The notes below the pieces were generated by a model. That model ran no database searches and had not been told where the DNA came from. It saw only the letters and a list, made by a program, of their open reading frames with translations. Below, piece by piece: positions 1-64,000 of a DNA stretch of 64,000 nucleotides (positions are counted from its first letter, which is position 1; each line of letters starts with the position of its first letter). Made by a program: the position numbers and the translations under genes. This DNA is from Bacteroidota bacterium (GTDB lineage Bacteria; Bacteroidota; Bacteroidia; Bacteroidales; JAAUTT01): NCBI GenBank assembly GCA_030706405.1, contig JAUZOO010000006.1, forward strand, positions 1 through 64,000. The letters are read 5' to 3'.

Positions 1-47
1 AATTTTTTGCAAGTAAAACGCAACCATTATTAATCAATCATACGACT

Positions 48-1082
48 ATGAAAAAAGGCCTTTTTCTTTTACTCTTTAGCTGTTTGTTTTTTACCCCTAT
101 CATTAATGGGCAGCAATTATTTGTTCCGGGAGGAACGTTGGCAACTTCATCAAATGGAAATGTGGGTGTTGGAACTAGTATACCCTCTGCAAAATTTGAG
201 GTTATTGGAAATACTTCTTTGGGTGATTATACTGATAATACCTACTCTAACCTGACAATTAAAGGTCCCAATTCTCCTACAAATGCAAATAGTAAAAGAG
301 ATATTTCGTTTGAGTTTGCTGCTGCAGGGAAAGCACAAATCAGATCGTACAGAGGTGGTTCGTGGGATACTTATTTACAGTTTTTGACTAGCAGCTCTGG
401 AAACACGGGGGGAGAACCATCAGTAAGATTACATATCAATGGCGATGGTAATGTGGGCATTGGAACTGATAATCCTCAAAGTAAATTTCATATAGTTGAA
501 GGGAATAACAATATACGTATTGGCGATTTTGGAGGAAAAAGTATTGCAGGCATAGAACTTTCTGATGGTGATTGTAATTCTCCTTCATCCACATATCTCT
601 TAGGATGGGAAAATTCTTTTAGAATTGCAACTGGGGGCAGTGTTGATGAATCAAATCATAGATTAGTAGTATTAAATAATGGCAACGTCCTTATTGGTAA
701 AACCTCCCAAACCAATACCACTTATAAGCTGGATGTTTCCGGGAAAATCCGTGCCGATGAAATTGTAGTCAATACCACCGGAGCTGACTTTGTATTTGAA
801 AATAACTATAAGCTCCGCCCGCTCTCCGAAGTAGAAACCTTTATCAAACAAAATAAACACCTACCCGATGTTGCTCCTGCCAAAGAAATGCAGACCAACG
901 GCGTAAGCATGGGCGACATGCAGGCTAAGCTGTTGCAGAAGGTGGAAGAGTTGACGTTGTATTCTATAGCACAGGAGAAAGCCAATAAAGAGCTAACGGA
1001 AAGACTTGCTGAGCAGGGACGGGAAATGAAAGAATTGAAACAGTTAATAATGAATAAATCAAATAAATCCCTAACAAATTAG
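48..1082 (+). CDS. Secreted tail-fibre-like protein, paralog 1
   Basis: A 344-residue secreted protein with an N-terminal signal peptide (residues 1-21, ending near NGQQ). The body contains GNVGVGT/GNVGIGT-type motifs that recur in phage tail-fibre and trimeric-adhesin-like proteins. The C-terminal ~110 residues hold the conserved block [17 protein letters not shown]...HLPDV...[11 protein letters not shown], followed by a coiled coil. This C-terminal block is widespread in Bacteroidota secreted proteins; an anchoring, trimerisation or chaperone role is plausible but unproven. It is the first of six near-contiguous paralogs on this strand; the next gene begins 5 bp downstream. The promoter, if upstream, lies mostly outside the window. 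The exact function is not known. Confidence 0.85.
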
Positions 1083-1087
1083 AATTT

Positions 1088-2062
1088 ATGATAAGAAAAT
1101 TGTACTGTTCGATAGTAGGCTTAGGACTAATAGTTTGTATGAATGCGCAAGTGTTCTATGTGCCAAGTGGGGTAAGTGGAATTGGCACCTCAGCCAACGG
1201 CAATATTGGAATAGGAACTCTTTCGCCATCCAATAAGTTAGATATAAATGGAGAATTGGCAGTAGGAGGAGGTTCTGTTAATGCTAATACAACAAAAATT
1301 TTTCTCCGCAATCCATATGCAGACGGAAAAACATGGGCAATTAGTTCAGGTGCGAATATGGCCACTGAATCAAGTTTCTCAATTTATAACTGGACCGACA
1401 ACCAAACATTACCCTTTTTACATATTACCAATAGTGGAAATTTGGGAATTGGTACCCTCTCCCCTTATTATAAACTCTCGGTCAATGGGGATATTTCTGT
1501 AGGAGAAAACAATAGTGTTACTAGTGGTTATGGGAACAAATTATATCTACTCGGGGCTTCAGATAATACAGACCCCATCTGGATAAGTCGATATAATAAT
1601 GGAAGTGACTTATCTGAATTTAGGCTTAATATAGGAGATAATATGAAAGGGGATGACGATAAATTCACTGTAGGAGTAACATATTATGGCGACGGTCTTT
1701 GGAAGCCTATATTCTCCGTACAAAGCGATCGCAATATTATTGCAGATGGCAAGATTACTGCTACAGAAATCCAAGTAAAACAAAACGTTTGGAGCGATTT
1801 TGTTTTAAAACCCACCTACAAGCTTAAATCACTTACCGAAGTTGAGCAATACATCAACAAAAACGGGCACTTGCCCGAAGTGCCTTCCGAAACCGAGGTT
1901 AAACAGAACGGGGTTAATGTGGGCGACATGCAGGCAAAACTGTTGCAAAAGGTGGAGGAGTTGACGTTGTATGTGATTGAGTTGAAGAAGGAGAATGAAC
2001 AGATAAAACAAGAAAACAAAGAGATTAAAAATGAAATCCAAACACTCAAACCATTAAAATGA
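1088..2062 (+). CDS. Secreted tail-fibre-like protein, paralog 2
   Basis: A 324-residue paralog with a signal peptide (cleavage near MNAQ, residues 18-21) and two body segments beginning NGNIGIGT and SGNLGIGT. Its C-terminal block is the second subtype seen in this array: [45 protein letters not shown], then a lysine/glutamate-rich coiled coil. The stop codon overlaps the start of the next gene by 4 bp (ATGA), indicating translational coupling. The middle of the protein does not match any domain I recognise. Confidence 0.85.
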
Positions 2063-3141
2063 AAAGTTTTATAAAAATGCTCAGATCAAAACATCTCATA
2101 AAAACAATAATCTTTGTTGTTTTTGTATGTAGTTATCATAATTCTTATTCTCAACAAATAGGCAATGGTCTCGAAAATATCATAACAAACTTTGGAGATA
2201 TCCTATATTCTGGAGCTTATAATGGATGCAATCCTACCGGAGGTGTGCCAGATAGCGAGCATCCATGGCAGCATCTTCTGGTATTACGCCATCCTAATGA
2301 AGCCAATAATTATCAATTACAGATAGGAACTACCTTTGCAGAAAATGAAAAGCTATTTTTCAGAAAAATAGCCAATAATCTGAACCCTAAAAGTCCCACA
2401 TGGGTTGAATTAGCTACGAGAAACAGCAATATGTTTAATGGGAATCAGACTATAAATGGTGAAATTATATGGCCTTTAGCCCAGAAAAATTTTAGTGCAG
2501 CACCTCGGGAAGGAGTAAGTCCTATGTCCATCCGTTTATGGGACAATTATAACGGAGGAGGCCCCTCCTCCTTTGGAACTCTTCTTGAAATGTATGGCCG
2601 TTATGGACATATGGTATCTCAACTGTATTTTGGAGGCTGGGATAATTCAAGAATTCGGTATAGAGAGGCTTTTTATGCACAAAATCAGTGGAATGAGTGG
2701 CGTTACCTTTTGGATTCTAAAAATGATATTGAATCAAGTGGTAATCTTCATATATTAGGTTCAGGAAACCATTATATTTCAAATGGAAACCTTTTAATTG
2801 GTCAAACTTCACAAACCAACTCGACCTACAAACTCGACGTTGCCGGAAAGATTCGAACAGATGAAATCGTTGTCAATACCTCAGGTGCCGACTTTGTATT
2901 CGAAAAGAATTACAAGCTCCGCCCGCTCTCCGAAGTAGAAACCTTTATCAAACAAAATAAACACCTACCCGATGTTGCTCCTGCCAAAGAAATGCAGACC
3001 AACGGCGTAAGCATGGGCGACATGCAGGCCAAACTGTTGCAAAAGGTGGAAGAATTGACATTATATGTAATTGAGTTGAAAAAAGAAAACGAGCAGCAAA
3101 AACAACAAATTGAAGAATTGAATAATAAACTTAAAAATTGA
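2059..3141 (+). CDS. Secreted tail-fibre-like protein, paralog 3, with pyocin-knob-like body
   Basis: A 360-residue secreted protein with a signal peptide ending near SYSQQ. Residues ~45-220 differ from the neighbours: the segment [20 protein letters not shown] and the later [20 protein letters not shown] resemble the pyocin-knob/tail-fibre receptor-binding fold seen in phage fibres (recognition by eye, moderate confidence). The C-terminal ~110 residues are the subtype-A block and are almost identical at DNA level to those of paralogs 1 and 4. It starts inside the stop of the previous gene (4-bp overlap). A coiled-coil tail ends the protein. Confidence 0.85.
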
Positions 3142-3157
3142 ACCATAGATAAATAAA

Positions 3158-4153
3158 ATGATGAACCTATTTATGTGTAGAATTAAATTACTTGTTGGGC
3201 TATCTTTTGTTACATATACAACAAATATTTTTTCTCAGGTCATTCCAACAAATAGCAATCCTGTAGCGCTTGAACATAATTTATTGTTTAATGCCACCAC
3301 ACGTTATACCGTAACTCAATCGGGACAGGCGCAGGTTGATTTGAATATCATGTTTGATGGAGTCTTTGCCCCCAGCTACTCAAGTAATGCAGTTTTGGCC
3401 TCTAACCCTACTGTAATTACTATAGAAGGCTTACCTATTCAACATGTTCAGCGAGGCGCGTGGATTGGCTGGACAACAAGATACTGGCCTTCCACTAAAT
3501 TTAAAATAGAAGGTTATCTTGAATGGAGTGTATCAAATGGGAGTCAACACTGGATTACCATTACCGAACAGGAAAATTACTCAGGAAATGATTTTCTTTC
3601 TGGGTTACCAGAAGGAGCTTATTCTAAAATTAGATTTACTTTTTATGCAGGGTCTGTTGATCCAGGAAGCGAAGGGCGCTTTGGATTATCGGAAATATAT
3701 TTTATCCATCCTGAAGCCACCACACCTTATAATGGACTATTTGAAATTTTGGGAGCAAGTTGGAATAAAAATGGTAACAATTTGAATTATAATCAAGGCA
3801 ATGTTCTAATAGGTAAGACTTCCCAATCCAATAGCTCTTATAAACTCGACGTTGCCGGAAAGATTCGAACAGATGAAATTGTAGTTAATACCACCGGTGC
3901 CGACTTTGTATTCGAAAAGAATTACAAGCTCCGCCCACTCTCCGAAGTTGAAACCTTTATCAAACGAAATAAACACCTACCCGATGTTGCTCCTGCCAAA
4001 GAAATGCAGACCAACGGCGTAAGCATGGGCGATATGCAGGCTAAACTGTTGCAAAAAGTGGAGGAGCTGACGTTGTATACTATTGAATTGGAGAAAAAAA
4101 TGAAAGAAATGCAGAATAAGATGAATGAATTAGAGAAAAAAGAAAAATTATGA
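3158..4153 (+). CDS. Secreted tail-fibre-like protein, paralog 4
   Basis: A 331-residue secreted protein with signal peptide (cleavage near IFSQ). Residues ~30-190 form a beta-rich domain (for example QHVQRGAWIGWTTRYW) that is unlike the other paralogs and that I cannot name. The C terminus is the subtype-A block ([18 protein letters not shown]) followed by a short coiled coil rich in Lys, Met and Glu. It sits 16 bp after paralog 3, and its stop overlaps paralog 5 by 4 bp. Variable body plus conserved tail is the pattern of the whole family. Confidence 0.83.
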   Translation: MMNLFMCRIKLLVGLSFVTYTTNIFSQVIPTNSNPVALEHNLLFNATTRYTVTQSGQAQVDLNIMFDGVFAPSYSSNAVLASNPTVITIEGLPIQHVQRGAWIGWTTRYWPSTKFKIEGYLEWSVSNGSQHWITITEQENYSGNDFLSGLPEGAYSKIRFTFYAGSVDPGSEGRFGLSEIYFIHPEATTPYNGLFEILGASWNKNGNNLNYNQGNVLIGKTSQSNSSYKLDVAGKIRTDEIVVNTTGADFVFEKNYKLRPLSEVETFIKRNKHLPDVAPAKEMQTNGVSMGDMQAKLLQKVEELTLYTIELEKKMKEMQNKMNELEKKEKL

Positions 4154-4926
4154 AAGATCATTTATTAATCATTTTAATAGCACTTCTCACTATACAAGTC
4201 TCAAATGCACAAATACTTTATATACCAGGTGGCATTAATGGAGTTGGGACTTCGACATCTGTGAATATAGGGATAGGAACAAATTTACCTACTAAATTAT
4301 TGGATGTAAATGGAGATGTTAGAATAGGAAATTTATCATCAAGGAATTACTTAAAGATTACATCACAAGAATGGCCGGAGATAAGATTTGAGACTACTTT
4401 AAGCAATGAAAAGATGAGAATTGGAATAGCTCACTCAGATAATTCCGGCTATCCTGTCCAAGAGGGAGATTTATATTTTTATACTCAAGATGTTAATTCG
4501 ATGCCATTTATTTTGAGAAAGAGTGGTAATGTTTTACTTAATGTATCTCTTGGAAACGTTGGTATCGGCACCACCTCACCCCAAAACAAACTCGACGTTA
4601 ACGGCACCATCCGGGCAAAAGAAGTTAAAGTAACATTGGAGGGTTGGAGCGATTTTGTTTTTAAGCCCTCTTATAAGCTCAAACCTCTCAGCGAAGTGGA
4701 GCAATACATTAACAAAAATGGACATTTGCCCGAAGTTCCTTCCGAAACTGAGGTTAAACAGAACGGGGTTAATGTGGGCGATATGCAGGCTAAGCTGTTG
4801 CAGAAGGTGGAGGAGCTGACGTTGTATGTGATTGAGCAAGAAAAGAAAATGAATGCTCAGAGCCTTATAATTGAAGAGCAAAACAAAGTAATTCAGCAAT
4901 TAAAAGTCCAAATAAATAAGAAATGA
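4150..4926 (+). CDS. Secreted tail-fibre-like protein, paralog 5
   Basis: A 258-residue paralog, the shortest of the six-gene array. It has a signal peptide (cleavage near SNAQ), an N-terminal ILYIPGGINGVGT segment very like the start of paralog 2, two GxGT motifs, then the subtype-B C-terminal block (WSDFVFKPSYKLKPLSEVEQ) and a coiled coil. Overlaps of 4 bp at both ends show it is embedded in a translationally coupled operon. No catalytic motif is visible; a structural or adhesive role is inferred only from family resemblance. Confidence 0.83.
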   Translation: MKDHLLIILIALLTIQVSNAQILYIPGGINGVGTSTSVNIGIGTNLPTKLLDVNGDVRIGNLSSRNYLKITSQEWPEIRFETTLSNEKMRIGIAHSDNSGYPVQEGDLYFYTQDVNSMPFILRKSGNVLLNVSLGNVGIGTTSPQNKLDVNGTIRAKEVKVTLEGWSDFVFKPSYKLKPLSEVEQYINKNGHLPEVPSETEVKQNGVNVGDMQAKLLQKVEELTLYVIEQEKKMNAQSLIIEEQNKVIQQLKVQINKK

Positions 4927-5921
4927 AAGCTAAATATTTAGTAGTCCACTTTTTTCTTTCGGTGGCATTTTATACAGCCTCGGCTCAAATGCAAGATGAC
5001 GAAACTGTTGTAAACCACGTGATCTATAAAGGAACTTTTGTGGTTGGAGGTAATAAGGATACCTACTATCCTGTTATTTTTAAATATGGAAATCAAGATA
5101 GGATTAATCATCTTAGGATTTTTCGGGGATATTATGAAGCCGGACCAAATGAATTAAGCCCTACCCATAAAGGTGGACTCACTCTCGAATTTGATTTAAA
5201 TTATGGAGGATGGGGTGGTTCAACTTATGACTGGCGCATTATGGATTTAAGGCAAACTTATCATGAGACATTTGCTAATGCTGGTGTTTGCATGTTCTAT
5301 ATGGGATTTGCAGTTTGGTTAAGAGGAGGAGGATTTGTTTATCACTATGAGTCGGAATGTCCTTCAAATCTTCAAGTAGCCTATGCGAATGAAATGATAT
5401 ATCAGACCCCATATCCTGATCATCCCGAATATACGGTTTATGCAGATAATCCAGTCACTGTAATAAATAAGGATAATATAAATAATCATCTTTTGTCATT
5501 GTCTTTTTCAAAACAGGGTAATGATATTCTTTATTTACAAGGCAACGTCGGCATCGGTACCACTGCTCCTCAAAACAAACTCGACGTTAACGGCACCATC
5601 CGCGCTAAAGAAATTAAGGTAACTCTCGAAGGATGGAGTGATTTTGTATTTGAACGCACTTACAAGCTACAACCGCTTACCGAAGTAGAACAATACATCA
5701 ACAAAAACGGCCACCTGCCCGAAGTACCTTCCGAAACAGAGGTTAAACAAAAAGGAGTTGATGTAGGTGATATGCAAGCTAAATTATTGCAAAAGGTGGA
5801 GGAGCTGACGTTGTATAGCATAGCTCAAGAAAAAGAAAATGCCGAACTAAAACAAAGGTTATATGAACAGGAGCTAAAGCTAAAAAAGCTGGAGGAATTA
5901 ATAATCAATAAAATAAATTAA
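4923..5921 (+). CDS. Secreted tail-fibre-like protein, paralog 6
   Basis: A 332-residue paralog with a signal peptide (cleavage near ASAQ). Residues ~30-185 contain an aromatic- and glycine-rich domain (GGWGGSTYDWRIMDLRQTYH) that I do not recognise. It is followed by a GNVGIGT motif and the subtype-B C-terminal block, with a long coiled coil at the end. It is the last intact member of the first array; a broken relative follows 13 bp downstream. Confidence 0.83.
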   Translation: MKAKYLVVHFFLSVAFYTASAQMQDDETVVNHVIYKGTFVVGGNKDTYYPVIFKYGNQDRINHLRIFRGYYEAGPNELSPTHKGGLTLEFDLNYGGWGGSTYDWRIMDLRQTYHETFANAGVCMFYMGFAVWLRGGGFVYHYESECPSNLQVAYANEMIYQTPYPDHPEYTVYADNPVTVINKDNINNHLLSLSFSKQGNDILYLQGNVGIGTTAPQNKLDVNGTIRAKEIKVTLEGWSDFVFERTYKLQPLTEVEQYINKNGHLPEVPSETEVKQKGVDVGDMQAKLLQKVEELTLYSIAQEKENAELKQRLYEQELKLKKLEELIINKIN

Positions 5922-5934
5922 CATACAATATTAA

Positions 5935-6190
5935 ATGAAACGAATATCAATAATACTTCTTATAATTATACAAGGATATTGTTTAAATGTCCAAGTTAAT
6001 GAGTTAGCTCCAAACTATAAAGTAATTGATATAGGATGGAATGGCTATGGTGATTTTACTCGTAGTCTAATATTATTGCATGAGATTTTAATAGGAATTT
6101 CATTGTTAAAAATTAGGCTATCGGAACAATTCAAGCAATGAGAGTTAGTACGCTCCCAAACAAGGAGTCAAATCGATGAAAGACGGGCTT
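5935..6190 (+). pseudogene. Decayed start of a seventh tail-fibre-like gene
   Basis: An ATG opens a frame with a plausible signal peptide, then WNGYGDFTRSLILLHEI, a segment I recognise from N-terminal regions of this secreted family. The frame drifts after ISLL, near 6108. Continuing in the next frame gives KN, a stop, then AIGTIQAMRVS, which reads as the expected continuation with one base lost in an A run and one TAT-to-TAG change. A further stop ends the remnant near 6175. No C-terminal conserved block follows before the RHS gene at 6305, so the gene is both frameshifted and truncated. Confidence 0.6.
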
Positions 6191-6304
6191 AAAATGATTT
6201 TTGAAATTAAATTTGGGTTTAACCGTTTTAATACGCTTGAGAAATGTAATAAATAAGATAATTAGCAACATGTATTACTGTCATATTAAAAAAACAATCT
6301 TGTT

Positions 6305-9300
6305 ATGATGAAAATTAAACAAAAATTATTAAAAATTAGTACTTTAAGGAATAAAGTATTTATTATTATTTTTTTGACTGCAATTGGAGGCAAAACTGTT
6401 GCTCAAAATCAGCTATTAGATATAAATTCATCGAATAGTAATTCTTTATTTAATGGCTTACCTGACATTAAAATACCACTCTATGAGTTCAAAGAAAAAT
6501 CGATGAATATACCTGTTTTTTTAAATTACGATGCTAGTGGGAATAAGGTAGAAACAGTCGCTAGCAACATTGGATTAGGATGGACATTATATGTAGGAGG
6601 GCAGATAAATAGAATCGTAAAGGGAATTCCCGACGATTATTATATGAATGATAATGATAACTTAGGAGTGGGTTGGATTCATAACTTAGATCAAAAGACA
6701 ACACTTGAATCTAGTTTTTTTGGCTTATTTAAATATGATCAAACTATTGAAACAGCCAAAGCTGATATATCCAATGTAATAAATAATCCCAATTTTCTAG
6801 AACGCTCAAATTCTAGTATCTGGAGTTTATTTAATTTTTTCACAAGATATTGGTTAGACACAGAGCCTGATATTTTTTCATTTGACATCCCTGGCCATAA
6901 AGGCGAGTTTTATTTTGATAAGGATGGAAAGATTTCCCCTATAAATGGTAATGGGCTAATTTTTTCATATTCTTTAGATGCCAATAAAAAAATAAACGAA
7001 TTTGATATAACAGATGAAAACGGGAATAAATATATTTATTCTATTAAAGATCAGAAAAAATTAAATCTTAAAGGAGTGAAAAAATTTACATTTGTTTACG
7101 CTATGTGGGGTATCCCCTTTGAGTCTGATAATCTCGTTACAACTTTCTACGACACTTGGCATTTAAGCAAAATTATATCTTCAAATGGGACGGAGATTAA
7201 TTATCATTATGCTACAGAAAACTATACGTTAACTAGTCTTGTTTCGTCTTATAAAAAAGGTATTGAAAGTACTGAAACTAACAATTATAGCCAATTACTG
7301 ATTTCTAATTGTTTCAATAGATTAACACAGATTAGCTCGGACAATATAGAAATGAATTTTAGTACAGGTACAGAAAGGAGGGATCTACCTGGAACTTATC
7401 CAATAAATGGCATTACTGTAGTTTGGAAGCCGACCCGTACTTTTATTAAAAATTATTTTTTTGAACAAAACTATTTTTTAAGTTCAACTTCAACTCCATC
7501 TGAGAAGTCGTTGAGATTAAAACTTAATTCTATTCAAGAATTAAGTAGGAATGGTCAATCCCCCCCCCCAATTTCATTTTTTTATGACGAAGAAGATAAA
7601 TTACCTCCAAGAGATTCGAAGGAACAAGATATTTGGGGGTATTATAATGCTAATCATGCGACTACATTAATCCCTAAAATTTATGTATATGGTAGCGATG
7701 ATTTCAATCCATACAAAGCAATTCCAATACCCAATTGCTCGGCAGACTATGTTATAAATGGAGCTGATAGGTCTCCTGACATTAGAAATATAAATGGTAA
7801 AATTGAAACTGTGATGGATGCATTTATACTTACTCAAATAAAAACGTCAGAAGGAGGTGTAATTTCTTATCAATTTGAGCCGCACGAATATGCTTATGAT
7901 GGGCATGAATATCGAGGTGGGGGATTACGCATAAGCAAAATAGCATATTCAGATGGTACAACCACTAATCAAATAGTTAAAGAGTTTAAGTATTCCGATC
8001 CAATCTTTGGGTCAAATGGTGTACTTATAAATATGCCAATTTATGCTTATATTAATTATGGTCGAGATGCAAATTCGAAAAATAAGGTTCAATCTGAGTA
8101 TTTTAATAATCGTAATAATTTTTATCAAAATTATTTGAATGTAACAAGTGATAATAATTTATTTTATTATGGAAATCCAATTGGGTATAGCAAAGTAGAG
8201 GTTAATCAATCAGGAAAAGGGTCGACTGCATATTACTATGAAATTAATTCATCTTTTAATGATCTTAATAAAACAAGAATAGTGAATAATTTAATTGAGG
8301 ACCCCTATGCAGAAGGAATTCTAATAAATGGTGACGGTAGTGATGATGTAGAGACCTGTGGTAGTCTTTTGGGCACTAGTTATAAGTTATTCTGTAAATA
8401 TGAAGAAGGGCCCAATTTGTCTTTTTTTTCGTTTAATATATTCCCATTCCCATCTAATGGTAATAGTTATTGGAATAATGGTTTTCTGACATATACAGAA
8501 CAGAAGGATGAGCTAGGTAACTTAACAAAGACGACAGGTTTCGCTTATAGCGATAAATTTATATCTGGATCTAAACCAAATATTATTTATGGTTTAAGAT
8601 ATGCGATGCATTATAATCCAGTCTATATCGAAGAAACTGGTACATGTGGTTTATATGGAAAGATCTGTGCTGAATGTGATAAGCATAATGGGAATCCTCA
8701 ATATATTTATGGGAGATATTCATTAAATTCTGGAATGTATCGTGTATTAGAATCTGTAAATGAAACTTTTTATGATCTAAAAGATGTTAATAAATTTAAT
8801 TCAACGACAACGACATACAAATATAATGATGTTGGTCAGGTTAGTTTGGTGTCCCAGATTCAGAGTAATGGTAGTGAATTAAAAACTACATATTCATATC
8901 CTTGTGATTTCAATTTTACAACTACAATTAATGGTGTCTCATATCCTTTGCCGCCTTGCGAAAATTATGCCCAAACAATATATAATATGCAAACCAAAAA
9001 CATAATTAAACCTATTGAAGTGGTAAAGTATTTTAATAATAAAGTTATTGATGCAAGACTTTATACATACTCCTTGCCGGATAATTACCTTTTGAAAACA
9101 ATTAACAAAATAAATATTGAGACTCCATTAAGTAGTTCCAATTTTACACGTTGTAATTTGGGTTTGACATTCTGTCAATCGAGCAATTCCTATCTGGGGA
9201 CAAGTGGAGCAAAATTTTTGAGTGATGGGAAATATCAACCTTACATAAATTATGATTATGATGCCAATGGCAATATTCTCCAATATCATGAAGCTAATAA

Positions 9301-9982
9301 TATAAACACCGCCTATATATGGGGATATAATTCTAGTCTGCCCGTAGCCAAAGTAGCCAATGCAAGTCAAAACGAAATTTTTTTTACCAGTTTTGACGAC
9401 GGAATGCCTGTTATTGACGGATGGGCAGTCAACACAAGCTTGGATGCCACGCATGCAAGAACAGGAAAATATGCACTAAAGTCAAATAATCCCAGTAATA
9501 GTTTGATTTATCACTTTTTCCCTAAGCTTACCATTAACAATAGTTCAGATAAAAAATACAGGTATTCCTGTTGGGTTTACAGTTCTGGACCCCAAGCTAA
9601 TTTATACTTCTTTTGGAAAGACAATACCAGTGCCGATTGGTATGCCCCTTCATGGAATGTAGATCATAAGACAACAACAGAAATCAATAAGTGGGTATTA
9701 CTACAAGGAGAAGTAACCGTTCCTGCTAATGCAAAGCAGATTTATCTGAGGGCTGATAATATGGGCTCCGGAACCGTTTGGTTTGATGATTTGCGCCTTT
9801 GTCCTGCTGATTCCAAGATGACAACTTATACTCATGCTCCGCTTGTAGGAATGACTTCGTCGACCGACGAAAATAATATAAGCACTTTTTACGAGTATGA
9901 TTCATTAGGAAGATTAATGAATACCAGGGATAAAGACCAAAACATTCTAAATCATTATGAATATCATTATAAACAACAATAA
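6305..9982 (+). CDS. Large YD-repeat/RHS-type secreted protein with CBM-like domain
   Basis: A 1,225-residue protein with a signal peptide (residues ~1-34, ending TVAQ). The region after it (LPDIKIPLYEFKEKSMNIPV ... NIGLGWTL) matches the N-terminal shell of SpvB/YD-repeat proteins. The long middle is beta-rich. Residues ~1020-1160 look like a carbohydrate-binding-module-type jelly roll (FTSFDDGMPVIDGW ... GSGTVWFDDLRL). The C terminus has a YD repeat (STFYEYDSLGRLMNTRDKDQ). It is 3 bp upstream of a second, larger RHS gene; the pair is a common Bacteroidota arrangement, so the two proteins probably act together at the cell surface. AT content is high through most of the gene and falls in the last ~600 bp. 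Confidence 0.85.
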   Translation: MMKIKQKLLKISTLRNKVFIIIFLTAIGGKTVAQNQLLDINSSNSNSLFNGLPDIKIPLYEFKEKSMNIPVFLNYDASGNKVETVASNIGLGWTLYVGGQINRIVKGIPDDYYMNDNDNLGVGWIHNLDQKTTLESSFFGLFKYDQTIETAKADISNVINNPNFLERSNSSIWSLFNFFTRYWLDTEPDIFSFDIPGHKGEFYFDKDGKISPINGNGLIFSYSLDANKKINEFDITDENGNKYIYSIKDQKKLNLKGVKKFTFVYAMWGIPFESDNLVTTFYDTWHLSKIISSNGTEINYHYATENYTLTSLVSSYKKGIESTETNNYSQLLISNCFNRLTQISSDNIEMNFSTGTERRDLPGTYPINGITVVWKPTRTFIKNYFFEQNYFLSSTSTPSEKSLRLKLNSIQELSRNGQSPPPISFFYDEEDKLPPRDSKEQDIWGYYNANHATTLIPKIYVYGSDDFNPYKAIPIPNCSADYVINGADRSPDIRNINGKIETVMDAFILTQIKTSEGGVISYQFEPHEYAYDGHEYRGGGLRISKIAYSDGTTTNQIVKEFKYSDPIFGSNGVLINMPIYAYINYGRDANSKNKVQSEYFNNRNNFYQNYLNVTSDNNLFYYGNPIGYSKVEVNQSGKGSTAYYYEINSSFNDLNKTRIVNNLIEDPYAEGILINGDGSDDVETCGSLLGTSYKLFCKYEEGPNLSFFSFNIFPFPSNGNSYWNNGFLTYTEQKDELGNLTKTTGFAYSDKFISGSKPNIIYGLRYAMHYNPVYIEETGTCGLYGKICAECDKHNGNPQYIYGRYSLNSGMYRVLESVNETFYDLKDVNKFNSTTTTYKYNDVGQVSLVSQIQSNGSELKTTYSYPCDFNFTTTINGVSYPLPPCENYAQTIYNMQTKNIIKPIEVVKYFNNKVIDARLYTYSLPDNYLLKTINKINIETPLSSSNFTRCNLGLTFCQSSNSYLGTSGAKFLSDGKYQPYINYDYDANGNILQYHEANNINTAYIWGYNSSLPVAKVANASQNEIFFTSFDDGMPVIDGWAVNTSLDATHARTGKYALKSNNPSNSLIYHFFPKLTINNSSDKKYRYSCWVYSSGPQANLYFFWKDNTSADWYAPSWNVDHKTTTEINKWVLLQGEVTVPANAKQIYLRADNMGSGTVWFDDLRLCPADSKMTTYTHAPLVGMTSSTDENNISTFYEYDSLGRLMNTRDKDQNILNHYEYHYKQQ

Positions 9983-9985
9983 CAA

Positions 9986-12900
9986 ATGAATATACAAACT
10001 GTTAAATCAATTTTTATGAAAAAACTATTGTTTGCGATAATGTTATTGATGTTTCCTTTACTATTATCGGCCCAATATACTTATATATATCAGGGTCCCT
10101 CGGGAAGTGTATTTGATGATGGGAGTGGACCGGATAATTATGCGGATAACACCAATACTACCTATTTGATTATTGCTCCCGAATCTTGCGGTGTTAACCT
10201 TTCGTTTCCCGAGTTTAATACCGAAGGCGGGTGTGATAAAGTTTATGTATATGATGGGCTCAGTGATAATTCCAGATTAATTGGAGTTTATGATAATAAT
10301 ACGCCTCGCCCTGATATTATTAGTTCTTCCGGTCAATTTATGTTTATCCGGTTTGTTACTGATGGCAATAATAATCTAAGCGGTTGGACTGCTCAATATA
10401 CATACAAGAACGTATACAAAGAGAATTTTGCAGCAGGATACGGAAACTTTTTTAGTGCTATCGGATATCATGAGGATTTCTATGGACTTGAAAGTACTTA
10501 TGTTATCAAGCCCGATGGAGCTAAACGAGTTTCATTAACTTTTCCTAAGTTTAATTTAAGCCCGGATGATGTGGTGTATGTTTATGATGGAGAAGATGTC
10601 AGTGCCCGTTTATTGAAACAGTACGATTATTATAATCGTCCGCAGGCTACAGACGAGGTTAACTCAACGGGAGGAAGCCTGTGTGTTTTTTTTACGACAA
10701 ATACTGATATTGGGGCACCCCGATGGACAGCCCAATACAAGTCTTTTAGTGATAATTACCTTAAGCCATCCGTTTCTTCGGCGCATAATTTTACATATAC
10801 GCTTTCACCTCAGGTACCAATAAAAGATTTTTGTTCAAAAGATATAGATGCCAATCCGGATAATTTTGCGGAAGAAATTGCTTACACCGATGGGCTTGGC
10901 AGGCCTTCCCAAAAGGTACTAATCAATAATAGCCCTTCACATAAGGATTTGGTAACGCCTACTGTTTATGACGATTATGGCAGGGAATCTATTAAGTTTT
11001 TGTCATATACCAACCCTGGCTCGGGAGCTTTTGATGAGAATGTGCCTAAAAGTGATCTTAGTAATTACACCTCTACCACTCAGTCTGTTTTTTATCAAAC
11101 GACTGCTAATGTTGCTAACGACGTTTTACCTTATGCTGTAACCCAATTTGAAGATTCGCCTCTTCAACGGGTGCTAAAACAAGGGGCTCCGGGTAAGGAC
11201 TGGCAACCCGACCAACATCCCATAAGTTTCGACTATTTAGTAAACGATGCCGATGAGGTCAAATTATGGTATGTCGATAGCGACGGCAATTATAAAAGCG
11301 ATGTCAATTATGGGGCAGGAGAGTTATTAATAACCCAGACTACTGATGAAAGTAAAAATCCGGTAAAAGAGTATAAAGACAAAAGCGACAGGGTAGTGTT
11401 GAAATCCGTTTATGACGGCTCAAACTGGCTGAAAACCTATAATGTTTATGACGATTTCGGGTTGTTGCGTTATGTAATCCCTCCGCTTGCCGGGCAGGAA
11501 CTCGATGTAATTGCCCAAAGTGGTTCGTGCGACGTCGTTTCGACGGATAAGGCTGTTTCGGCTTACGAAGGGAAATCGTACATGATAAAATCCGGAGCCA
11601 CCCTTACGCTTAGTCCTGGGTTTAGCTTCTCGGGAGCTTCCGGTTCATTCTCGGCTACAAAATATGTTGAAACCAGCGACCCGGCAGCGGTTAAAGATCA
11701 GCTGGTATACCAATATACCTATGACGAAAAACACCGGATGATTACCAAAAAACTCCCCGGAGCCCAACCCATCTACATGGTTTATGATAATCGTGACAGG
11801 CTGGTACTTGCTCAGGATGGTAAAATGCGAAAAGAAAATGCCAATCAATGGTTATTTATTAAATACGATGAACAAAATCGACCACTCTACACTGGTGTGA
11901 CTACCATAAGCAATAAAACGTTTGACGATTTGAGATCGGATTTTACCAATTATGAAACCGTTTTCGGAGAAGTCAGAACTAACAGCGGAACTATCGGTTA
12001 TTCTACTGACAAGAGTTTTGCTTCTATATTTTCGACATCCGAAAACAATATTCTTACAGTAACGTATTACGATAATTACGATTTTTTGCCCGTTGACGGA
12101 TTTAGTAAATTAAATTTCCAGTCTGTTACGGGATATGCCTCCGTAAAATTCGACAGGGTACAGGGGCAGACCACCGGTTCTAAAGTCAAGATTCTCGACG
12201 GTGGCGAATACACCTTACAAGCGAAGTGGATGTCTGCGGTTAATTATTTCGACGATAATTATCGGCCAATTCAATCGCAGCGCACCTTGTACGATGGTGC
12301 CAATGGAACGGAAACAGCATCGAATCTTTACGATTTTACAGGTAAGTTGTTACAGAGTAAAATATCTCAAACGTTTAATAGTAATCCCACTACCGTTGAG
12401 AAATATTTGAAATACGACCAGGCCGGTCGCTTAACCATGGTTGAGCAGAAAATTAATAATGGCGACAAAGTTGCTATTGCAGCCATGACGTACAACGAGC
12501 TTGGACAGTTAGTTAATAAGAAATTGGGAAAAGCATCTTCGGCTTCCGATTACGCCCAGAGTGTTGGCTACACATACAATATCCGGGGCTGGCTGACGCA
12601 AATTAACAACCCCGATAACCTGGGCGCTAACCTCTTTGGTATGCGCCTGCGGTATAACGATGTTGAACCCGGCTTGAGCAACAGTGCGTTATTTAACGGA
12701 AATATCTCGGCCATGGTTTGGCGTAACAACAAACAGGATGCCACCCAGGAAAAGGCGTATGTTTATAACTACGATAATCTCGACCGACTTAGTGCTGCCA
12801 ATTTTAAACAAAATAACGAGGCTGGCTGGGACAGCAAAACCGAATACGCAGAAACGGATATTACGTACGATGCCAATGGCAATATCTCGCATTTAACCCG

Positions 12901-14233
12901 TACCTATCCCGCCAAAGCCGACGATAATTACAACTACCATTACAACGGCAACCAATTGCAACACTTCGAAGGTGTTAGCTTGGATTATATTTATGATGAT
13001 AATGGCAATACTACATTTGACGGTTTACGTAAATTTAGCATATCGTATAATTTATTAGATTTGCCCTCCTGCATAAGTAAGGAAGGAAGCGGTAAACTTT
13101 CATATATTTATACCGCCGATGGCGAAAAACTGGCTAAACTTGTAAATGGCTCGTTTAAGCAGTATTATGCAGGCGGCATGGTTTACAACGATGCCAAAGG
13201 GTTGGATTATGTTTTACATAATGAAGGCATGGCTCGTCGCGTTACGGACGATAATTTTACGTATTACTATAACCTTACTGATCATCTGGGCAGTACACGG
13301 GTAGTATTTACTGCGGCTGACAACATCGCTATAAACCAACAGACTACCGAGTATTATCCCTTTGGACTGGCCTTTAAGCGGAATAATACGGACATTAACA
13401 AGTATCTTTATAACGGCAAGGAATTGCAGGACGAAACAATTGGCAGTACTGATTTGGGAGAATATGACTATGGAGCAAGGTATTTTGACCCGCAGATTGG
13501 AAGGTTTACAGGGATAGATCCAATTTGTGAAGCATTTCGTTATGTTACTCCATATAATTATACAGAAAATGACCCAGTTGGATCAATTGACTTATGGGGT
13601 TTACAAAAATTAAAAATTGCTACTAGTTTTACTTTAACAACTGGTAAAGTTGGCCTAGAAGGAAACGTTGGTCGTTTAAAAGTTGGAGGAAGTTATGCAA
13701 ATGGAGCTTATTCTCAAACTATTATGGTTTATTTTGAAATAGAAAATGGGAAGTTAAATTTTGGAATAAGCCAAATTGCAAAAAATATTGATAATGCAAC
13801 ATCTGTGGGATATGCTTATTTATTTGGAGAGGAAAGTAAAGATAAAGCAACTACAAGGGATTTGAGTTTTAGAAATGGAGCTAGAAAAATCACCGAGAAG
13901 GTTTTTACAAGGAAGGAAAATGCGGGATTTTTGTTCAAAAATATTTCTACAGGAAGTGATAATGTTACAAAGGCAGAAATTGCTGTAAATGCATTACTTT
14001 TAGGTGTAGAAACAAATACAATCATAGAAGATATTCCTGCCGATACAAAGCCATCTAACTCCTCAAGCTCCTCAATAACTAATAGCCAACTTTTAACTTG
14101 GTATTCTAATTTTTTAAATACCTTAATACCATATGAATTTTCAAAAGGTAATAGTACTACCTCACAAAGTTCATTTTGGAAGTCTCCGTTAGGCTCTAAT
14201 TCAGGAGCAGTACCTTGCCCGGCCTATCACTAA
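9986..14233 (+). CDS. RHS-repeat protein with N-terminal CUB-like domains and variable C-terminal tip
   Basis: A 1,415-residue protein. The likelier start is the second ATG at 10016, which begins a clean signal peptide (MKKLLFAIMLLMFPLLLSAQ). Two CUB-like domains follow (residues ~35-155 and ~160-260; CDKVYVYDGLSDNSRLIGVY and DDVVYVYDGEDVSARLL). Next comes a region opening with AYTDGLGRPSQKVLI (DUF6443-like), many YD repeats, and the RHS core: DHLGSTRVVF near residue 1100, YYPFGLAF, then YDYGARYFDPQIGRFTGIDP and DLWG near 1200. The last ~214 residues after DLWG are unlike the rest and AT-rich at DNA level, as expected of a swappable RHS C-terminal effector. I cannot name the tip's activity; no catalytic motif is obvious. 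Confidence 0.87.
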   Translation: MNIQTVKSIFMKKLLFAIMLLMFPLLLSAQYTYIYQGPSGSVFDDGSGPDNYADNTNTTYLIIAPESCGVNLSFPEFNTEGGCDKVYVYDGLSDNSRLIGVYDNNTPRPDIISSSGQFMFIRFVTDGNNNLSGWTAQYTYKNVYKENFAAGYGNFFSAIGYHEDFYGLESTYVIKPDGAKRVSLTFPKFNLSPDDVVYVYDGEDVSARLLKQYDYYNRPQATDEVNSTGGSLCVFFTTNTDIGAPRWTAQYKSFSDNYLKPSVSSAHNFTYTLSPQVPIKDFCSKDIDANPDNFAEEIAYTDGLGRPSQKVLINNSPSHKDLVTPTVYDDYGRESIKFLSYTNPGSGAFDENVPKSDLSNYTSTTQSVFYQTTANVANDVLPYAVTQFEDSPLQRVLKQGAPGKDWQPDQHPISFDYLVNDADEVKLWYVDSDGNYKSDVNYGAGELLITQTTDESKNPVKEYKDKSDRVVLKSVYDGSNWLKTYNVYDDFGLLRYVIPPLAGQELDVIAQSGSCDVVSTDKAVSAYEGKSYMIKSGATLTLSPGFSFSGASGSFSATKYVETSDPAAVKDQLVYQYTYDEKHRMITKKLPGAQPIYMVYDNRDRLVLAQDGKMRKENANQWLFIKYDEQNRPLYTGVTTISNKTFDDLRSDFTNYETVFGEVRTNSGTIGYSTDKSFASIFSTSENNILTVTYYDNYDFLPVDGFSKLNFQSVTGYASVKFDRVQGQTTGSKVKILDGGEYTLQAKWMSAVNYFDDNYRPIQSQRTLYDGANGTETASNLYDFTGKLLQSKISQTFNSNPTTVEKYLKYDQAGRLTMVEQKINNGDKVAIAAMTYNELGQLVNKKLGKASSASDYAQSVGYTYNIRGWLTQINNPDNLGANLFGMRLRYNDVEPGLSNSALFNGNISAMVWRNNKQDATQEKAYVYNYDNLDRLSAANFKQNNEAGWDSKTEYAETDITYDANGNISHLTRTYPAKADDNYNYHYNGNQLQHFEGVSLDYIYDDNGNTTFDGLRKFSISYNLLDLPSCISKEGSGKLSYIYTADGEKLAKLVNGSFKQYYAGGMVYNDAKGLDYVLHNEGMARRVTDDNFTYYYNLTDHLGSTRVVFTAADNIAINQQTTEYYPFGLAFKRNNTDINKYLYNGKELQDETIGSTDLGEYDYGARYFDPQIGRFTGIDPICEAFRYVTPYNYTENDPVGSIDLWGLQKLKIATSFTLTTGKVGLEGNVGRLKVGGSYANGAYSQTIMVYFEIENGKLNFGISQIAKNIDNATSVGYAYLFGEESKDKATTRDLSFRNGARKITEKVFTRKENAGFLFKNISTGSDNVTKAEIAVNALLLGVETNTIIEDIPADTKPSNSSSSSITNSQLLTWYSNFLNTLIPYEFSKGNSTTSQSSFWKSPLGSNSGAVPCPAYH

Positions 14234-14554
14234 ATTTACAGAATTATTAAATATATTAAAAAGTATAAGTATGTAATTTACAGTCTTATTATAAAAGCAT
14301 ATTTATTAGGGGCTTAAAATTTTAAACCACGTTTGGAATGACCTCAGAGAGGTTAGATGTCTATAGAAAATAGTACGAGATAGACTGTCGACCTCGGTTG
14401 GGGTTGAACAAATAGTTATTATTTTTCAAACAAGAACAACAACAAAGGAGTATCAATTTTATGCTTACCAATTTAATTTCCTTGTACTAATATGTTATAA
14501 TAATTGCAATAAACATTTTAACACAATCCAATAATAATTTTCAACAGCCCCTTA
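14234..14554. other. AT-rich spacer between RHS gene and IS element
   Basis: No supportable gene. Immediately after the RHS tip the DNA is AT-rich with only very short frames. No immunity-protein gene is found directly behind the RHS tip, where one would normally be expected. A displaced candidate may lie beyond the IS element. Confidence 0.6.
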
Positions 14555-15394
14555 GAGCATGTTTTTAAATTTTGAAATAACGACAAACAAAAATTATGAT
14601 TACTCAGTTTAAAGAGCTTACAGATTCTCATTGGAAAATTATATCATCCTTGTTAAATAACCAATGGAAACGAAAGAATTCATTGAGAAATGTAGTAAAC
14701 AGAATATTTTATATACTCAGGACGGGTTGTCAATGGCGAAACCTTCCCAATAAGATATACCCACGGTGGCAGAGCGTTTATTACTATTTCTATCAATGGG
14801 CCAATGATGGAACCTTTGGAACCCTTACATTTTCTTTGAACGGACACCTTCGTAAGCAATCCAACAGGGAAGAAACTCCAAGCTTAGGCTGTCTTGATAG
14901 CCAATCAATTAAACTAGCTCCTATGATTTATGAAGATAAGGGAATAGATGGGAATAAGAAGATAAACGGACGAAAACGTCAGGTATTAGTTAGATACTTT
15001 GGGGCTTGTCTGGTCGTGTTCTGTTCATGTTGCCCACCTTTCGGATACGGTGATGGGTTGTAATTTATTTGACAAAATAAAAGAAAAGTTAATACGGCTT
15101 GAAAAGATATTAGTCGATGGAGGGTACAAAGGGACATTCATCGAAGAAGCTAAAAAATACCTTGAAATAACTGTAGAGGTTACCTCAAAACCGCCCACTG
15201 AAAAAGGATTTGTTCCGGTAGCAAAACGATGGGTCAGTGAGCGAACTTTTGCATGGTTTAATTTCTTTCGTAGGTTGTCCAAAGACTATTAACATTCGAC
15301 TAAATGTGCCGAATCTATGATCTTATAAGCAAATTGTGCTGTAGTTTTAAATAGAATGAATTGAATAATAATAATTTAAAATAAAAACATGCTT
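14555..15394 (+). mobile_element. Degenerate IS5-family insertion sequence
   Basis: About 840 bp bounded by imperfect inverted ends: GAGCATGTTTTTAAAT on the left and, on the complementary strand, AAGCATGTTTTTATTT on the right. The interior is a broken IS5-type transposase. Flanking trinucleotides (TTA left, TAA right) do not match, so no clean target duplication remains. The element separates the RHS toxin-like tip from the small genes that follow. Confidence 0.75.
14596..15366 (+). pseudogene. IS5-family transposase, frameshifted
   Basis: The first frame (14596 to about 14990) encodes the helix-turn-helix-like N terminus and LGCLDSQSIK with the first catalytic Asp. One extra A near 14993 (reading GTTAGATACTTTG instead of GTTGATACTTTG) shifts the frame. 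The second frame continues DTLGLVWSCSVHVAHLSD, LVDGGYKG (second Asp) and VSERTFAWFNFFRRLSKDY (catalytic Glu). An in-frame stop follows at KDY; the expected C terminus (CAESMIL ... NCAVVLNRMN) is readable behind it, with another stop. The DDE residues are present but not in one polypeptide, so the element is inactive unless programmed frameshifting occurs, which the extra stops argue against. Confidence 0.8.
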
Positions 15395-15435
15395 TAATTG
15401 ATTTAAAATAAAATAATCACAAAAGAACATTCACT

Positions 15436-15753
15436 ATGGAAAAAAGAAAATTAAAAAAAAAATTGTTATTTTTTTGCTTTATTGCCAATTTGTTTATGAT
15501 AGCCATATATCTTAGCGTAATAATAGCTGCATTTTTCAAATTTCAGAAATATATAGATTATATATTCTTTGATGTTGAGTTTGCAAATATTCGTATGTTT
15601 TTAACAATTTTTGTTTTTATATTATGGATTAATAATTTAATTGTTTGGTCAAAGAGGGACAAAAATCTAGGTAGATTTTTTATTTTATTTTTCTTTATTG
15701 GAATTTATAGTCCTTTTTATTTTATAAAGATTTTAAAAAATAAATGGCAATAA
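15436..15753 (+). CDS. Small three-helix membrane protein, unknown
   Basis: A 105-residue protein with a lysine-rich start (MEKRKLKKKL) and three hydrophobic segments (approximately residues 11-35, 52-70 and 80-98), predicting an integral inner-membrane protein. No family is recognised. It is very AT-rich, like the RHS C-terminal tip upstream. Its position shortly after the RHS gene, separated only by the IS element, makes an immunity role against an RHS effector conceivable, but nothing in the sequence proves it. Confidence 0.55.
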   Translation: MEKRKLKKKLLFFCFIANLFMIAIYLSVIIAAFFKFQKYIDYIFFDVEFANIRMFLTIFVFILWINNLIVWSKRDKNLGRFFILFFFIGIYSPFYFIKILKNKWQ

Positions 15754-15823
15754 GACATTTTTATATAAATAGTCGTTGAAAATTGATTCTTAAAAAGAAA
15801 CAAATACATTAAAAATATATATT

Positions 15824-16185
15824 ATGAGAGCAATAATTTGTGGCTTAGCGTTTTTAATATTTGCATGTAATTCAACTGAAAGAAAACAGGATTATCGACA
15901 AAAGGATTGTCTTCAATAGATTTATTAACAAACATGAAAGAAACAAAAAAGACGATCGATTCATTGTTTGCTTTGGGTCAAAAAGCTAACAATGGATATC
16001 AGTTTACGTATTTTTCGTGTTATAAAGGTAGAATAACCAAGGTGAAAGACACACTTAACTGGCCGAGAAGATATGACTATATTATAAACATAATGCAAAA
16101 CAAGAAGGGACATGTATTAGTTTACAAAGAGATTCCCCAGCTGGGCGAAGACTGTTCTACGAAGCAGCTCGGCGAATGTCTGTGA
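15824..16185 (+). pseudogene. Small lipoprotein, frameshifted and truncated
   Basis: The ATG at 15824 opens MRAIICGLAFLIFACNSTERK, a good lipoprotein signal with its lipobox Cys, but this frame stops at 15919. A second frame from about 15907 continues without an initiator or signal of its own (LLTNMKETKKTIDSLFALGQ ... YDYIINIMQNKKGHVLVYKE). The two join with a shift of one base near 15905 into a protein of ~120 residues. The 3' end runs into a repeat at 16140, so the natural C terminus is probably lost. Function unknown; it could be an accessory or immunity gene of the RHS locus. Confidence 0.5.
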
Positions 16186-16368
16186 CTTCGTCGGGCTATG
16201 TACCGGTCTCCTGACCGGTTAATTAAAATACCGCTTTTGCAATTATAACGTAAAAGCGGTATTTTGCGTTTATGTCAACCGGCTGTCAAATACGAGATCA
16301 ATCTCTGTTGGGCGAAGTTTTTACTTCGTCCAACTATTTTAGTAGCATTTGCTACCATTACTATTTGT
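16140..16368. repeat. REP-like composite repeat, copy 1
   Basis: Two blocks recur about 0.9-1.05 kb downstream. Block a (16140-16184) carries GGCGAAGACTGT and CGGCGAATGT; block b (16307-16368) carries TTGGGCGAAGTTTTTACTTC with a partly self-complementary GCGAAG/CTTCGTC stem, followed by AGTAGCATTT. Block b matches its partner at 17234-17295 over 62 bp with only a few differences. The two blocks are 122 bp apart here but adjacent in copy 2. Such palindromic intergenic units resemble REP sequences. Confidence 0.65.
16226..16265 (+). terminator. Hairpin terminator after the broken lipoprotein
   Basis: AATACCGCTTTT pairs with AAAAGCGGTATT around a short AT-rich loop, followed by a TTTT run. It sits within REP-like copy 1, downstream of the lipoprotein remnant, and is nearly symmetrical, so it could act on either strand. 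Confidence 0.6.
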
Positions 16369-16468
16369 AGGCTCGCGCGCAAAGCAGCATCTATAAAACA
16401 GGTCGCTAAGCGGATTTTGCAAATCCGTTTGAAACATAGACGATTTAAATCGGTAAGGAATAACGATA

Positions 16469-16497
16469 AAAACCGGGGCAACCCGGTTTTGTTTTTT
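16469..16497 (+). terminator. Rho-independent terminator
   Basis: AACCGGG...CCCGGTT stem with a 4-base loop, followed by TTGTTTTTT. A compact GC-rich hairpin with a U-tract, about 140 bp before the next gene. Confidence 0.7.
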
Positions 16498-16639
16498 ATA
16501 AAGCACCTACTTCTTTAAACACGGAAAATTGATTCCATTATTTAAAACCATTTGCACACAATCGGATTGTTTTTATTTTTGTATTTACTATCAGGGGGAT
16601 GGTTAAGGCAATATTGTTTAATCAAATAGTTTATCAACC

Positions 16640-17119
16640 ATGAAACAAAACCAAATTTCAGCAAACATTTCCAACGAAACCCTAACCAAGGCAGTCGCGC
16701 TCATCGACGAACTCGAATCGTTATTTCCTTTCCTTCTGTCGTTAACGCCCGACGAAAAACAAGGCGGGTTCAGACTCGGTGATGCCAATATGAGTTTTCT
16801 TACCAAAAGCAGGGATTATATTTCACTCAATCCGCAACATATGCCTTCGTTTGTGGATATTACCGAAACCAACAACGACATCAACGTAGCCACCAACCTG
16901 TTTACCGTAACCAAAAAGCTGGCCGTGCTTGCTTCCAAAATTGAGGATACGGCGACCCAGGCAGGTTTTGAGTCCCTGGCTTCGGTGCTGGCGTATTACA
17001 ACTCGGTGAAACTGGCCGCCAGGAATAATGTTCCCGGTGCCCAGGCCATTTACGACGACCTTAAGACCCGTTTCCCCGGCCGGTCGTCAACTGCCGACAA
17101 AAAGGAAACGGTAAAATAA
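16640..17119 (+). CDS. Conserved hypothetical protein of Bacteroidota, 159 aa
   Basis: A soluble, largely helical 159-residue protein without a signal peptide. Its pattern (ETLTKAVALIDELESLFPFL, then LTPDEKQGGFRLGDANMSFL, then a helical C-terminal half) belongs to a small cytosolic family I have seen in Bacteroidota genomes next to repeats and mobile DNA, but its role is unknown to me. Codon use is more GC-rich than the surrounding AT-rich genes, so it probably has a different history. It is flanked by terminators on both sides and by the two REP-like repeats, making it a single-gene unit. Confidence 0.7.
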   Translation: MKQNQISANISNETLTKAVALIDELESLFPFLLSLTPDEKQGGFRLGDANMSFLTKSRDYISLNPQHMPSFVDITETNNDINVATNLFTVTKKLAVLASKIEDTATQAGFESLASVLAYYNSVKLAARNNVPGAQAIYDDLKTRFPGRSSTADKKETVK

Positions 17120-17129
17120 TTTTTCTTAT

Positions 17130-17181
17130 AACCGCGAAGCTGCTTTCCCGAACCATCCCCCGGCTTCGCGGTTTTTCTTTT
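17130..17181 (+). terminator. Strong terminator after the 159-aa gene
   Basis: AACCGCGAAG pairs with CTTCGCGGTT across a ~24-base loop and is followed by TTTCTTTTT. It begins 11 bp after the stop codon of the 159-residue gene. Confidence 0.75.
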
Positions 17182-17191
17182 TCCCCAAATT

Positions 17192-17295
17192 GAGCGAAGA
17201 CTGTGCCGCGAAGCTGCCCGGCGAATGTTCTCAGTTGGGCGAAGTTTTTACTTCGTCTAACTATTTTAGTAGCATTTCCTACCATTACCATTCGT
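17192..17295. repeat. REP-like composite repeat, copy 2
   Basis: Blocks a (17192-17234) and b (17234-17295) lie directly next to each other here, whereas copy 1 has 122 bp between them. Block b is 62 bp long and differs from copy 1 at only a few positions. Confidence 0.65.
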
Positions 17296-17958
17296 CTCTC
17301 CCCTAAACCTGTTTGGCAAAGCCGTAATCACGAGCGGTTTTATCGTAACCGAAAACCACCAGGCCGTTCCAACGGTCAATGCCAGCCATAAATACCATCG
17401 GGCAGGCCCTATTTTACAGCCAACCGGATGTTTTTAGCATCCTTCAGGCCCTGCAGAACAGCCTCCTGGATATAAAAAACAGCCAATTATTTCCAATTTA
17501 CATCGAAGAGGCTCCGTTTTCGGGCAAATAGGCTCTAACCTACGACCTTTTTGTCAGTGGTTCGGGCTTTTTTGTCACACCAAAGGAATAAACCGATGTA
17601 GCGTACACATAAAAAAGCCGTTGTTTACATCCAACTGGCTCTATTTTGAGACAAAGAGGCTCTAAAAAAGAAACACAAGGCTGTTCCGGATATCCTGCTG
17701 GATGCAATTAGGGAACCGGAGGACGTTCGTGAAGTCCTAAACAGTCTTTGTAAGGATAAAACCAATAGTCCCAACCTGTTTAAGGTTCGCGAGTACATAC
17801 TTTTGTACCCATGCTAAAAGCATCTGTTTTGAATATGAACCTCAACCTTTGGATTTGTTTTAAAAATTATCCCTATTTTTAAACCCTTTGGTAAAACATC
17901 CTAAGATATTAGCAAAATAATTAGTGCCCTATTCGAAATCAATCAACTATTATAAAAA
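17296..17958. other. Decayed coding region without an intact gene
   Basis: No complete gene is visible. A 50-codon frame at 17379-17531 (MPAINTIGQALFYSQPDVFS...) and a second open stretch at about 17660-17816 (VPDILLDAIREPEDVREVL...) look like protein-coding remnants in base composition and residue use, but I cannot name them. Between them, two segments ending in GAGGCTC / GAGGCTCT resemble each other weakly. The last ~140 bp before 17959 are AT-rich and presumably hold the promoter of the next gene cluster. Confidence 0.4.
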
Positions 17959-19047
17959 ATGAAAAGACAAATTTTGACAAGCCTTATTTTTTTGTGTTTG
18001 GGTATTAGTGTAAATGCCCAATGGCAGACTTCAACAAATAATATTTATTACAATCAGGGAAATGTGGGAATTGGACAAATGGACCTTTCTTATAAATTTT
18101 CGGTAGGAGATAATGGGCATATTTTTTCAATTAAGCCGCACCCGGCAGGAGTAGACCTCTACTCAACCGGGAATTTTGCGCCACATTATCAGACTGATTT
18201 TTCTATATACAAGGGAATTCCGGGCAGTGGAGAATTGAAATTTAAAATTGATGGAAATGGAAACGTAGGAATCGGCATTGTCACAGTCGGATATCAGACT
18301 ATGTTACACGTAAAAGAATCAGGAAGTTCCAGTGGAACATGGAGGGGGCGTATTGTTGCATCCGGTGATAATAATGCCGTTGTAATGGGAGAAGTGAATG
18401 GAAAGGCTTGGTTAGGTGCTCATAATGCTTCATTAAATGCGTGGAGCGACTTAATAATGCAGACGGGTGGAGGAAATATAGGTATTGGCACAGCCTCGCC
18501 CGCATATAAGCTTGACGTTAATGGAACATTTCGTGTAACTAGTAATAGTGAGTTATTTGGTGGTTCAAATAAAATTTATGGCAATAACGATCCTAATAAT
18601 TATTACTTAGGACACTATGTTGTTTATGGTTCAGATGGTTTAGATATCCATTGGCATGGAGGTGTTAGATTGGGAGATTATACTGGTAATGTAATGCAAA
18701 TTTCTAATGGACAAATTGGAATAGGCACTTCTACACCTGCGTATAAACTTGATGTTATAGGAACCATAAGAGCAAGAGAAATAAAAGTTGACTTAACCGG
18801 AGCCGATTTTGTTTTTGAAAAAAATTACAAGCTAATGCCTTTAACTGAATTGGAGCAATTTGTAAAAGAGCAAAAGCATTTGCCGGAAGTTGCTTCGGCT
18901 AAGGAGATGGAGAAAAATGGAACGGATTTAGGAAACCTAAACACTAAACTTTTGCAAAAAGTTGAAGAGTTAACGCTTTATACTATCGATCAACAAAAAC
19001 AGATTGATGAGCTAAAAAGGCAAATTCAAGAATTAAAGCATAAATAG
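17959..19047 (+). CDS. Secreted tail-fibre-like protein, paralog 7
   Basis: A 362-residue paralog with signal peptide (cleavage near VNAQ). Four GNVGIG/GQIGIGT-type motifs divide the body into repeated beta segments. The C-terminal block is a third variant ([20 protein letters not shown] ... [19 protein letters not shown]), followed by the coiled coil TIDQQKQIDELKRQIQELK. Residues from about 185 onward are nearly identical to those of paralog 9, showing recent duplication. It starts the second cluster of this family. Confidence 0.84.
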   Translation: MKRQILTSLIFLCLGISVNAQWQTSTNNIYYNQGNVGIGQMDLSYKFSVGDNGHIFSIKPHPAGVDLYSTGNFAPHYQTDFSIYKGIPGSGELKFKIDGNGNVGIGIVTVGYQTMLHVKESGSSSGTWRGRIVASGDNNAVVMGEVNGKAWLGAHNASLNAWSDLIMQTGGGNIGIGTASPAYKLDVNGTFRVTSNSELFGGSNKIYGNNDPNNYYLGHYVVYGSDGLDIHWHGGVRLGDYTGNVMQISNGQIGIGTSTPAYKLDVIGTIRAREIKVDLTGADFVFEKNYKLMPLTELEQFVKEQKHLPEVASAKEMEKNGTDLGNLNTKLLQKVEELTLYTIDQQKQIDELKRQIQELKHK

Positions 19048-19088
19048 TACTAATTAACTATTAAACAAATTCACATTTATATCCTGTC

Positions 19089-19943
19089 ATGATGAAAAGT
19101 TTTATATTAACAATCGCTCTTTCTATTTTAGCACTAACATTAATTAAAGGTCAAAACGACAACTATTTTAAGCTCACCTTTGTTAAAAGTACTCCCAATG
19201 CGCAATCTAATCAGGTCTTATATATCAATTTTCCCGATGTAACCCTTTGGGGGTGGATAGAGGTTACTATTACCGGTGGATATAATTGGCAAAGAAATAC
19301 AGGAAAACTAACAAAACGGTTTGCCTTTATTTATAATGCAGGTGCATACTTTAGCCAAAATGTAGAAATTCCAACGGCATTTGGAGATTTGGCTTATCAA
19401 TGGAATATTGGAGATTACGAGTTAGCGAACCATAGAATTCCTATTTATCATTTAGCCACTACAGGAAATGATATTACTATCCAAGTGGAAGGAGTTTTGC
19501 AACATTTAGATTGTATAAACTCAATCAAAAACAATCTGTCAATAAGCGACCCTGTTATAGTTCCTAATTCAATGCAGAGGCAATATACCTCTTTTATGCA
19601 AGATCGAGTTGGAATTGGCATTCTGAACCCTCAGAATACACTCGACGTTAACGGAACTGTGCATGCGAGAGAAGTTAAAGTCGATTTAAATAACTGGAGT
19701 GATTTTGTTTTTAAGCCAGATTATAAACTAAAACCACTTAAAGAGCTAGAGTCTTATGTAAAAGAAAACCATCACTTGCCCGAAATACCTTCTGAAGCAG
19801 AAATTGTACAAAACGGTGTCAATATTGGTGTCACTCAAAAAAAGCTTTTGCAAAAAATTGAAGAGTTAACACTTTATACTATCGATCAACAAAAACAGAT
19901 TGAAGAGTTAAAAAAACAAATTCAGGAATTAATGCATAAATAG
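19089..19943 (+). CDS. Secreted tail-fibre-like protein, paralog 8
   Basis: A 284-residue paralog with signal peptide (cleavage near IKGQ). The N-terminal ~170 residues (YFKLTFVKSTPNAQSN ... GWIEVTITGGYNWQRNTGKL) form a beta-rich domain not shared with its two neighbours. A single VGIGILNPQNTLDVNG motif leads into a subtype-B-like C-terminal block (WSDFVFKPDYKLKPLKELES), and the protein ends with the same TIDQQKQIEELKKQ coiled coil as paralogs 7 and 9. Confidence 0.83.
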   Translation: MMKSFILTIALSILALTLIKGQNDNYFKLTFVKSTPNAQSNQVLYINFPDVTLWGWIEVTITGGYNWQRNTGKLTKRFAFIYNAGAYFSQNVEIPTAFGDLAYQWNIGDYELANHRIPIYHLATTGNDITIQVEGVLQHLDCINSIKNNLSISDPVIVPNSMQRQYTSFMQDRVGIGILNPQNTLDVNGTVHAREVKVDLNNWSDFVFKPDYKLKPLKELESYVKENHHLPEIPSEAEIVQNGVNIGVTQKKLLQKIEELTLYTIDQQKQIEELKKQIQELMHK

Positions 19944-20043
19944 TACATTTAATTATTAAACAAGCTTTTATTTCGCGAAAATGTTGTACACCGATAATTT
20001 ACTCTGAGAATATAAATTATCAAAATAAGCCCTAATAAAATAT

Positions 20044-20976
20044 ATGGTAATGAAAATAATTATATGCTTTTCGATTGGATTACTTCTTGTAAGTAATGTT
20101 AGAGCTCAGGATGAAAATATTTTAATAGGCTTAAACTCTCCTGCCTATGGAGTTAGAATAAAAGCTAACTGGCCTAGCAATGATGGAGGTTGGGCAAGAG
20201 GTTTTTATCTTGTAAACCAGGATAACACTCAAAATTTTTTTGGTTTTGGAGCATTTGGCATTTGCTCAAAGGGTATTCCTACATTAGGATATGGTTGGAT
20301 CGGAACAGATTACAATAATACATTTATGACTTTTATGCCAACGGGTCAAATAGGTATTGGCACAACCTCGCCCGCATATAAGCTTGACGTTATAGGATCA
20401 TTTCGTGTAACTGGCAATAGTGAGCTATTGGGATGGTCTAGTAAAATTTATGGTAATTATGATCCCAATAATTATTATTTAGGACACTATGCAGTTTCAG
20501 GTTCAGATGGCTTAGATATTCATTGGTATGGAGGTATTAGATTAGGAGATTATACTGGTAATGTAATGCAAATTTCTAATGGACAAATTGGAATTGGCAC
20601 TTCTACGCCTGCTTATAAACTTGATGTTATAGGAACCATAAGGGCAAGGGAGATTAAAGTTGACTTAAACGGAGCTGATTTCGTTTTTGAAAAAAATTAC
20701 AAGCTAATGCCTTTAACTGAATTGGAGCAATTTGTAAAAGAGCAAAAGCATTTGCCGGAAGTTGCTTCGGCTAAGGAGATGGAGAAAAACGGAACGGATT
20801 TAGGAAACCTAAATACTAAACTTTTGCAAAAAATTGAAGAGTTAACGCTTTATACTATCGATCAACAAAAACAGATTGATGAGTTAAAAAAGCAAAATGC
20901 AAAGATTGAGCAGCAACAGCAAGAATTGCAGGCGTTGAAGAAAGAAATCGAGAAATTAAAACCCGTTTCAAAATAA
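20044..20976 (+). CDS. Secreted tail-fibre-like protein, paralog 9
   Basis: A 310-residue paralog. The ATG at 20044 (MVMKIIICFSIGLLLVSNVRAQ) gives a good signal peptide; the ATG at 20050 is equally possible. Residues ~1-100 are unique, but from the IGIGTTSPAYKLDV motif to the coiled coil it is almost the same as paralog 7. It has a longer Gln/Glu/Lys coiled coil at the end. A strong inverted repeat lies about 57 bp downstream and probably ends the transcript. Confidence 0.83.
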   Translation: MVMKIIICFSIGLLLVSNVRAQDENILIGLNSPAYGVRIKANWPSNDGGWARGFYLVNQDNTQNFFGFGAFGICSKGIPTLGYGWIGTDYNNTFMTFMPTGQIGIGTTSPAYKLDVIGSFRVTGNSELLGWSSKIYGNYDPNNYYLGHYAVSGSDGLDIHWYGGIRLGDYTGNVMQISNGQIGIGTSTPAYKLDVIGTIRAREIKVDLNGADFVFEKNYKLMPLTELEQFVKEQKHLPEVASAKEMEKNGTDLGNLNTKLLQKIEELTLYTIDQQKQIDELKKQNAKIEQQQQELQALKKEIEKLKPVSK

Positions 20977-21032
20977 CGTCCGGTTTTTTCAAACAAACAA
21001 ATCGGAGCAACTGAACTAATACCCGAGCCACT

Positions 21033-21068
21033 GTTTAATAAACAAAAAAATCATTTTGTTTATTAAAC
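21033..21068. terminator. Perfect 15-bp inverted repeat, probable terminator
   Basis: GTTTAATAAACAAAA and TTTTGTTTATTAAAC are perfect complements around a 6-base loop, followed by a run of A. It lies between the last tail-fibre-like gene and the pilin gene. The stem is AT-only apart from two GC pairs, so it could also be a regulatory palindrome. The two half-sites are themselves partial palindromes (TTTAATAAA, TTTATTAAA). Confidence 0.5.
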
Positions 21069-21152
21069 AAAAAAATGTAGTATAGCACCCTGAAAATCTA
21101 TTTATTAAACATCATTCAACCATCTGTTACTGAAATTGATTAACTGATAATT

Positions 21153-21566
21153 ATGAGAAAACCAATCAAACCTCAACGCCTGCCAGCTTTTACGCTTACC
21201 GAATTATTGGTTGTGCTAGTTATTGTTGGCATCTTAGTATTGTTGGCCCTGCCTAAACTCATGCCCTTAATCTCCAAGGCCAAAAGCACCGAAGCCGAGT
21301 TACAACTTGGCCATTTGCAAACGTTGGAGAAAAGCTATTTTTATGCCAAATCGAAGTATGCCGCAACCCTCGAAGATGTGGGTTTTGAGCAGGAAAAACT
21401 CACCACCGAAGGAGGCTCAGCCAATTACCGGGTTGAAATTGTAGAAGCTACCGCTACCGGATTTAAAGCCCGTGCTACGGCTGTTGTCGATTTTAACGGC
21501 GATGGCAAGTTTAATGTTTGGGAAATAGATCAGGATAAAAACCTTGTTGAAGTAACCAAGGATTGA
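21153..21566 (+). CDS. Type II/IV pilin, major pseudopilin (GspG-like)
   Basis: A 137-residue prepilin. The leader MRKPIKPQRLPA is followed by FTLTELLVVLVIVGILVLLA, a typical class III signal; cleavage is expected before Phe13, with the conserved Glu5 of the mature protein at residue 17. A helical spine follows, and near the C terminus DFNGDGKFNVWE resembles a calcium-binding loop, as in GspG pseudopilins. Only 1 bp separates it from the prepilin peptidase gene. As first gene of the run, it is the best candidate for the major subunit of the pilus or pseudopilus. Confidence 0.85.
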   Translation: MRKPIKPQRLPAFTLTELLVVLVIVGILVLLALPKLMPLISKAKSTEAELQLGHLQTLEKSYFYAKSKYAATLEDVGFEQEKLTTEGGSANYRVEIVEATATGFKARATAVVDFNGDGKFNVWEIDQDKNLVEVTKD

Positions 21567-21567
21567 C

Positions 21568-22086
21568 ATGTCCCTATTGGCTTCCTCATTATTAAGCGGA
21601 ATTTTACTAATAGTTGTTTACCAGGATTTCCGTTACAGGGCATTATCGGTTTATGTTCTTGCAATGGCCTTATTGTTGGCTGTTTTTTACGCCGTGTTAA
21701 TCAACGGATGGAAACAGGCGATGGTCTTTGCCGGTATCAATGGGCTACTGATAGCTCTTCAACTGGCAGGTGTGTGGGGGTATTTTTCCCTTAAAAGGAG
21801 AAGTTTTATGAGTATAGTCAACACCTGCATTGGCAGTGGCGATTTGCTTTTCTATGCCGTGTTGGCGCTGTTATTCTCACCTGTAAACTTTATCGTGTTT
21901 AACCTGCTGGGGTATATTATAATACTAGTAGTATTTGCAGTACTCAAATTGATGGCCGGGTATAACAATACTATCCCCCTTGCCGGAAGTTTAGCGTTAT
22001 TGTTTTGTCCGATGGTTTTTATCGATCGGTTTGTACCGGGGTTTAATATGTATAATGATTATTTTTTGATGAATGTGTTGTTCTAA
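21568..22086 (+). CDS. Prepilin peptidase, A24 family (short form)
   Basis: A 172-residue polytopic membrane aspartyl protease. The two catalytic aspartates are visible: YQDFRYR (Asp20) and GSGDLLFY (Asp92). It lacks the N-terminal methylase domain and zinc-binding Cys motif of full-length PilD/GspO, so it is a cleavage-only form. It presumably cleaves the leaders of the pilin at 21153 and of the minor pilins at 31083 and 31535. Confidence 0.85.
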   Translation: MSLLASSLLSGILLIVVYQDFRYRALSVYVLAMALLLAVFYAVLINGWKQAMVFAGINGLLIALQLAGVWGYFSLKRRSFMSIVNTCIGSGDLLFYAVLALLFSPVNFIVFNLLGYIIILVVFAVLKLMAGYNNTIPLAGSLALLFCPMVFIDRFVPGFNMYNDYFLMNVLF

Positions 22087-22289
22087 TAAGAATGGACAGA
22101 TATCTATAATCATAGAATTTTAGACTAAGCAACAATTTCATTTTTTGTCTTGAAACAAAAGATTTAAAACATCAAAAAAGGATGATGACTAAACGGAGTT
22201 TCGAGGGTAGGCATGGAACATCTATTGAATGTTTGGTATAAGCGGTTAATCTCCAAAATACGTTATATATAGGCGTTAATTAGAAAATT

Positions 22290-23735
22290 ATGGGCAATCG
22301 TGAGGATTATATTTTTGACACCGAGCTTCTGCAACTAATCACTGCGGACCAGGCTTGGCATTATGCTATTGTCCCTAAAAAAAGCGGGGCTGTGGAGCTC
22401 GATTTTTTTATTGACGACACCAAACCGGTAGCAGATACCCGGGATGAGCTCGAACTCCTGTTCGGGAAAACGGTTAACCTCGAAAAAGCTTCTCCCGATT
22501 ATATTTATGAGGTGCTGTCGAAACATTATCGTAAAGGTTACAACCAACCCAATGAGCAGTCGCAAAACCTGGGGTTCTCCCCTAATTCGGACGATTTTCT
22601 GGTAAGCCTGATAACAGGGGCCCATTCGTTGGGGAGCAGCGATATTCACATCGAGACGTATGAAGAGAAATGTCGCATCCGTATGCGTATCGACGGAAAG
22701 CTCATCGAAAGGTTTGTTTTAAAAAGGGATGAGTACCCCGCCATTGTTAACCGGATAAAGATTAAGTCGAACCTCGACATTGCAGAGAAACGACTTCCCC
22801 AGGATGGTCGTATCTTTTTCGATCATGGTGCCCAGAAGTTCGATATCCGGGTATCGGTTCTTCCAACATTATATGGTGAAAAGATCGTCTTACGGTTGCT
22901 CAGTAAAGATGCCGCCAATATCGATATTTATAAGCTCGGGTTTATGCCCCGCCAATTGGATGATTTTCTGGAAGCGATACGTAAGCCCAACGGCATAATC
23001 CTGATAAGCGGACCTACCGGCTCGGGGAAAACGACCACCTTATACGCCACGCTGCGAATCTTGAACAAGGAATACACCAACATCCTGACCATTGAGGATC
23101 CGATAGAATATACGCTCGAAGGTATTAACCAGGTACAATTGAAAGAAAGCATAGGCCTTACGTTTGCCAGTGCTTTGCGGACGTTTCTGCGACAAGACCC
23201 GGACATCATTATGCTTGGGGAGATCCGCGACGGGGAAACGGCGCAAATGGCAACACGTGCTGCCCTTACCGGTCACCTTGTACTATCTACAATACATACT
23301 AACTCGGCATGGGGAACTATCTCCCGGCTCATAGACATGGGTGTACCTCCTTTTCTTATTGCCAATACGGTTAACCTTTCGGTGGCTCAACGCTTGGTGC
23401 GGTTATTATGTCCCCATTGTAAGCAGGAAAAGCTTTTGCAGGATGCTGATTGGCCTCATAATTACAAACCCGCAAAGATTCTGCAAAAACATCATATAGC
23501 CTGTGGTTGCGACCAATGTTTCTATACCGGATACAAAGGAAGAAAGGCGGTTTATGAAGTTATTCCACTGGATCGGGATTTGGCCGAGGCTATCAAAACA
23601 GGTACGCATCATACCAGCACTTTACTAAAAAAACGGGATATTAAAACACTATCGCAGGTAGCCCTCGAACTGATAGAAGCGGGAGATACGTCAATAGATG
23701 AATGTTATCCATTATTAATGAGTCATTCGGATTAG
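22290..23735 (+). CDS. Type II secretion/type IV pilus assembly ATPase (GspE/PilB-like)
   Basis: A 481-residue cytosolic hexameric ATPase. The short N-terminal region precedes SSDIHIETYEEKCRIRMRID. Walker A is GPTGSGKTT near residues 241-249, and the Walker B region DPDIIMLGEIRD lies near 303-314, followed by TGHLVLSTIHTNSA (His box). Near residue 373 a CPHC pair and a later CGCDQC form the zinc-binding tetracysteine module typical of GspE/PilB rather than of retraction ATPases. It powers pilin polymerisation. The gene starts 203 bp after the peptidase, so it may have its own promoter. Confidence 0.9.
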   Translation: MGNREDYIFDTELLQLITADQAWHYAIVPKKSGAVELDFFIDDTKPVADTRDELELLFGKTVNLEKASPDYIYEVLSKHYRKGYNQPNEQSQNLGFSPNSDDFLVSLITGAHSLGSSDIHIETYEEKCRIRMRIDGKLIERFVLKRDEYPAIVNRIKIKSNLDIAEKRLPQDGRIFFDHGAQKFDIRVSVLPTLYGEKIVLRLLSKDAANIDIYKLGFMPRQLDDFLEAIRKPNGIILISGPTGSGKTTTLYATLRILNKEYTNILTIEDPIEYTLEGINQVQLKESIGLTFASALRTFLRQDPDIIMLGEIRDGETAQMATRAALTGHLVLSTIHTNSAWGTISRLIDMGVPPFLIANTVNLSVAQRLVRLLCPHCKQEKLLQDADWPHNYKPAKILQKHHIACGCDQCFYTGYKGRKAVYEVIPLDRDLAEAIKTGTHHTSTLLKKRDIKTLSQVALELIEAGDTSIDECYPLLMSHSD

Positions 23736-23808
23736 ACAAAAAGCCTCTTAGATCTCAAAGAAGGACTTGATAATATTTAAGGAAAATAAGCAAATTATAA
23801 GGTAATAT

Positions 23809-25719
23809 ATGAGAAAAAGAATACTACTGTTAATTATATATTCGTGTGTTTTAAACATTGGCGTGTGGGGACAGGATAAATATTCAAAAATACAGGAGAG
23901 ACTTTTTACCCTTTCGGCAGGAGATATTCCTGCGCTTAACGAACGGGTAAACATTTCGGTCACCAATGTGCCAATCCAGGAATTTTTACGTGGAGTAGCA
24001 GCCAACACCGGTCTAAACATTAATGTGGAGCCCGGATTGAAAATTGATGTAATCAACAATTTTTCCAACGTAAAGGTAATTGACATCCTTTTGTTTCTGT
24101 GCCGTCAGTACGATTTGAATATTACAGCTATAGGAAACATTATTAATATATTTAGAGAGAAGCCGGAAGCCCTTCCCGCCCAGCCCCGAAAAGCGCTGGT
24201 AACCTATGACAAGGAATCGGGATTAGTTTCTATTCAATGTGAAAATGATGATTTAATCAATCTGGCACGGGAAATGATCGACAAAACGGGCACGAATGTT
24301 ATCCCTGCTCCCGGTTTGGACAAAACAAAAGTAAATGGGTATATTCAAAACGTTCCATTAAACAATGCACTGGAAAAGTTTGCTTATACGAATAATCTGA
24401 AAATCAAAAAAACTGATGACCAAGCCTATTTGATAGAACGAAATGATCAGGCACAAGTTACCGCTCCGCTAACTTTGAATCGTAAGGATAATGCCTTGGG
24501 AAAGAAAAATGTACAAAATGATGGAAATCCCGACTTCCAGGTAAAGCGTATCAATAATAGCGACAGCTTACTGGCATATGCACAGAACGCCTCTGTTGCC
24601 GATATCATTAAGGAAGCTGCCTCTCAGCTAAAAGTGGACTATTATTTGGCATCGCCCATTACAGGAGAGGCTACATTTACGTTGAAACGTGTGACTTTCC
24701 CCTCTTTACTCCAAAACCTTTTTCAAAATTCAAATTTTGCATATCAACAAAAAAACGGAGTTTATGTGATCAGTGACAATAAAAGCTCCGAATTAAAAGA
24801 TTTTAAAGTCATTCAACTGCAAAACCGGACGATTGATACGCTTTTGACCATTGTTCCGGCAGATTTGAAGAAGGATTTGGAAATAAAGACGTTTGTAGAA
24901 TTGAATTCGGTGATGGTTGGCGGGTTACCGGAAAAGATCATGGCTTTTGAGAAATTTTTACGGACAGTGGATGTTGTGGTCCCTGTTATTTCCATTGAAG
25001 TGATGATAATTGATCTTACCAAGTCACACATAACAACCACCGGAATTGAAACCGGCATCAAAGAAAAGGCGACAACGACTACCGGAAAAGTATTTCCGGA
25101 GACAGACATAAACCTAGGAGCAACATCAATCAATAACCTGATTAATAGTTTTAATGGTTTTGGTTCGATAAAGATCGGTAAAGTTACCCCTAATTTTTAC
25201 ATGACGCTTAAGGCATTACAAACGAACGGAATAATAAACATCCGATCAACGCCAAAGCTATCCACTTTAAATGGTCATTCCGCCTCTTTAGCTATTACCA
25301 ATACCGAATATTACCAGGAGCAACAAAACAGTATCTACGGCTCCATAACTTCCCAGTCGACCGTTACCACTACGTATAAAGATGTGAAAGCGGAGATGTC
25401 CGTGAAAATAAGGCCGGTAGTTTCGGGCAATGATCAGATAACGCTGGATATTGAAGTTAATCAGGAAGATTTTACTACACGAATTTCGCAATATGCCCCT
25501 CCCGGGAAAACGGCAAGGAAATTCAAATCACTTATAAGGGTTAAAAATCAGGAAATGGTTTTGCTCGGTGGTTTAGAACAGAAACGTGACAATGATACCA
25601 GTTCTGGCATTCCTGTATTATCAAGAATTCCCATATTAAAATGGTTGTTCAGCAGTAAAAGTAAAACCCAGTCTAATGAAAAACTTGAGATATTCATAAA
25701 ACCGACGATTATCGATTGA
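23809..25719 (+). CDS. Secretin, outer-membrane channel (GspD/PilQ-like)
   Basis: A 636-residue outer-membrane secretin. It has a signal peptide (cleavage near WGQD), an STN-type N-terminal domain (VNISVTNVPIQEFLRGVAAN), a second N domain, and the C-terminal secretin barrel. The barrel region is shown by VPVISIEVMIIDLTKS, INIRSTPKLSTLNGHSA and the end motif VLLGGLEQKRD ... GIPVLSRIPILKWLFSSK. The length suits a Bacteroidota secretin. It forms the exit pore for the pseudopilus machine encoded around it. Confidence 0.88.
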   Translation: MRKRILLLIIYSCVLNIGVWGQDKYSKIQERLFTLSAGDIPALNERVNISVTNVPIQEFLRGVAANTGLNINVEPGLKIDVINNFSNVKVIDILLFLCRQYDLNITAIGNIINIFREKPEALPAQPRKALVTYDKESGLVSIQCENDDLINLAREMIDKTGTNVIPAPGLDKTKVNGYIQNVPLNNALEKFAYTNNLKIKKTDDQAYLIERNDQAQVTAPLTLNRKDNALGKKNVQNDGNPDFQVKRINNSDSLLAYAQNASVADIIKEAASQLKVDYYLASPITGEATFTLKRVTFPSLLQNLFQNSNFAYQQKNGVYVISDNKSSELKDFKVIQLQNRTIDTLLTIVPADLKKDLEIKTFVELNSVMVGGLPEKIMAFEKFLRTVDVVVPVISIEVMIIDLTKSHITTTGIETGIKEKATTTTGKVFPETDINLGATSINNLINSFNGFGSIKIGKVTPNFYMTLKALQTNGIINIRSTPKLSTLNGHSASLAITNTEYYQEQQNSIYGSITSQSTVTTTYKDVKAEMSVKIRPVVSGNDQITLDIEVNQEDFTTRISQYAPPGKTARKFKSLIRVKNQEMVLLGGLEQKRDNDTSSGIPVLSRIPILKWLFSSKSKTQSNEKLEIFIKPTIID

Positions 25720-25767
25720 TCCTATTTAGGAAAAATGAAATTTTAAATTAAATGCAGGTAATAAACA

Positions 25768-27000
25768 ATGCTTAGTTTTTTAAAAGATAAAAGTTTTATT
25801 AAATGCAATCGTGTACTTGGTATTCATTGTTACCAGGCTACGGGGGAAGATCCTTTGTTTCATTATTTAGAGCTTACACGAAAAGGCAGTAAGATTATTG
25901 TCGGGCAAAATGAATCCTATCAGGGAAGCCTGGAAGAATTTCGTGTAAGATTACCCAAGGATATTCCTATATTTTTATCGATAGAAGGTAAAGGTATATT
26001 GCATAAAAAAGTAACTGTTGACCCCTCGCAATCTGTTATTCACCAGGCAATGCCTAATGCTAATGCGGATGATTTCCTGGAAAGCCATTATCCCGGACCC
26101 AATGATACCGTTTTTATCTCTATTGCCCGAAAAGATCAAATTGAAGAATTAATAAGCACATTTAATGAGTATAACCTGCCTGTAATAGGATTAAATATAA
26201 GTCCGTTTTTATGTTTAAACCTGTTGAATCTGTTCAGTGAATTACCGATTGAAATATCAACAGGAGCCTACCGTATTTCGTGCAGCGAGGACAGACAATA
26301 TCTGCTCGATTTTAAAAAAGAAGTAAACAAAGATTCTTCCGAACGTTATTTTTTAGGCGGAGAATATATATCAGCCTGTTTTTTATTGCCTTATTACCAT
26401 GCCCTGACCTATTACGTGCCGGACGAGAACGAATTACGATGTCTGCCGGTTACTGAACAACAAGAGGAGTATAATGCAAAACGGGTTTTTATGTTTTCCG
26501 GCCGGGGCATGCTAATCTTCCTGTTTATGGCATTGATGGTTAACTTCTTTTATTTTTCTAAATATTCGCAACAAAAACAAATGCTGGAAGGGCAGGTTTC
26601 AGGAAACGGCCAACTCCTGAAAAATCTAAAGAGCTTAAAGGACGAACTAGCCTGGAAAGAAAAGTTTATGATACAGACGGGTATCATTAAAAATAGTTAT
26701 ATGGCATACTATGCAGACCAGATTGGGCAAACACTGCCTGATGAAATAACACTGGAAAAGATGGAAATACATCCGCTGTTATCAAAAGTTAAAAAACAAA
26801 AAGAAATTGAACTGGAACCAGATAAGATTGTAATTGACGGTTTGGCAGGGAATAATATGGTGCTTAACGACTGGGTGCGGATATTGAAAAATAAGCACTG
26901 GATACAAGACGTTTCGGTAGTAAACTATACAAAGGAGGAAAACGCCGAGGCGGGTATTTTTTCCATAGAAATAAAACTTAACAAAGAGCAATCAATTTAA
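25768..27000 (+). CDS. Inner-membrane assembly protein, PilM/PilN-like (GspL-like)
   Basis: A 410-residue bitopic protein. Residues 1-235 are a cytosolic domain with the general layout of PilM/GspL actin-like domains, although classical ATP-binding motifs are not clear. One transmembrane helix lies near 248-268 (GMLIFLFMALMVNFFYF), followed by a coiled coil and a periplasmic domain like PilN/GspL. Position between the secretin and a PilO-like gene supports this. Sequence similarity to named families is weak, so the assignment rests on architecture and neighbourhood. Confidence 0.65.
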   Translation: MLSFLKDKSFIKCNRVLGIHCYQATGEDPLFHYLELTRKGSKIIVGQNESYQGSLEEFRVRLPKDIPIFLSIEGKGILHKKVTVDPSQSVIHQAMPNANADDFLESHYPGPNDTVFISIARKDQIEELISTFNEYNLPVIGLNISPFLCLNLLNLFSELPIEISTGAYRISCSEDRQYLLDFKKEVNKDSSERYFLGGEYISACFLLPYYHALTYYVPDENELRCLPVTEQQEEYNAKRVFMFSGRGMLIFLFMALMVNFFYFSKYSQQKQMLEGQVSGNGQLLKNLKSLKDELAWKEKFMIQTGIIKNSYMAYYADQIGQTLPDEITLEKMEIHPLLSKVKKQKEIELEPDKIVIDGLAGNNMVLNDWVRILKNKHWIQDVSVVNYTKEENAEAGIFSIEIKLNKEQSI

Positions 27001-27007
27001 GAACCCT

Positions 27008-27574
27008 ATGGCTTTAAAACAAACCTATCGACAAAAACTTAAGTTCCTACCCCTGTTGTTTTTAGTTTCGGTACTGTTAACCTATTGGTTTGCCATCACC
27101 GAGACTGTCAACATAAAAGGAGATTGTATACGGCTGCATGAAGAAGCCCGGATAGCGGACAACGCACCAGTTCAAACGGCATTAATCCGAAAGAAACTGG
27201 ATGATATAAACCAAATTGCAGGGAAAGACTCCTTAACCTCCGAAACTGACCCCTTACTGGAATTTGTAAGCCATTACACAAACAGATCTGTTAACCTAGT
27301 GGATTATCAGCCGTTGCATACCTATCAGCACCAGAAATATAAAGTTGAGACCCGGACAGCCATATTCGAGGGCTCTTATACCAATTTGCTCAAATTCCTT
27401 TTTACCATCGAAAAAAAATTCAGATCAGGCAAAATAGTCTCGGTAAAGTTTGAGACAGAAACAAACCTAAAGACAGAGCATAAGCGGCTTCTAATGACCA
27501 TGTATGTGCAGTCGGTCAAAAACGATGCAGCCATTAATGCCGACAGTCTGTCGATTGATAATCACAAAAAATAA
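27008..27574 (+). CDS. PilO/GspM-like inner-membrane protein
   Basis: A 188-residue bitopic protein: a short cytosolic end, a transmembrane helix at about residues 13-30 (LPLLFLVSVLLTYWFAI), a coiled-coil stretch, and a periplasmic domain with YTNLLKFLFTIEKKFRSGKI, which is the ferredoxin-like fold pattern of PilO/GspM. It lies 7 bp after the PilM/PilN-like gene and 2 bp before the lipoprotein gene. It should pair with the preceding protein to form the assembly platform. Confidence 0.65.
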   Translation: MALKQTYRQKLKFLPLLFLVSVLLTYWFAITETVNIKGDCIRLHEEARIADNAPVQTALIRKKLDDINQIAGKDSLTSETDPLLEFVSHYTNRSVNLVDYQPLHTYQHQKYKVETRTAIFEGSYTNLLKFLFTIEKKFRSGKIVSVKFETETNLKTEHKRLLMTMYVQSVKNDAAINADSLSIDNHKK

Positions 27575-27576
27575 TC

Positions 27577-28551
27577 ATGACAATGAAGCATTTATCGTTA
27601 ATTAGTAAAATTGTGGGTTCGGGGCTATTATTTATCCTGATGTTTTACGGATGCGATGACATTTTTGAAAAGGATCTGTCTGGCAAAAAAATAGTATTAT
27701 TAGCTCCTTCGGACAGTCTAAAGACGGAGCTTACAACCACTACTTTCTGGTGGGAGAAATTGGACGGGGCATTGTCGTACAACCTGCAGGTGGTCTCACC
27801 GTCGTTCAATCATGTTGAAAAAATACTGGCAGACACAACAGTTACGGTAAACAAATTTACACTTACCTTATATCCCGGTAAATTTGAATGGCGGATAAAG
27901 GCCCTGAACGGATCGTCCCAAACAGCGTATTTCCTGCGATCGATGGAGGTAGATAGTACCATGGATTTGCAGAAACAAGAACTTGTACTGAAAACTCCAA
28001 ATGATGGCAGTGCTTTGAATGCCTCAAAGATTATTCTTCAATGGTATAAACTATACAATGCAACACAATACCGCGTACAGGTAAAGGCTACGGATTGGAG
28101 TGGCAGCAACGTGATAAGTCCGGTTTTTACCAATTACGATACGCTATCAGTTTCATCCCTATCGGAAGGAACGTACGTATGGGGAGTACAAGCATTAAAC
28201 GAGAGCTCGTCCAGCAATTTCTTTACACGTAAATTTACGATAGACCGTACAGCCCCGTCAACGCCTTCTCTGTTGTTGCCGGCTGACAGGGGAACGGTAA
28301 CGCAGTCGCCAGTAAGCTTATCCTGGACGCGTGTTACTGATAGCGGAACTACCCTGACAGATAGTATTGTTGTTGCATCCGATACTATTTTTTCTTCCGG
28401 AAATATAAAACTGGCCAAACGAATTGATGCAACCAGTTACAGCCTTGAGATAAAAGATAAGGGCAGTTATTTCTGGAAAGTAAAAACTATTGATGCTGCA
28501 GGGAACCAAAGCAGTTTTACGGCTGTACGAAAGTTTACAGTGCAATTTTAA
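27577..28551 (+). CDS. Lipoprotein with three FN3-like domains in the secretion operon
   Basis: A 324-residue lipoprotein; the signal ends FILMFYGC (lipobox Cys near residue 27). Three fibronectin type III-like repeats follow, each with the W...L....Y.v.v and Y.W.V.A.N pattern (FWWEKLDGALSYNLQV, LQWYKLYNATQYRVQV, LSWTRVTDSGTTLTDS). No pilotin family is recognised. Because it sits between the PilO-like and GspC/PilP-like genes, it may assist secretin localisation or substrate recognition; that is inference from position only. Confidence 0.65.
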   Translation: MTMKHLSLISKIVGSGLLFILMFYGCDDIFEKDLSGKKIVLLAPSDSLKTELTTTTFWWEKLDGALSYNLQVVSPSFNHVEKILADTTVTVNKFTLTLYPGKFEWRIKALNGSSQTAYFLRSMEVDSTMDLQKQELVLKTPNDGSALNASKIILQWYKLYNATQYRVQVKATDWSGSNVISPVFTNYDTLSVSSLSEGTYVWGVQALNESSSSNFFTRKFTIDRTAPSTPSLLLPADRGTVTQSPVSLSWTRVTDSGTTLTDSIVVASDTIFSSGNIKLAKRIDATSYSLEIKDKGSYFWKVKTIDAAGNQSSFTAVRKFTVQF

Positions 28552-28595
28552 ATTCTTAATTATCCAACCAAAGACGTTCGTAAATTAATCAAACT

Positions 28596-29099
28596 ATGAA
28601 AAACAAACGCCTGATATATTTTCTTCTGCCCTTGGTTTTATTTATCTGGGGGGCGATATTTTATAAAATATTTGCAGGCTTCGACAGCTCTAAACCTAAA
28701 GATAACGGAGTTTCTCTCCCTACCAATAAAAATAAAAGCAATTTACCAGGCGATACCATTTCGCTTGTGGCCGATTATAGGGACCCGTTCCTGGAGGGAT
28801 ATGAACTGGAAGAAACCGAAAATGCCGAATACGAAGAGGATTTGGAAAGCAATAAAAAGGGTTTTGCCAATACAGCTCCTGTTTCCAAACCTGTTATTAA
28901 TGTTCCTGAGATCAAATATTACGGCGTAATTGCCAACAACGCCACCAAAAAGAAAACAGGAATTTTCCGTATTACCGGTAAAGATTGCATCCTAAAGGAA
29001 GGCGAACTATCCGGTGATTTTAAGATTGTTAAGCTATTCAATGATTCGGCCAAAATTGCCTATCAACAAATTAAAAAAACGGTCAAAAAAGGAAACTAA
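28596..29099 (+). CDS. GspC/PilP-like clamp protein
   Basis: A 167-residue protein with one N-terminal transmembrane helix (residues ~6-25), an acidic linker (ELEETENAEYEEDLES), and a C-terminal beta domain: KYYGVIANNATKKKTGIF, then CILKEGELSGDFKIVKLF. This is the homology-region (HR) pattern of GspC and of PilP, which link the inner-membrane platform to the secretin. It overlaps no neighbour; the next gene starts 10 bp downstream. Confidence 0.65.
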   Translation: MKNKRLIYFLLPLVLFIWGAIFYKIFAGFDSSKPKDNGVSLPTNKNKSNLPGDTISLVADYRDPFLEGYELEETENAEYEEDLESNKKGFANTAPVSKPVINVPEIKYYGVIANNATKKKTGIFRITGKDCILKEGELSGDFKIVKLFNDSAKIAYQQIKKTVKKGN

Positions 29100-29109
29100 C
29101 ACATAGCGT

Positions 29110-29838
29110 ATGTACAAAATATTTAAAATTTTAATCGTTAGTATTCAGCTTATTACTTTAACCATGGCTGCAACTGGCCAAGAGCCGGGAAGCCAGCGGA
29201 ACATCATTGTAAATTCGGAAGACTCCCTTATCAAAACTTCGGTTTGGGACAAGCCTTATAAACACAAAATTGATCCTGAAATTAACTACCACTGGTATGC
29301 CGCAGGGACGATAAATCATAATGTCGGCGGGTACAGTGGGAAACTTGTGCATGGTAAATACGAGATGTTCGATAATGAACAGAAATTAAGGGCTAAAGGA
29401 ACGTTTGAATATGGGGTAATGACCGGAAACTGGATTCGTTGGTATGCCAATGGTAATACCCAGTGGACAGGAAACTATAAAGACGGAAAAATAACCGGGA
29501 AAGTCCTCACTTATACCATCGATGGCAAACAAGCATCAATACTCTCTTATAAAAAGGGAGTACTGAACGGTAAATCTTATTTTTTTGAGCAGGATAAAAC
29601 GATCGTTAAGAAATTCCGAAACGGGAAAGAAATCGTTAAAGTCGCTAAAGTGAAAAAGGAAGTATCAAAAGATAAAGCTGATCTAAAAAAAGAGCCCTTA
29701 AAAAAAGTGACATCTTCAAATAAAATTACTGAAGAAAAGTCTAGGAAGGATAAGAAGAAATGGTGGCAGTTTTCTTTTTTGAAACATAAAAATACTAACC
29801 CGAAAGAACCAGAGCAGACTTCAATTCCCAAACCCTAA
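29110..29838 (+). CDS. Secreted MORN/YwqK-type repeat protein
   Basis: A 242-residue protein with a signal peptide (cleavage after TMAATGQ). The middle has MORN-like repeats of the YwqK type: GKYEMFDNEQKLRAKGTFEY, GNWIRWYANGNTQWTGNYKD, GKVLTYTIDGKQASILSYKK. The C terminus is very lysine-rich (about residues 175-242). Such repeats often occur in Bacteroidota periplasmic proteins. Its place inside the secretion operon is unusual; a cell-wall or envelope-binding function is a guess. Confidence 0.7.
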   Translation: MYKIFKILIVSIQLITLTMAATGQEPGSQRNIIVNSEDSLIKTSVWDKPYKHKIDPEINYHWYAAGTINHNVGGYSGKLVHGKYEMFDNEQKLRAKGTFEYGVMTGNWIRWYANGNTQWTGNYKDGKITGKVLTYTIDGKQASILSYKKGVLNGKSYFFEQDKTIVKKFRNGKEIVKVAKVKKEVSKDKADLKKEPLKKVTSSNKITEEKSRKDKKKWWQFSFLKHKNTNPKEPEQTSIPKP

Positions 29839-29844
29839 TTCCTC

Positions 29845-31095
29845 ATGCTGAAAGCCGGAGCACTGTATTATGCAATTATGGTTTCCTTCCTGGTAGCCCT
29901 GTTAAGTGGCTTCCTGTTGCTCAGTGTATGGTTTCATCATTACCACACTATGTATCAGCTTCAGGGACTGAGGTTAGAACGAAATGTTAGTTCGGCCATA
30001 ACCATGGCCATAGAAGCTCCAGGCATTACCACACTGGAACAAACTGTTAGTGTTGACCTGTTTAACGACGAAGAAAACGTTGTAAATGTGACCAAAAAAC
30101 AATGGGGCGGTTTTTATTTGCTAAAGGCTGAAGCTGCCTGGCAGAAACTAACCCATTCGGCCATAGCAATGTGTGGTATGGATATTTTTTGTGATGATTC
30201 AACAGCCCTTTACCTTGCCGATAAAGAACGATACCTCTCAATAAGCGGTTCGACTCTCCTGAATGGTAATTGTTATATTCCGAAGCTGGGCATAAGACGA
30301 GCTTATATCGAAGGTAAAAGTTATACGGGCGATGAGCTTATTCATGGAAAAACACAGACCTCAAAATCCAATTTACCCGAACCAGACCCGCTTTTTACGA
30401 GTGCAAACAAGATTTATCTTGAAGGAAACAGTTTCCCCAATGACAGTATGCTTTCGATACTCCGCCTGGAAAAAGCGGATACGTTTGTTAATTCATTTTA
30501 CCGCAAAACAGTAGTTTTTTATTCCAGCCAATGGATAACCATTGGTAAAAAAATAATAAAAGGAAATGTGAAAATTGTATCGGACAAAGGAATCACTATG
30601 GGGAATAAAGCCGAGGTAAAGGATATTATCGTTTATGCCCCCAAGATCGAAACAGAGTCGGGCTTTTCGGGTACTTTACAGATGTTTGCCAGGGATACGC
30701 TCATTGTGCGTGAAGGTACCCGTTTAAAGTTCCCTTCGTTAATCGGAATCGTTGAAGCAACCTGTAAAAATCCGCTGATAGACATCAAAGCTAATAGCCA
30801 GATTGCAGGGGATGTCATATTACTTACATCGAAAACAGACAACCAACCGGAAGTCATTATCGGAGAAAATGCAGAAATAAACGGACGAATATACTGCGAT
30901 GGACGGCTGCAGCTTAAGGGTAAAGTTTATGGCGGGGTCTATTGCAAGGGTTTTGTCCTTAAAACAGCAACCTCGGTGTATGAAAATCACCTGTTGGATG
31001 TGACCATCGATTTTCAGAAACTATCCAAATATTATTCGGGTTCGGGGATATTCAAAGTAACAGATCGCTATAAAATGATCCAATGGGCGTATTGA
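29845..31095 (+). CDS. GspK-like minor pseudopilin with polymer-forming beta-helix body
   Basis: A 416-residue membrane-anchored protein. The N terminus (MLKAGALYYAIMVSFLVALLSGFLLL) has a pilin-like hydrophobic helix without Glu5, as in GspK. The rest is unlike GspK: from about residue 230 it is a right-handed beta-helix-like repeat (VKIVSDKGITMGNKAEVKDI, PEVIIGENAEINGRIYCDGR, LQLKGKVYGGVYCKGF) reminiscent of bactofilin or polymer-forming proteins. The stop overlaps the next pseudopilin gene by 13 bp. It could cap the pseudopilus or anchor it to the envelope. Confidence 0.6.
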   Translation: MLKAGALYYAIMVSFLVALLSGFLLLSVWFHHYHTMYQLQGLRLERNVSSAITMAIEAPGITTLEQTVSVDLFNDEENVVNVTKKQWGGFYLLKAEAAWQKLTHSAIAMCGMDIFCDDSTALYLADKERYLSISGSTLLNGNCYIPKLGIRRAYIEGKSYTGDELIHGKTQTSKSNLPEPDPLFTSANKIYLEGNSFPNDSMLSILRLEKADTFVNSFYRKTVVFYSSQWITIGKKIIKGNVKIVSDKGITMGNKAEVKDIIVYAPKIETESGFSGTLQMFARDTLIVREGTRLKFPSLIGIVEATCKNPLIDIKANSQIAGDVILLTSKTDNQPEVIIGENAEINGRIYCDGRLQLKGKVYGGVYCKGFVLKTATSVYENHLLDVTIDFQKLSKYYSGSGIFKVTDRYKMIQWAY

Positions 31096-31433
31096 CAAAA
31101 AAGCTAAAAGGCTCTACCATCATCGAAGCCATTACTGCCATGGTCATTATACTTACGTGCCTTACAGTAGCGATGTCTGCTTTTACCAGGATGTCCCGGG
31201 ATTTTAACGATGAATTGCGTATCGAAGCCGAGCTCAGGCTTAAAACGTTTGCTGTTGAAAGCAAAAGGAAGCGCGATTATACAGAGAAGGAACTTGATTT
31301 CGGGAATATTATACTTCGGCGTAAGAGCATTACCCTGCCTCTGAAATCGAGACTAAAGGAACTTTTAATAGAAGCATATACCTCTTCCGGTTCTAAAATG
31401 GCAGTATATAAAGAAGTAATCATTGCAGAGTGA
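31083..31433 (+). CDS. Minor pseudopilin (GspI-like)
   Basis: A 116-residue prepilin. The leader MGVLTKKLKG is followed by STIIEAITAMVIILTCLTVA; cleavage after Gly10 puts Glu at mature position 5 (residue 15). The short C-terminal domain is beta-rich. It starts 13 bp inside the GspK-like gene, so translation is coupled. Confidence 0.75.
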   Translation: MGVLTKKLKGSTIIEAITAMVIILTCLTVAMSAFTRMSRDFNDELRIEAELRLKTFAVESKRKRDYTEKELDFGNIILRRKSITLPLKSRLKELLIEAYTSSGSKMAVYKEVIIAE

Positions 31434-31534
31434 TACAGGGCCAGGAAACATGATGTTGATCAGGCCCGGACTGAGCAGTAACGTTTGATTTTGAAAAATG
31501 ATATTTATACTCGTAATAATACATTTACAAAAGC

Positions 31535-32008
31535 ATGTTAAACACTAAACTAAAAGCGTTTACGGTAACCGAATTGCTGGTTGCGATGATCCTTACCGGT
31601 ATCGTGATATTTGCGGCTATGCGACTTTTTTTGAACTATGAGGGACTGGTAAGGTTCAAAAATAAACGTATGGAAACCGGTAAAGAGGTTTTGCAATTTT
31701 ACCGGGTTTTTTCTAAGGAATTTGAGGAGGCTTATACTGTTAAAGTTACCGGCAGGCAATTTTCTTTTGTAAAGCCCGATAAATCAATAATACAATACAA
31801 CTTGACGGAGGATTATATTGCACGGGAAGTCCGAGGACAACAGGATACTTTTGCCATTAAAGTCAACGATTTAAAGGTTTTTAAAGACAGGGTAACAGGA
31901 TGGGCCAAATCCGTTACATTGTCGCTTCTGGCTGGAGCGGATACCTTTCCGGTAAGTTTGACAAAGCAATATGAAAATGCAGTATTGATGAACAAAGATT
32001 TAAAATAA
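31535..32008 (+). CDS. Minor pseudopilin (GspJ/GspH-like)
   Basis: A 157-residue prepilin. The leader MLNTKLKA precedes FTVTELLVAMILTGIVIFAA; Glu at residue 13 is the fifth residue of the mature form if cleavage is before Phe9. The body is beta-rich with no special motif. It lies about 100 bp after the GspI-like gene and 13 bp before gspF. Confidence 0.75.
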   Translation: MLNTKLKAFTVTELLVAMILTGIVIFAAMRLFLNYEGLVRFKNKRMETGKEVLQFYRVFSKEFEEAYTVKVTGRQFSFVKPDKSIIQYNLTEDYIAREVRGQQDTFAIKVNDLKVFKDRVTGWAKSVTLSLLAGADTFPVSLTKQYENAVLMNKDLK

Positions 32009-32021
32009 TTAAAGGTCAGAT

Positions 32022-33176
32022 ATGCCGATAGAAATTAAGAATATACAATCCATTAAAAAGAAGCAACAGGATAGTGTACCTCAAAATACAGTACTTACAA
32101 AAGTGGTCGGGCTGTTGAATAAGGATATTCGTCTGTGGGGGAAAAAGCTCAAGGATAGGAAAAAGGAAGGATTTTATTCGGAACTCCATGTTTTGCTATC
32201 GTCGGGCATTGACATACGGACGGCTTTGGACATTGTGGTTGAAGAACAAAAATCGGAGGAAGACCGAAAGCTTTTTACAGCAATTAAAACAGATGTTGTA
32301 GGCGGGGCCGGACTCTCGGATGCTATTTTCAAAACCGGAAATTTTTCGACTTATGAGTATTACAGCCTCAGGATTGGAGAGGAAAGCGGGCGCATAAAAG
32401 ATGTTTTGGCAGATCTTACTTTATTTTATTCAAAAAAGATTAAACAGCAGCGGCAGATAACCTCAGCCCTTACCTATCCGGTTATGGTACTTATAACTGC
32501 AATACTGGCAGTGCAGTTTATGCTTACGTTTATCGTACCAATGTTTATGGATGTGTTTAAACGGTTTAACGGAAAAATCCCGGCACTCACACAAGCAATC
32601 ATATCGGCATCGCAATTTATGAGGTCATATTCATGGTTACTCCTTTTAATTTTTGTTTCTGTGGTAGTAATGCTTATTTCCATCCGAAGGGAAGAATATT
32701 TCCGAAAATGGTCATCCGCCCTTATGCTTAAACTGCCACTATTTGGCGATATTGTTCAAAAGATCTACCTGTCGAGGTATTGCCAATCGATGACGTTATT
32801 ACTAGGAGCTAAAACCCCGATGCTCCGTTCTCTTGGACTTGTGAGACAGATGATAGGGTTTTACCCCTTCGAGAAGGCCATTGAAGTTATGGAAGACGAC
32901 ATTCTCCATGGCAAGTTACTACACCAGAGCATGGCTCGTTTTAGTTTTTTCGACACCCGCATTATCTCCCTCGTACGGGTGGCCGAAGAAGTTAATCAAC
33001 TGGAGAATATCTTTTCAAAACTAAATGCCCAATACAATGACGAACTCGAACATCGCATAGGCATGCTTAGCAGTCTGCTCGAACCGATTATGATTATCAT
33101 TGTTGGGGGATTGGTTGCTGTGATACTGATCGCCATGTACATGCCTTTATTTCAGTTAAGCTCGTCTGTTTATTAA
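32022..33176 (+). CDS. Inner-membrane platform protein GspF/PilC-like
   Basis: A 384-residue polytopic protein with two T2SSF domains. The first (residues ~45-165) begins FYSELHVLLSSGIDIRTALD, with transmembrane segments near 150-180 and 205-225. The second (~245-370) has LLGAKTPMLRSLGLVRQMIG and LHQSMARFSFFDTRIISLVR, ending in a third helix (IMIIIVGGLVAVILIAMYMP). This is the usual three-helix GspF topology. It ends the secretion operon. A 158-bp part of its second domain is duplicated 0.3 kb downstream. Confidence 0.88.
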   Translation: MPIEIKNIQSIKKKQQDSVPQNTVLTKVVGLLNKDIRLWGKKLKDRKKEGFYSELHVLLSSGIDIRTALDIVVEEQKSEEDRKLFTAIKTDVVGGAGLSDAIFKTGNFSTYEYYSLRIGEESGRIKDVLADLTLFYSKKIKQQRQITSALTYPVMVLITAILAVQFMLTFIVPMFMDVFKRFNGKIPALTQAIISASQFMRSYSWLLLLIFVSVVVMLISIRREEYFRKWSSALMLKLPLFGDIVQKIYLSRYCQSMTLLLGAKTPMLRSLGLVRQMIGFYPFEKAIEVMEDDILHGKLLHQSMARFSFFDTRIISLVRVAEEVNQLENIFSKLNAQYNDELEHRIGMLSSLLEPIMIIIVGGLVAVILIAMYMPLFQLSSSVY

Positions 33177-33324
33177 GAAGATTCAGAATATGCAATAAAT
33201 AACTAACCCTTAATCTCTCTATTATTATGAAACCTTTATTTTTAAAAATCATGCATTAAGTAGTACTATGATGATTTCAGTAGCCAATTCAATCCGAATC
33301 GTAAAACTTGAGCAAATTATTTAA

Positions 33325-33482
33325 TTGAAGTTATGGAAGACGACATTCTCCATGGCAAGTTACTAAACCAGAGCATGGCTCGTTTCAGTTTTTTCGACAT
33401 CCGCATTATCTCCCTCGTACGGGTGGCCGAAGAAGTTAACCAACTGGAGAATATCTTTTCAAAACTAAATACCCAATACAAT
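33325..33482 (+). repeat. Partial duplication of gspF 3' region
   Basis: This 158-bp segment repeats gspF 32881-33038 with five visible differences (about 97% identical), in the same orientation. It encodes MEDDILHGKLLNQSMARFSF... without a start of its own beyond an internal ATG. After 33482 the frame runs on into unrelated sequence to a stop at 33653, so the predicted chimeric 106-residue ORF is almost certainly not a real gene. Between gspF and the copy lies ~150 bp with no gene; a tiny ATG frame (MKPLFLKIMH) near 33227 may be a truncated leader. Confidence 0.85.
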
Positions 33483-33580
33483 AACCATCCTCTCTCTTAT
33501 GGTAAATGTAACTTTGTTTTCACAGATTATTTCAAATTAGATCGTAGAAGTTTTGCACAACTTGTAAGACAAGAAGAGTC

Positions 33581-33811
33581 AGCTCACAATACATCCACTT
33601 ATGATACCAGTAAGGTTTGGTACATACAAATTGCATACAACTTGGGTGAATAGATGAAATTGAAAGAAATAAAATGAAAATATTAGATAGTTTTTATGTT
33701 TAATTTTTAGATGGTTAGGACGTAAGATGATAATAGATGAAATGAGAAGAAAATACATTGATTGCGATTCATAATCATGAGGTCCCCAGTTCAATCCTGG
33801 GCCGCGCTACA
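33581..33811 (+). repeat. 231-bp inverted repeat, copy A (element end plus tRNA 3' core)
   Basis: This block is the reverse complement, with few differences, of 47841-48071. Positions 33761-33811 are the 3' part of a tRNA: anticodon loop GATTCATAATC (CAT), T-arm CCCAGTTCAATCCTGGG, acceptor end CCGCGCTA. The 5' half of the tRNA is absent; the left side is instead a non-tRNA arm containing TACATACAAATTGCATAC at 33621-33638. That is the structure of one end of a tRNA-integrated element. The arm side has no intact integrase. Confidence 0.75.
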
Positions 33812-33820
33812 AAAAGTAAA

Positions 33821-33855
33821 GCACTTATAAAGAAATTTATAGGTGCTTTTTTTAT
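33821..33855 (+). terminator. Terminator after the tRNA 3' core
   Basis: GCACTTATAAA pairs with TTTATAGGTGC around GAAA, followed by seven T. It begins 10 bp after the tRNA 3' end, where the natural tRNA terminator would be. A diverged copy of this segment lies in inverted orientation near 40310-40350. Confidence 0.75.
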
Positions 33856-33860
33856 GACTG

Positions 33861-33878
33861 TGCATACAATTTGCATAC
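33861..33878. promoter_or_regulatory. Integrase-arm-like direct repeat, site 2
   Basis: TGCATACAATTTGCATAC contains two TGCATAC heptamers in direct repeat, 11 bp apart. Near-identical sites are at 33621-33638, 40288-40304 (complement) and 48013-48030 (complement), each beside a tRNA 3' core. The arrangement suggests recombinase or excisionase binding. Confidence 0.45.
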
Positions 33879-34345
33879 GACTTAACCTTTCTAATTTCAT
33901 ATCGCACTATCTTTTGAATATTTAGGCTTGAAGATATTAATATCTTTGAAGGCATTTACTAAAATTTAGTTGGTTTCTATTGCTATGGTTAACAGAGAGT
34001 ATCGTCTGCCGAATTACCTTTGTATCAGAAAAAGCTAAGGAATAATGATTATTCCGGGGGCGCTAGAAATCTTGAGGTATTTCTGAAAACACTTTCATTA
34101 GGTGTTTTTCTTTTTTAAGGATATTCATTAATGATATAACGAATATAGTCCGGATGCAAAATTTGCTCCGGACTTTTTTATCACCTGTTTACCCTAATTT
34201 ATAGATCGGAATCGTTGAGCAAAGTTTTTACTTTTTATACTATCCCAGCGAGTATCAGTGGCTTTAATTTTGCTTGGAAAATTCTTAGACCTTTTTGTGG
34301 TAAGGGGTGGAATATATAAGGTTTAAGAAGGGGTTCAACTAAATA
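33879..34345. other. Non-coding junction region with small hairpins
   Basis: No gene is supportable here. Visible structures are a perfect dyad GGAATAATGATTATTCC at 34039-34055, a weak hairpin with U-tract at 34086-34112 (AACAC/GTGTT), and a stronger one at 34148-34180 (listed separately). The rest is AT-rich. Confidence 0.5.
34148..34180 (+). terminator. Rho-independent terminator
   Basis: GTCCGGA pairs with TCCGGAC, the inner GCAAATTTTGC-like loop adds further pairing, and a run of six T follows. No intact plus-strand gene precedes it closely, so it is probably a leftover from lost genes. Confidence 0.6.
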
Positions 34346-34359
34346 TCACCAACTATCAG

Positions 34360-34405
34360 GATGCAAGCTTAATCCGCAACGGACTAAAGCTTGCATCTTT
34401 TTTTT
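34360..34405 (+). terminator. Perfect terminator hairpin at the GH43 remnant boundary
   Basis: GATGCAAGCTT (34360-34370) pairs exactly with AAGCTTGCATC (34387-34397) and is followed by eight T. It abuts the end of the GH43 remnant on the other strand and therefore marks a recombination boundary. Confidence 0.7.
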
Positions 34406-34582
34406 GAAGTTTATGCTGTAATGCATCCATGGAGCCTCCGTGAATTTCAGCCCGTCAAACTTCATCTGTTTGATCTCGCCGTCAATCTCGATCATATTCT
34501 CTTCCATTTTTGCGAAATAACATTCGCGGTTTCCCCTGAACAACCAAGCCTGACCGTCGTCATCTATAAAAACGGTCAGATC
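34403..34582 (-). pseudogene. GH43 glycoside hydrolase fragment
   Basis: On the minus strand, about 60 codons read DLTVFIDDDGQAWLFRGN, ECYFAKMEENMIEIDGEI and FTEAPWMHYSINFKK. These are hallmark stretches of GH43 beta-xylosidase/arabinofuranosidase: D(P)TVFIDDDGQAYLYWGN, the GEI strand, and the EAP(W) segment with the catalytic acid. Both the N-terminal blade with the catalytic base and everything C-terminal are missing. The frame continues a little on each side into unrelated sequence. This is a remnant of a hemicellulose-utilisation gene, not a functional enzyme. Confidence 0.7.
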
Positions 34583-34809
34583 AATACATGCCCAGGAATG
34601 TAAACAAACCATAAAAACTAGCGATGCTTATTTTTAATTCCAATCCACTTTTATAAAAAAATCATTTTTGCCATATTTTTAAATACGTTTGCTCTGATAT
34701 CTTATCCCCATTATTTCTGATTGAGCCAAAATAATGTTAAATTTATAGGTAATGTTATATGCTATTGTGAATTTGAATGCATTTGGTTTAACTTAATAAC
34801 TGTTTCAAT

Positions 34810-36675
34810 ATGCAGAATAATGTCAACGCCTCCGGAAATACGGAAACACCTTATAAAACAGCTAAAAATTGCCGTCATTATGCGATGTGCAAAATAGACT
34901 TTTTGGGTAGCGGGGTATGCACTTCGGGTTTGGAAAAACAATTCGTAAGTTACTATCCCCAAGGAAGGATGATACTTTATGAAGCACTTGCAGAGAATAA
35001 AATTTCTGTAACTAAAAAATGCGTGGAGATCGCTAACAGTTGTAATTTATGTGGTAAATGCGATTTGCAGTGTTACTTCATCAATGAGATGCGCCCTACG
35101 AAAGTTATGGAAGCATTGAAAAATCATGTGGAGACTTTTATTAAAAACGGTGGAAAAATTAAACCTCCAAAGGACGACAACCTACTTGCTGAAATACGAA
35201 AAATAGTTGGAGACAATTGGGCTACGAACGATGAAGCCATTACCGTAACCTATTCTCATGACGTTAGTCCGATTTCGGAACCTAAAATTCCAGATTATGT
35301 TGTCATGCCCAATACCAAAGAAGAGATTGCGTCTCTGGTGAAACTATTTAATAAAAATAATATTCCCTATACGATGCGTGGCAATGGTCAAAACCTTCTG
35401 GGCTTTGCTGTTCATGAAGGAGTCATTATGGATCTTAACCGGATGAAAACCATTGAATTTGACGAAAAGAACTGGCTGGTAAAAGTAGGCCCGGGAGTTT
35501 CAGCCTTTGACCTTCAAAAACAAGCACAGAAAAAAGGTTTTCGAATTAATGCCGGTGAACCCGCAGCGCTTATTTGTGCCAACATCATGTGTTCGGGAAT
35601 AATGTCCACTTTCTCTACAACCTATGGGATAAATGCGGACAATTTTATTGATGCTGAATTTATAGATAAGGACGGCGCTTTTTTTAATTTAAATGATGCC
35701 TCTTCGCCAAATCTTTATGCCTACCAAAACTTACAGCATAAAAATTCCCCGGGAATTTGTGTATCAGCCAGTATCCGGCTTCATCCGATGACGGAAGACG
35801 AAAGCGGCATTCTCGTGCCTTTCCAGACCCTTGACAGGGCGCTTGGCTTTATCAAGGACTGTGCAATAAGGCATATTGGACTGGCTTTAGGAATCGTGGG
35901 CGCTGAATATATTTCCGCTTTTCTTTCTCCTACGAAAGCAATGGCTTCTGACATAAAAGATATATTTATTCATAAATTAGACATCCCCTATCTGGTGGTG
36001 GTCATCGGAGATCGATTTGCAATACGAACGATTGATGAAATGGGGTTTCCTTACTTTGACCAACGACTATTTAATGCTCTTTATCTTGGATTGCCATCCC
36101 TAAAATCAGCTCAGTGGCTGAACCTTGTCAAAGAATTATCTGATGATGAACCATATTCATATTTACGAATTAAAAGTTTTGCAGATCTTCTTGAAACTGC
36201 GCTTTCGCCTTCCCCGGCTTTGTATTCGCAGGAAATTGATCCGGAACTAAGACCTTTTTTTGAAAGACTTTTCTTATTAGAGGAAATAACCGATTTGGTA
36301 TGGCTGAATATGTACCGGATAATGAGCACTCGTTTAGGTCGTAAAAAGCCTTTTTTACCTGTTCTTATTTATTTACCGATCGATCCTGTTTTGATTAATG
36401 ACCTAAAAGACAAGTTCAGACTTATTGCTGAAAAACATCAGATTGATAATGACATGGGGTTTATCACTCCGATCGATCACGGGAAAAGATGCATTTTTGA
36501 ATATGATTACTTCTTTGATTATAATGACCCTGACGAGATTAAACGGATACGACTGGCGGCAACCGAAGCCAATCGTTTAGTTGACGAGTATTCTATTAAA
36601 ACAGGTACAGTAAAAGGACATCCTTATGTATTGTACCAGGGATTTTGCCGAAAAGAAAACTTACTGTATTCATAA
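34810..36675 (+). CDS. FAD-linked oxidoreductase with N-terminal Fe-S domain (GlcD-like)
   Basis: A 621-residue fusion. The N terminus is cysteine-rich: Cys21, 27, 37, 71 and the ferredoxin-like CNLCGKCDLQC (Cys78, 81, 84, 88), suitable for one [4Fe-4S] cluster and perhaps more. Residues ~160-330 are a PCMH-type FAD-binding domain (DYVVMPNTKEEIASLVKLF, TMRGNGQNLLGFA, VKVGPGVSAFDLQKQA, CSGIMSTFSTTYG), as in glycolate/D-lactate dehydrogenases. The usual order (GlcD FAD domain first, Fe-S partner second) is inverted. The substrate cannot be told. It starts a four-gene cluster; the next gene overlaps its 3' end by 50 bp if the ATG at 36626 is used. Confidence 0.8.
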   Translation: MQNNVNASGNTETPYKTAKNCRHYAMCKIDFLGSGVCTSGLEKQFVSYYPQGRMILYEALAENKISVTKKCVEIANSCNLCGKCDLQCYFINEMRPTKVMEALKNHVETFIKNGGKIKPPKDDNLLAEIRKIVGDNWATNDEAITVTYSHDVSPISEPKIPDYVVMPNTKEEIASLVKLFNKNNIPYTMRGNGQNLLGFAVHEGVIMDLNRMKTIEFDEKNWLVKVGPGVSAFDLQKQAQKKGFRINAGEPAALICANIMCSGIMSTFSTTYGINADNFIDAEFIDKDGAFFNLNDASSPNLYAYQNLQHKNSPGICVSASIRLHPMTEDESGILVPFQTLDRALGFIKDCAIRHIGLALGIVGAEYISAFLSPTKAMASDIKDIFIHKLDIPYLVVVIGDRFAIRTIDEMGFPYFDQRLFNALYLGLPSLKSAQWLNLVKELSDDEPYSYLRIKSFADLLETALSPSPALYSQEIDPELRPFFERLFLLEEITDLVWLNMYRIMSTRLGRKKPFLPVLIYLPIDPVLINDLKDKFRLIAEKHQIDNDMGFITPIDHGKRCIFEYDYFFDYNDPDEIKRIRLAATEANRLVDEYSIKTGTVKGHPYVLYQGFCRKENLLYS

Positions 36676-37882
36676 TTCAAATCCTAGAATCTTGACAGTC
36701 AAAAATAAACCGACTATAGCCTTAACCGGCGCAACTGGTTTTTTAGGCAGCCACCTAATGGCATCGATGCTTTCATGTGGATATAAGATCATCATACTGG
36801 GCCGTCGGACAAAAGAGGAAACGTTGCAGGAAAGGATTTCCAGACTTTTACAATGGTTTGGGATTGAGGAGTTGACGGGTCAATTAGAATTGGTGGAAAT
36901 AGATTTTTTAAAGCCTATGCTGGGCTTGCCGGAAGCTGAATATAAAAAACTCTGTTTAAATACTGAACAGATTATACATTGCGCTTCAGATACCAGTTTT
37001 GCAGAACGTAAGCGGGATATCGTTTTCAAAACCAATGTTACCAGTTTGGAGGGTATTCTGGAATTTGCCGCCAATGCCCATGTAACTTTCTTGCATTATA
37101 TAAGCACCGCATACGTCGCAGGGGCTAATGGTACGATATGTCAGGAATGCATCCCCTGTGCCAGTGATTTTTTCAATGTATATGAAGAAAGTAAAGCCAG
37201 GGCTGAAAATATGATTTACTCCTTTTGCAAAAAAGAATCAATTCCCTTTACCATAATCCGCCCATCGATAGTGTATGGCGATTCCCGCACAGGACGCTCT
37301 CTTAAATTTAATGCCTTATATTTTCCATTACAATCCTTAATGTATATCCGGGAAATCTATCTGAACGATATACAAAATCATGGAGGCTTAAAATCAAACC
37401 CACATGGAATATTTATCGATAAAGAAGGTTACCTACATTTACCTCTTCGGATATATTTGCCCCAAGAGGGCGCCCTTAACCTTATCCCAGTGGATTATTT
37501 TGTGAATGCCACCATGAAAATAATTGTAAATGCATCCCCCGGTGAAATTTATCATTTGACCAATAACTCGCCTACAACGCTTGAAGGTATTTCCGCCTAC
37601 AATGAAAGATTTATGAAGATCAAAGGTGTGGAGATTATTTATGCTAAATCAGCAGACAATGTATTACGCAATCCGGCAGAAGAACTGTTTGATCGTTTTG
37701 TTGAACCATACCGGCTTTATTTATCGGACAACAGAATTTTCAACAGGGTTAATACTGATTTAGTTACAGATAATTTTTATCCACCTGAATTTACTTATGA
37801 GATATTCAAAAACTGTATGGAATATGCCATTCGGGTAAACTGGGGCGAATCGATTTTTGTAGAAGAACATAGGGAAAGTTGA
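36626..37882 (+). CDS. Thioester-reductase-like SDR (NAD-binding)
   Basis: A 418-residue extended short-chain dehydrogenase. The Rossmann motif TGATGFLGSHL is at residues 34-44; LQERISRLLQWFG and QIIHCASDTSFAERKRDIVF ... TNVTSLEGILEFA match the thioester reductase/male-sterility (NAD_binding_4) family, as does the catalytic YEESK. Such enzymes reduce thioester-bound acyl groups to aldehydes or alcohols. The start is uncertain: ATG 36626 overlaps the previous gene by 50 bp and adds ~25 residues before the core; a TTG at 36692 is the alternative. Confidence 0.75.
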   Translation: MYCTRDFAEKKTYCIHNSNPRILTVKNKPTIALTGATGFLGSHLMASMLSCGYKIIILGRRTKEETLQERISRLLQWFGIEELTGQLELVEIDFLKPMLGLPEAEYKKLCLNTEQIIHCASDTSFAERKRDIVFKTNVTSLEGILEFAANAHVTFLHYISTAYVAGANGTICQECIPCASDFFNVYEESKARAENMIYSFCKKESIPFTIIRPSIVYGDSRTGRSLKFNALYFPLQSLMYIREIYLNDIQNHGGLKSNPHGIFIDKEGYLHLPLRIYLPQEGALNLIPVDYFVNATMKIIVNASPGEIYHLTNNSPTTLEGISAYNERFMKIKGVEIIYAKSADNVLRNPAEELFDRFVEPYRLYLSDNRIFNRVNTDLVTDNFYPPEFTYEIFKNCMEYAIRVNWGESIFVEEHRES

Positions 37883-37899
37883 CCTTTTAATGTAAAATT

Positions 37900-39453
37900 A
37901 TGGCTAAGGTATTGCTTATTAACTCCAATAGATTCAAGCACCCATGGCCTGTCATACCTTTCGGACTTTGTTGTATAGCAACTGTCCTGGAGACGAATGG
38001 AAATCACAATGTTCATTTCCTCGATTTATGTTTCTCTTTAAACTGTGCAGAAGATATCCGAAAGACTGTGCGAAACTTTATGCCTGATGTCATTGGCATA
38101 ACGGTAAGAAATATTGATGACACAGGAGGCTTTAATGTCCACTTTTTATTAGATGATGTCAAAAAGGATGTTATCGATTATTGTAAAAAAGAATTTTCCG
38201 GACCTATTGTTATTGGAGGGCCTTCGGTAGGGATAAATGGTAGGGAGATGCTTGATTTTTTTGACCTTGAATATGCAGTACGAGGAGACGGTGAAGCCGT
38301 GATGCTCGAATTTGCAAACCGCATTGCAAACCAGCAACCTCTGGAAGGTTTGAAAGGCTTGATTATTCGCCAGGAAAAGGTCATCGTTCAGGACATGGAG
38401 CCTTTTCGCGTGCAGGATCTGGACTCACTTCCATTTCCAAAACCACAACGCTATTTGAATCTCGGCCATTATCGCCGTTTTGGATCTCCTATCCAGATAC
38501 AGACCAAGCGGGGTTGTACTTTAAAGTGTTCGTATTGCACGTATAACAAAATTGAGGGGAAGCAATATCGCTTAATAGATCCAAAGCGCGTGGCGAATGA
38601 AATTGAAATTCTTGTTAAAGAAACGGGCATCAATCACGTTGAATTTGCTGACAGCATTTTTAATGTACCTCTTTTTCATGCAAAGGAGGTATTGAGAGAA
38701 GTCATCAGAAAAAATCTTGATCTTAGGCTGCATACTATGGGACTTTCACCTGCGGCGGTGGACGAAGAACTTCTGGATCTCATGAAAAGGGCTGGTTTTA
38801 ATGAAGTGGATATTGGTGCCGAGTCTATGTGTGATGTAGTTCTGGAAAGCCTTGCCAAAAATTTTAAACGGGCGGATGTCCTAAACACTGCAAATTTGCT
38901 AAAGAAGAAAAAGATACCAGTCACCTGGTTTATTATGCTTGGTGCGCCGTCTGAAACACGTGAAACTGTGCTTGAAACCCTGAATACAATAGGCAGCGTT
39001 GCTTCCAAATGGGATTTGGTTTTCATATCCACAGGAGTACGCGTTTACAATGAGTCCTCCCTTGCACAAGAAATTCTGAAACGTAATATCCATGGTACGA
39101 TGGACAATTTTTTGCATCCGGTAAAAATTGAACCTAACGAAATTGCCTTGGAAGATATCCGTGCTATTACAAAACGATACTCATTTCGATTCCCCAACTT
39201 TTATTTTTACGAGAAAGAGCGTATCATTCCCGGATGGCTCCTTATCACTGGCAATTTTGTGTTAAAGATGTTCCGTTCCCGACAGCCTGTTTGGCGTTTA
39301 CTCATTCTTTTAAAAAGGATTGAGTGGATTTTTGGAATAGGCTTGATAAAAAGAAGAAAATATGAACTAAACATGAATTCTTATAAAAGGGAAAGTCAAA
39401 AAAATAATGGTTTTTCTCTTATCCGGCATCCCAAAATCACATCCGACAACTAA
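37900..39453 (+). CDS. B12-binding radical SAM enzyme
   Basis: A 517-residue protein. The N-terminal ~130 residues are a cobalamin-binding fold (KVLLINSNRFKHPWPVIPFG ... VIGITVRNIDD ... GGPSVGINGREMLDF). The radical SAM core begins near residue 190 with the CxxxCxxC motif in RGCTLKCSYCTY. Later strands fit the family (DIGAESMCDVVLESLAKNF, TWFIMLGAPSETRETV). This class includes methyltransferases, ring-forming enzymes and other radical catalysts; the product cannot be deduced. The gene follows the SDR by 17 bp and precedes a methyltransferase by 5 bp. Confidence 0.85.
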   Translation: MAKVLLINSNRFKHPWPVIPFGLCCIATVLETNGNHNVHFLDLCFSLNCAEDIRKTVRNFMPDVIGITVRNIDDTGGFNVHFLLDDVKKDVIDYCKKEFSGPIVIGGPSVGINGREMLDFFDLEYAVRGDGEAVMLEFANRIANQQPLEGLKGLIIRQEKVIVQDMEPFRVQDLDSLPFPKPQRYLNLGHYRRFGSPIQIQTKRGCTLKCSYCTYNKIEGKQYRLIDPKRVANEIEILVKETGINHVEFADSIFNVPLFHAKEVLREVIRKNLDLRLHTMGLSPAAVDEELLDLMKRAGFNEVDIGAESMCDVVLESLAKNFKRADVLNTANLLKKKKIPVTWFIMLGAPSETRETVLETLNTIGSVASKWDLVFISTGVRVYNESSLAQEILKRNIHGTMDNFLHPVKIEPNEIALEDIRAITKRYSFRFPNFYFYEKERIIPGWLLITGNFVLKMFRSRQPVWRLLILLKRIEWIFGIGLIKRRKYELNMNSYKRESQKNNGFSLIRHPKITSDN

Positions 39454-39458
39454 GCAAA

Positions 39459-40277
39459 ATGAAAAAAGTTTCAGACGAAACCTACAGTCTTATCAATAAC
39501 GACATTTATGATATCGAAGGAGATCGATGGTGGCATCCAGACTTCTCGCTTAATTTAATAAGAACATTATATAATCCTTTCAGGGTAAATTACGCAAAAA
39601 AAATAATTAACCAACTGAAAGTTAATCCGGCTAAAACAAAGGTACTGGAAGTTGGTTGTGGAGGAGGGATATTCATTGAAGATATCGCAAAAATGGGGCT
39701 TATAACTACCGGAATTGACCCCTCAGAGCAATCGTTAAACATTGCCATACAACACGCTAAAGAAAATAACCTTACCATTAAATATGAGAAAGGGATAGGC
39801 GAAAATCTCCCCTTTCAAAACAATGCTTTCGATATCGTTTTTTGTTGCGATGTGCTGGAGCATGTTCGCGATTTACCAAAAGTGATTTCTGAAATTTCAC
39901 GTGTCCTGAAAAACGGAGGTATCTTTATTTATGACACATTTAATCGCACCTATTTCAGCAAAATAAGCATCATCAAAATACTACAGGAATGGAAACGATG
40001 GGCCATCATGCCTCCGAACCTTCATGTTTGGAAAATGTTCATCAAACCCGATGAAATAAGGTTTTTATTACGAAAAAACCAATTGGATTGGAAAGAACAC
40101 CGAGGAATAAAGCCCGATATTTCCTATCTAAAAATGCTTCGTTATCTCCACCAAAGAGCAGTCGGAGAACTGACTTATGTAGAATTTGGCAAAAAATTCC
40201 GCATGGTCGAAAGCAAGAGCACTCAAATCATGTACATGGGATATGCGATTAAAAACAATAATTCGAAAAATACCTGA
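39459..40277 (+). CDS. SAM-dependent methyltransferase, UbiG-like
   Basis: A 272-residue class I methyltransferase. Motif I is VLEVGCGGGIFIEDIAKMG (residues ~65-83), then GIDPSEQSLNIA; motif II region is FDIVFCCDVLEHVRDLPKVI, and LKNGGIFIYDTFNRT gives motif III. The overall pattern is of UbiG-type O-methyltransferases. UbiG itself is expected in ubiquinone makers, whereas Bacteroidota use menaquinone, so a role in this cluster's own product is more likely. It is the last gene of the cluster. Confidence 0.8.
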   Translation: MKKVSDETYSLINNDIYDIEGDRWWHPDFSLNLIRTLYNPFRVNYAKKIINQLKVNPAKTKVLEVGCGGGIFIEDIAKMGLITTGIDPSEQSLNIAIQHAKENNLTIKYEKGIGENLPFQNNAFDIVFCCDVLEHVRDLPKVISEISRVLKNGGIFIYDTFNRTYFSKISIIKILQEWKRWAIMPPNLHVWKMFIKPDEIRFLLRKNQLDWKEHRGIKPDISYLKMLRYLHQRAVGELTYVEFGKKFRMVESKSTQIMYMGYAIKNNNSKNT

Positions 40278-40287
40278 ATCGTTGGTT

Positions 40288-40304
40288 GTATGCAAATTAC
40301 ATAC
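40288..40304. promoter_or_regulatory. Integrase-arm-like repeat, site 3
   Basis: GTATGCAAATTACATAC is, on the complement, GTATGTAATTTGCATAC, matching sites beside cores A and B with slight divergence. It lies 56 bp from tRNA core C, nearly the same spacing as site 2 has from core A. Confidence 0.4.
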
Positions 40305-40360
40305 ACAAGCGCAATTAAGTACATATAAATCAACTTTATAAGTACTATATTATTGACTTA

Positions 40361-40407
40361 TAGCGCGACCTAAGATTAAACCTGGGACCTCATGATTATC
40401 AATCGCA
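40361..40407 (-). repeat. Degenerate tRNA 3' attachment core C
   Basis: On the minus strand this reads TGCGATTGATAATCATGAGG, then a T-arm-like segment, then TCGCGCTA. It matches cores A and B with several substitutions (for example GATAAT for CATAAT). Its minus-strand downstream side also resembles the terminator and TGCATAC region that follows core A, so A and C are diverged inverted repeats flanking the four-gene biosynthetic cluster. With core B (same strand) it brackets the oxidative-stress islet as direct repeats. Confidence 0.65.
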
Positions 40408-40539
40408 AATGGTTTATTTTTGACATTTCCAAGTCACTGTATTTTAGCGATTAATGAAAATGCAAGCCAATAGTATAAGCAAAGTGTATTTTCCAGTTGG
40501 CTATGTTCTAAACTGAATATGTAAGTAATATATTTATGC

Positions 40540-40761
40540 ATGGAATTAAAAGAACTACAAAACAAGTTATTGCAACTATCAGAAGCTGATAGGGCACAAG
40601 TTTATGAGCAAATTTTCAAGCTTGTATCTCAATATGATTACGATTTTAACACCGAGGAATTGCAAGAAAAATTTCGGCCCAAGCACAGCCGTGCAACAGT
40701 GAACCTAAAAAAGAAGGAATTATTCAAAGGATACATTCCTGAGATATTGGCAGACTCGTAA
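40540..40761 (+). CDS. Small hypothetical protein, 73 aa
   Basis: A charged, mostly helical 73-residue protein (MELKELQNKLLQLSEADRAQ..., ending ELFKGYIPEILADS) without signal or membrane segment. The first half looks like the helical N terminus of small antitoxin-like or addiction-module proteins, but there is no toxin gene beside it. It lies in a junction zone rich in gene fragments, so it could be a remnant of something larger. Confidence 0.4.
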   Translation: MELKELQNKLLQLSEADRAQVYEQIFKLVSQYDYDFNTEELQEKFRPKHSRATVNLKKKELFKGYIPEILADS

Positions 40762-40762
40762 A

Positions 40763-40823
40763 TGTGCCAAAGAAGTAGGGATATCAATGCAGACATCCTT
40801 TGACTGGCTCATCGCGCAAAGCT
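40763..40823 (+). pseudogene. Possible IS1595-type transposase fragment
   Basis: About 20 codons read CAKEVGISMQTSFDWLIAQS, similar to the helix-turn-helix stretch of IS1595/ISXO2 transposases (AKEVGIS..T.F.WRHKIL). There is no start, no catalytic domain and no inverted repeat. The match is short and judged by eye only. Confidence 0.35.
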
Positions 40824-40829
40824 TGGCAT

Positions 40830-40943
40830 GGACGCGCAATTGTAATATTCAAAAGTGCCAGAAACGCTGGCGACATTAAGTTTACCATAAGTTCGTCCGG
40901 ATTAGCCGATGCATTTATTAACATTAAATCGACAACGGAATAA
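40830..40943 (+). pseudogene. C-terminal remnant of a GH2 beta-galactosidase-like gene
   Basis: Thirty-seven codons and a stop read GRAIVIFKSARNAGDIKF then TISSSGLADAFINIKSTTE. This is the typical final strand pattern of multidomain GH2 enzymes (G.A.V.I.S....G.I...A.S.GL..A...I). Everything upstream is missing, and the fragment is joined directly to the preceding transposase-like fragment. It is the second carbohydrate-enzyme scrap in the junction zone, after the GH43 piece. Confidence 0.5.
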
Positions 40944-41141
40944 TACAAATTTCAGAATAACATTATAATAAAAAGATTTTTAAATTAGTTCCGCTTTCGC
41001 AGGGCTAATTTAAATTTTTCAAAAGTTGAAAAAATTAAGCTGTATGTACATACATAAAAAAATCCAGAGGCAACTTGGTCTTGTTGTTTATCCTTGCCGG
41101 TTTAAAATCAGCTATATTTCAAGCGAAATTACAAGATCCGC

Positions 41142-41486
41142 TTAGCGCCCTATTTTATAGATCCCGCTCAGCGAGGGGTTTGAATAAGGTACGGCAAACG
41201 ACGAACTTTCTGTATTGGAAAAGATATTTTCAAAATTCCTAAAGGTTGACTTTGTTATATCTGACAATTCTCCGTCCTTCACTTCAATCTTATTGATAAC
41301 AATATTAACGCCTGCTACTTGTTTTACGGCATCTGTTGCTGCCTGTTTTTTCGATAAACCATCAACTACACCAGTTATAGTAACAATACCATCTTCAACA
41401 CCAATTTCAATTTCAATATCGATAAGGGACGGTTCCCTTTTGAGTTCTTCTTGAACATCTTTTTGTAATTCCAAATTCGATTTCAT
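41142..41486 (-). CDS. BON-domain protein
   Basis: A 114-residue protein with one BON domain (residues ~5-70: VQEELKREPSLIDIEIEIGV, GIVTITGVVDGLSKKQAATD, VKQVAGVNIVINKIEV), as in OsmY-like stress proteins. There is no signal peptide, so it is probably cytosolic, and it has only one BON copy where OsmY relatives have two or three. The C-terminal ~40 residues look disordered. It is the last gene of the minus-strand stress islet, 66 bp after poxB. Confidence 0.75.
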   Translation of the reverse strand: MKSNLELQKDVQEELKREPSLIDIEIEIGVEDGIVTITGVVDGLSKKQAATDAVKQVAGVNIVINKIEVKDGELSDITKSTFRNFENIFSNTESSSFAVPYSNPSLSGIYKIGR

Positions 41487-41552
41487 AATAGAATATGATT
41501 TAACAAGGCGGATTAATGATCAAATCTTAATGTAAAGAGTTGTAGTTAAAGC

Positions 41553-43289
41553 TCAAAGTACTTCTCTAAAATGCTTATAATTAGACGAAATCATATTAAA
41601 AACCTCATCCATGCGCCCGCTTAACATCATTCGTCCCATGTATAAAGCATAGCCTTTCATTTGGTCAAATTCCAGTTTGGGAGGCATGGCAAGTGCGTTC
41701 GGGTCTGTCCATACAGTAACCAACACAGGTCCATCGTGTTGAAAGGCTTTTTCTAATCCTGCCTTTACTTCGTAGGGTTCGTTAATGGTAATACCAGTCA
41801 TTCCCATTGCTTCTGCAATTTTGGTGAAGTCGGGGTTTAGCATATCGGTTTCCAGGTCAGGAATACCTGCAACTTCCATTTCCAGTTTCACCATACCCAG
41901 CGAGCGGTTGTTAAAAACAATGACCTTCACGGGTAATTTATATTGAACAATGGTCATCAGGTCTCCCAGCATCATTGACAGACCTCCATCGCCACAGAAT
42001 GCAATTACTTGTTGGCCGGGACGGGCAAGTGCAGCTCCAATGGCCTGCGGCATTGCATTTGCCATTGAACCATGATTGAATGAACCCAGCATTTTGCGTT
42101 GCCCTGTTCCGTCGATATAGCGTGCAGCCCAAACACAGCACATTCCCGTATCAACCGTGAATATGGCATCTTTATCGGCCAGTTCATTAATTACTGAAGC
42201 AACAAATTCAGGATGAATGGTATTCGGCTTTCCGGTATCCTCCACATAGGTCTGTAAATTCTTCTTTACTTCTTTATAAAATTCCAGTTGATGACCAAGG
42301 AAAACCGCATCGTCTTTCACTTCAATTAAAGGAATGAGTGCCTGTAATGTATCTTTTACGTCACCACAAAGTCCGAGGTCGAGTTTAGCTCTTCGCCCGA
42401 GTTTTTCGGGTTTAATATCAATTTGAACGATTTTATTTTCAACGGGCATGAAAGGCGTATAAGGAAAATCGGTGCCTAATAAAACAAGCAACTCGCATTC
42501 GTGCATACTATGGTAAGCCGATGGAAACCCCAGCAACCCGGTAAGGCCTACTTCGTAAGGATTATCATATTGTATAGCCATCTTCGCTTTATAGGAATAA
42601 GCTACCGGAGCTTTAAGTTTTTGGGCAAGCTGTATAATCTCATCATGGGCTTCGGCAGCTCCCAATCCGCAGAAAATAGTAACCTTTTTGTGGGAGTTTA
42701 GCATTTCGGTCAATTGCACTAACTCGCTTTCCGACGGCCTTACAATTGGTCGGTTACGAAAAAGCAACGTAGTAGTTTCGGCCTCCATTGCCGGGAGGTT
42801 TGTAATATCGCCCGGTAACCCGAGAACAGCTACGCCTTTTTTGTGCACAGCATGCTGAAGGGCAGACTGCAACATTCGGGGCAACTGTGCAGGAGTAGTG
42901 GCCACCTGGTTATAGCAACTGCAATCATCGAAAAGTTTGATTGTATTTGTTTCCTGAAAATAATCGGTTCCAAATTCTTTGGTAGGTATTGTTGAAGCAA
43001 TGGCCAATACTGAAGCAGACGAACGATGCGCGTCGTACAATCCATTTATAAGATGAACATGTCCCGGGCCGCTGCTACCAGCGCAACAAGCCAAATCATT
43101 CAACTGAGCCTCAGCCCCGGCAGCATAAGCGGCAGTTTCTTCGTGCCGCACATGAACCCATTTGATGTTGCCATTACGGTGTACGGCAGCGTTTAAGTGG
43201 TTGAGACTATCGCCTGTTAAGGCATAGATTCTTTGGATGCCAGCTTCAATTAGTGTATCCACCAGTTGGTCTGATACATTTTTGCTCAT
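41553..43289 (-). CDS. poxB: Pyruvate oxidase / pyruvate:quinone oxidoreductase (TPP enzyme)
   Basis: A 578-residue thiamine-diphosphate enzyme of the PoxB type. It opens with VSDQLVDTLIEAGIQRIYAL and contains the TPP catalytic Glu region (VRHEETAAYAAGAEAQL), a central FAD-type domain, and the C-terminal TPP-binding motif (CGDGGLSMMLGDLMTIVQYK ... NNRSLGMV). Length agrees with E. coli PoxB. Acetolactate synthase is less likely, because the N-terminal and ending sequences follow the pyruvate oxidase pattern and the neighbours are stress genes. It decarboxylates pyruvate to acetate plus CO2, passing electrons to quinone or oxygen. Confidence 0.85.
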   Translation of the reverse strand: MSKNVSDQLVDTLIEAGIQRIYALTGDSLNHLNAAVHRNGNIKWVHVRHEETAAYAAGAEAQLNDLACCAGSSGPGHVHLINGLYDAHRSSASVLAIASTIPTKEFGTDYFQETNTIKLFDDCSCYNQVATTPAQLPRMLQSALQHAVHKKGVAVLGLPGDITNLPAMEAETTTLLFRNRPIVRPSESELVQLTEMLNSHKKVTIFCGLGAAEAHDEIIQLAQKLKAPVAYSYKAKMAIQYDNPYEVGLTGLLGFPSAYHSMHECELLVLLGTDFPYTPFMPVENKIVQIDIKPEKLGRRAKLDLGLCGDVKDTLQALIPLIEVKDDAVFLGHQLEFYKEVKKNLQTYVEDTGKPNTIHPEFVASVINELADKDAIFTVDTGMCCVWAARYIDGTGQRKMLGSFNHGSMANAMPQAIGAALARPGQQVIAFCGDGGLSMMLGDLMTIVQYKLPVKVIVFNNRSLGMVKLEMEVAGIPDLETDMLNPDFTKIAEAMGMTGITINEPYEVKAGLEKAFQHDGPVLVTVWTDPNALAMPPKLEFDQMKGYALYMGRMMLSGRMDEVFNMISSNYKHFREVL

Positions 43290-43325
43290 AAGAGTGTTGT
43301 TTTATAGCCCATTCAACAAATATTT

Positions 43326-43517
43326 TCAGTGATCAGTTTTTTCTGGAGGAACTTTTAATCCAGCTTCTTTTGCTTCACTTATTCCAATGGCAATGGCTTG
43401 CTTTCGGCTTGTTACCTTACCATTTTTCCCGTCTTTGCCCGATTTTAGAGTTCCTTCTTTAAATTCGTGCATTACAATCCCGATTTTTTTCTGAGCTTTT
43501 TTCGAATATTTAGCCAT
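43326..43517 (-). CDS. DUF6496 family small protein
   Basis: A 63-residue lysine-rich protein: MAKYSKKAQKKIGIVMHEFK, then GTLKSGKDGKNGKVTSRKQA and IAIGISEAKEAGLKVPPE. I recognise it as the DUF6496 family, which is common in stress islands and next to poxB-like genes; its function is unknown. Confidence 0.75.
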   Translation of the reverse strand: MAKYSKKAQKKIGIVMHEFKEGTLKSGKDGKNGKVTSRKQAIAIGISEAKEAGLKVPPEKTDH

Positions 43518-43578
43518 GACGTTTTGTTTTACAAATCATTGCTTAGCATTACACACTACACTTATCTGGCATCTAAAT

Positions 43579-44283
43579 TTACTTCTGCTGATTATGCTGT
43601 AATAGGTCCAAAAGAGCTTTTGCTGCGGCTTCGGACGATGCCGGATTTTGGCCGGTAATTAGTAAACCGTCTTTTTTTACATACGAACTCCAATCATCTC
43701 CTTTGCTATAATGTGCGCCCAGTTTTTTCAATTCGTCTTCTAATAAAAAGGGAACGACTCTAGTTAGCTTAACCGCCGCCTCCTCGGTATCTGAAAAACC
43801 TGTAATTTCTTTCCCTTTTACCAATGGCTCCCCATTTGGAGCTTTTACCTTTACCAATGCAGCTGGTGCGTGACATACAAAAGCTAACGGTTTATTATGC
43901 TTATAAAAGGATTCAATTAAAGCAATTGATATTGAATCGGATGCCAAGTCCCATAATGGACCATGGCCTCCCGGATAAAAAACAGCATCGTAATCTGCTT
44001 CATTTACATCACTTAGCTTTACAGTATGGGCTACTTTGTCAATTGATGCATAATCACCGTAAAATCTTTTAGTGGCCGGGGTTTGAGCATCGGGAGCTTC
44101 ACTTTTAGGGTCAACGGGTGGCTGTCCTCCTTTTGGAGAGGCTATGGTCAATTCCACACCTACATCGGCTAAAACATAATAAGGCGCTGCAAATTCCTCA
44201 ATCCAAAAACCGTTTTTTTCGCCGGTATTACCTAAATCGCCATGCGATGTAAGCACTATTAGTACTTTCATAATAGTATCCAT
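43579..44283 (-). CDS. DJ-1/PfpI family protein (Hsp31-like)
   Basis: A 234-residue class I glutamine-amidotransferase-like protein. The nucleophile elbow FVCHAPAAL carries the reactive Cys; VFYPGGHGPLWDLA is the preceding oxyanion strand, and LKKLGAHYSKGDDWSSYV the cap region. This size and pattern fit Hsp31/YajL-like glyoxalases and chaperones. The ATG chosen gives MDTIMKVLIVLTSHGDLGN; the internal ATG at codon 5 (MKVLIVL) is the likelier true start. It protects against carbonyl and oxidative stress and lies in the stress islet. Confidence 0.8.
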   Translation of the reverse strand: MDTIMKVLIVLTSHGDLGNTGEKNGFWIEEFAAPYYVLADVGVELTIASPKGGQPPVDPKSEAPDAQTPATKRFYGDYASIDKVAHTVKLSDVNEADYDAVFYPGGHGPLWDLASDSISIALIESFYKHNKPLAFVCHAPAALVKVKAPNGEPLVKGKEITGFSDTEEAAVKLTRVVPFLLEDELKKLGAHYSKGDDWSSYVKKDGLLITGQNPASSEAAAKALLDLLQHNQQK

Positions 44284-44326
44284 TTTTGTAAATTTTATAA
44301 AAAACGATGTTTTTAAATCCTGATAA

Positions 44327-45325
44327 TCATTCTATTTCAACAAGCATTTTCCCCGTATTTTTACCTTCAAAAAGGCCAGTAAAAGCTTCGGGAAGTTTCT
44401 CAAACCCTTTGATGATAGTTTCCTGATAGCTCAATTTGCCTTCACCAAGCCATTGGGTAAGTCGCTTGATGCCTTCGGGGAAACGGGACACGTAATCACT
44501 TACAATAAACCCTTGCATTAAAGCTCTTTTCTTTAAAATCATAGCCTGCGGACGAGGTCCGGTAGGTATTTCGGTGTTGTTGTATAGCGATATTTGTCCG
44601 CAGACAATAATCCGCGCACCTTTGTTAATATTGGCAATTACAGCATCAGATATTTCGCCACCCACGTTATCAAAGTAAATATCGACTCCTTTGGTACAAG
44701 CCGTTGCTATGGCTTCATTCATATTTTTAGTGGTTCGGTAATTAATCGCCTCGTCAAACCTCAATTTATCTACCAAAAACTCAGTTTTTTCATCGGTACC
44801 GGCAATGCCAACCACCTTACAACCTTTTATCCGGGCAATCTGGCCAACTACCATGCCTACGGCGCCTGCTGCACCCGAAATTACAACTGTTTCGCCAGTC
44901 TCAGGTTTTCCTATATCGAGAAGCCCCAAATAGGCTGCCAAGCCAGGCATACCTAAAACACCAAGATAGTAACTAAGGGGAGCTACGTTTTTTGCCAGCT
45001 TGGTTACATTCACGGCAGGTACAGTCTGTAATTCCTGCCATTTCAAGGATGCTAACACGGCATCGCCCACCTTAAAATTTGGGTGATGACTTTCGATTAC
45101 TTCGGCAATTACACTGCCTTCGATGGCTTTTCCAACCTCAAAAGGTGGAACATACGATTTGGCATCGCTCATACGCCCACGCATGTATGGATCGACCGAC
45201 ACATATTTTGCTTTTACCAACAGTTCGCCATCTTTAGCTAATTCGGCAGGGAATGCTACAATCTCGAAATTGTCGGCAACAGGTTTACCTATTGGCCTTG
45301 ATTTCAATAAAATTTGTTTGTTCAT
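44327..45325 (-). CDS. NADP-dependent MDR oxidoreductase (CurA/leukotriene-B4-reductase-like)
   Basis: A 332-residue medium-chain dehydrogenase without zinc ligands. It begins QILLKSRPIGKPVADNFE and has DPYMRGRMSDAKSYVPPF, which is typical of the prostaglandin-reductase/CurA group, then the nucleotide-binding AAGAVGMVVGQIARIKGCKV (AxGxxG-type). It reduces alpha,beta-unsaturated carbonyls using NADPH, a detoxification reaction that fits the neighbouring stress genes. Confidence 0.82.
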   Translation of the reverse strand: MNKQILLKSRPIGKPVADNFEIVAFPAELAKDGELLVKAKYVSVDPYMRGRMSDAKSYVPPFEVGKAIEGSVIAEVIESHHPNFKVGDAVLASLKWQELQTVPAVNVTKLAKNVAPLSYYLGVLGMPGLAAYLGLLDIGKPETGETVVISGAAGAVGMVVGQIARIKGCKVVGIAGTDEKTEFLVDKLRFDEAINYRTTKNMNEAIATACTKGVDIYFDNVGGEISDAVIANINKGARIIVCGQISLYNNTEIPTGPRPQAMILKKRALMQGFIVSDYVSRFPEGIKRLTQWLGEGKLSYQETIIKGFEKLPEAFTGLFEGKNTGKMLVEIE

Positions 45326-45506
45326 GTCTGGTATTTTAATATTACTTTCAACTCTGGTAAGCTATTGCTTTACTATAACAAGATAAGCCGTTATTTAGCC
45401 TTTGTTAGTTTAAAACGCTCATCTGGTTTTTAGTTTACGACTCATTCCTTCGCAAATTTTATAAACTCGCGTTGTTTCATCGTGTACTTCCCCCTGACTT
45501 TCGTTA

Positions 45507-45910
45507 TTAAGATTTCCCTTTTACTTCCTCTTTAATCTCATTTACTTGTTCAGCAAGTTCTGTATATTCCTTTGAAAGCAAGGTTAACTTCCGTTCGGTT
45601 TTTTCTTCGGCATTAATCACTGCATTGCTTGCCGGCTCGTGTGATGCAATAAGTTCGTTTACCTTCAAATGAAGTGAAGCAGAGAAACGATTGAATGATT
45701 TTTGAATAATGAATAAACTTAAAATGCTACTCCAAGAATTACATCTCCAATGATATAGTGAATATCCTGCATGTAAAACCGCTTATTACTTAGCCAGAAT
45801 AAAACCAGGCATAAGGCAATAATAAAGGTGATGGAATTGCCAAGTATGGCAATGGCAACGGAGGTGAGTCTTTCAAAACCTCTTTCCATACGCCTGTATA
45901 TATTTTTCAT
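45507..45910 (-). pseudogene. Low-affinity iron permease family gene, frameshifted
   Basis: The first frame (45910 down to ~45720) encodes MKNIYRRMERGFERLTSVAI, two hydrophobic segments and HYIIGDVILGVAF, then stops. In the next frame the sequence continues IQKSFNRFSASLHLKVNELI, ASHEPASNAVINAEEKTERK, ending EVNEIKEEVKGKS-like before a stop at 45507. The join needs one additional T in the TTTT run near 45720. The combined protein matches the low-affinity iron permease family. A single-base deletion, by mutation or sequencing error, is the simplest explanation. Confidence 0.7.
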
Positions 45911-45916
45911 AATGTG

Positions 45917-46621
45917 TCAATTATGATGTGTCATCATTTTTTCGTCGATGGTAACACCTAGTCCTTTTGCTACTGCCATTCCTAATTGACTATCTGCACG
46001 GAAGAAATGACATAGCTGCCGGTTAATAATTTCATCTTTCTTCTCACCACAAATATCTTTCATGGTATTTACAATGTTGCTTACCGTGTTTTCCCTTTCA
46101 TGTTCAGTCATTACCCTGCTATACAATATGCCTGGTTGGGTAAAATGGTCATCGTCATTTTCGTTGCGGTCGAACCAATCGGCGACATTCGATTCCATTG
46201 GCATTGCTGGTTCTTTGTAGCTTTCATCAACAACAATGTCGTCGAAACTATTGGGGCGGTAATTCGGGTTTGAGCCGCCATTGTCGCCAGTTTGCATAAA
46301 ACCGTCGCGTTGGTAATTTGCAACCATATAAGAACACCGGGTTACAGGAATCTGCTCATAGTTAGCTCCTAAGCGGTAATGGTGTGCATCCGGATAAGAA
46401 AGCAACCTACCTTGCAACATTTTGTCGGGCGAATAACCAAATGCTCCCGCACCCTTTGCATGAACCACCCTTTCGGGTATGCGCTCGCGGTTAAAGTGGG
46501 CCATATCTTCGTGCAAAAAATAATCCTGCAACAGAATGGGTCCACGGCTACCAACCGTCATAGAGTTCTCAAACTCGGTATAAGGTCTGCCACTTGCAGT
46601 CGTTAACTTTTTATTTACCAT
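45917..46621 (-). CDS. Catalase with large in-frame internal deletion
   Basis: A 234-residue frame that is both ends of a heme catalase. Residues 1-62 carry the normal N terminus ([36 protein letters not shown] with catalytic His54). Residues 64 onward resume at [20 protein letters not shown], normally ~330 residues into the protein, including the proximal heme Tyr (Tyr76). About 265-270 residues, including the beta-barrel core and catalytic Asn region, are gone, yet the reading frame is kept. Full catalases are ~480-500 residues. It is very unlikely to be an active catalase. It starts 32 bp after ferritin in a tight operon. Confidence 0.85.
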
Positions 46622-46653
46622 ATTATATTGATTTGACTGACATTTTTGAGTTT

Positions 46654-47205
46654 TTAAGGATTTTCGGTAGTTACGTCCTGAGCTGATATGGACTTATCCG
46701 ATGCTTTTTCCAAATCCCTGTCAAAAGAATATAAAGCATAGCTGCTGGCTTTTTCGCCACCTGCCATTTTGAGCTTATCAATTAAGTTTATGGCAAGCGT
46801 CTCTTCTTCAACTTGTTCTTTAACAAACCATTGCATAAAATTCCAGGTTGCCCAATCTTCTTCCTCAAAACTCATTTTCACCAATTTATATACTGATTTT
46901 GTATTGTCCACTTCGTGTTCAAACACTTTTTCGAAGCAACTGTGGATAGTTGCCGGGTTTTCCGGCGGAGCTGGAATAGCTGTAATATGTGCATCCCCAC
47001 ATCTTTTTAGGATATACTCCAATATCTTCATCATGTGGTTACGCTCCTCCTGTGCATGTCTGAAAAGAAAATTAGCAATACCTCCAAATCCCTGACTGGC
47101 CGCCCATGAAGCATACGACAAATAAATTTGCGAAGCATGTGCTTCTTTAGTTATCTGAATATTTAACGCTACTGACAGCGTTTTTGAAAGTCTATTCTTA
47201 TCCAT
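46654..47205 (-). CDS. Ferritin
   Basis: A 183-residue nonheme ferritin. Conserved metal-site stretches are present: [20 protein letters not shown] (first helix), [19 protein letters not shown] (EExxH-like site), and [20 protein letters not shown] (third helix). The spacing and length are normal for FtnA-type ferritin. It stores iron and limits Fenton chemistry; it lies between the SOD remnant and the catalase remnant on the minus strand. It appears intact. Confidence 0.88.
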
Positions 47206-47251
47206 ATAATTTATTTTTAAATATTGTTATTAAAAAACCATGGAGTTTATT

Positions 47252-47527
47252 TCACCCCACAGTATATAAGGCATTTTCATATCTTTTAGCAACTACTTCC
47301 CGGTTTACGACCTTCCAAAAAGCATCTAAATAAGCTGGTCTTTTGTTCTGATATTTCAAATAATAAGCATGTTCCCACACTTCGATGGCTTCCATTTCGG
47401 AGCCTTTTATGGCATTTATGAAATTATCGTAATATGCTTTATGATATTTACTATAATGGATTTCCAATGTAAGCACATCATAAGAATATGGCAGCGGTTG
47501 AAATTCGAATTTACTTGATGAATTCAT
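47252..47527 (-). CDS. Fe/Mn superoxide dismutase with in-frame internal deletion
   Basis: A 91-residue frame that is both ends of an iron/manganese SOD. The start [20 protein letters not shown] holds the first metal-ligand His (His24); the end [20 protein letters not shown] has the last His ligand. The middle ~105 residues, with the second His ligand, are missing, and the usual ligand Asp in DVWEHAYY is Glu here (EVWEHAYY). Normal SODs are ~195-205 residues. The frame is kept, but metal binding should be lost. It is first in the minus-strand stress operon. Confidence 0.82.
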
Positions 47528-47840
47528 CGTGTGTGTTAAATCTTTTAGATAAATAGTTTGAAAAGTCTAAATTAAGAACTAACAAAGAGATAAATGTTAC
47601 ACAACTTTTCTGAAAAGTTACATCATTCACACCTCATCGGTCGCATGTACAATTCTTTCAATTTGGTTGGCGATAAAGAATAGAATCTATAAACCCGCTT
47701 GCGATTGCACTATTCGGCATATCTGGCTGGATGCAGTTATAGTTTAAGTCCCAGGTTATTCGTAAATTTATTGAAATGGTCAGTCTGCACAGAATTTACA
47801 GTCCTATATATTAGGTCTCTTGAATGAACCAAAACTTTTT
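47528..47840. other. Upstream region of the stress operon, with a palindrome
   Basis: No gene. The minus-strand operon promoter should lie here. A palindrome, AACTTTTCTGAAAAGTT, is at 47603-47619, 76 bp upstream of the SOD start. On either side are GTTAC/GTAAC motifs (ATGTTAC at 47594-47600 and GTTACAT at 47617-47623). The rest, up to the 231-bp repeat, has no recognisable signal. Confidence 0.5.
47603..47619. promoter_or_regulatory. Candidate operator upstream of the stress genes
   Basis: Eight-base arms AACTTTTC and GAAAAGTT surround a single T. The site does not match the classic OxyR or PerR consensus. Its position upstream of SOD, ferritin and catalase genes suggests a redox- or iron-responsive regulator. 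Confidence 0.4.
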
Positions 47841-48071
47841 GTAGCGCGGCCCAGGATTGAACTGGGGACCTCATGATTATGAATCGCAATCAAAGTATTT
47901 TCTTCTCATTTCATCTATTATCATCTTATGTCTTAACCATCTAAAAATTAAGCATAAGGACTATCTAATATTTTCATGTTATTTCTTTCAATTTCATCTT
48001 TTCTCCCAAGTTGTATGCATTTTGTATGTACCAAACCTTACTGGTATCATCATTGGATGTATTGTGATCTG
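47841..48071 (-). repeat. 231-bp inverted repeat, copy B (element end plus tRNA 3' core)
   Basis: Reverse complement of copy A (33581-33811) with about 20 differences or fewer by eye. The tRNA 3' core is at 47841-47890 and reads, on the minus strand, GATTCATAATCATGAGGTCC, then the T-arm and CCGCGCTA. The arm-type site is at 48013-48030. As in copy A, the tRNA 5' half is missing. The two copies face each other about 14 kb apart. Confidence 0.75.
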
Positions 48072-48868
48072 TTGCATACTTATGAGTCTTTTTACTTTTT
48101 AAATACTACGATTTATAGGTTTTATCAACGTTGAAGAATGCGGGGTGTTCACATTTTAATTTATGGAACTCTGAGATTGTGTAATTGCCCAAACGATACT
48201 CGTAAAAAATGAATTGGTTAGTCAAATTGGCATTGCCTTCTACTTATTATTATCGTAAATTTAGTATTAAGTTAATATTGAAAATTTATAATTTATTGAT
48301 TAAAAATCAATTACACACTACAGGCTTAAAGATAAACACGTAAATATAAAAGTAGGATAGCTTTCAAAACAATATTTCATTTCTAAAAAGGGACTAAGAC
48401 TCAAATTGCAAAAGGCCTCCGGGTCAATGTAACATTATTGATAAGTATGTAACATTTGTTAAAACAGAAGTTTTGCAAGGTCAAAATGTAACATGCGTTA
48501 TGGTTCCTGTAACAATGGTTTTACGTCCCCCCTTTGATTCTAGATAGATTTGCTCAGTATCTACTATCGTAATTTTATACCTAATTATTTATGAGAACAA
48601 AACCATTATTACTAATTGGGAGAGTTCCGCAATCTGGAAACCCAATTCATTCTTACCGCGATTCAACGGAAAATTCTATTATTTCTTCATGTGTATCTTC
48701 TTGTTCCGGATGAGTATTCGTCAATCGAAGCTTCTGCCTGATTAAATCATTAGGGGAGGCAGCTCAATTTAAACCGTAACATCCTCTTTAAAATTTAATT
48801 AAAAAATATCTGAGGATAAGATGTCAAAGAGTGTTTTGTATTTTAACTAATCCAAAAGTAAAACTAAA
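48072..48868. other. Long leader region upstream of the fructan locus
   Basis: About 800 bp with no convincing gene. Near 48106-48245, minus strand, a 40-odd-codon open stretch (NANLTNQFIFYEYRLGNYTI...) could be a coding remnant; it has stops just upstream and no start. A 40-codon plus-strand frame at 48590-48712 is not supported. The most notable content is a set of phased GTAAC motifs at 48427-48515 (listed separately). From there to the SusC start are ~350 bp, an unusually long 5' leader if transcription starts near the motifs. Confidence 0.5.
48427..48515 (+). promoter_or_regulatory. Four phased TGTAAC operator-like repeats
   Basis: ATGTAACAT occurs at 48427-48435, 48447-48455 and 48486-48494, and a variant CTGTAACAA at 48507-48515. 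Start-to-start spacings are 20, 39 and 21 bp, close to two, four and two helical turns, so all lie on one face of the helix. Such an arrangement is typical of cooperative binding by a dimeric or oligomeric regulator, for example a hybrid two-component or AraC-type activator of a Sus-like locus. No regulator gene is visible in the window. Confidence 0.55.
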
Positions 48869-51800
48869 ATGAAAAGATTAAGAATTAGGATTAATTTACT
48901 TTTTTCAAGGAGTGTCCTTTGGGGGACATTGTTCCTTTTCCTGCCTATTTTGGTCATGGCTCAGCCTGTTACCATTAAAGGTAAAGTTACGGATGCTATT
49001 ACCAATGAGGCATTGCCTGGGGTAAGCGTTGTTGTTGAAGGGGCTCCTTTAACGGGAACTGCAACAAGTGTAGAAGGAAATTATACTATAACAGTGCCTT
49101 CTTCAACCAGTGTTTTAGTGTTCTCCTTCATTGGTTATACTACCGAAAAAATTGCTATACAGGGGCGTACAGAGATAAATGTTCCGTTGGCCCAGTTTGC
49201 AGAAAAGCTAAGTGAGGTTGTTGTAACCGGTTATACAACAGAGAAAAAGAAAGACATTACCGGGGCTGTGGCTGTTGTTAAAATGAAAGATATTGCCAGT
49301 ATTCCTACCGGGAATGTTATGTCCAGCCTTGTAGGTCGTTTACCAGGGGTGAATATATCAACTGATGGTACTCCGGGTGGGGTAAATACAGGAGTACTTA
49401 TTCGTGGTACAACAACCATCAATAATAGCTCGCCACTCTATGTAATTGATGGAGTTCAAACAAGAGCAAACGTTTCAACGCTGTTGAATGCGAATGATAT
49501 AGAATCTATCCAGGTATTGGAAGACGCTGCATCAGCTTCAATTTATGGTGTGCAGGCTGCCAATGGGGTTATCATTATCACTACCAAAAAAGCAGATAAA
49601 AAGGGTGTCAAAGTTGATTTTGATGCCCAATTTTCAGCACAAACATTTCATACAAACATTACAATGCTCAATGCTCAACAATGGGGCGATGTTTATTGGC
49701 AAGCGTATCTAAACGACGGGGTAAAGCCTAGTCACGACTTATATGGAAGTGGTGCTACCCCTGTCATTCCGGAGTTTATTGATTCCAAGAAAACCATCCG
49801 CTCAGGTGATACCGATTGGGCAAAGGAAGTATATCATACGTCCCTATTACAAAATTACAATCTGTCAGTGTCCAAAGGAGCTGATAATGGCTCGTCGACC
49901 TTTTCCCTTAATTATTTTGATCAGGACGGCTTGGTTAAATACACAAACTTTAAACGATTAAATAGCCGTTTTAAGTCAGACTATAACTTTTTAGATAATC
50001 GGTTTAGAGTAGGAGAAAACGTAAATCTGAGTTATTGGAGTCAAATACTTCAACCAGGTGGAATTGAAGAACTTACTATTGCCCAGCATCCAATTATACC
50101 TGTCTATGATATCTATGGAGGTTATGCTGGTCCAACTCTGGGGATAGGTGATAAACCCAATCCTGTTCGCTTATTAGATCAACAAAAGGATAACCGCTTT
50201 AGCAACTGGAGGATTTTTGGTAATATGTGGGCAGAGGTGGAGCCTATAAAGAACCTGGTGTTCAGATCCAATTTTGGATTGAATTACAGAAGTGGTTTTC
50301 AGTCAAACTTTTCGCCTAAATGGTCAGAAGGAGACCGCATTGTTGATAAGAACAGTTTGTTTACACAAGCCGATTATGACAAGGATTGGACATGGTCAAA
50401 TACCTTAACGTACAATTTTAAAATAAAAGAACATTCTGTAAATCTACTTGCAGGTTCAGAAACAAAAGAAACGGTAAATGAATATATCAATGCAACAAGA
50501 GAAAGTTTTCTTGTACAAGCGTTAGATTATCGGTACATGAGTGCAGGAAGTGGAAAACAAACCAATGACGGTTTGGCTTCACGCGCGGCTTGGATTTCTT
50601 ATTTCGGAAAGATAAATTATTCATTTATGGACCGTTATTTACTTTCGGGTACATTAAGGCGGGATGCTTCTTCCCGTTTTGGACTAAATAATAATTCGGC
50701 TGTATTCCCCGCCGTTACTGCAGGATGGCGCATTAGTCAAGAGGACTTTATAAAAAACATACCATTAATTTCTGATTTAAAATTGAGGGCCAGTTGGGGT
50801 AAAAATGGTAATGATCAGATTGATAACGAGGCTACTTATACTAAATATGTAACTAATATCATAAAGACTGGTTATGATATGGCAGGGCTTAACCAGGGGG
50901 TTATTTATAATGGTATAATGAAAGACCGGTCAGGGAACCCGGATATCAGATGGGAAGTAACCACCCAAAAGAATATAGGTTTGGATTTATCCATGCTTAA
51001 TAGCCGGTTGTCTTTAACCTTGGATTATTATATTAAAGATACCAAAGACATGCTGATTGAGAGACCTTATATTGGTGTTATTGGAGAAGGTGGTTATATG
51101 GCTTATAATGGCGCTTCCATGACGAACAAAGGCTTCAATTTTATTGCATCATGGCGGGATAAGATTGGAACAGACATCAATTACGATGCTACATTCACCG
51201 GATCAGTTAATAGAAATGAGATAACCTATCTGCCCGATGATATTAAATATACTTGGGGCGGCGGTAATGGAGTTGATAAAACAATTGTTGGCCAGCCTTA
51301 TGGTTCATGGTTTGGATACAAAACAGATGGTCTTTTCAAAACAGCGGAAGAAGTAGCTAACAGTCCTATTCAGTCAGGAAAAGGCTTAGGCCGCATTCGT
51401 TATGTCGATGTGAACGGTGATGGGAAAATTGATTCAAAAGACATGACCTGGTTAGGCTCTGATCAACCAAAATTCACCGGAAGTTTAAATCTTGGGCTAA
51501 CTTATAAATCGTTTGATCTATCTCTTTTAGCTGTCGGCATGGTAAGAAATGCTTATAATAACTCTAAATTCTATACTGACTTCTTCCAGCTTTGGACAGG
51601 TAATCACTCAACCCGTTTGCTGAATGCCTGGACGCCACAAAACTCAAATTCAGACATTCCTGCATTAACTGCTGTAAACCTGAATGATGAAGGTCGGAGC
51701 TCAGAGTATTTTATTGAGGACGGCTCTTATATGAAGCTCAAGAATATTGTGATTGGATATACATTACCTAAAGAGTTAGCAGCAAAATTTAAATTAAGAA

Positions 51801-51931
51801 ATATGCGGGTGTATGTTCAAGGGCAAGATTTGTTTACTATAACTAAGTATAAGGGCGCAGATCCTGAAGGGCTTGGTTATCCTTATCCATTGCCTCGCAC
51901 ATTCACCTTTGGATTAAACTTAGGTTTTTAA
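48869..51931 (+). CDS. SusC-like TonB-dependent outer-membrane transporter
   Basis: A 1,020-residue receptor. After the signal peptide (cleavage near VMAQ) comes a carboxypeptidase-regulatory-like domain (KGKVTDAITNEALPGVSVVV ... YTITVPSSTSVLVFSFIGYT), then the plug domain (LVGRLPGVNISTDGTPGGVN ... PLYVIDGVQT) and a beta-barrel to the terminal aromatic (FTFGLNLGF). It pairs with the SusD-like protein 28 bp downstream to import oligosaccharides. Given the GH32 enzymes behind it, fructo-oligosaccharides are the likely cargo. Confidence 0.93.
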   Translation: MKRLRIRINLLFSRSVLWGTLFLFLPILVMAQPVTIKGKVTDAITNEALPGVSVVVEGAPLTGTATSVEGNYTITVPSSTSVLVFSFIGYTTEKIAIQGRTEINVPLAQFAEKLSEVVVTGYTTEKKKDITGAVAVVKMKDIASIPTGNVMSSLVGRLPGVNISTDGTPGGVNTGVLIRGTTTINNSSPLYVIDGVQTRANVSTLLNANDIESIQVLEDAASASIYGVQAANGVIIITTKKADKKGVKVDFDAQFSAQTFHTNITMLNAQQWGDVYWQAYLNDGVKPSHDLYGSGATPVIPEFIDSKKTIRSGDTDWAKEVYHTSLLQNYNLSVSKGADNGSSTFSLNYFDQDGLVKYTNFKRLNSRFKSDYNFLDNRFRVGENVNLSYWSQILQPGGIEELTIAQHPIIPVYDIYGGYAGPTLGIGDKPNPVRLLDQQKDNRFSNWRIFGNMWAEVEPIKNLVFRSNFGLNYRSGFQSNFSPKWSEGDRIVDKNSLFTQADYDKDWTWSNTLTYNFKIKEHSVNLLAGSETKETVNEYINATRESFLVQALDYRYMSAGSGKQTNDGLASRAAWISYFGKINYSFMDRYLLSGTLRRDASSRFGLNNNSAVFPAVTAGWRISQEDFIKNIPLISDLKLRASWGKNGNDQIDNEATYTKYVTNIIKTGYDMAGLNQGVIYNGIMKDRSGNPDIRWEVTTQKNIGLDLSMLNSRLSLTLDYYIKDTKDMLIERPYIGVIGEGGYMAYNGASMTNKGFNFIASWRDKIGTDINYDATFTGSVNRNEITYLPDDIKYTWGGGNGVDKTIVGQPYGSWFGYKTDGLFKTAEEVANSPIQSGKGLGRIRYVDVNGDGKIDSKDMTWLGSDQPKFTGSLNLGLTYKSFDLSLLAVGMVRNAYNNSKFYTDFFQLWTGNHSTRLLNAWTPQNSNSDIPALTAVNLNDEGRSSEYFIEDGSYMKLKNIVIGYTLPKELAAKFKLRNMRVYVQGQDLFTITKYKGADPEGLGYPYPLPRTFTFGLNLGF

Positions 51932-51959
51932 GTATTCACTTAATATAAAATATAAAATC

Positions 51960-53696
51960 ATGAAATTCAAACATATAATATTAGCAGGACTTATGGTGGT
52001 TACTGCCGCCTGTAGTAAGGATTTCCTGGATAGTAAGCCAAAAGGAAAACTGAGTGATGCCGTATTAAACTCACCCGATGGTATTGAAGCTCTTTGTACA
52101 GCCGCATATTCTGCGTTGGCAGGGCCTGAAGGCGATGCCCAGGCATTCTTATCTCCAACATCAAACTGGGTATATGGGGATGTTCGAGCCGAAACTGCTT
52201 ATAAAGGCGGAGGTGGTATTACAGATCTTTGGGAGTTCAATGCTTTTGAAACATTTACGGGAGTTTACGCCTCAAATGGTTTGTTAGACCGGAAATGGTT
52301 CAACATGTACATTAGTGTTCAACGATGCAATAGTGCTATCCGACAATTAAATTCGGTGACTGAAACTGAAGTCCCTCTGAAGAATGTCCGTTTGGGAGAA
52401 ATGAAATTCCTTCGTGCTCATTACTATTTTGAATTAAGCCGTTTGTTTAACCACATTCCTTATTTTGATGAGAACGTGGCAATTTCCGACTATGTTAATA
52501 TCCCTAATAATCAATATACTAGAGATCAAATATTGGGAATGATCGCGAATGAATTCTCTGCCGCAGCTAAGTTATTACCTGTAAACCAACCTGAAGCCGG
52601 ACGTGTTACCAAGTATGCTGCCTTAGCATACGAGGCAAAGGCTATGTTGTATAGAGCATATAAACAAAATGCCGATAACACCGTAACTTCTGCCCCAGAT
52701 CAAACACTTTTAACCAGGGTAGTAACACTCTGTGATTCTGTTGCCTTAGGAGGATATGACCTACTTCCTGATTTTCAACAATTAGCTGAGGTGGAACATG
52801 AGCATGGCCCAGAATCCGTATTCGGCATTGAATATTCCATAAATGATGGAACAACCAATGGACGTATTAACTGGAGTAACTTACTAAACGTGCCTAAAGG
52901 ACTTGCTTATAGTGGAGATGGATTCTTTCAGCCCAGTCAGAATCTCGTAAATTCATATAAAACAGATGCGAAGGGAATTCCTTTAATTGACACCTATAAT
53001 GCTAGCAATTTGATGACTGTACAAGATGGGTTTGATAATCCTGTTGACCCTCGGCTTGATTTTACAGTAGGTCGTATTGGAATTCCATGGAAAGATTATA
53101 AAGTTATTCCTTATAATGAAACCTGGGCACGTGAACCAGCCACCTATGGCTATTACGGATGTAAGAAGTTTTTAGTGTCTCCTAATTCTCAATACCTTGT
53201 AAAAGGCTGGCCTTGGGGAGGTTCTGCACTCAATTTTCAAATTATCAGGTATGCTGATGTTCTGCTGTGGAAAGCTGAGGCTTTAATTGAATTAGGCCGT
53301 CAATCAGAAGCTTTACCATTGATTAACAAGGTAAGACTTCGGGCCAAGAATAGTAATTATGTTAAGGCTTGGCAAGCTACAACCAATGCTGCAAACTATG
53401 TAATCGACACCTATCAAGATGGGGTAAACTGTACCTGGACACAAGCCTATGCCCGTAAAGCATTACGTTTCGAGCGTAAGTTAGAGTTGGCCATGGAAGG
53501 CGAACGTTTCTTCGACTTAGTGCGCTGGGGGGCTGCCGATCAGGTATTAAACAACGAATACTTCGCACAAGAAAAATCGATTAGAGATTTTTTAAAGAAT
53601 GCACATTTTGTGAAAGGAAGGGATGAATACTTCCCTATACCGCAAAATCAGATAAATTTTTCTGGTGGCCTTTACAAACAAAATCCCGGTTATTGA
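51960..53696 (+). CDS. SusD-like glycan-binding surface lipoprotein
   Basis: A 578-residue RagB/SusD family lipoprotein (lipobox ending VVTAAC, Cys near residue 19; next residues SKDFLDSKPKG). Typical motifs: EMKFLRAHYYFELSRLFNHI (TPR-like helices) and, near the end, ALRFERKLELAMEGERFFDL followed by the C-terminal FPIPQNQI. It forms the lid over the SusC channel and binds the polysaccharide. Confidence 0.92.
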   Translation: MKFKHIILAGLMVVTAACSKDFLDSKPKGKLSDAVLNSPDGIEALCTAAYSALAGPEGDAQAFLSPTSNWVYGDVRAETAYKGGGGITDLWEFNAFETFTGVYASNGLLDRKWFNMYISVQRCNSAIRQLNSVTETEVPLKNVRLGEMKFLRAHYYFELSRLFNHIPYFDENVAISDYVNIPNNQYTRDQILGMIANEFSAAAKLLPVNQPEAGRVTKYAALAYEAKAMLYRAYKQNADNTVTSAPDQTLLTRVVTLCDSVALGGYDLLPDFQQLAEVEHEHGPESVFGIEYSINDGTTNGRINWSNLLNVPKGLAYSGDGFFQPSQNLVNSYKTDAKGIPLIDTYNASNLMTVQDGFDNPVDPRLDFTVGRIGIPWKDYKVIPYNETWAREPATYGYYGCKKFLVSPNSQYLVKGWPWGGSALNFQIIRYADVLLWKAEALIELGRQSEALPLINKVRLRAKNSNYVKAWQATTNAANYVIDTYQDGVNCTWTQAYARKALRFERKLELAMEGERFFDLVRWGAADQVLNNEYFAQEKSIRDFLKNAHFVKGRDEYFPIPQNQINFSGGLYKQNPGY

Positions 53697-53726
53697 TAGT
53701 AATCACTATTTTAAAAATCCAACAAA

Positions 53727-55154
53727 ATGAAAAAGAATCTTAAAATATATCTGTTATTTCTGCTTCTGCCATTTTTTACGGCAGCTTGTCTGGAAAAGGA
53801 GGTTTTTACTGTCACTCCCAATTTGCCTGCTGTAAGTAATCTGCAGTATACGCTGTCAGGTGATAGCGTTATATTGACATGGAATTTGCCGCAAGGACAT
53901 GATTCGCTAAGTGTTTCCGTGTCCCCGAATCCCAGTGGAATTCCATTGAAGATGAATGCAACTTCTTGTAAAATGGGTATTGTGGAAGTTAATAAGCCTT
54001 ACATGTACACCGTTAAAATAAGTGACACCAAGGGGAATACTTCGTTGGGACAGTCAGTTAGCTTTACACGCTCAGGGGCTTCTCCTCTTAAAAATGCGAC
54101 AGTGGTACAGGTAGATAATAATGTATTATTTACATGGAGTCTACCAGACTCAGCTATAACAGGTATCGTACTTAAATACACCGATCAAAGTAATGTAGTA
54201 CAAACTGTTAATATTCCAGCAACATCAACCAGCTATCAAATTTCAAATCCTGCTGTTGGTAATTATCATTTTGGGTTATATACAACCAACAGTCGCAACC
54301 AGGTTTCACAAAATATATACCTCGATTTGAAGGTTGGCGCTACATTGTTGGGTTATTTGGGGAGTGCCCCGGATTCACTTTCGTTGGTTACAACTGCTGA
54401 TGATGACATTATAGCCGGTGCAAAATGGTTTTTTCAGACGTACCCTAAAGCCCGGTACATTTCATTAAACAATGTTAAAAACGGTACGGTCGATTTGAGT
54501 AAATACAGGGTTATCTGGTGGAATTATGACATCGATGACGGGACATCTGATTTACCCGCTATTGCTACAGATGGTGCAGTTGTAGCTAAGATGACAGCTT
54601 ATCATAAAAATGGCGGTAACTTATTGCTGAGTACATATGCTATACAGTATCTGTGGAATTTAGGCAGAATGCCAAGTAATATTCATCTGAGTTTTGATCG
54701 AGGACCTGGAGGGTTAAATCCCGATGTATGGGGCATTGGAGTTAACATTGGTAAGAAACATAATCAAAGCGGACATCCTTTGTATAAAGGAATTTCCATG
54801 ACAACCCAGGGAGATGGAAGGGTCACTTTCCCGGTCATTGGAAATGGATGGAAAGAAAACCATAACTGCATCATCATTGTGCCTTCGATATACAATCTGG
54901 CGAATGATAACGAATTGGTTTACACGAACTTTACAACCCAAAACAATGCTGTTTGGCTCGGAATGTGGGATGGAATTGGAGATTATTTTATGACTGGTAT
55001 TTTCGAATTGACACCTAAAGATAATTTCCAAGGCCGGTCCATTTCTATTGGCATTGGAGGTATTGAGTGGAAAGTTAATAGTGGAGATAATCCTTATCAG
55101 TCAACTATTAATCTGCTTTACAAAAATGCAATAGATTATTTGAAAGCTAATTAG
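53727..55154 (+). CDS. SusE-position lipoprotein with DUF4960 domain
   Basis: A 475-residue lipoprotein (signal ends FFTAAC; mature start LEKEVF). Residues ~30-195 are two FN3-like beta domains. Residues ~215-475 are a DUF4960-type domain (WWNYDIDDGTSDLPAIATDG, NGGNLLLSTYAIQYLWNLGR, NPDVWGIGVNIGKKHNQSGH), which I associate with fructan loci in Bacteroides. It takes the place of SusE/SusF and probably binds fructan at the surface. A strong hairpin lies between it and the next gene. Confidence 0.8.
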   Translation: MKKNLKIYLLFLLLPFFTAACLEKEVFTVTPNLPAVSNLQYTLSGDSVILTWNLPQGHDSLSVSVSPNPSGIPLKMNATSCKMGIVEVNKPYMYTVKISDTKGNTSLGQSVSFTRSGASPLKNATVVQVDNNVLFTWSLPDSAITGIVLKYTDQSNVVQTVNIPATSTSYQISNPAVGNYHFGLYTTNSRNQVSQNIYLDLKVGATLLGYLGSAPDSLSLVTTADDDIIAGAKWFFQTYPKARYISLNNVKNGTVDLSKYRVIWWNYDIDDGTSDLPAIATDGAVVAKMTAYHKNGGNLLLSTYAIQYLWNLGRMPSNIHLSFDRGPGGLNPDVWGIGVNIGKKHNQSGHPLYKGISMTTQGDGRVTFPVIGNGWKENHNCIIIVPSIYNLANDNELVYTNFTTQNNAVWLGMWDGIGDYFMTGIFELTPKDNFQGRSISIGIGGIEWKVNSGDNPYQSTINLLYKNAIDYLKAN

Positions 55155-55183
55155 ACTGATTACTTATTAAATGTTTAGTTGTT

Positions 55184-55212
55184 ATTCTTCCGGGGAAATT
55201 CCCCGGAAGAAT
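55184..55212 (+). terminator. 13-bp perfect hairpin between DUF4960 gene and GH32
   Basis: ATTCTTCCGGGGA pairs with TCCCCGGAAGAAT over a 3-base loop and is followed by TTTT-poor sequence (TTTTAC). It sits between the stop at 55154 and the true GH32 start at 55227. It could attenuate transcription or protect the 3' end of the upstream susCD message. Confidence 0.6.
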
Positions 55213-55226
55213 TTTACAAATCGCAA

Positions 55227-56795
55227 ATGAAAAGAATCTTGAATAAATCTTTTATGATTTTCGCTCTGTCAGTTTTCTGTTTGCTTCTTTCTTGTAAAAA
55301 GGAAGATCAAAACAAGAACGGCAGCCCTTTAAATGATTCTTTGGTCAGGTTGGTTGAGTCCGATTTAAGGCCAGCCTATCATTTTACACCGATGGCCCAC
55401 TGGATGAATGACCCCAATGGATTGGTATATTACAAAGGGGAATATCATTTGTTTTATCAATATAACCCCAATGGAAATACCTGGGGCCCGATGAACTGGG
55501 GACATGCAATAAGTACTGATATGTTTAACTGGCAGGATTTGGCGATTGCCTTATCACCCGATAATTTGGGAACTATTTTTTCCGGAAGCGCTGTGGTTGA
55601 TGCCGCTAATACATCGGGCTTTAAATCAGGAGAAGAAGATCCTCTATTGGCAATTTTTACACATGCAGGAAACCAACAGTCTCAAAGTATAGCTTACAGC
55701 AATGATAAAGGACGCAGTTGGACTAAATATGAAAAAAATCCGGTATTGCTTAATCCCGGCATAGCAGATTTCAGAGATCCGAAGGTTTTCTGGTTTGCAG
55801 ATCAAAACAAATGGATAATGGCTTTAGCTAAAGGCAATGTCATTGGTTTTTATTCTTCACCGGATTTGAAAAACTGGACTTTTGAAAGTGATTTTGGATT
55901 GAATTACGGAGCGCACGGAGGTGTTTGGGAATGCCCGGACTTATTCCAAATCCTTGTTGAAGGCACAAGTTTAAAAAAATGGGTTCTTTTGGTCAGTATC
56001 AATCCTGGAGGTCCAAACGGAGGTTCGGCAACACAATATTTCATCGGAAATTTTGATGGAAAAACGTTTACTGCCGATACCAATGAAACCAATTGGGTTG
56101 ATTATGGGACAGATAATTATGCAGGCGTTACTTACAACAATATCCCTTCGACCGATGGACGCAGGATTGCCATCGGATGGATGAGTAATTGGAATTATGC
56201 AGGAGTTGTGCCAACGACCACTTGGAGAAGTACCATGACTGTTCCGAGGGTAATCTCGTTGGTTCAAAATGGACAGAATTTCAACTTACGGTTTAATCCG
56301 GTTGATGAATTAAAAAAATATTACAGTCAGACCGATACCGTTGTTCAGCAAACAAAAAACAGTGTTGAAATAATCAATAGTTCCATAATTAAATCAGGAA
56401 GTTATGATTTAAGCCTGTCGGCCGACTTTTCTCAAACAGATAGCCTTCAGCTTACATTTGGCAGTTCTGCCGAAAAAATGAGTATTCTCTTTGATAAGAA
56501 AAATGGAAAGGTGTCCGTTGATCGAAGTAATTCAGGATCAGTTTACTTTAACAGTAGTTTTAAACAATTAATAATCTGCCCAGCGTTCACATTAAGAACC
56601 GATCAGAAAGTAGATATTCGGATGCTTGTGGATAAAACCTCGGTTGAACTCTTTTGGAATAAAGGCGAGAAAGTGATGACCGCCCTATTTTTTCCAATCT
56701 TCCAGTATAATTTTTTAAAGGTGAAGGGCAGCGGCTCAATGCCTGTAATAAACAATTTCTGCTTAACCGGACTTACTAAAAGCTTGTATAGATAA
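55227..56795 (+). CDS. GH32 fructan hydrolase, surface lipoprotein
   Basis: A ~522-residue GH32 enzyme. The ATG at 55227 (MKRILNKSFMIFALSVFCLLLSC) is preferred over an upstream TTG at 55179 because it gives a proper lipoprotein signal and leaves the hairpin outside the gene. The mature start CKKEDQN has the K(D/E)2 surface-export type signal. The catalytic triad is intact: HWMNDPNG (nucleophile Asp), FRDPKVFW (transition-state Asp) and WECPD (acid/base Glu), plus the five-bladed propeller and C-terminal beta-sandwich. It is an inulinase, levanase or fructosidase; endo or exo action cannot be told. Confidence 0.88.
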   Translation: MKRILNKSFMIFALSVFCLLLSCKKEDQNKNGSPLNDSLVRLVESDLRPAYHFTPMAHWMNDPNGLVYYKGEYHLFYQYNPNGNTWGPMNWGHAISTDMFNWQDLAIALSPDNLGTIFSGSAVVDAANTSGFKSGEEDPLLAIFTHAGNQQSQSIAYSNDKGRSWTKYEKNPVLLNPGIADFRDPKVFWFADQNKWIMALAKGNVIGFYSSPDLKNWTFESDFGLNYGAHGGVWECPDLFQILVEGTSLKKWVLLVSINPGGPNGGSATQYFIGNFDGKTFTADTNETNWVDYGTDNYAGVTYNNIPSTDGRRIAIGWMSNWNYAGVVPTTTWRSTMTVPRVISLVQNGQNFNLRFNPVDELKKYYSQTDTVVQQTKNSVEIINSSIIKSGSYDLSLSADFSQTDSLQLTFGSSAEKMSILFDKKNGKVSVDRSNSGSVYFNSSFKQLIICPAFTLRTDQKVDIRMLVDKTSVELFWNKGEKVMTALFFPIFQYNFLKVKGSGSMPVINNFCLTGLTKSLYR

Positions 56796-56834
56796 AAATT
56801 AAAAAGATTTTTTTCATAATCTAACCAAAATCTG

Positions 56835-58055
56835 ATGAGAATATATTTAAATGCCATAGTTATAACCCTTCTTTTGCTTATCTCGGCAAGCGGTTGTGAA
56901 AAAATTACAGAGGTTGACCGTACAATTTATATAGATAGTACAAAAACTACGGTCGTAAAGTTGCCGGAATATGTGATAACCGACTATGGTGCAATAGGGG
57001 ACGGGGTGACCGACTGTTCGGGTATTATTAACAGTCTTATCAATAAACTTCCGGCTTCAGGAGGTACAATTTTAATTCCCGAAGGCGATTTTCTTTTGAA
57101 CAGTCCCATTAGCGTTAATCGCAGTTTCGTCACTATTAAGGGCCAAAATCCGGGAATTCGAAGTAATGTTGATGTTACTGTAACCGGGTTGGTAAACCCC
57201 GGAGGAGGAAGTAAACTGATTTTAGGGAGAGCTGCATCGGCAATTGAGGTTCCGGTTTTGCCGGATGTGAATGGTCGTAAAAATCGAATTTCGGGGCTCA
57301 TGGTTCAAAATCTTCTTATTTCAGGAAAATCGGGAAGTGGTACTGGAATCAATATATTACAGGATAACGATGGAATAAGGATTGAAAACGTAATCGGAAT
57401 AAACTTGTTTACCGGCATTGTAGCAAATGCGTCGGATGCCATCATTATCAGGTCTTGCTGGATATCGGAAGTGAAGAATAGCATTGTGATGAATAATGGT
57501 ATTCAGAATATGATCAGTAACTGCCAATTGGGTGCCCAACCAGGTGGGATTACCATAGCCCTGACCAATCAGGAAAACATGCTCATTACAGGAAATCAAA
57601 TATATCCGGATGGAGATGTGAACTTACAAATGAATAATTGTAATTACACCAATGTCTCATCCAACAATTTTCAAAGCTATTACATTGGAATTATAGAAAT
57701 TAACAATGGAAATTCAAACCTGCTTAGCAGTAATATGATATGGATGCGTAATCCAAACGATGAAAGCAAACAATTACGCAGTAAAGGAAATGATTATGGG
57801 GTAATCAGGGTGTCTGGCAATCAGAACTTGATAACCAGCAATATTATGACCTGCGATTGGGTAAATTCTACCGGTGATCCGGTGAGTATTCGGTCAGTTA
57901 GCGGTACTAAAAATAGTTTTCATAGTATCAAATTTATAAACTTGGCCAGCAACCGGTTATTTTATGTCAACGAAACCAGCGAGATTTTTGATTCAGCGCC
58001 GGCATCAAAAATAGCAGTCGATGGAAATCCTGCGAATGTTTATATAAGCTATTGA
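56835..58055 (+). CDS. Right-handed beta-helix enzyme, probable GH91 inulin fructotransferase
   Basis: A 406-residue lipoprotein (lipobox LISASGC). The start of the mature part, VITDYGAIGDGVTDCSGIIN, is the opening of pectate-lyase-like parallel beta-helices. Coils follow: GINILQDNDGIRIENVIGIN, MITGNQ-like turns, NMISNCQLGAQPGGITIAL and YTNVSSNNFQSYYIGIIEIN, ending in LITSNIMTCDW. The order and spacing resemble GH91 inulin fructotransferase (DFA-forming), and a fructan context supports it. I compare from memory, so other beta-helix families remain possible. It would convert inulin to difructose anhydride. Confidence 0.6.
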   Translation: MRIYLNAIVITLLLLISASGCEKITEVDRTIYIDSTKTTVVKLPEYVITDYGAIGDGVTDCSGIINSLINKLPASGGTILIPEGDFLLNSPISVNRSFVTIKGQNPGIRSNVDVTVTGLVNPGGGSKLILGRAASAIEVPVLPDVNGRKNRISGLMVQNLLISGKSGSGTGINILQDNDGIRIENVIGINLFTGIVANASDAIIIRSCWISEVKNSIVMNNGIQNMISNCQLGAQPGGITIALTNQENMLITGNQIYPDGDVNLQMNNCNYTNVSSNNFQSYYIGIIEINNGNSNLLSSNMIWMRNPNDESKQLRSKGNDYGVIRVSGNQNLITSNIMTCDWVNSTGDPVSIRSVSGTKNSFHSIKFINLASNRLFYVNETSEIFDSAPASKIAVDGNPANVYISY

Positions 58056-58072
58056 TATTCCCACAAATAAAA

Positions 58073-60253
58073 ATGATGTATCTCATGAATCACAATATTA
58101 AAACTTATCTCAAGCTAATAATTGTCGCTGTTTTAGTATTGATTTCAACGACCAACGTTGGAGCACAACAAGTGTGCAGTTTTGATGGCAAAGAAATACT
58201 GAAATCAAATGACGGAGAGTTTACCTTTGATTTTCACAGCGTAAGAAACGCGCCGGAGCTTACAGCGGGAATCATCGGAAAAGGATTAAGAACAGACGGG
58301 TACTCCACCTGGTTGAGCGTGAAAACAGAACAGCTCAAAAATCTATCCGGAATATCCGGTTGGTTTGCATTAGAGTCGTTCCCGACAGATACGGCGGCTT
58401 TCTTTGTATTAAAGGATAATTTGGATAAAACGTCAATTGCAATTTGTGTTGATCGGTTTGGCGAATTATTGATTGGAACTGGAGTTGAAAACAAATTTAG
58501 CTATTACTCAACAAAACAATATGTTGAAAGATTTAGATGGATTAATCTGGCATTTTCAATAGCCAAGAGGAGTGTTAGCTTTTGGATTAACGGGAAAGAA
58601 GTCGATGTCAATAAACTTTCTGCTTCTGCGCCTTCGCGGATTACTGATATTTTAATAGCAAAAGACATTAGAACTAAAAAAGAGTGGATTACCGATCTAA
58701 CCCTGATAAATGGTATTGTTGATGAACTTAAACTATGGAGTAGCCCGATTAATGTAAGCGATTTACAACACGAGATTTCAGAATTATCCTCAAAAACTCC
58801 TGTTTTGGCTGTTCCGGAAAGCAGATTTGAAGGCGATTTCAGCAGACCCAAATATCATTTATTGCCGGCTGCTAACTGGACAAATGAAACACATGGATTA
58901 ATCCTTTACAACAATAAATATCACATTTTTAATCAAAAAAATGCTTCAAGCTTAATGCTTCGCCAGATCAATTGGGGGCATTTCAGCAGCCCCGATCTTA
59001 TTCACTGGACGGAGCATAAACCGGCTTTAACTCCCGAACCAGGATACGATCAAAATGGAATCTGGTCAGGCTGTGCCGTTTTGAATGATCAAGGCATTCC
59101 TGCCATTCTATACACGGCCGGAGGTGAAAAAATGGGCATTGGCATTGCGTTTCCGAAAGATTCAAATCTTATCGAATGGAAAAAGTACGAAGGAAATCCG
59201 GTTATCCCCGGACAACCCAAAGGCTATACCAGGACAGACCTTCGGGATACGTATGCCTGGAAAGAAGGAGATAAATGGTATATGGCTGTTGGTTTTGGCG
59301 TTGAGAAAGATGGTGTAGAAAAAGGCGCAGTGCTTTTATATACTTCACCGGATCTTAAAAAGTGGGACTTCGTACATACCTTATTCGAAGGTAATCCTGA
59401 CGTGGATAATTCCGGCATTTTTTGGGAAATGCCTGTGTTTAAAAAAATCGGACAGAAATATGTTTTGTTAATCAACAAAGTTCCTCATAATGGCGTGCCT
59501 GCACGAGCTATGTATTGGGTTGGAGACTTCAAAAATGAAAAATTTATTCCCGATGACCAGATGCCGAAAAACCTGGAAGTGATTAACCGTTTACTTTCTC
59601 CTTCCGTCACCATTGACAAAGAAGGCCAGATTACCGCCATTGCCATTATTCCGGATGAAATTGGAGGCGAGGCCGCCTACCAACATGGATGGACGCATCT
59701 TTACAGCATTCCAAGAGTTTGGAATTTGAAGGATGGTAAAATCTTGCAAACTCCGCATCCTGCGCTAAAAGAATTGAGAGAAAAGCACAATTCCTTTCAA
59801 AATGCCATCATTGAAAATGATAAGGCTCTTTTGATTAGTGAAAATAATCAGCAAATTGAAATACAGGCTACTATAGAACCTGACGGCTCAAAAAAATATG
59901 GATTCATTATTAATAAAAATCGTGATAATTCAGAATATACAAAACTCTATTACGATGCTGAAAAGCATGAAATGGTGGTCGATCAGTCTCATTCCAGCTT
60001 AAAAAAATACATCCCATTAAAAGTACGAAACGACAAGTATTATTTGGACCCGTCTAAACGGGTCAACTTTCACATATTTATTGACGGATCAGTAGTTGAG
60101 GTGTTTATAAATAATGAAGATGCTTTTACTACAAGGGTTTTCCCATTGAAACCAAACAGCAATCAAATCGAAATTTTCACTGACGGGGGAAATATTAAAG
60201 CGAGTGCAGATGTATGGCAACTGAAGCCAGCTCCTATAAAAACTGATTTTTAA
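58073..60253 (+). CDS. LamG-GH32 fusion with altered catalytic nucleophile
   Basis: A ~726-residue secreted protein; ATG 58073 is preferred over the TTG at 58052. After the signal peptide (cleavage near VGAQ), residues ~35-235 form a LamG/concanavalin-like domain (GLRTDGYSTWLSVKTEQL ... RWINLAFSIAKRSVSFWING). The GH32 propeller follows, but the nucleophile motif is NWTNETHGLI instead of WMNDPNG, replacing the catalytic Asp with Glu. The second Asp is kept in LRDTYAW (RDT instead of RDP) and the Glu in WEMPV (instead of ECPD). It may have changed specificity, for example to difructose anhydride or transfer products, or weakened activity. Confidence 0.8.
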   Translation: MMYLMNHNIKTYLKLIIVAVLVLISTTNVGAQQVCSFDGKEILKSNDGEFTFDFHSVRNAPELTAGIIGKGLRTDGYSTWLSVKTEQLKNLSGISGWFALESFPTDTAAFFVLKDNLDKTSIAICVDRFGELLIGTGVENKFSYYSTKQYVERFRWINLAFSIAKRSVSFWINGKEVDVNKLSASAPSRITDILIAKDIRTKKEWITDLTLINGIVDELKLWSSPINVSDLQHEISELSSKTPVLAVPESRFEGDFSRPKYHLLPAANWTNETHGLILYNNKYHIFNQKNASSLMLRQINWGHFSSPDLIHWTEHKPALTPEPGYDQNGIWSGCAVLNDQGIPAILYTAGGEKMGIGIAFPKDSNLIEWKKYEGNPVIPGQPKGYTRTDLRDTYAWKEGDKWYMAVGFGVEKDGVEKGAVLLYTSPDLKKWDFVHTLFEGNPDVDNSGIFWEMPVFKKIGQKYVLLINKVPHNGVPARAMYWVGDFKNEKFIPDDQMPKNLEVINRLLSPSVTIDKEGQITAIAIIPDEIGGEAAYQHGWTHLYSIPRVWNLKDGKILQTPHPALKELREKHNSFQNAIIENDKALLISENNQQIEIQATIEPDGSKKYGFIINKNRDNSEYTKLYYDAEKHEMVVDQSHSSLKKYIPLKVRNDKYYLDPSKRVNFHIFIDGSVVEVFINNEDAFTTRVFPLKPNSNQIEIFTDGGNIKASADVWQLKPAPIKTDF

Positions 60254-60332
60254 AGCATGTGAGGTGTAAAGTGTTAATAATGAATAAAAATTTAATATAA
60301 AACAGATTTCATATATCCTAAAATTATTAAGT

Positions 60333-61898
60333 ATGAAAAACTCATTTCCTCGTTTTGGGGCAGTACTAATTTTCATTATTATATGTTCTTACGCTGTCTG
60401 CCAGCAACAGGGGCCGAATAAGGAACAGTACCGTCCTTCCTATCATTTTACACCGGCGGCCCATTGGATGAACGACCCTAACGGATTGGTGTACTATGAA
60501 GGAGAATATCATCTTTTTTATCAATATTATCCTGAAGCCTCCGTTTGGGGGCCGATGCACTGGGGACATGCCGTAAGCAAGGATTTGCTTCATTGGAAAC
60601 ATCTTCCGATTGCCCTTTATCCCGATAGTCTTGGCTACATATTTTCTGGCAGCGCGGTTATTGACCATGATAACACATCCGGTTTAGGAACAAAGCAAAA
60701 CCCTCCGATGATAGCCATTTTTGCCTATCACAATCCTAAACTGGAAAAATCAGGCAGCAATCAATACCAATATCAGGGACTAGCTTATAGTTTGGATAAA
60801 GGAAGGACCTGGACGAAATATGCCAAAAATCCGGTGGTGCCAAATCCTGGAATTCGAGACTTCAGAGACCCCAAAGTGATTTGGGATGCCGAAACTCAAA
60901 AATGGATACTTGTGTTGGCTGCGGGTGATCAGATTCAATTCTATTCATCTCCCAACCTGATTAATTGGAACTTAGAAACCAGTTTCGGAAAGTCTCTGGG
61001 GGCTCATGGTGGCGTTTGGGAATGTCCAGATCTTTTCCCTTTGGAAGTTAAAGGTACGCATGATAAAAAGTGGGTTTTGCTTGTCAGTCTTAACCCCGGA
61101 GGTCCTAACGGAGGTTCGGCTTCCCAATATTTTGTGGGAGATTTTGACGGACATCAATTCAAACCGGATAACACACCAACTCGTTGGGTCGATTACGGGA
61201 AAGATAATTATGCCGGGGTAACATGGTCGGATATTCCTGCATCTGACGGACGTAGAATCTTTTTGGGGTGGATGAGCAACTGGCAATATGCTGAAAGGGT
61301 GCCAACGGAAACATGGAGAAGTGCGACAACCATTCCCAGGGAATTAAATCTTATCCGGGAGAATAACGAATATCTGCTCACATCACAACCAGTGAAGGAA
61401 TTGGCAAAACTTAGGATTGATTCGGTGAAAATGAGACTCACTAAAGTCAATGGCGCTTATGATATCTCAAAACAAAAGACTTTTGGGAAAAGCCCACTGG
61501 AAATCATCATAACGTTCAATACCAAAAACAGGAATTCCGCCGGGTTTGCTAAAAAATTTGGAATAAAACTCAGTAATGAAATTAAGGAAGAAGTGCTGAT
61601 TGGATATGACCTCAAGCAAAAACAATTCTTTGTGAACCGTAAAAAATCGGGTAAAGTAAGCTTTTCGGATGCTTTCCCCGGAATATTTACAGCCCCCTGG
61701 GAGCTAAAAGGCAATACGCTCGAAATGCACCTTTTCGTCGATGAAGCTTCGGTTGAATTGTTTGGCCAGCAAGGGAGGGTACTATTGACAGAAATATTTT
61801 TTCCGGCCAAGCCTTATAGCCAACTTTCCGTTTTTACCGAAGATGGCAAAATCGAAGTTAAAGAATGTGAAGTATGGAAATTGAATTCCATCTGGTAA
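60333..61898 (+). CDS. GH32 fructan hydrolase, periplasmic
   Basis: A 521-residue GH32 enzyme with an ordinary signal peptide (cleavage after CQQQ region, residues ~22-25), hence periplasmic rather than surface-anchored. The triad is intact: HWMNDPNG, FRDPKVIW and WECPD. It closely resembles the surface GH32 two genes upstream. The C-terminal beta-sandwich carries VDEASVELFGQQGRVLL. It probably finishes oligosaccharides imported by SusC to fructose. Confidence 0.9.
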   Translation: MKNSFPRFGAVLIFIIICSYAVCQQQGPNKEQYRPSYHFTPAAHWMNDPNGLVYYEGEYHLFYQYYPEASVWGPMHWGHAVSKDLLHWKHLPIALYPDSLGYIFSGSAVIDHDNTSGLGTKQNPPMIAIFAYHNPKLEKSGSNQYQYQGLAYSLDKGRTWTKYAKNPVVPNPGIRDFRDPKVIWDAETQKWILVLAAGDQIQFYSSPNLINWNLETSFGKSLGAHGGVWECPDLFPLEVKGTHDKKWVLLVSLNPGGPNGGSASQYFVGDFDGHQFKPDNTPTRWVDYGKDNYAGVTWSDIPASDGRRIFLGWMSNWQYAERVPTETWRSATTIPRELNLIRENNEYLLTSQPVKELAKLRIDSVKMRLTKVNGAYDISKQKTFGKSPLEIIITFNTKNRNSAGFAKKFGIKLSNEIKEEVLIGYDLKQKQFFVNRKKSGKVSFSDAFPGIFTAPWELKGNTLEMHLFVDEASVELFGQQGRVLLTEIFFPAKPYSQLSVFTEDGKIEVKECEVWKLNSIW

Positions 61899-61951
61899 TG
61901 ATAAATAGAATAGGGCTTTAATGACGATTAAAATTTAATAAAACAAAACGT

Positions 61952-63298
61952 ATGAATAAACGATTTTTAAACTGGGTAACATTTGTCGCCATCAACGGAG
62001 GATTATTGTTTGGGTTGAATATGGCCGGAATTTCAGGAGCGATTCCTTTTTTACGCGATTATTTTGTATTGGACGATATTGCCTTAGGGTTGGCAGTAGG
62101 TTCAATTATGATCGGGTGTCTTGTAGGATCGTTATTTGCCGGTTCATTAAGCGACAAATATGGACGAAAAGCAATGATGATCATCACAGCTGTTCTTTTT
62201 ATGGTATCGGCTCTCGGGTGTAGCCTTACTTCCTCCTTGTGGTTTTTTGTAGCTTCTCGTATTATAGCAGGAATAGCGGTAGGGGCAGCCTCCGTACTTG
62301 GGCCTACTTATATTTCTGAGATTGCACCTGCCGAACGCAGAGGAACACTGGTTTCGTTTAATCAGCTTGCCATTGTAATCGGCATCTTACTTTCGTATAT
62401 TATTGATTACGCCTTCGTTAATTTAGACAATGGATGGCGGTATATGCTGGGAGTACCCTTTGTTTTTGGATTGATAAATCTTATATTCCTATTGATTTCG
62501 TTCCCTGAAAGTCCGCGGTGGCTGGCCAAAGTAGGAAAACTCGAACTAACGCATAAAATATTGGAGAAAGTGGGCGGGAAAACCTATGCTGATAAAGAGT
62601 TAAACTTGATAACAACCTCTCTGAATAATCAAACCTCAGACAAAAGAGTGAAAATTAAAGACTTGTTCCGGGGAAGGTTGGCCTATGTTGTTCTTCTTGG
62701 GACTCTGTTGGCAGCATTTCAGCAAATTACTGGCATTAACGCGGTAGTAAATTACGCTCCAACAATTTTTCAACAAACAGGGGTCGGGAGTGATACCGCA
62801 CTTTTACAATCGATTATTGTGGGTTTTGTAAATTTCGTGTTTACCATTGTAGCGGTTCGCCTTGTCGATAAGCTCGGACGTAAAACACTTTTGCTATGGG
62901 GAGCAGGAGGAATGGCCGTATCCTTAGCTTATCTGGCCCTGGCATTTACATTCCATTCATTAAGCGGATTGGGAGTTCTAATATCATTACTATCCTATAT
63001 CGCTTTTATGGCAGCCTCCCTTTCGCCCGTAATGTGGGTAGTAACATCCGAAATGTATCCTACCCGTTACCGGGGAGTAGCCATGTCATTCTCTACCGCT
63101 GTTAGTTGGGCCTGTGCATTACTGGTGGTGCAATTTTTTCCGTGGATGCTTCATAGCCTGGGAGGCATGGTCAGTTTCGGCATTTTTGGTGGATTTAGCT
63201 TGTTAGCGTTCATCTTTATAAAGGTTTATATACCCGAAACCAAAGGGAAAACTCTTGAACAAATAGAATCGGATTTAGGATTGGTAAATGTAGAATAA
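61952..63298 (+). CDS. MFS sugar porter (probable fructose transporter)
   Basis: A 448-residue 12-helix major facilitator of the sugar porter family. Signature motifs: GSLSDKYGRKAMM (loop 2-3), PAERRGTLVSFNQL, PESPRWLAK (end of first half), DKLGRKTLL (loop 8-9), PTRYRGVAMS and PETKGKTLEQIE (C terminus). The QQITGINAVVNYAPTIF stretch is typical of the family. The neighbours (GH32 enzymes, fructokinase) indicate fructose as the transported sugar, moved across the inner membrane by proton symport. Confidence 0.9.
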   Translation: MNKRFLNWVTFVAINGGLLFGLNMAGISGAIPFLRDYFVLDDIALGLAVGSIMIGCLVGSLFAGSLSDKYGRKAMMIITAVLFMVSALGCSLTSSLWFFVASRIIAGIAVGAASVLGPTYISEIAPAERRGTLVSFNQLAIVIGILLSYIIDYAFVNLDNGWRYMLGVPFVFGLINLIFLLISFPESPRWLAKVGKLELTHKILEKVGGKTYADKELNLITTSLNNQTSDKRVKIKDLFRGRLAYVVLLGTLLAAFQQITGINAVVNYAPTIFQQTGVGSDTALLQSIIVGFVNFVFTIVAVRLVDKLGRKTLLLWGAGGMAVSLAYLALAFTFHSLSGLGVLISLLSYIAFMAASLSPVMWVVTSEMYPTRYRGVAMSFSTAVSWACALLVVQFFPWMLHSLGGMVSFGIFGGFSLLAFIFIKVYIPETKGKTLEQIESDLGLVNVE

Positions 63299-63299
63299 C

Positions 63300-64000
63300 A
63301 TGAAAACAAAATTTAAGGTAGTTGGAATAGGGGAGGTATTGTGGGATATGCTGCCACAAGGCAAACAATTAGGCGGAGCACCGGCCAATTTTGCGTACCA
63401 TGCCAATCAGCTTGGTGCCGAAAGTTATGTAATTAGCGCTATTGGCAAAGATGCTTTGGGTGAAGAAATTCTTAATCAATTATCTGCTTACGACTTGAAT
63501 TTACGTCTCGAAAAGGTAGATTACCCTACCGGGACGGTAAATGTAACAGTAAGCAACCTGGGTATTCCTGAATATGAAATCATTAAAAATGTAGCCTGGG
63601 ATTATCTTGAGCTCACACCGGAAAACATTAGCCTTGCACAACAAACTGATGCCGTTTGTTTTGGAAGTTTAGCCCAGCGGCATGAAGTCTCGCGCAAAGC
63701 GATTACAGATTTTATTAAAAAAGTCCCGGTGAATGCCTTGAAAATTTTTGATATCAACCTTCGGCAAAATTTTTACAACAAGGAGTTGATCGAAAATTCT
63801 ATCAAGTTATCTAATGTGCTAAAAATTAATGATGATGAACTAAAAATTGTATCAGAAATGTTTGGCTGGACGGGCGACGATGAGAAAATATGCCAAAAAC
63901 TGATCGAAGTTTATCAACTCAAAGTGCTGGCCTACACCTGTGGTACCAAAGGTAGTTATTTGTACAAAGGCAGTGGAAAATCGTTTATGGATACCCCAAT
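63300..64000 (+). CDS. Fructokinase, PfkB family (cut by window end)
   Basis: The ATG at 63300 lies 1 bp after the MFS stop. The first 233 residues match PfkB sugar kinases: GEVLWDMLPQGKQLGGAPAN is the ribokinase/fructokinase signature, YVISAIGKDALGEEIL the dimer lid strand, and KIFDINLRQNFYNKELI the substrate-site region. The anion-hole GxGD motif would lie past 64000. It should phosphorylate imported fructose, ending the pathway in this locus. Confidence 0.88.
   Translation, partial: MKTKFKVVGIGEVLWDMLPQGKQLGGAPANFAYHANQLGAESYVISAIGKDALGEEILNQLSAYDLNLRLEKVDYPTGTVNVTVSNLGIPEYEIIKNVAWDYLELTPENISLAQQTDAVCFGSLAQRHEVSRKAITDFIKKVPVNALKIFDINLRQNFYNKELIENSIKLSNVLKINDDELKIVSEMFGWTGDDEKICQKLIEVYQLKVLAYTCGTKGSYLYKGSGKSFMDTP

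Follow-up and report, generated by a model that had tools for sequence, protein, structure and literature searches.

Which product is made by four adjacent genes that combine an iron-sulfur flavoprotein, a thioester reductase, a B12-dependent radical SAM enzyme and a methyltransferase, and do they act as a single pathway? The genes were found in a stretch of 64,000 nucleotides, here called the window, at the start of contig JAUZOO010000006.1 from a Bacteroidota bacterium (assembly GCA_030706405.1). The features are as follows:

34810..36675, + strand: Fe-S/FAD oxidoreductase (FAD enzyme) of 621 amino acids, with a Cys-rich N-terminal domain and a VAO/GlcD-type FAD domain
36692..37882, + strand, likely TTG start: stand-alone SDR-type thioester (acyl) reductase (TR), from Pfam NAD_binding_4, motifs and nearest structure
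37900..39453, + strand: B12-binding radical SAM enzyme (rSAM) with a TsrM-like fold and a CxxxCxxC motif, from Pfam, NCBIfam, alignment and AlphaFold2/Foldseek
39459..40277, + strand: UbiG-like class I SAM methyltransferase (MT), from NCBIfam UbiG and nearest structure 4kdc

Organization of the operon

The four genes, at positions 34810-40277, are transcribed in the same direction from the + strand, with intact open reading frames and gaps of only 17 nt before the rSAM gene and 5 nt before the MT gene, in agreement with the tightly packed, co-directional set described in a previous sequence-only reading. An ATG start at 36626 is possible for the TR gene, which would then overlap the FAD gene by 50 nt. 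Since the relatives of TR start about 22 codons downstream of this ATG, the TTG at 36692 is the likely start; the two genes would then no longer overlap, and 16 nt would separate TR from the FAD stop codon. The Pfam families assigned to the four proteins were FAD_binding_4, NAD_binding_4, Radical_SAM with B12-binding, and Methyltransf_11. No gene for a carrier protein, synthase or ligase was identified within or adjoining the operon, and the earlier statement that carrier and synthase are absent thus stands. It had also been stated that the set matches no known pathway, and no product assignment was found for it in the literature searched.

Properties of the four enzymes

The TR protein matched NAD_binding_4 (PF07993) with an E-value of 2e-42 and 145.6 bits, against a gathering threshold of 20.1 bits, and the motifs GxxGxxG, S/T and YEE[S/T]K were retained in 21 homologues. 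It thereby combines the SDR-type PF07993 domain with the S/T-Y-K catalytic residues of NAD(P)-dependent thioester/acyl reductases. The nearest solved structure was the MxaA thioester reductase 4u7w (E 1e-32), and the score to TIGR01746 was 113.8 bits, below the threshold of 213. The MT protein matched Methyltransf_11 (E 3e-26) and passed the NCBIfam threshold for UbiG (141.3 versus 103 bits), with UbiG 4kdc as its nearest solved structure (E 3e-35). Unlike UbiG, it is a fixed partner of the FAD and TR genes and not of a ubiquinone operon.

In the FAD enzyme, FAD_binding_4 (E 6e-25, 88.1 bits versus a gathering threshold of 26.4) was the only Pfam domain matched, and the Cys-rich N-terminal domain is an addition to the VAO/PCMH architecture. 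The AlphaFold2 model (pTM 0.80) has a VAO-type fold, which together with FAD_binding_4 places the protein in the VAO/PCMH flavoprotein family. Its Foldseek matches were vanillyl-alcohol and eugenol oxidases, 4-ethylphenol oxidase, p-cresol methylhydroxylase and D-lactate dehydrogenases, all at identities of 14% to 17%, which do not fix the substrate. Seven N-terminal cysteines (C21, C27, C37 and C78xxC81xxC84xxxC88) were invariant in 18 homologues. The enzyme had previously been taken to oxidise its substrate; on account of these cysteines, it is better read as an electron-transferring dehydrogenase or reductase than as an oxidase.

The rSAM enzyme contained both Radical_SAM (PF04055, E 3e-22) and B12-binding (PF02310, E 1e-8) domains above the Pfam cut-offs. 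Its AlphaFold2 model (pLDDT 90) was most similar to the Trp C2-methyltransferase TsrM (6wte/6wtf, E 1e-33, TM 0.70-0.71), with an N-terminal Rossmann cobalamin domain followed by the CxxxCxxC radical SAM domain, as in cobalamin-dependent radical SAM enzymes with a TsrM-like fold. Arg70, the equivalent of Arg69 in the cobalamin cap loop of TsrM, was invariant in 21 of the 21 rSAM sequences. TsrM carries Glu273 on the unique Fe, where it blocks SAM coordination (PMC8992657), whereas this position was occupied by Ile, Thr or Val in all 21 sequences (Ile253 in the window) and never by Glu. Because the blocking residue is missing, ordinary, open-cluster radical chemistry is predicted for the window enzyme, which also differs from TsrM in having no thiopeptide context.

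Among the NCBIfam models, the rSAM enzyme scored 164 bits to the TsrM family and 281 bits to its best match, TIGR04072 (rSAM_ladder_B12, "lipid biosynthesis B12-binding/radical SAM protein"), for which 280.8 bits falls short of the threshold of 360. Partner rSAM proteins from other loci reached 320 to 333 bits to TIGR04072, and rSAM paralogues adjoin genes for a ketosynthase, an ACP and an LpxL-like acyltransferase. The window enzyme shares the B12 and radical SAM architecture of TIGR04072, a family that presumably covers kuste2803 and its kin. The kuste2803 gene is located with genes for FabF, an ACP synthase and FabB (PMC2649909, PMC4790861). In contrast to the TIGR04072 system, the window gene has no adjoining FASII genes, and its partners are instead the MT, FAD and TR genes.

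Distribution of the gene set

The gene order of the window was also present in about ten Bacteroidales metagenome-assembled genomes (MAGs) from fens and lakes, with flanks (GltX, TatD, ThiF, Nramp and GH2) unrelated to those in the window; these loci have a neighbourhood in common and do not count as independent of one another. In one proteobacterial MAG (locus L002), the order was MT-FAD-TR-rSAM. The FAD enzyme was identified in 10 of 141 genomes of the same order as this MAG, in most of which the MT, FAD and TR genes were adjacent (L002, L079-L083, L085 and L087). Yet another locus (L043) contained FAD-TR-MT by themselves, with the rSAM gene of the same genome on a different contig (L012). 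In the sample from the phylum of the window, the FAD enzyme was detected (E<=1e-40) in 1 of 395 genomes, the window's own.

The rSAM partner of the other three genes was of the window type, a relative with 35% identity, or missing. Given the two gene orders and the adjacency of MT, FAD and TR with a varying rSAM, these three genes are the core and the rSAM gene is an exchangeable partner, and the operon is thus not one rigid four-step pathway. The single four-gene pathway of the sequence-only reading is therefore retained as a co-conserved unit, recurring in unrelated neighbourhoods, but only MT-FAD-TR is fixed.

Two additional neighbours were noted, each as a single case: in L081, the TR and rSAM genes are separated by a gene for an MsbA-like exporter, and in L084/L095, MT-FAD is close to a Pfa-like synthase whose domains comprise KS, AT, KR, five ACP and three FabA. 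An RNA 3'-phosphate cyclase gene adjoining TR in three loci (L082, L083 and L087) was taken as a lineage neighbour and not as a pathway member.

Acquisition of the operon

The window FAD enzyme was 78% to 84% identical to the Bacteroidales copies, which were 77% to 96% identical among themselves. For the housekeeping protein GltX, the corresponding values were 55% to 64% and 80% to 96%. This discordance shows that the window copy of the operon was gained by horizontal transfer. The rSAM gene was also missing from the four genomes of the same genus. The sequence-only reading had based such a gain on attachment cores around the operon, and the repeats concerned are real:

33760..33814, + strand: 55-nt repeat resembling a tRNA 3'-end, left of the operon, a possible att remnant with an exact inverted partner at 47837-47891
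40358..40420, - strand: tRNA-like repeat to the right of the operon, a diverged copy (79%) in inverted orientation, from sequence comparison
47837..47891, - strand: second exact copy of the 55-nt repeat, in inverted orientation, from sequence comparison

However, an insertion bounded by these repeats was rejected as proof of gain: the exact copies are inverted, and so do not by themselves define an inserted element. ARAGORN identified no intact tRNA within the window, the base composition was unremarkable, and the search for plasmid carriage of the operon gave no match. No clean empty site was identified in the same-genus genomes, of which only one (G003) contained the pilC-like gene of the left flank (62%), next to an unrelated right side.

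Proposed pathway and alternatives

The probable product of the gene set is a methylated compound of an unusual kind, either a lipid or an aromatic. In our preferred reading, to which we give slightly less than an even chance, the operon is mobile, serves anaerobic biosynthesis, and both modifies an acyl thioester and sets it free; the compound would most likely be a lipid of unusual structure, of the long-chain or polyketide type. The rSAM enzyme would C-methylate an unactivated carbon of the acyl chain, and TR would reduce the thioester on ACP or CoA and free it as an aldehyde or alcohol. The FAD enzyme may catalyse a dehydrogenation or reduction, with electrons passing through iron-sulfur clusters and not to O2, and the MT could O-methylate a hydroxyl group. 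We infer the cluster number of the FAD enzyme, the substrate, the order of the steps and the product. A lipid substrate is favoured because the rSAM enzyme is nearest to TIGR04072, its paralogues lie near ketosynthase and ACP genes, and one exporter and one Pfa-like synthase accompany the gene set elsewhere.

The main rival, which we regard as possible but doubtful, is the tailoring of a phenolic or aryl thioester. The MT would O-methylate a catechol or phenol, the rSAM enzyme would C-methylate the ring or methoxy group of a carrier-bound aryl acid, TR would free the aryl aldehyde, and the FAD enzyme would oxidise or reduce the benzylic position. This agrees with the phenol-oxidising enzymes among the distant fold matches of the FAD enzyme, with UbiG as the nearest relative of the MT, and with the Foldseek ranking of the rSAM fold, in which TsrM (indole C-methylation) is followed by MgmA and by CysS, the latter with a structure containing a pantetheinylated methoxy substrate. 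The cluster is nevertheless without an aryl-CoA ligase or shikimate-type gene, and the rSAM paralogues accompany fatty-acyl and ketosynthase genes. An ether-lipid or plasmalogen-like pathway, in which TR would yield a fatty alcohol as a fatty acyl reductase and the role of the FAD enzyme would resemble that of alkyl-DHAP synthase (AGPS), would account for weak profile matches to AGPS (E 7e-7 to 3e-4), a member of the same FAD fold family, and for the TR profile match to the fatty acyl-CoA reductase 7eoz. It was demoted to very improbable after the fold search, in which AGPS was missing among the 50 best matches; moreover, AGPS to our knowledge lacks the invariant Cys-rich N-terminal domain, and the operon contains no DHAP acyltransferase. 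The mobile, patchy occurrence among MAGs from fens and lakes, and in a minority of the genomes of one order, could also suit a catabolic operon for degrading or detoxifying a compound from the surrounding wet and anoxic peat and sediment. This is hardly probable, as a B12 rSAM, a methyltransferase and a reductive-release enzyme form an anabolic signature, and the gene set moves without a transporter, hydrolase or regulator.

Some observations point away from the preferred lipid substrate: the sub-threshold scores of rSAM to TIGR04072 and of TR to TIGR01746, the lack of a carrier protein, synthase or ligase in or beside the operon, and the aromatic leaning of two of the four proteins (the FAD model towards phenol and benzyl-alcohol oxidases, the MT towards UbiG). 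The existing lipid or acyl-CoA proposed as substrate in the sequence-only reading is plausible, but the VAO-like fold and the UbiG relationship agree about equally well with an aryl thioester.

More speculatively, and with considerable doubt, the operon may represent an uncharacterised class of anaerobic specialised lipids, in which an Arg-capped TsrM-fold enzyme with an open SAM site would C-methylate an acyl chain, followed by reductive release, an Fe-S/FAD redox step and O-methylation. Exchange of the B12 enzyme between lineages would then diversify the product. The MT, FAD and TR genes with an optional B12 rSAM form a rare mobile module common to anaerobic Bacteroidota and another phylum. 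The rSAM clade is linked to fatty-acyl machinery, and the role of its nearest named family in ladderane-type lipid synthesis is itself a proposal; the four genes provide a small system for probing the function of this clade, with a clear mechanistic prediction that follows from an Arg cap as in TsrM combined with the absence of the blocking Glu.

Of known synthase systems, the Pfa type is approached in one genome (G731), where the Pfa-like synthase is located about 3 kb from MT-FAD, whereas the window and most MT-FAD-TR loci have no nearby synthase; the text of the Pfa-type comparison paper does not mention a thioester reductase, methyltransferase or radical SAM enzyme. The heterocyst glycolipid (hgl) islands are cyanobacterial, no radical SAM enzyme was found in the text searched, and the window operon lacks an hgl-type synthase, but in these islands released lipids are likewise made with the help of a TR, which acts together with an ABC exporter and a synthase of Pfa/PKS-like type (PMC11804610).

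Conservation of the gene set

The four enzyme genes are intact, lie on the forward strand and were assigned to families with Pfam and NCBIfam:

34810-36675, +, FAD_binding_4 oxidoreductase, an Fe-S/FAD enzyme (FAD)
36626-37882 from an ATG, +, NAD_binding_4 thioester/acyl reductase (TR)
37900-39453, +, B12-binding radical SAM protein (rSAM)
39459-40277, +, class I methyltransferase (MT), scoring above the UbiG cut-off

Since the relatives of TR start about 22 codons downstream of the ATG at 36626, translation probably begins at a TTG codon at 36692; with this start, the intergenic spacings are 16, 17, and 5 nt.

A scan of genome contigs identified relatives of the rSAM protein mainly in Bacteroidales MAGs of fen and lake origin, and the four genes were present in the same order in nearly all such contigs of sufficient length. 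These loci have common flanking genes (GltX, TatD, ThiF, Nramp, creatininase, and GH2), none of which surrounds the operon in the window, and because of these flanks the MAGs amount to about one observation rather than ten. Independent support for co-conservation was provided by the proteobacterial MAG locus L002, with the order MT-FAD-TR-rSAM, by a genome in which FAD-TR-MT were together on one contig (L043) and rSAM on another (L012), and by the order of L002, in which 10 of 141 genomes contained the FAD gene. The genes of the pathway proposed in the sequence-only reading are thus co-conserved.

The core of the gene set is MT-FAD-TR, which were adjacent in L002 and in 7 of the 9 other FAD-positive genomes of its order (L079 to L083, L085, and L087); L084 contained MT-FAD with no TR adjoining and L086 contained FAD-TR without MT. 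Only FAD-TR were still adjacent in more distant genomes (L044 to L047). In 2 of these, which are related, an ATP-grasp domain resembling D-Ala-D-Ala ligase was fused to a methyltransferase encoded two genes upstream of FAD-TR (L045:2143-4338 and L046:3578-5584); this fusion protein possibly replaces the separate MT. The FAD gene in L086 and L087 was present as 2 ORFs, one for the Fe-S/N-terminal part and one for the FAD part, representing a frameshift, a sequencing error or a true gene fission.

The rSAM gene is an exchangeable partner of this core. The rSAM protein of L002 was of the window type and 78% identical to it, at identities of 61% for FAD, 48% for TR, and 60% for MT, and L002 clustered within the window/Bacteroidales group in the rSAM tree and outside it in the FAD tree. 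L041, L079, and L081 contained an rSAM of another, 35% identical type, and none was identified within the regions read in L080, L082, L083, and L087. Because L002 comes from a MAG, it may be affected by contamination; its genome also holds pieces of a second cluster resembling that of genome G790 (L041 and L042).

No product has been assigned to the gene set in the literature searched, and although the families are known individually, their combination was found documented nowhere in that literature. We consider the set a genuine, rare, and mobile enzyme module, testable with 4 genes.

Horizontal transfer and flanking repeats

The FAD protein in the window was 78% to 84% identical to the Bacteroidales copies, which were 77% to 96% identical among themselves, whereas the corresponding values for the housekeeping protein GltX were 55% to 64% and 80% to 96%. 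The rSAM gene was absent from all 4 genomes of the same genus, and among 395 genomes sampled in the phylum the FAD gene (E<=1e-40) was identified only in the window's own genome. These patterns bear out the suggested horizontal gain. The attachment cores proposed to flank the cluster correspond to real repeats resembling tRNA 3' ends:

33760-33814, exact copy
40358-40420, diverged copy
47837-47891, exact copy, inverted relative to 33760-33814 and about 14 kb from it

Because they are inverted, the repeats lend weak support to an insertion, and neither an integrase nor an intact tRNA was noted near the 3 copies.

The operon is preceded by a pilC-like gene, of a class encoding inner-membrane proteins of type II secretion and type IV pilus systems. 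A 162-nt piece of this gene (32880-33041) was duplicated just downstream at 33324-33485 with 96% identity, yielding a pseudo-ORF at 33333-33653; the duplication may mark a recombination event.

Predicted chemistry

The rSAM model (mean pLDDT 90) was most similar in fold to TsrM (TM about 0.70 to 0.71), followed by MgmA, CysS, OxsB, AprD4, and TokK. In TsrM, Arg69 lies beneath the cobalamin and Glu273 fills the cluster site meant for SAM (PMC8992657; PMC13331322). In a profile alignment, Arg69 corresponded to Arg70 of the window protein and Glu273 to position 253 in a "DSxFN" motif. The capping Arg is thus shared with TsrM and was present in 21 of 21 relatives, but the Glu273 position was occupied by Ile, Thr or Val and never by Glu. 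From these residues, an Arg-capped, base-off cobalamin and a cluster open to SAM are predicted, and hence ordinary radical methylation.

In the FAD enzyme, Cys 21, 27, 37, 78, 81, 84, and 88 were invariant across 18 homologs, down to 43% identity, which suggests one or two iron-sulfur clusters and thereby a role in electron transfer. Its AlphaFold2 model (pTM 0.80) matched vanillyl-alcohol, eugenol, and 4-ethylphenol oxidases and D-lactate dehydrogenases at 14% to 17% identity; AGPS was not among the best 50 fold matches. TR was closest to the MxaA thioester reductase and scored below the TIGR01746 cut-off; the nucleotide-binding motif and the catalytic Ser/Thr, Tyr, and Lys were retained in all 21 aligned homologs, one of which was trimmed at the start. 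MT was closest to UbiG (4kdc).

Candidate substrates

We lean tentatively toward a lipid substrate. The top NCBIfam match of the window rSAM was the lipid biosynthesis family TIGR04072, at 281 bits against a cut-off of 360; the partner rSAMs of L079 and L081 scored 320 and 333 bits. Paralogous rSAM genes in the order of the window adjoin genes for the C-terminal part of a ketosynthase, an ACP, and an LpxL-like acyltransferase. The B12 rSAM kuste2803, for which a part in ladderane synthesis has been proposed, is likewise located beside FabF/FabB genes (PMC2649909; PMC4790861). Also counted toward a lipid were an MsbA-like exporter within the L081 cluster and, in genome G731, a Pfa-like synthase encoded at a distance of about 3 kb from the MT-FAD pair; Geobacter is known to contain Type I clusters of the Pfa-like kind (PMC3098273). 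The FAD-enzyme fold, the relationship of MT to UbiG, and TsrM and CysS as fold neighbors of rSAM speak instead for an aromatic substrate, the main rival, which we regard as less likely than a lipid.

The paralogous B12 rSAMs were identified in L021, L023, and L024. In the latter 2 they were preceded by the genes for the ketosynthase, ACP, and LpxL-like acyltransferase and directly followed by a gene for a conserved protein of 138 to 151 amino acids, without a Pfam match in L024. The Pfa-like polyunsaturated/secondary lipid synthase genes of L084 and L095 (G731 C4) were divergent from MT-FAD and encoded KS, AT, five ACP, and KR domains, two KS and three FabA domains, and a PfaD-like protein, alongside genes for an acyl-CoA dehydrogenase and a thiolase.
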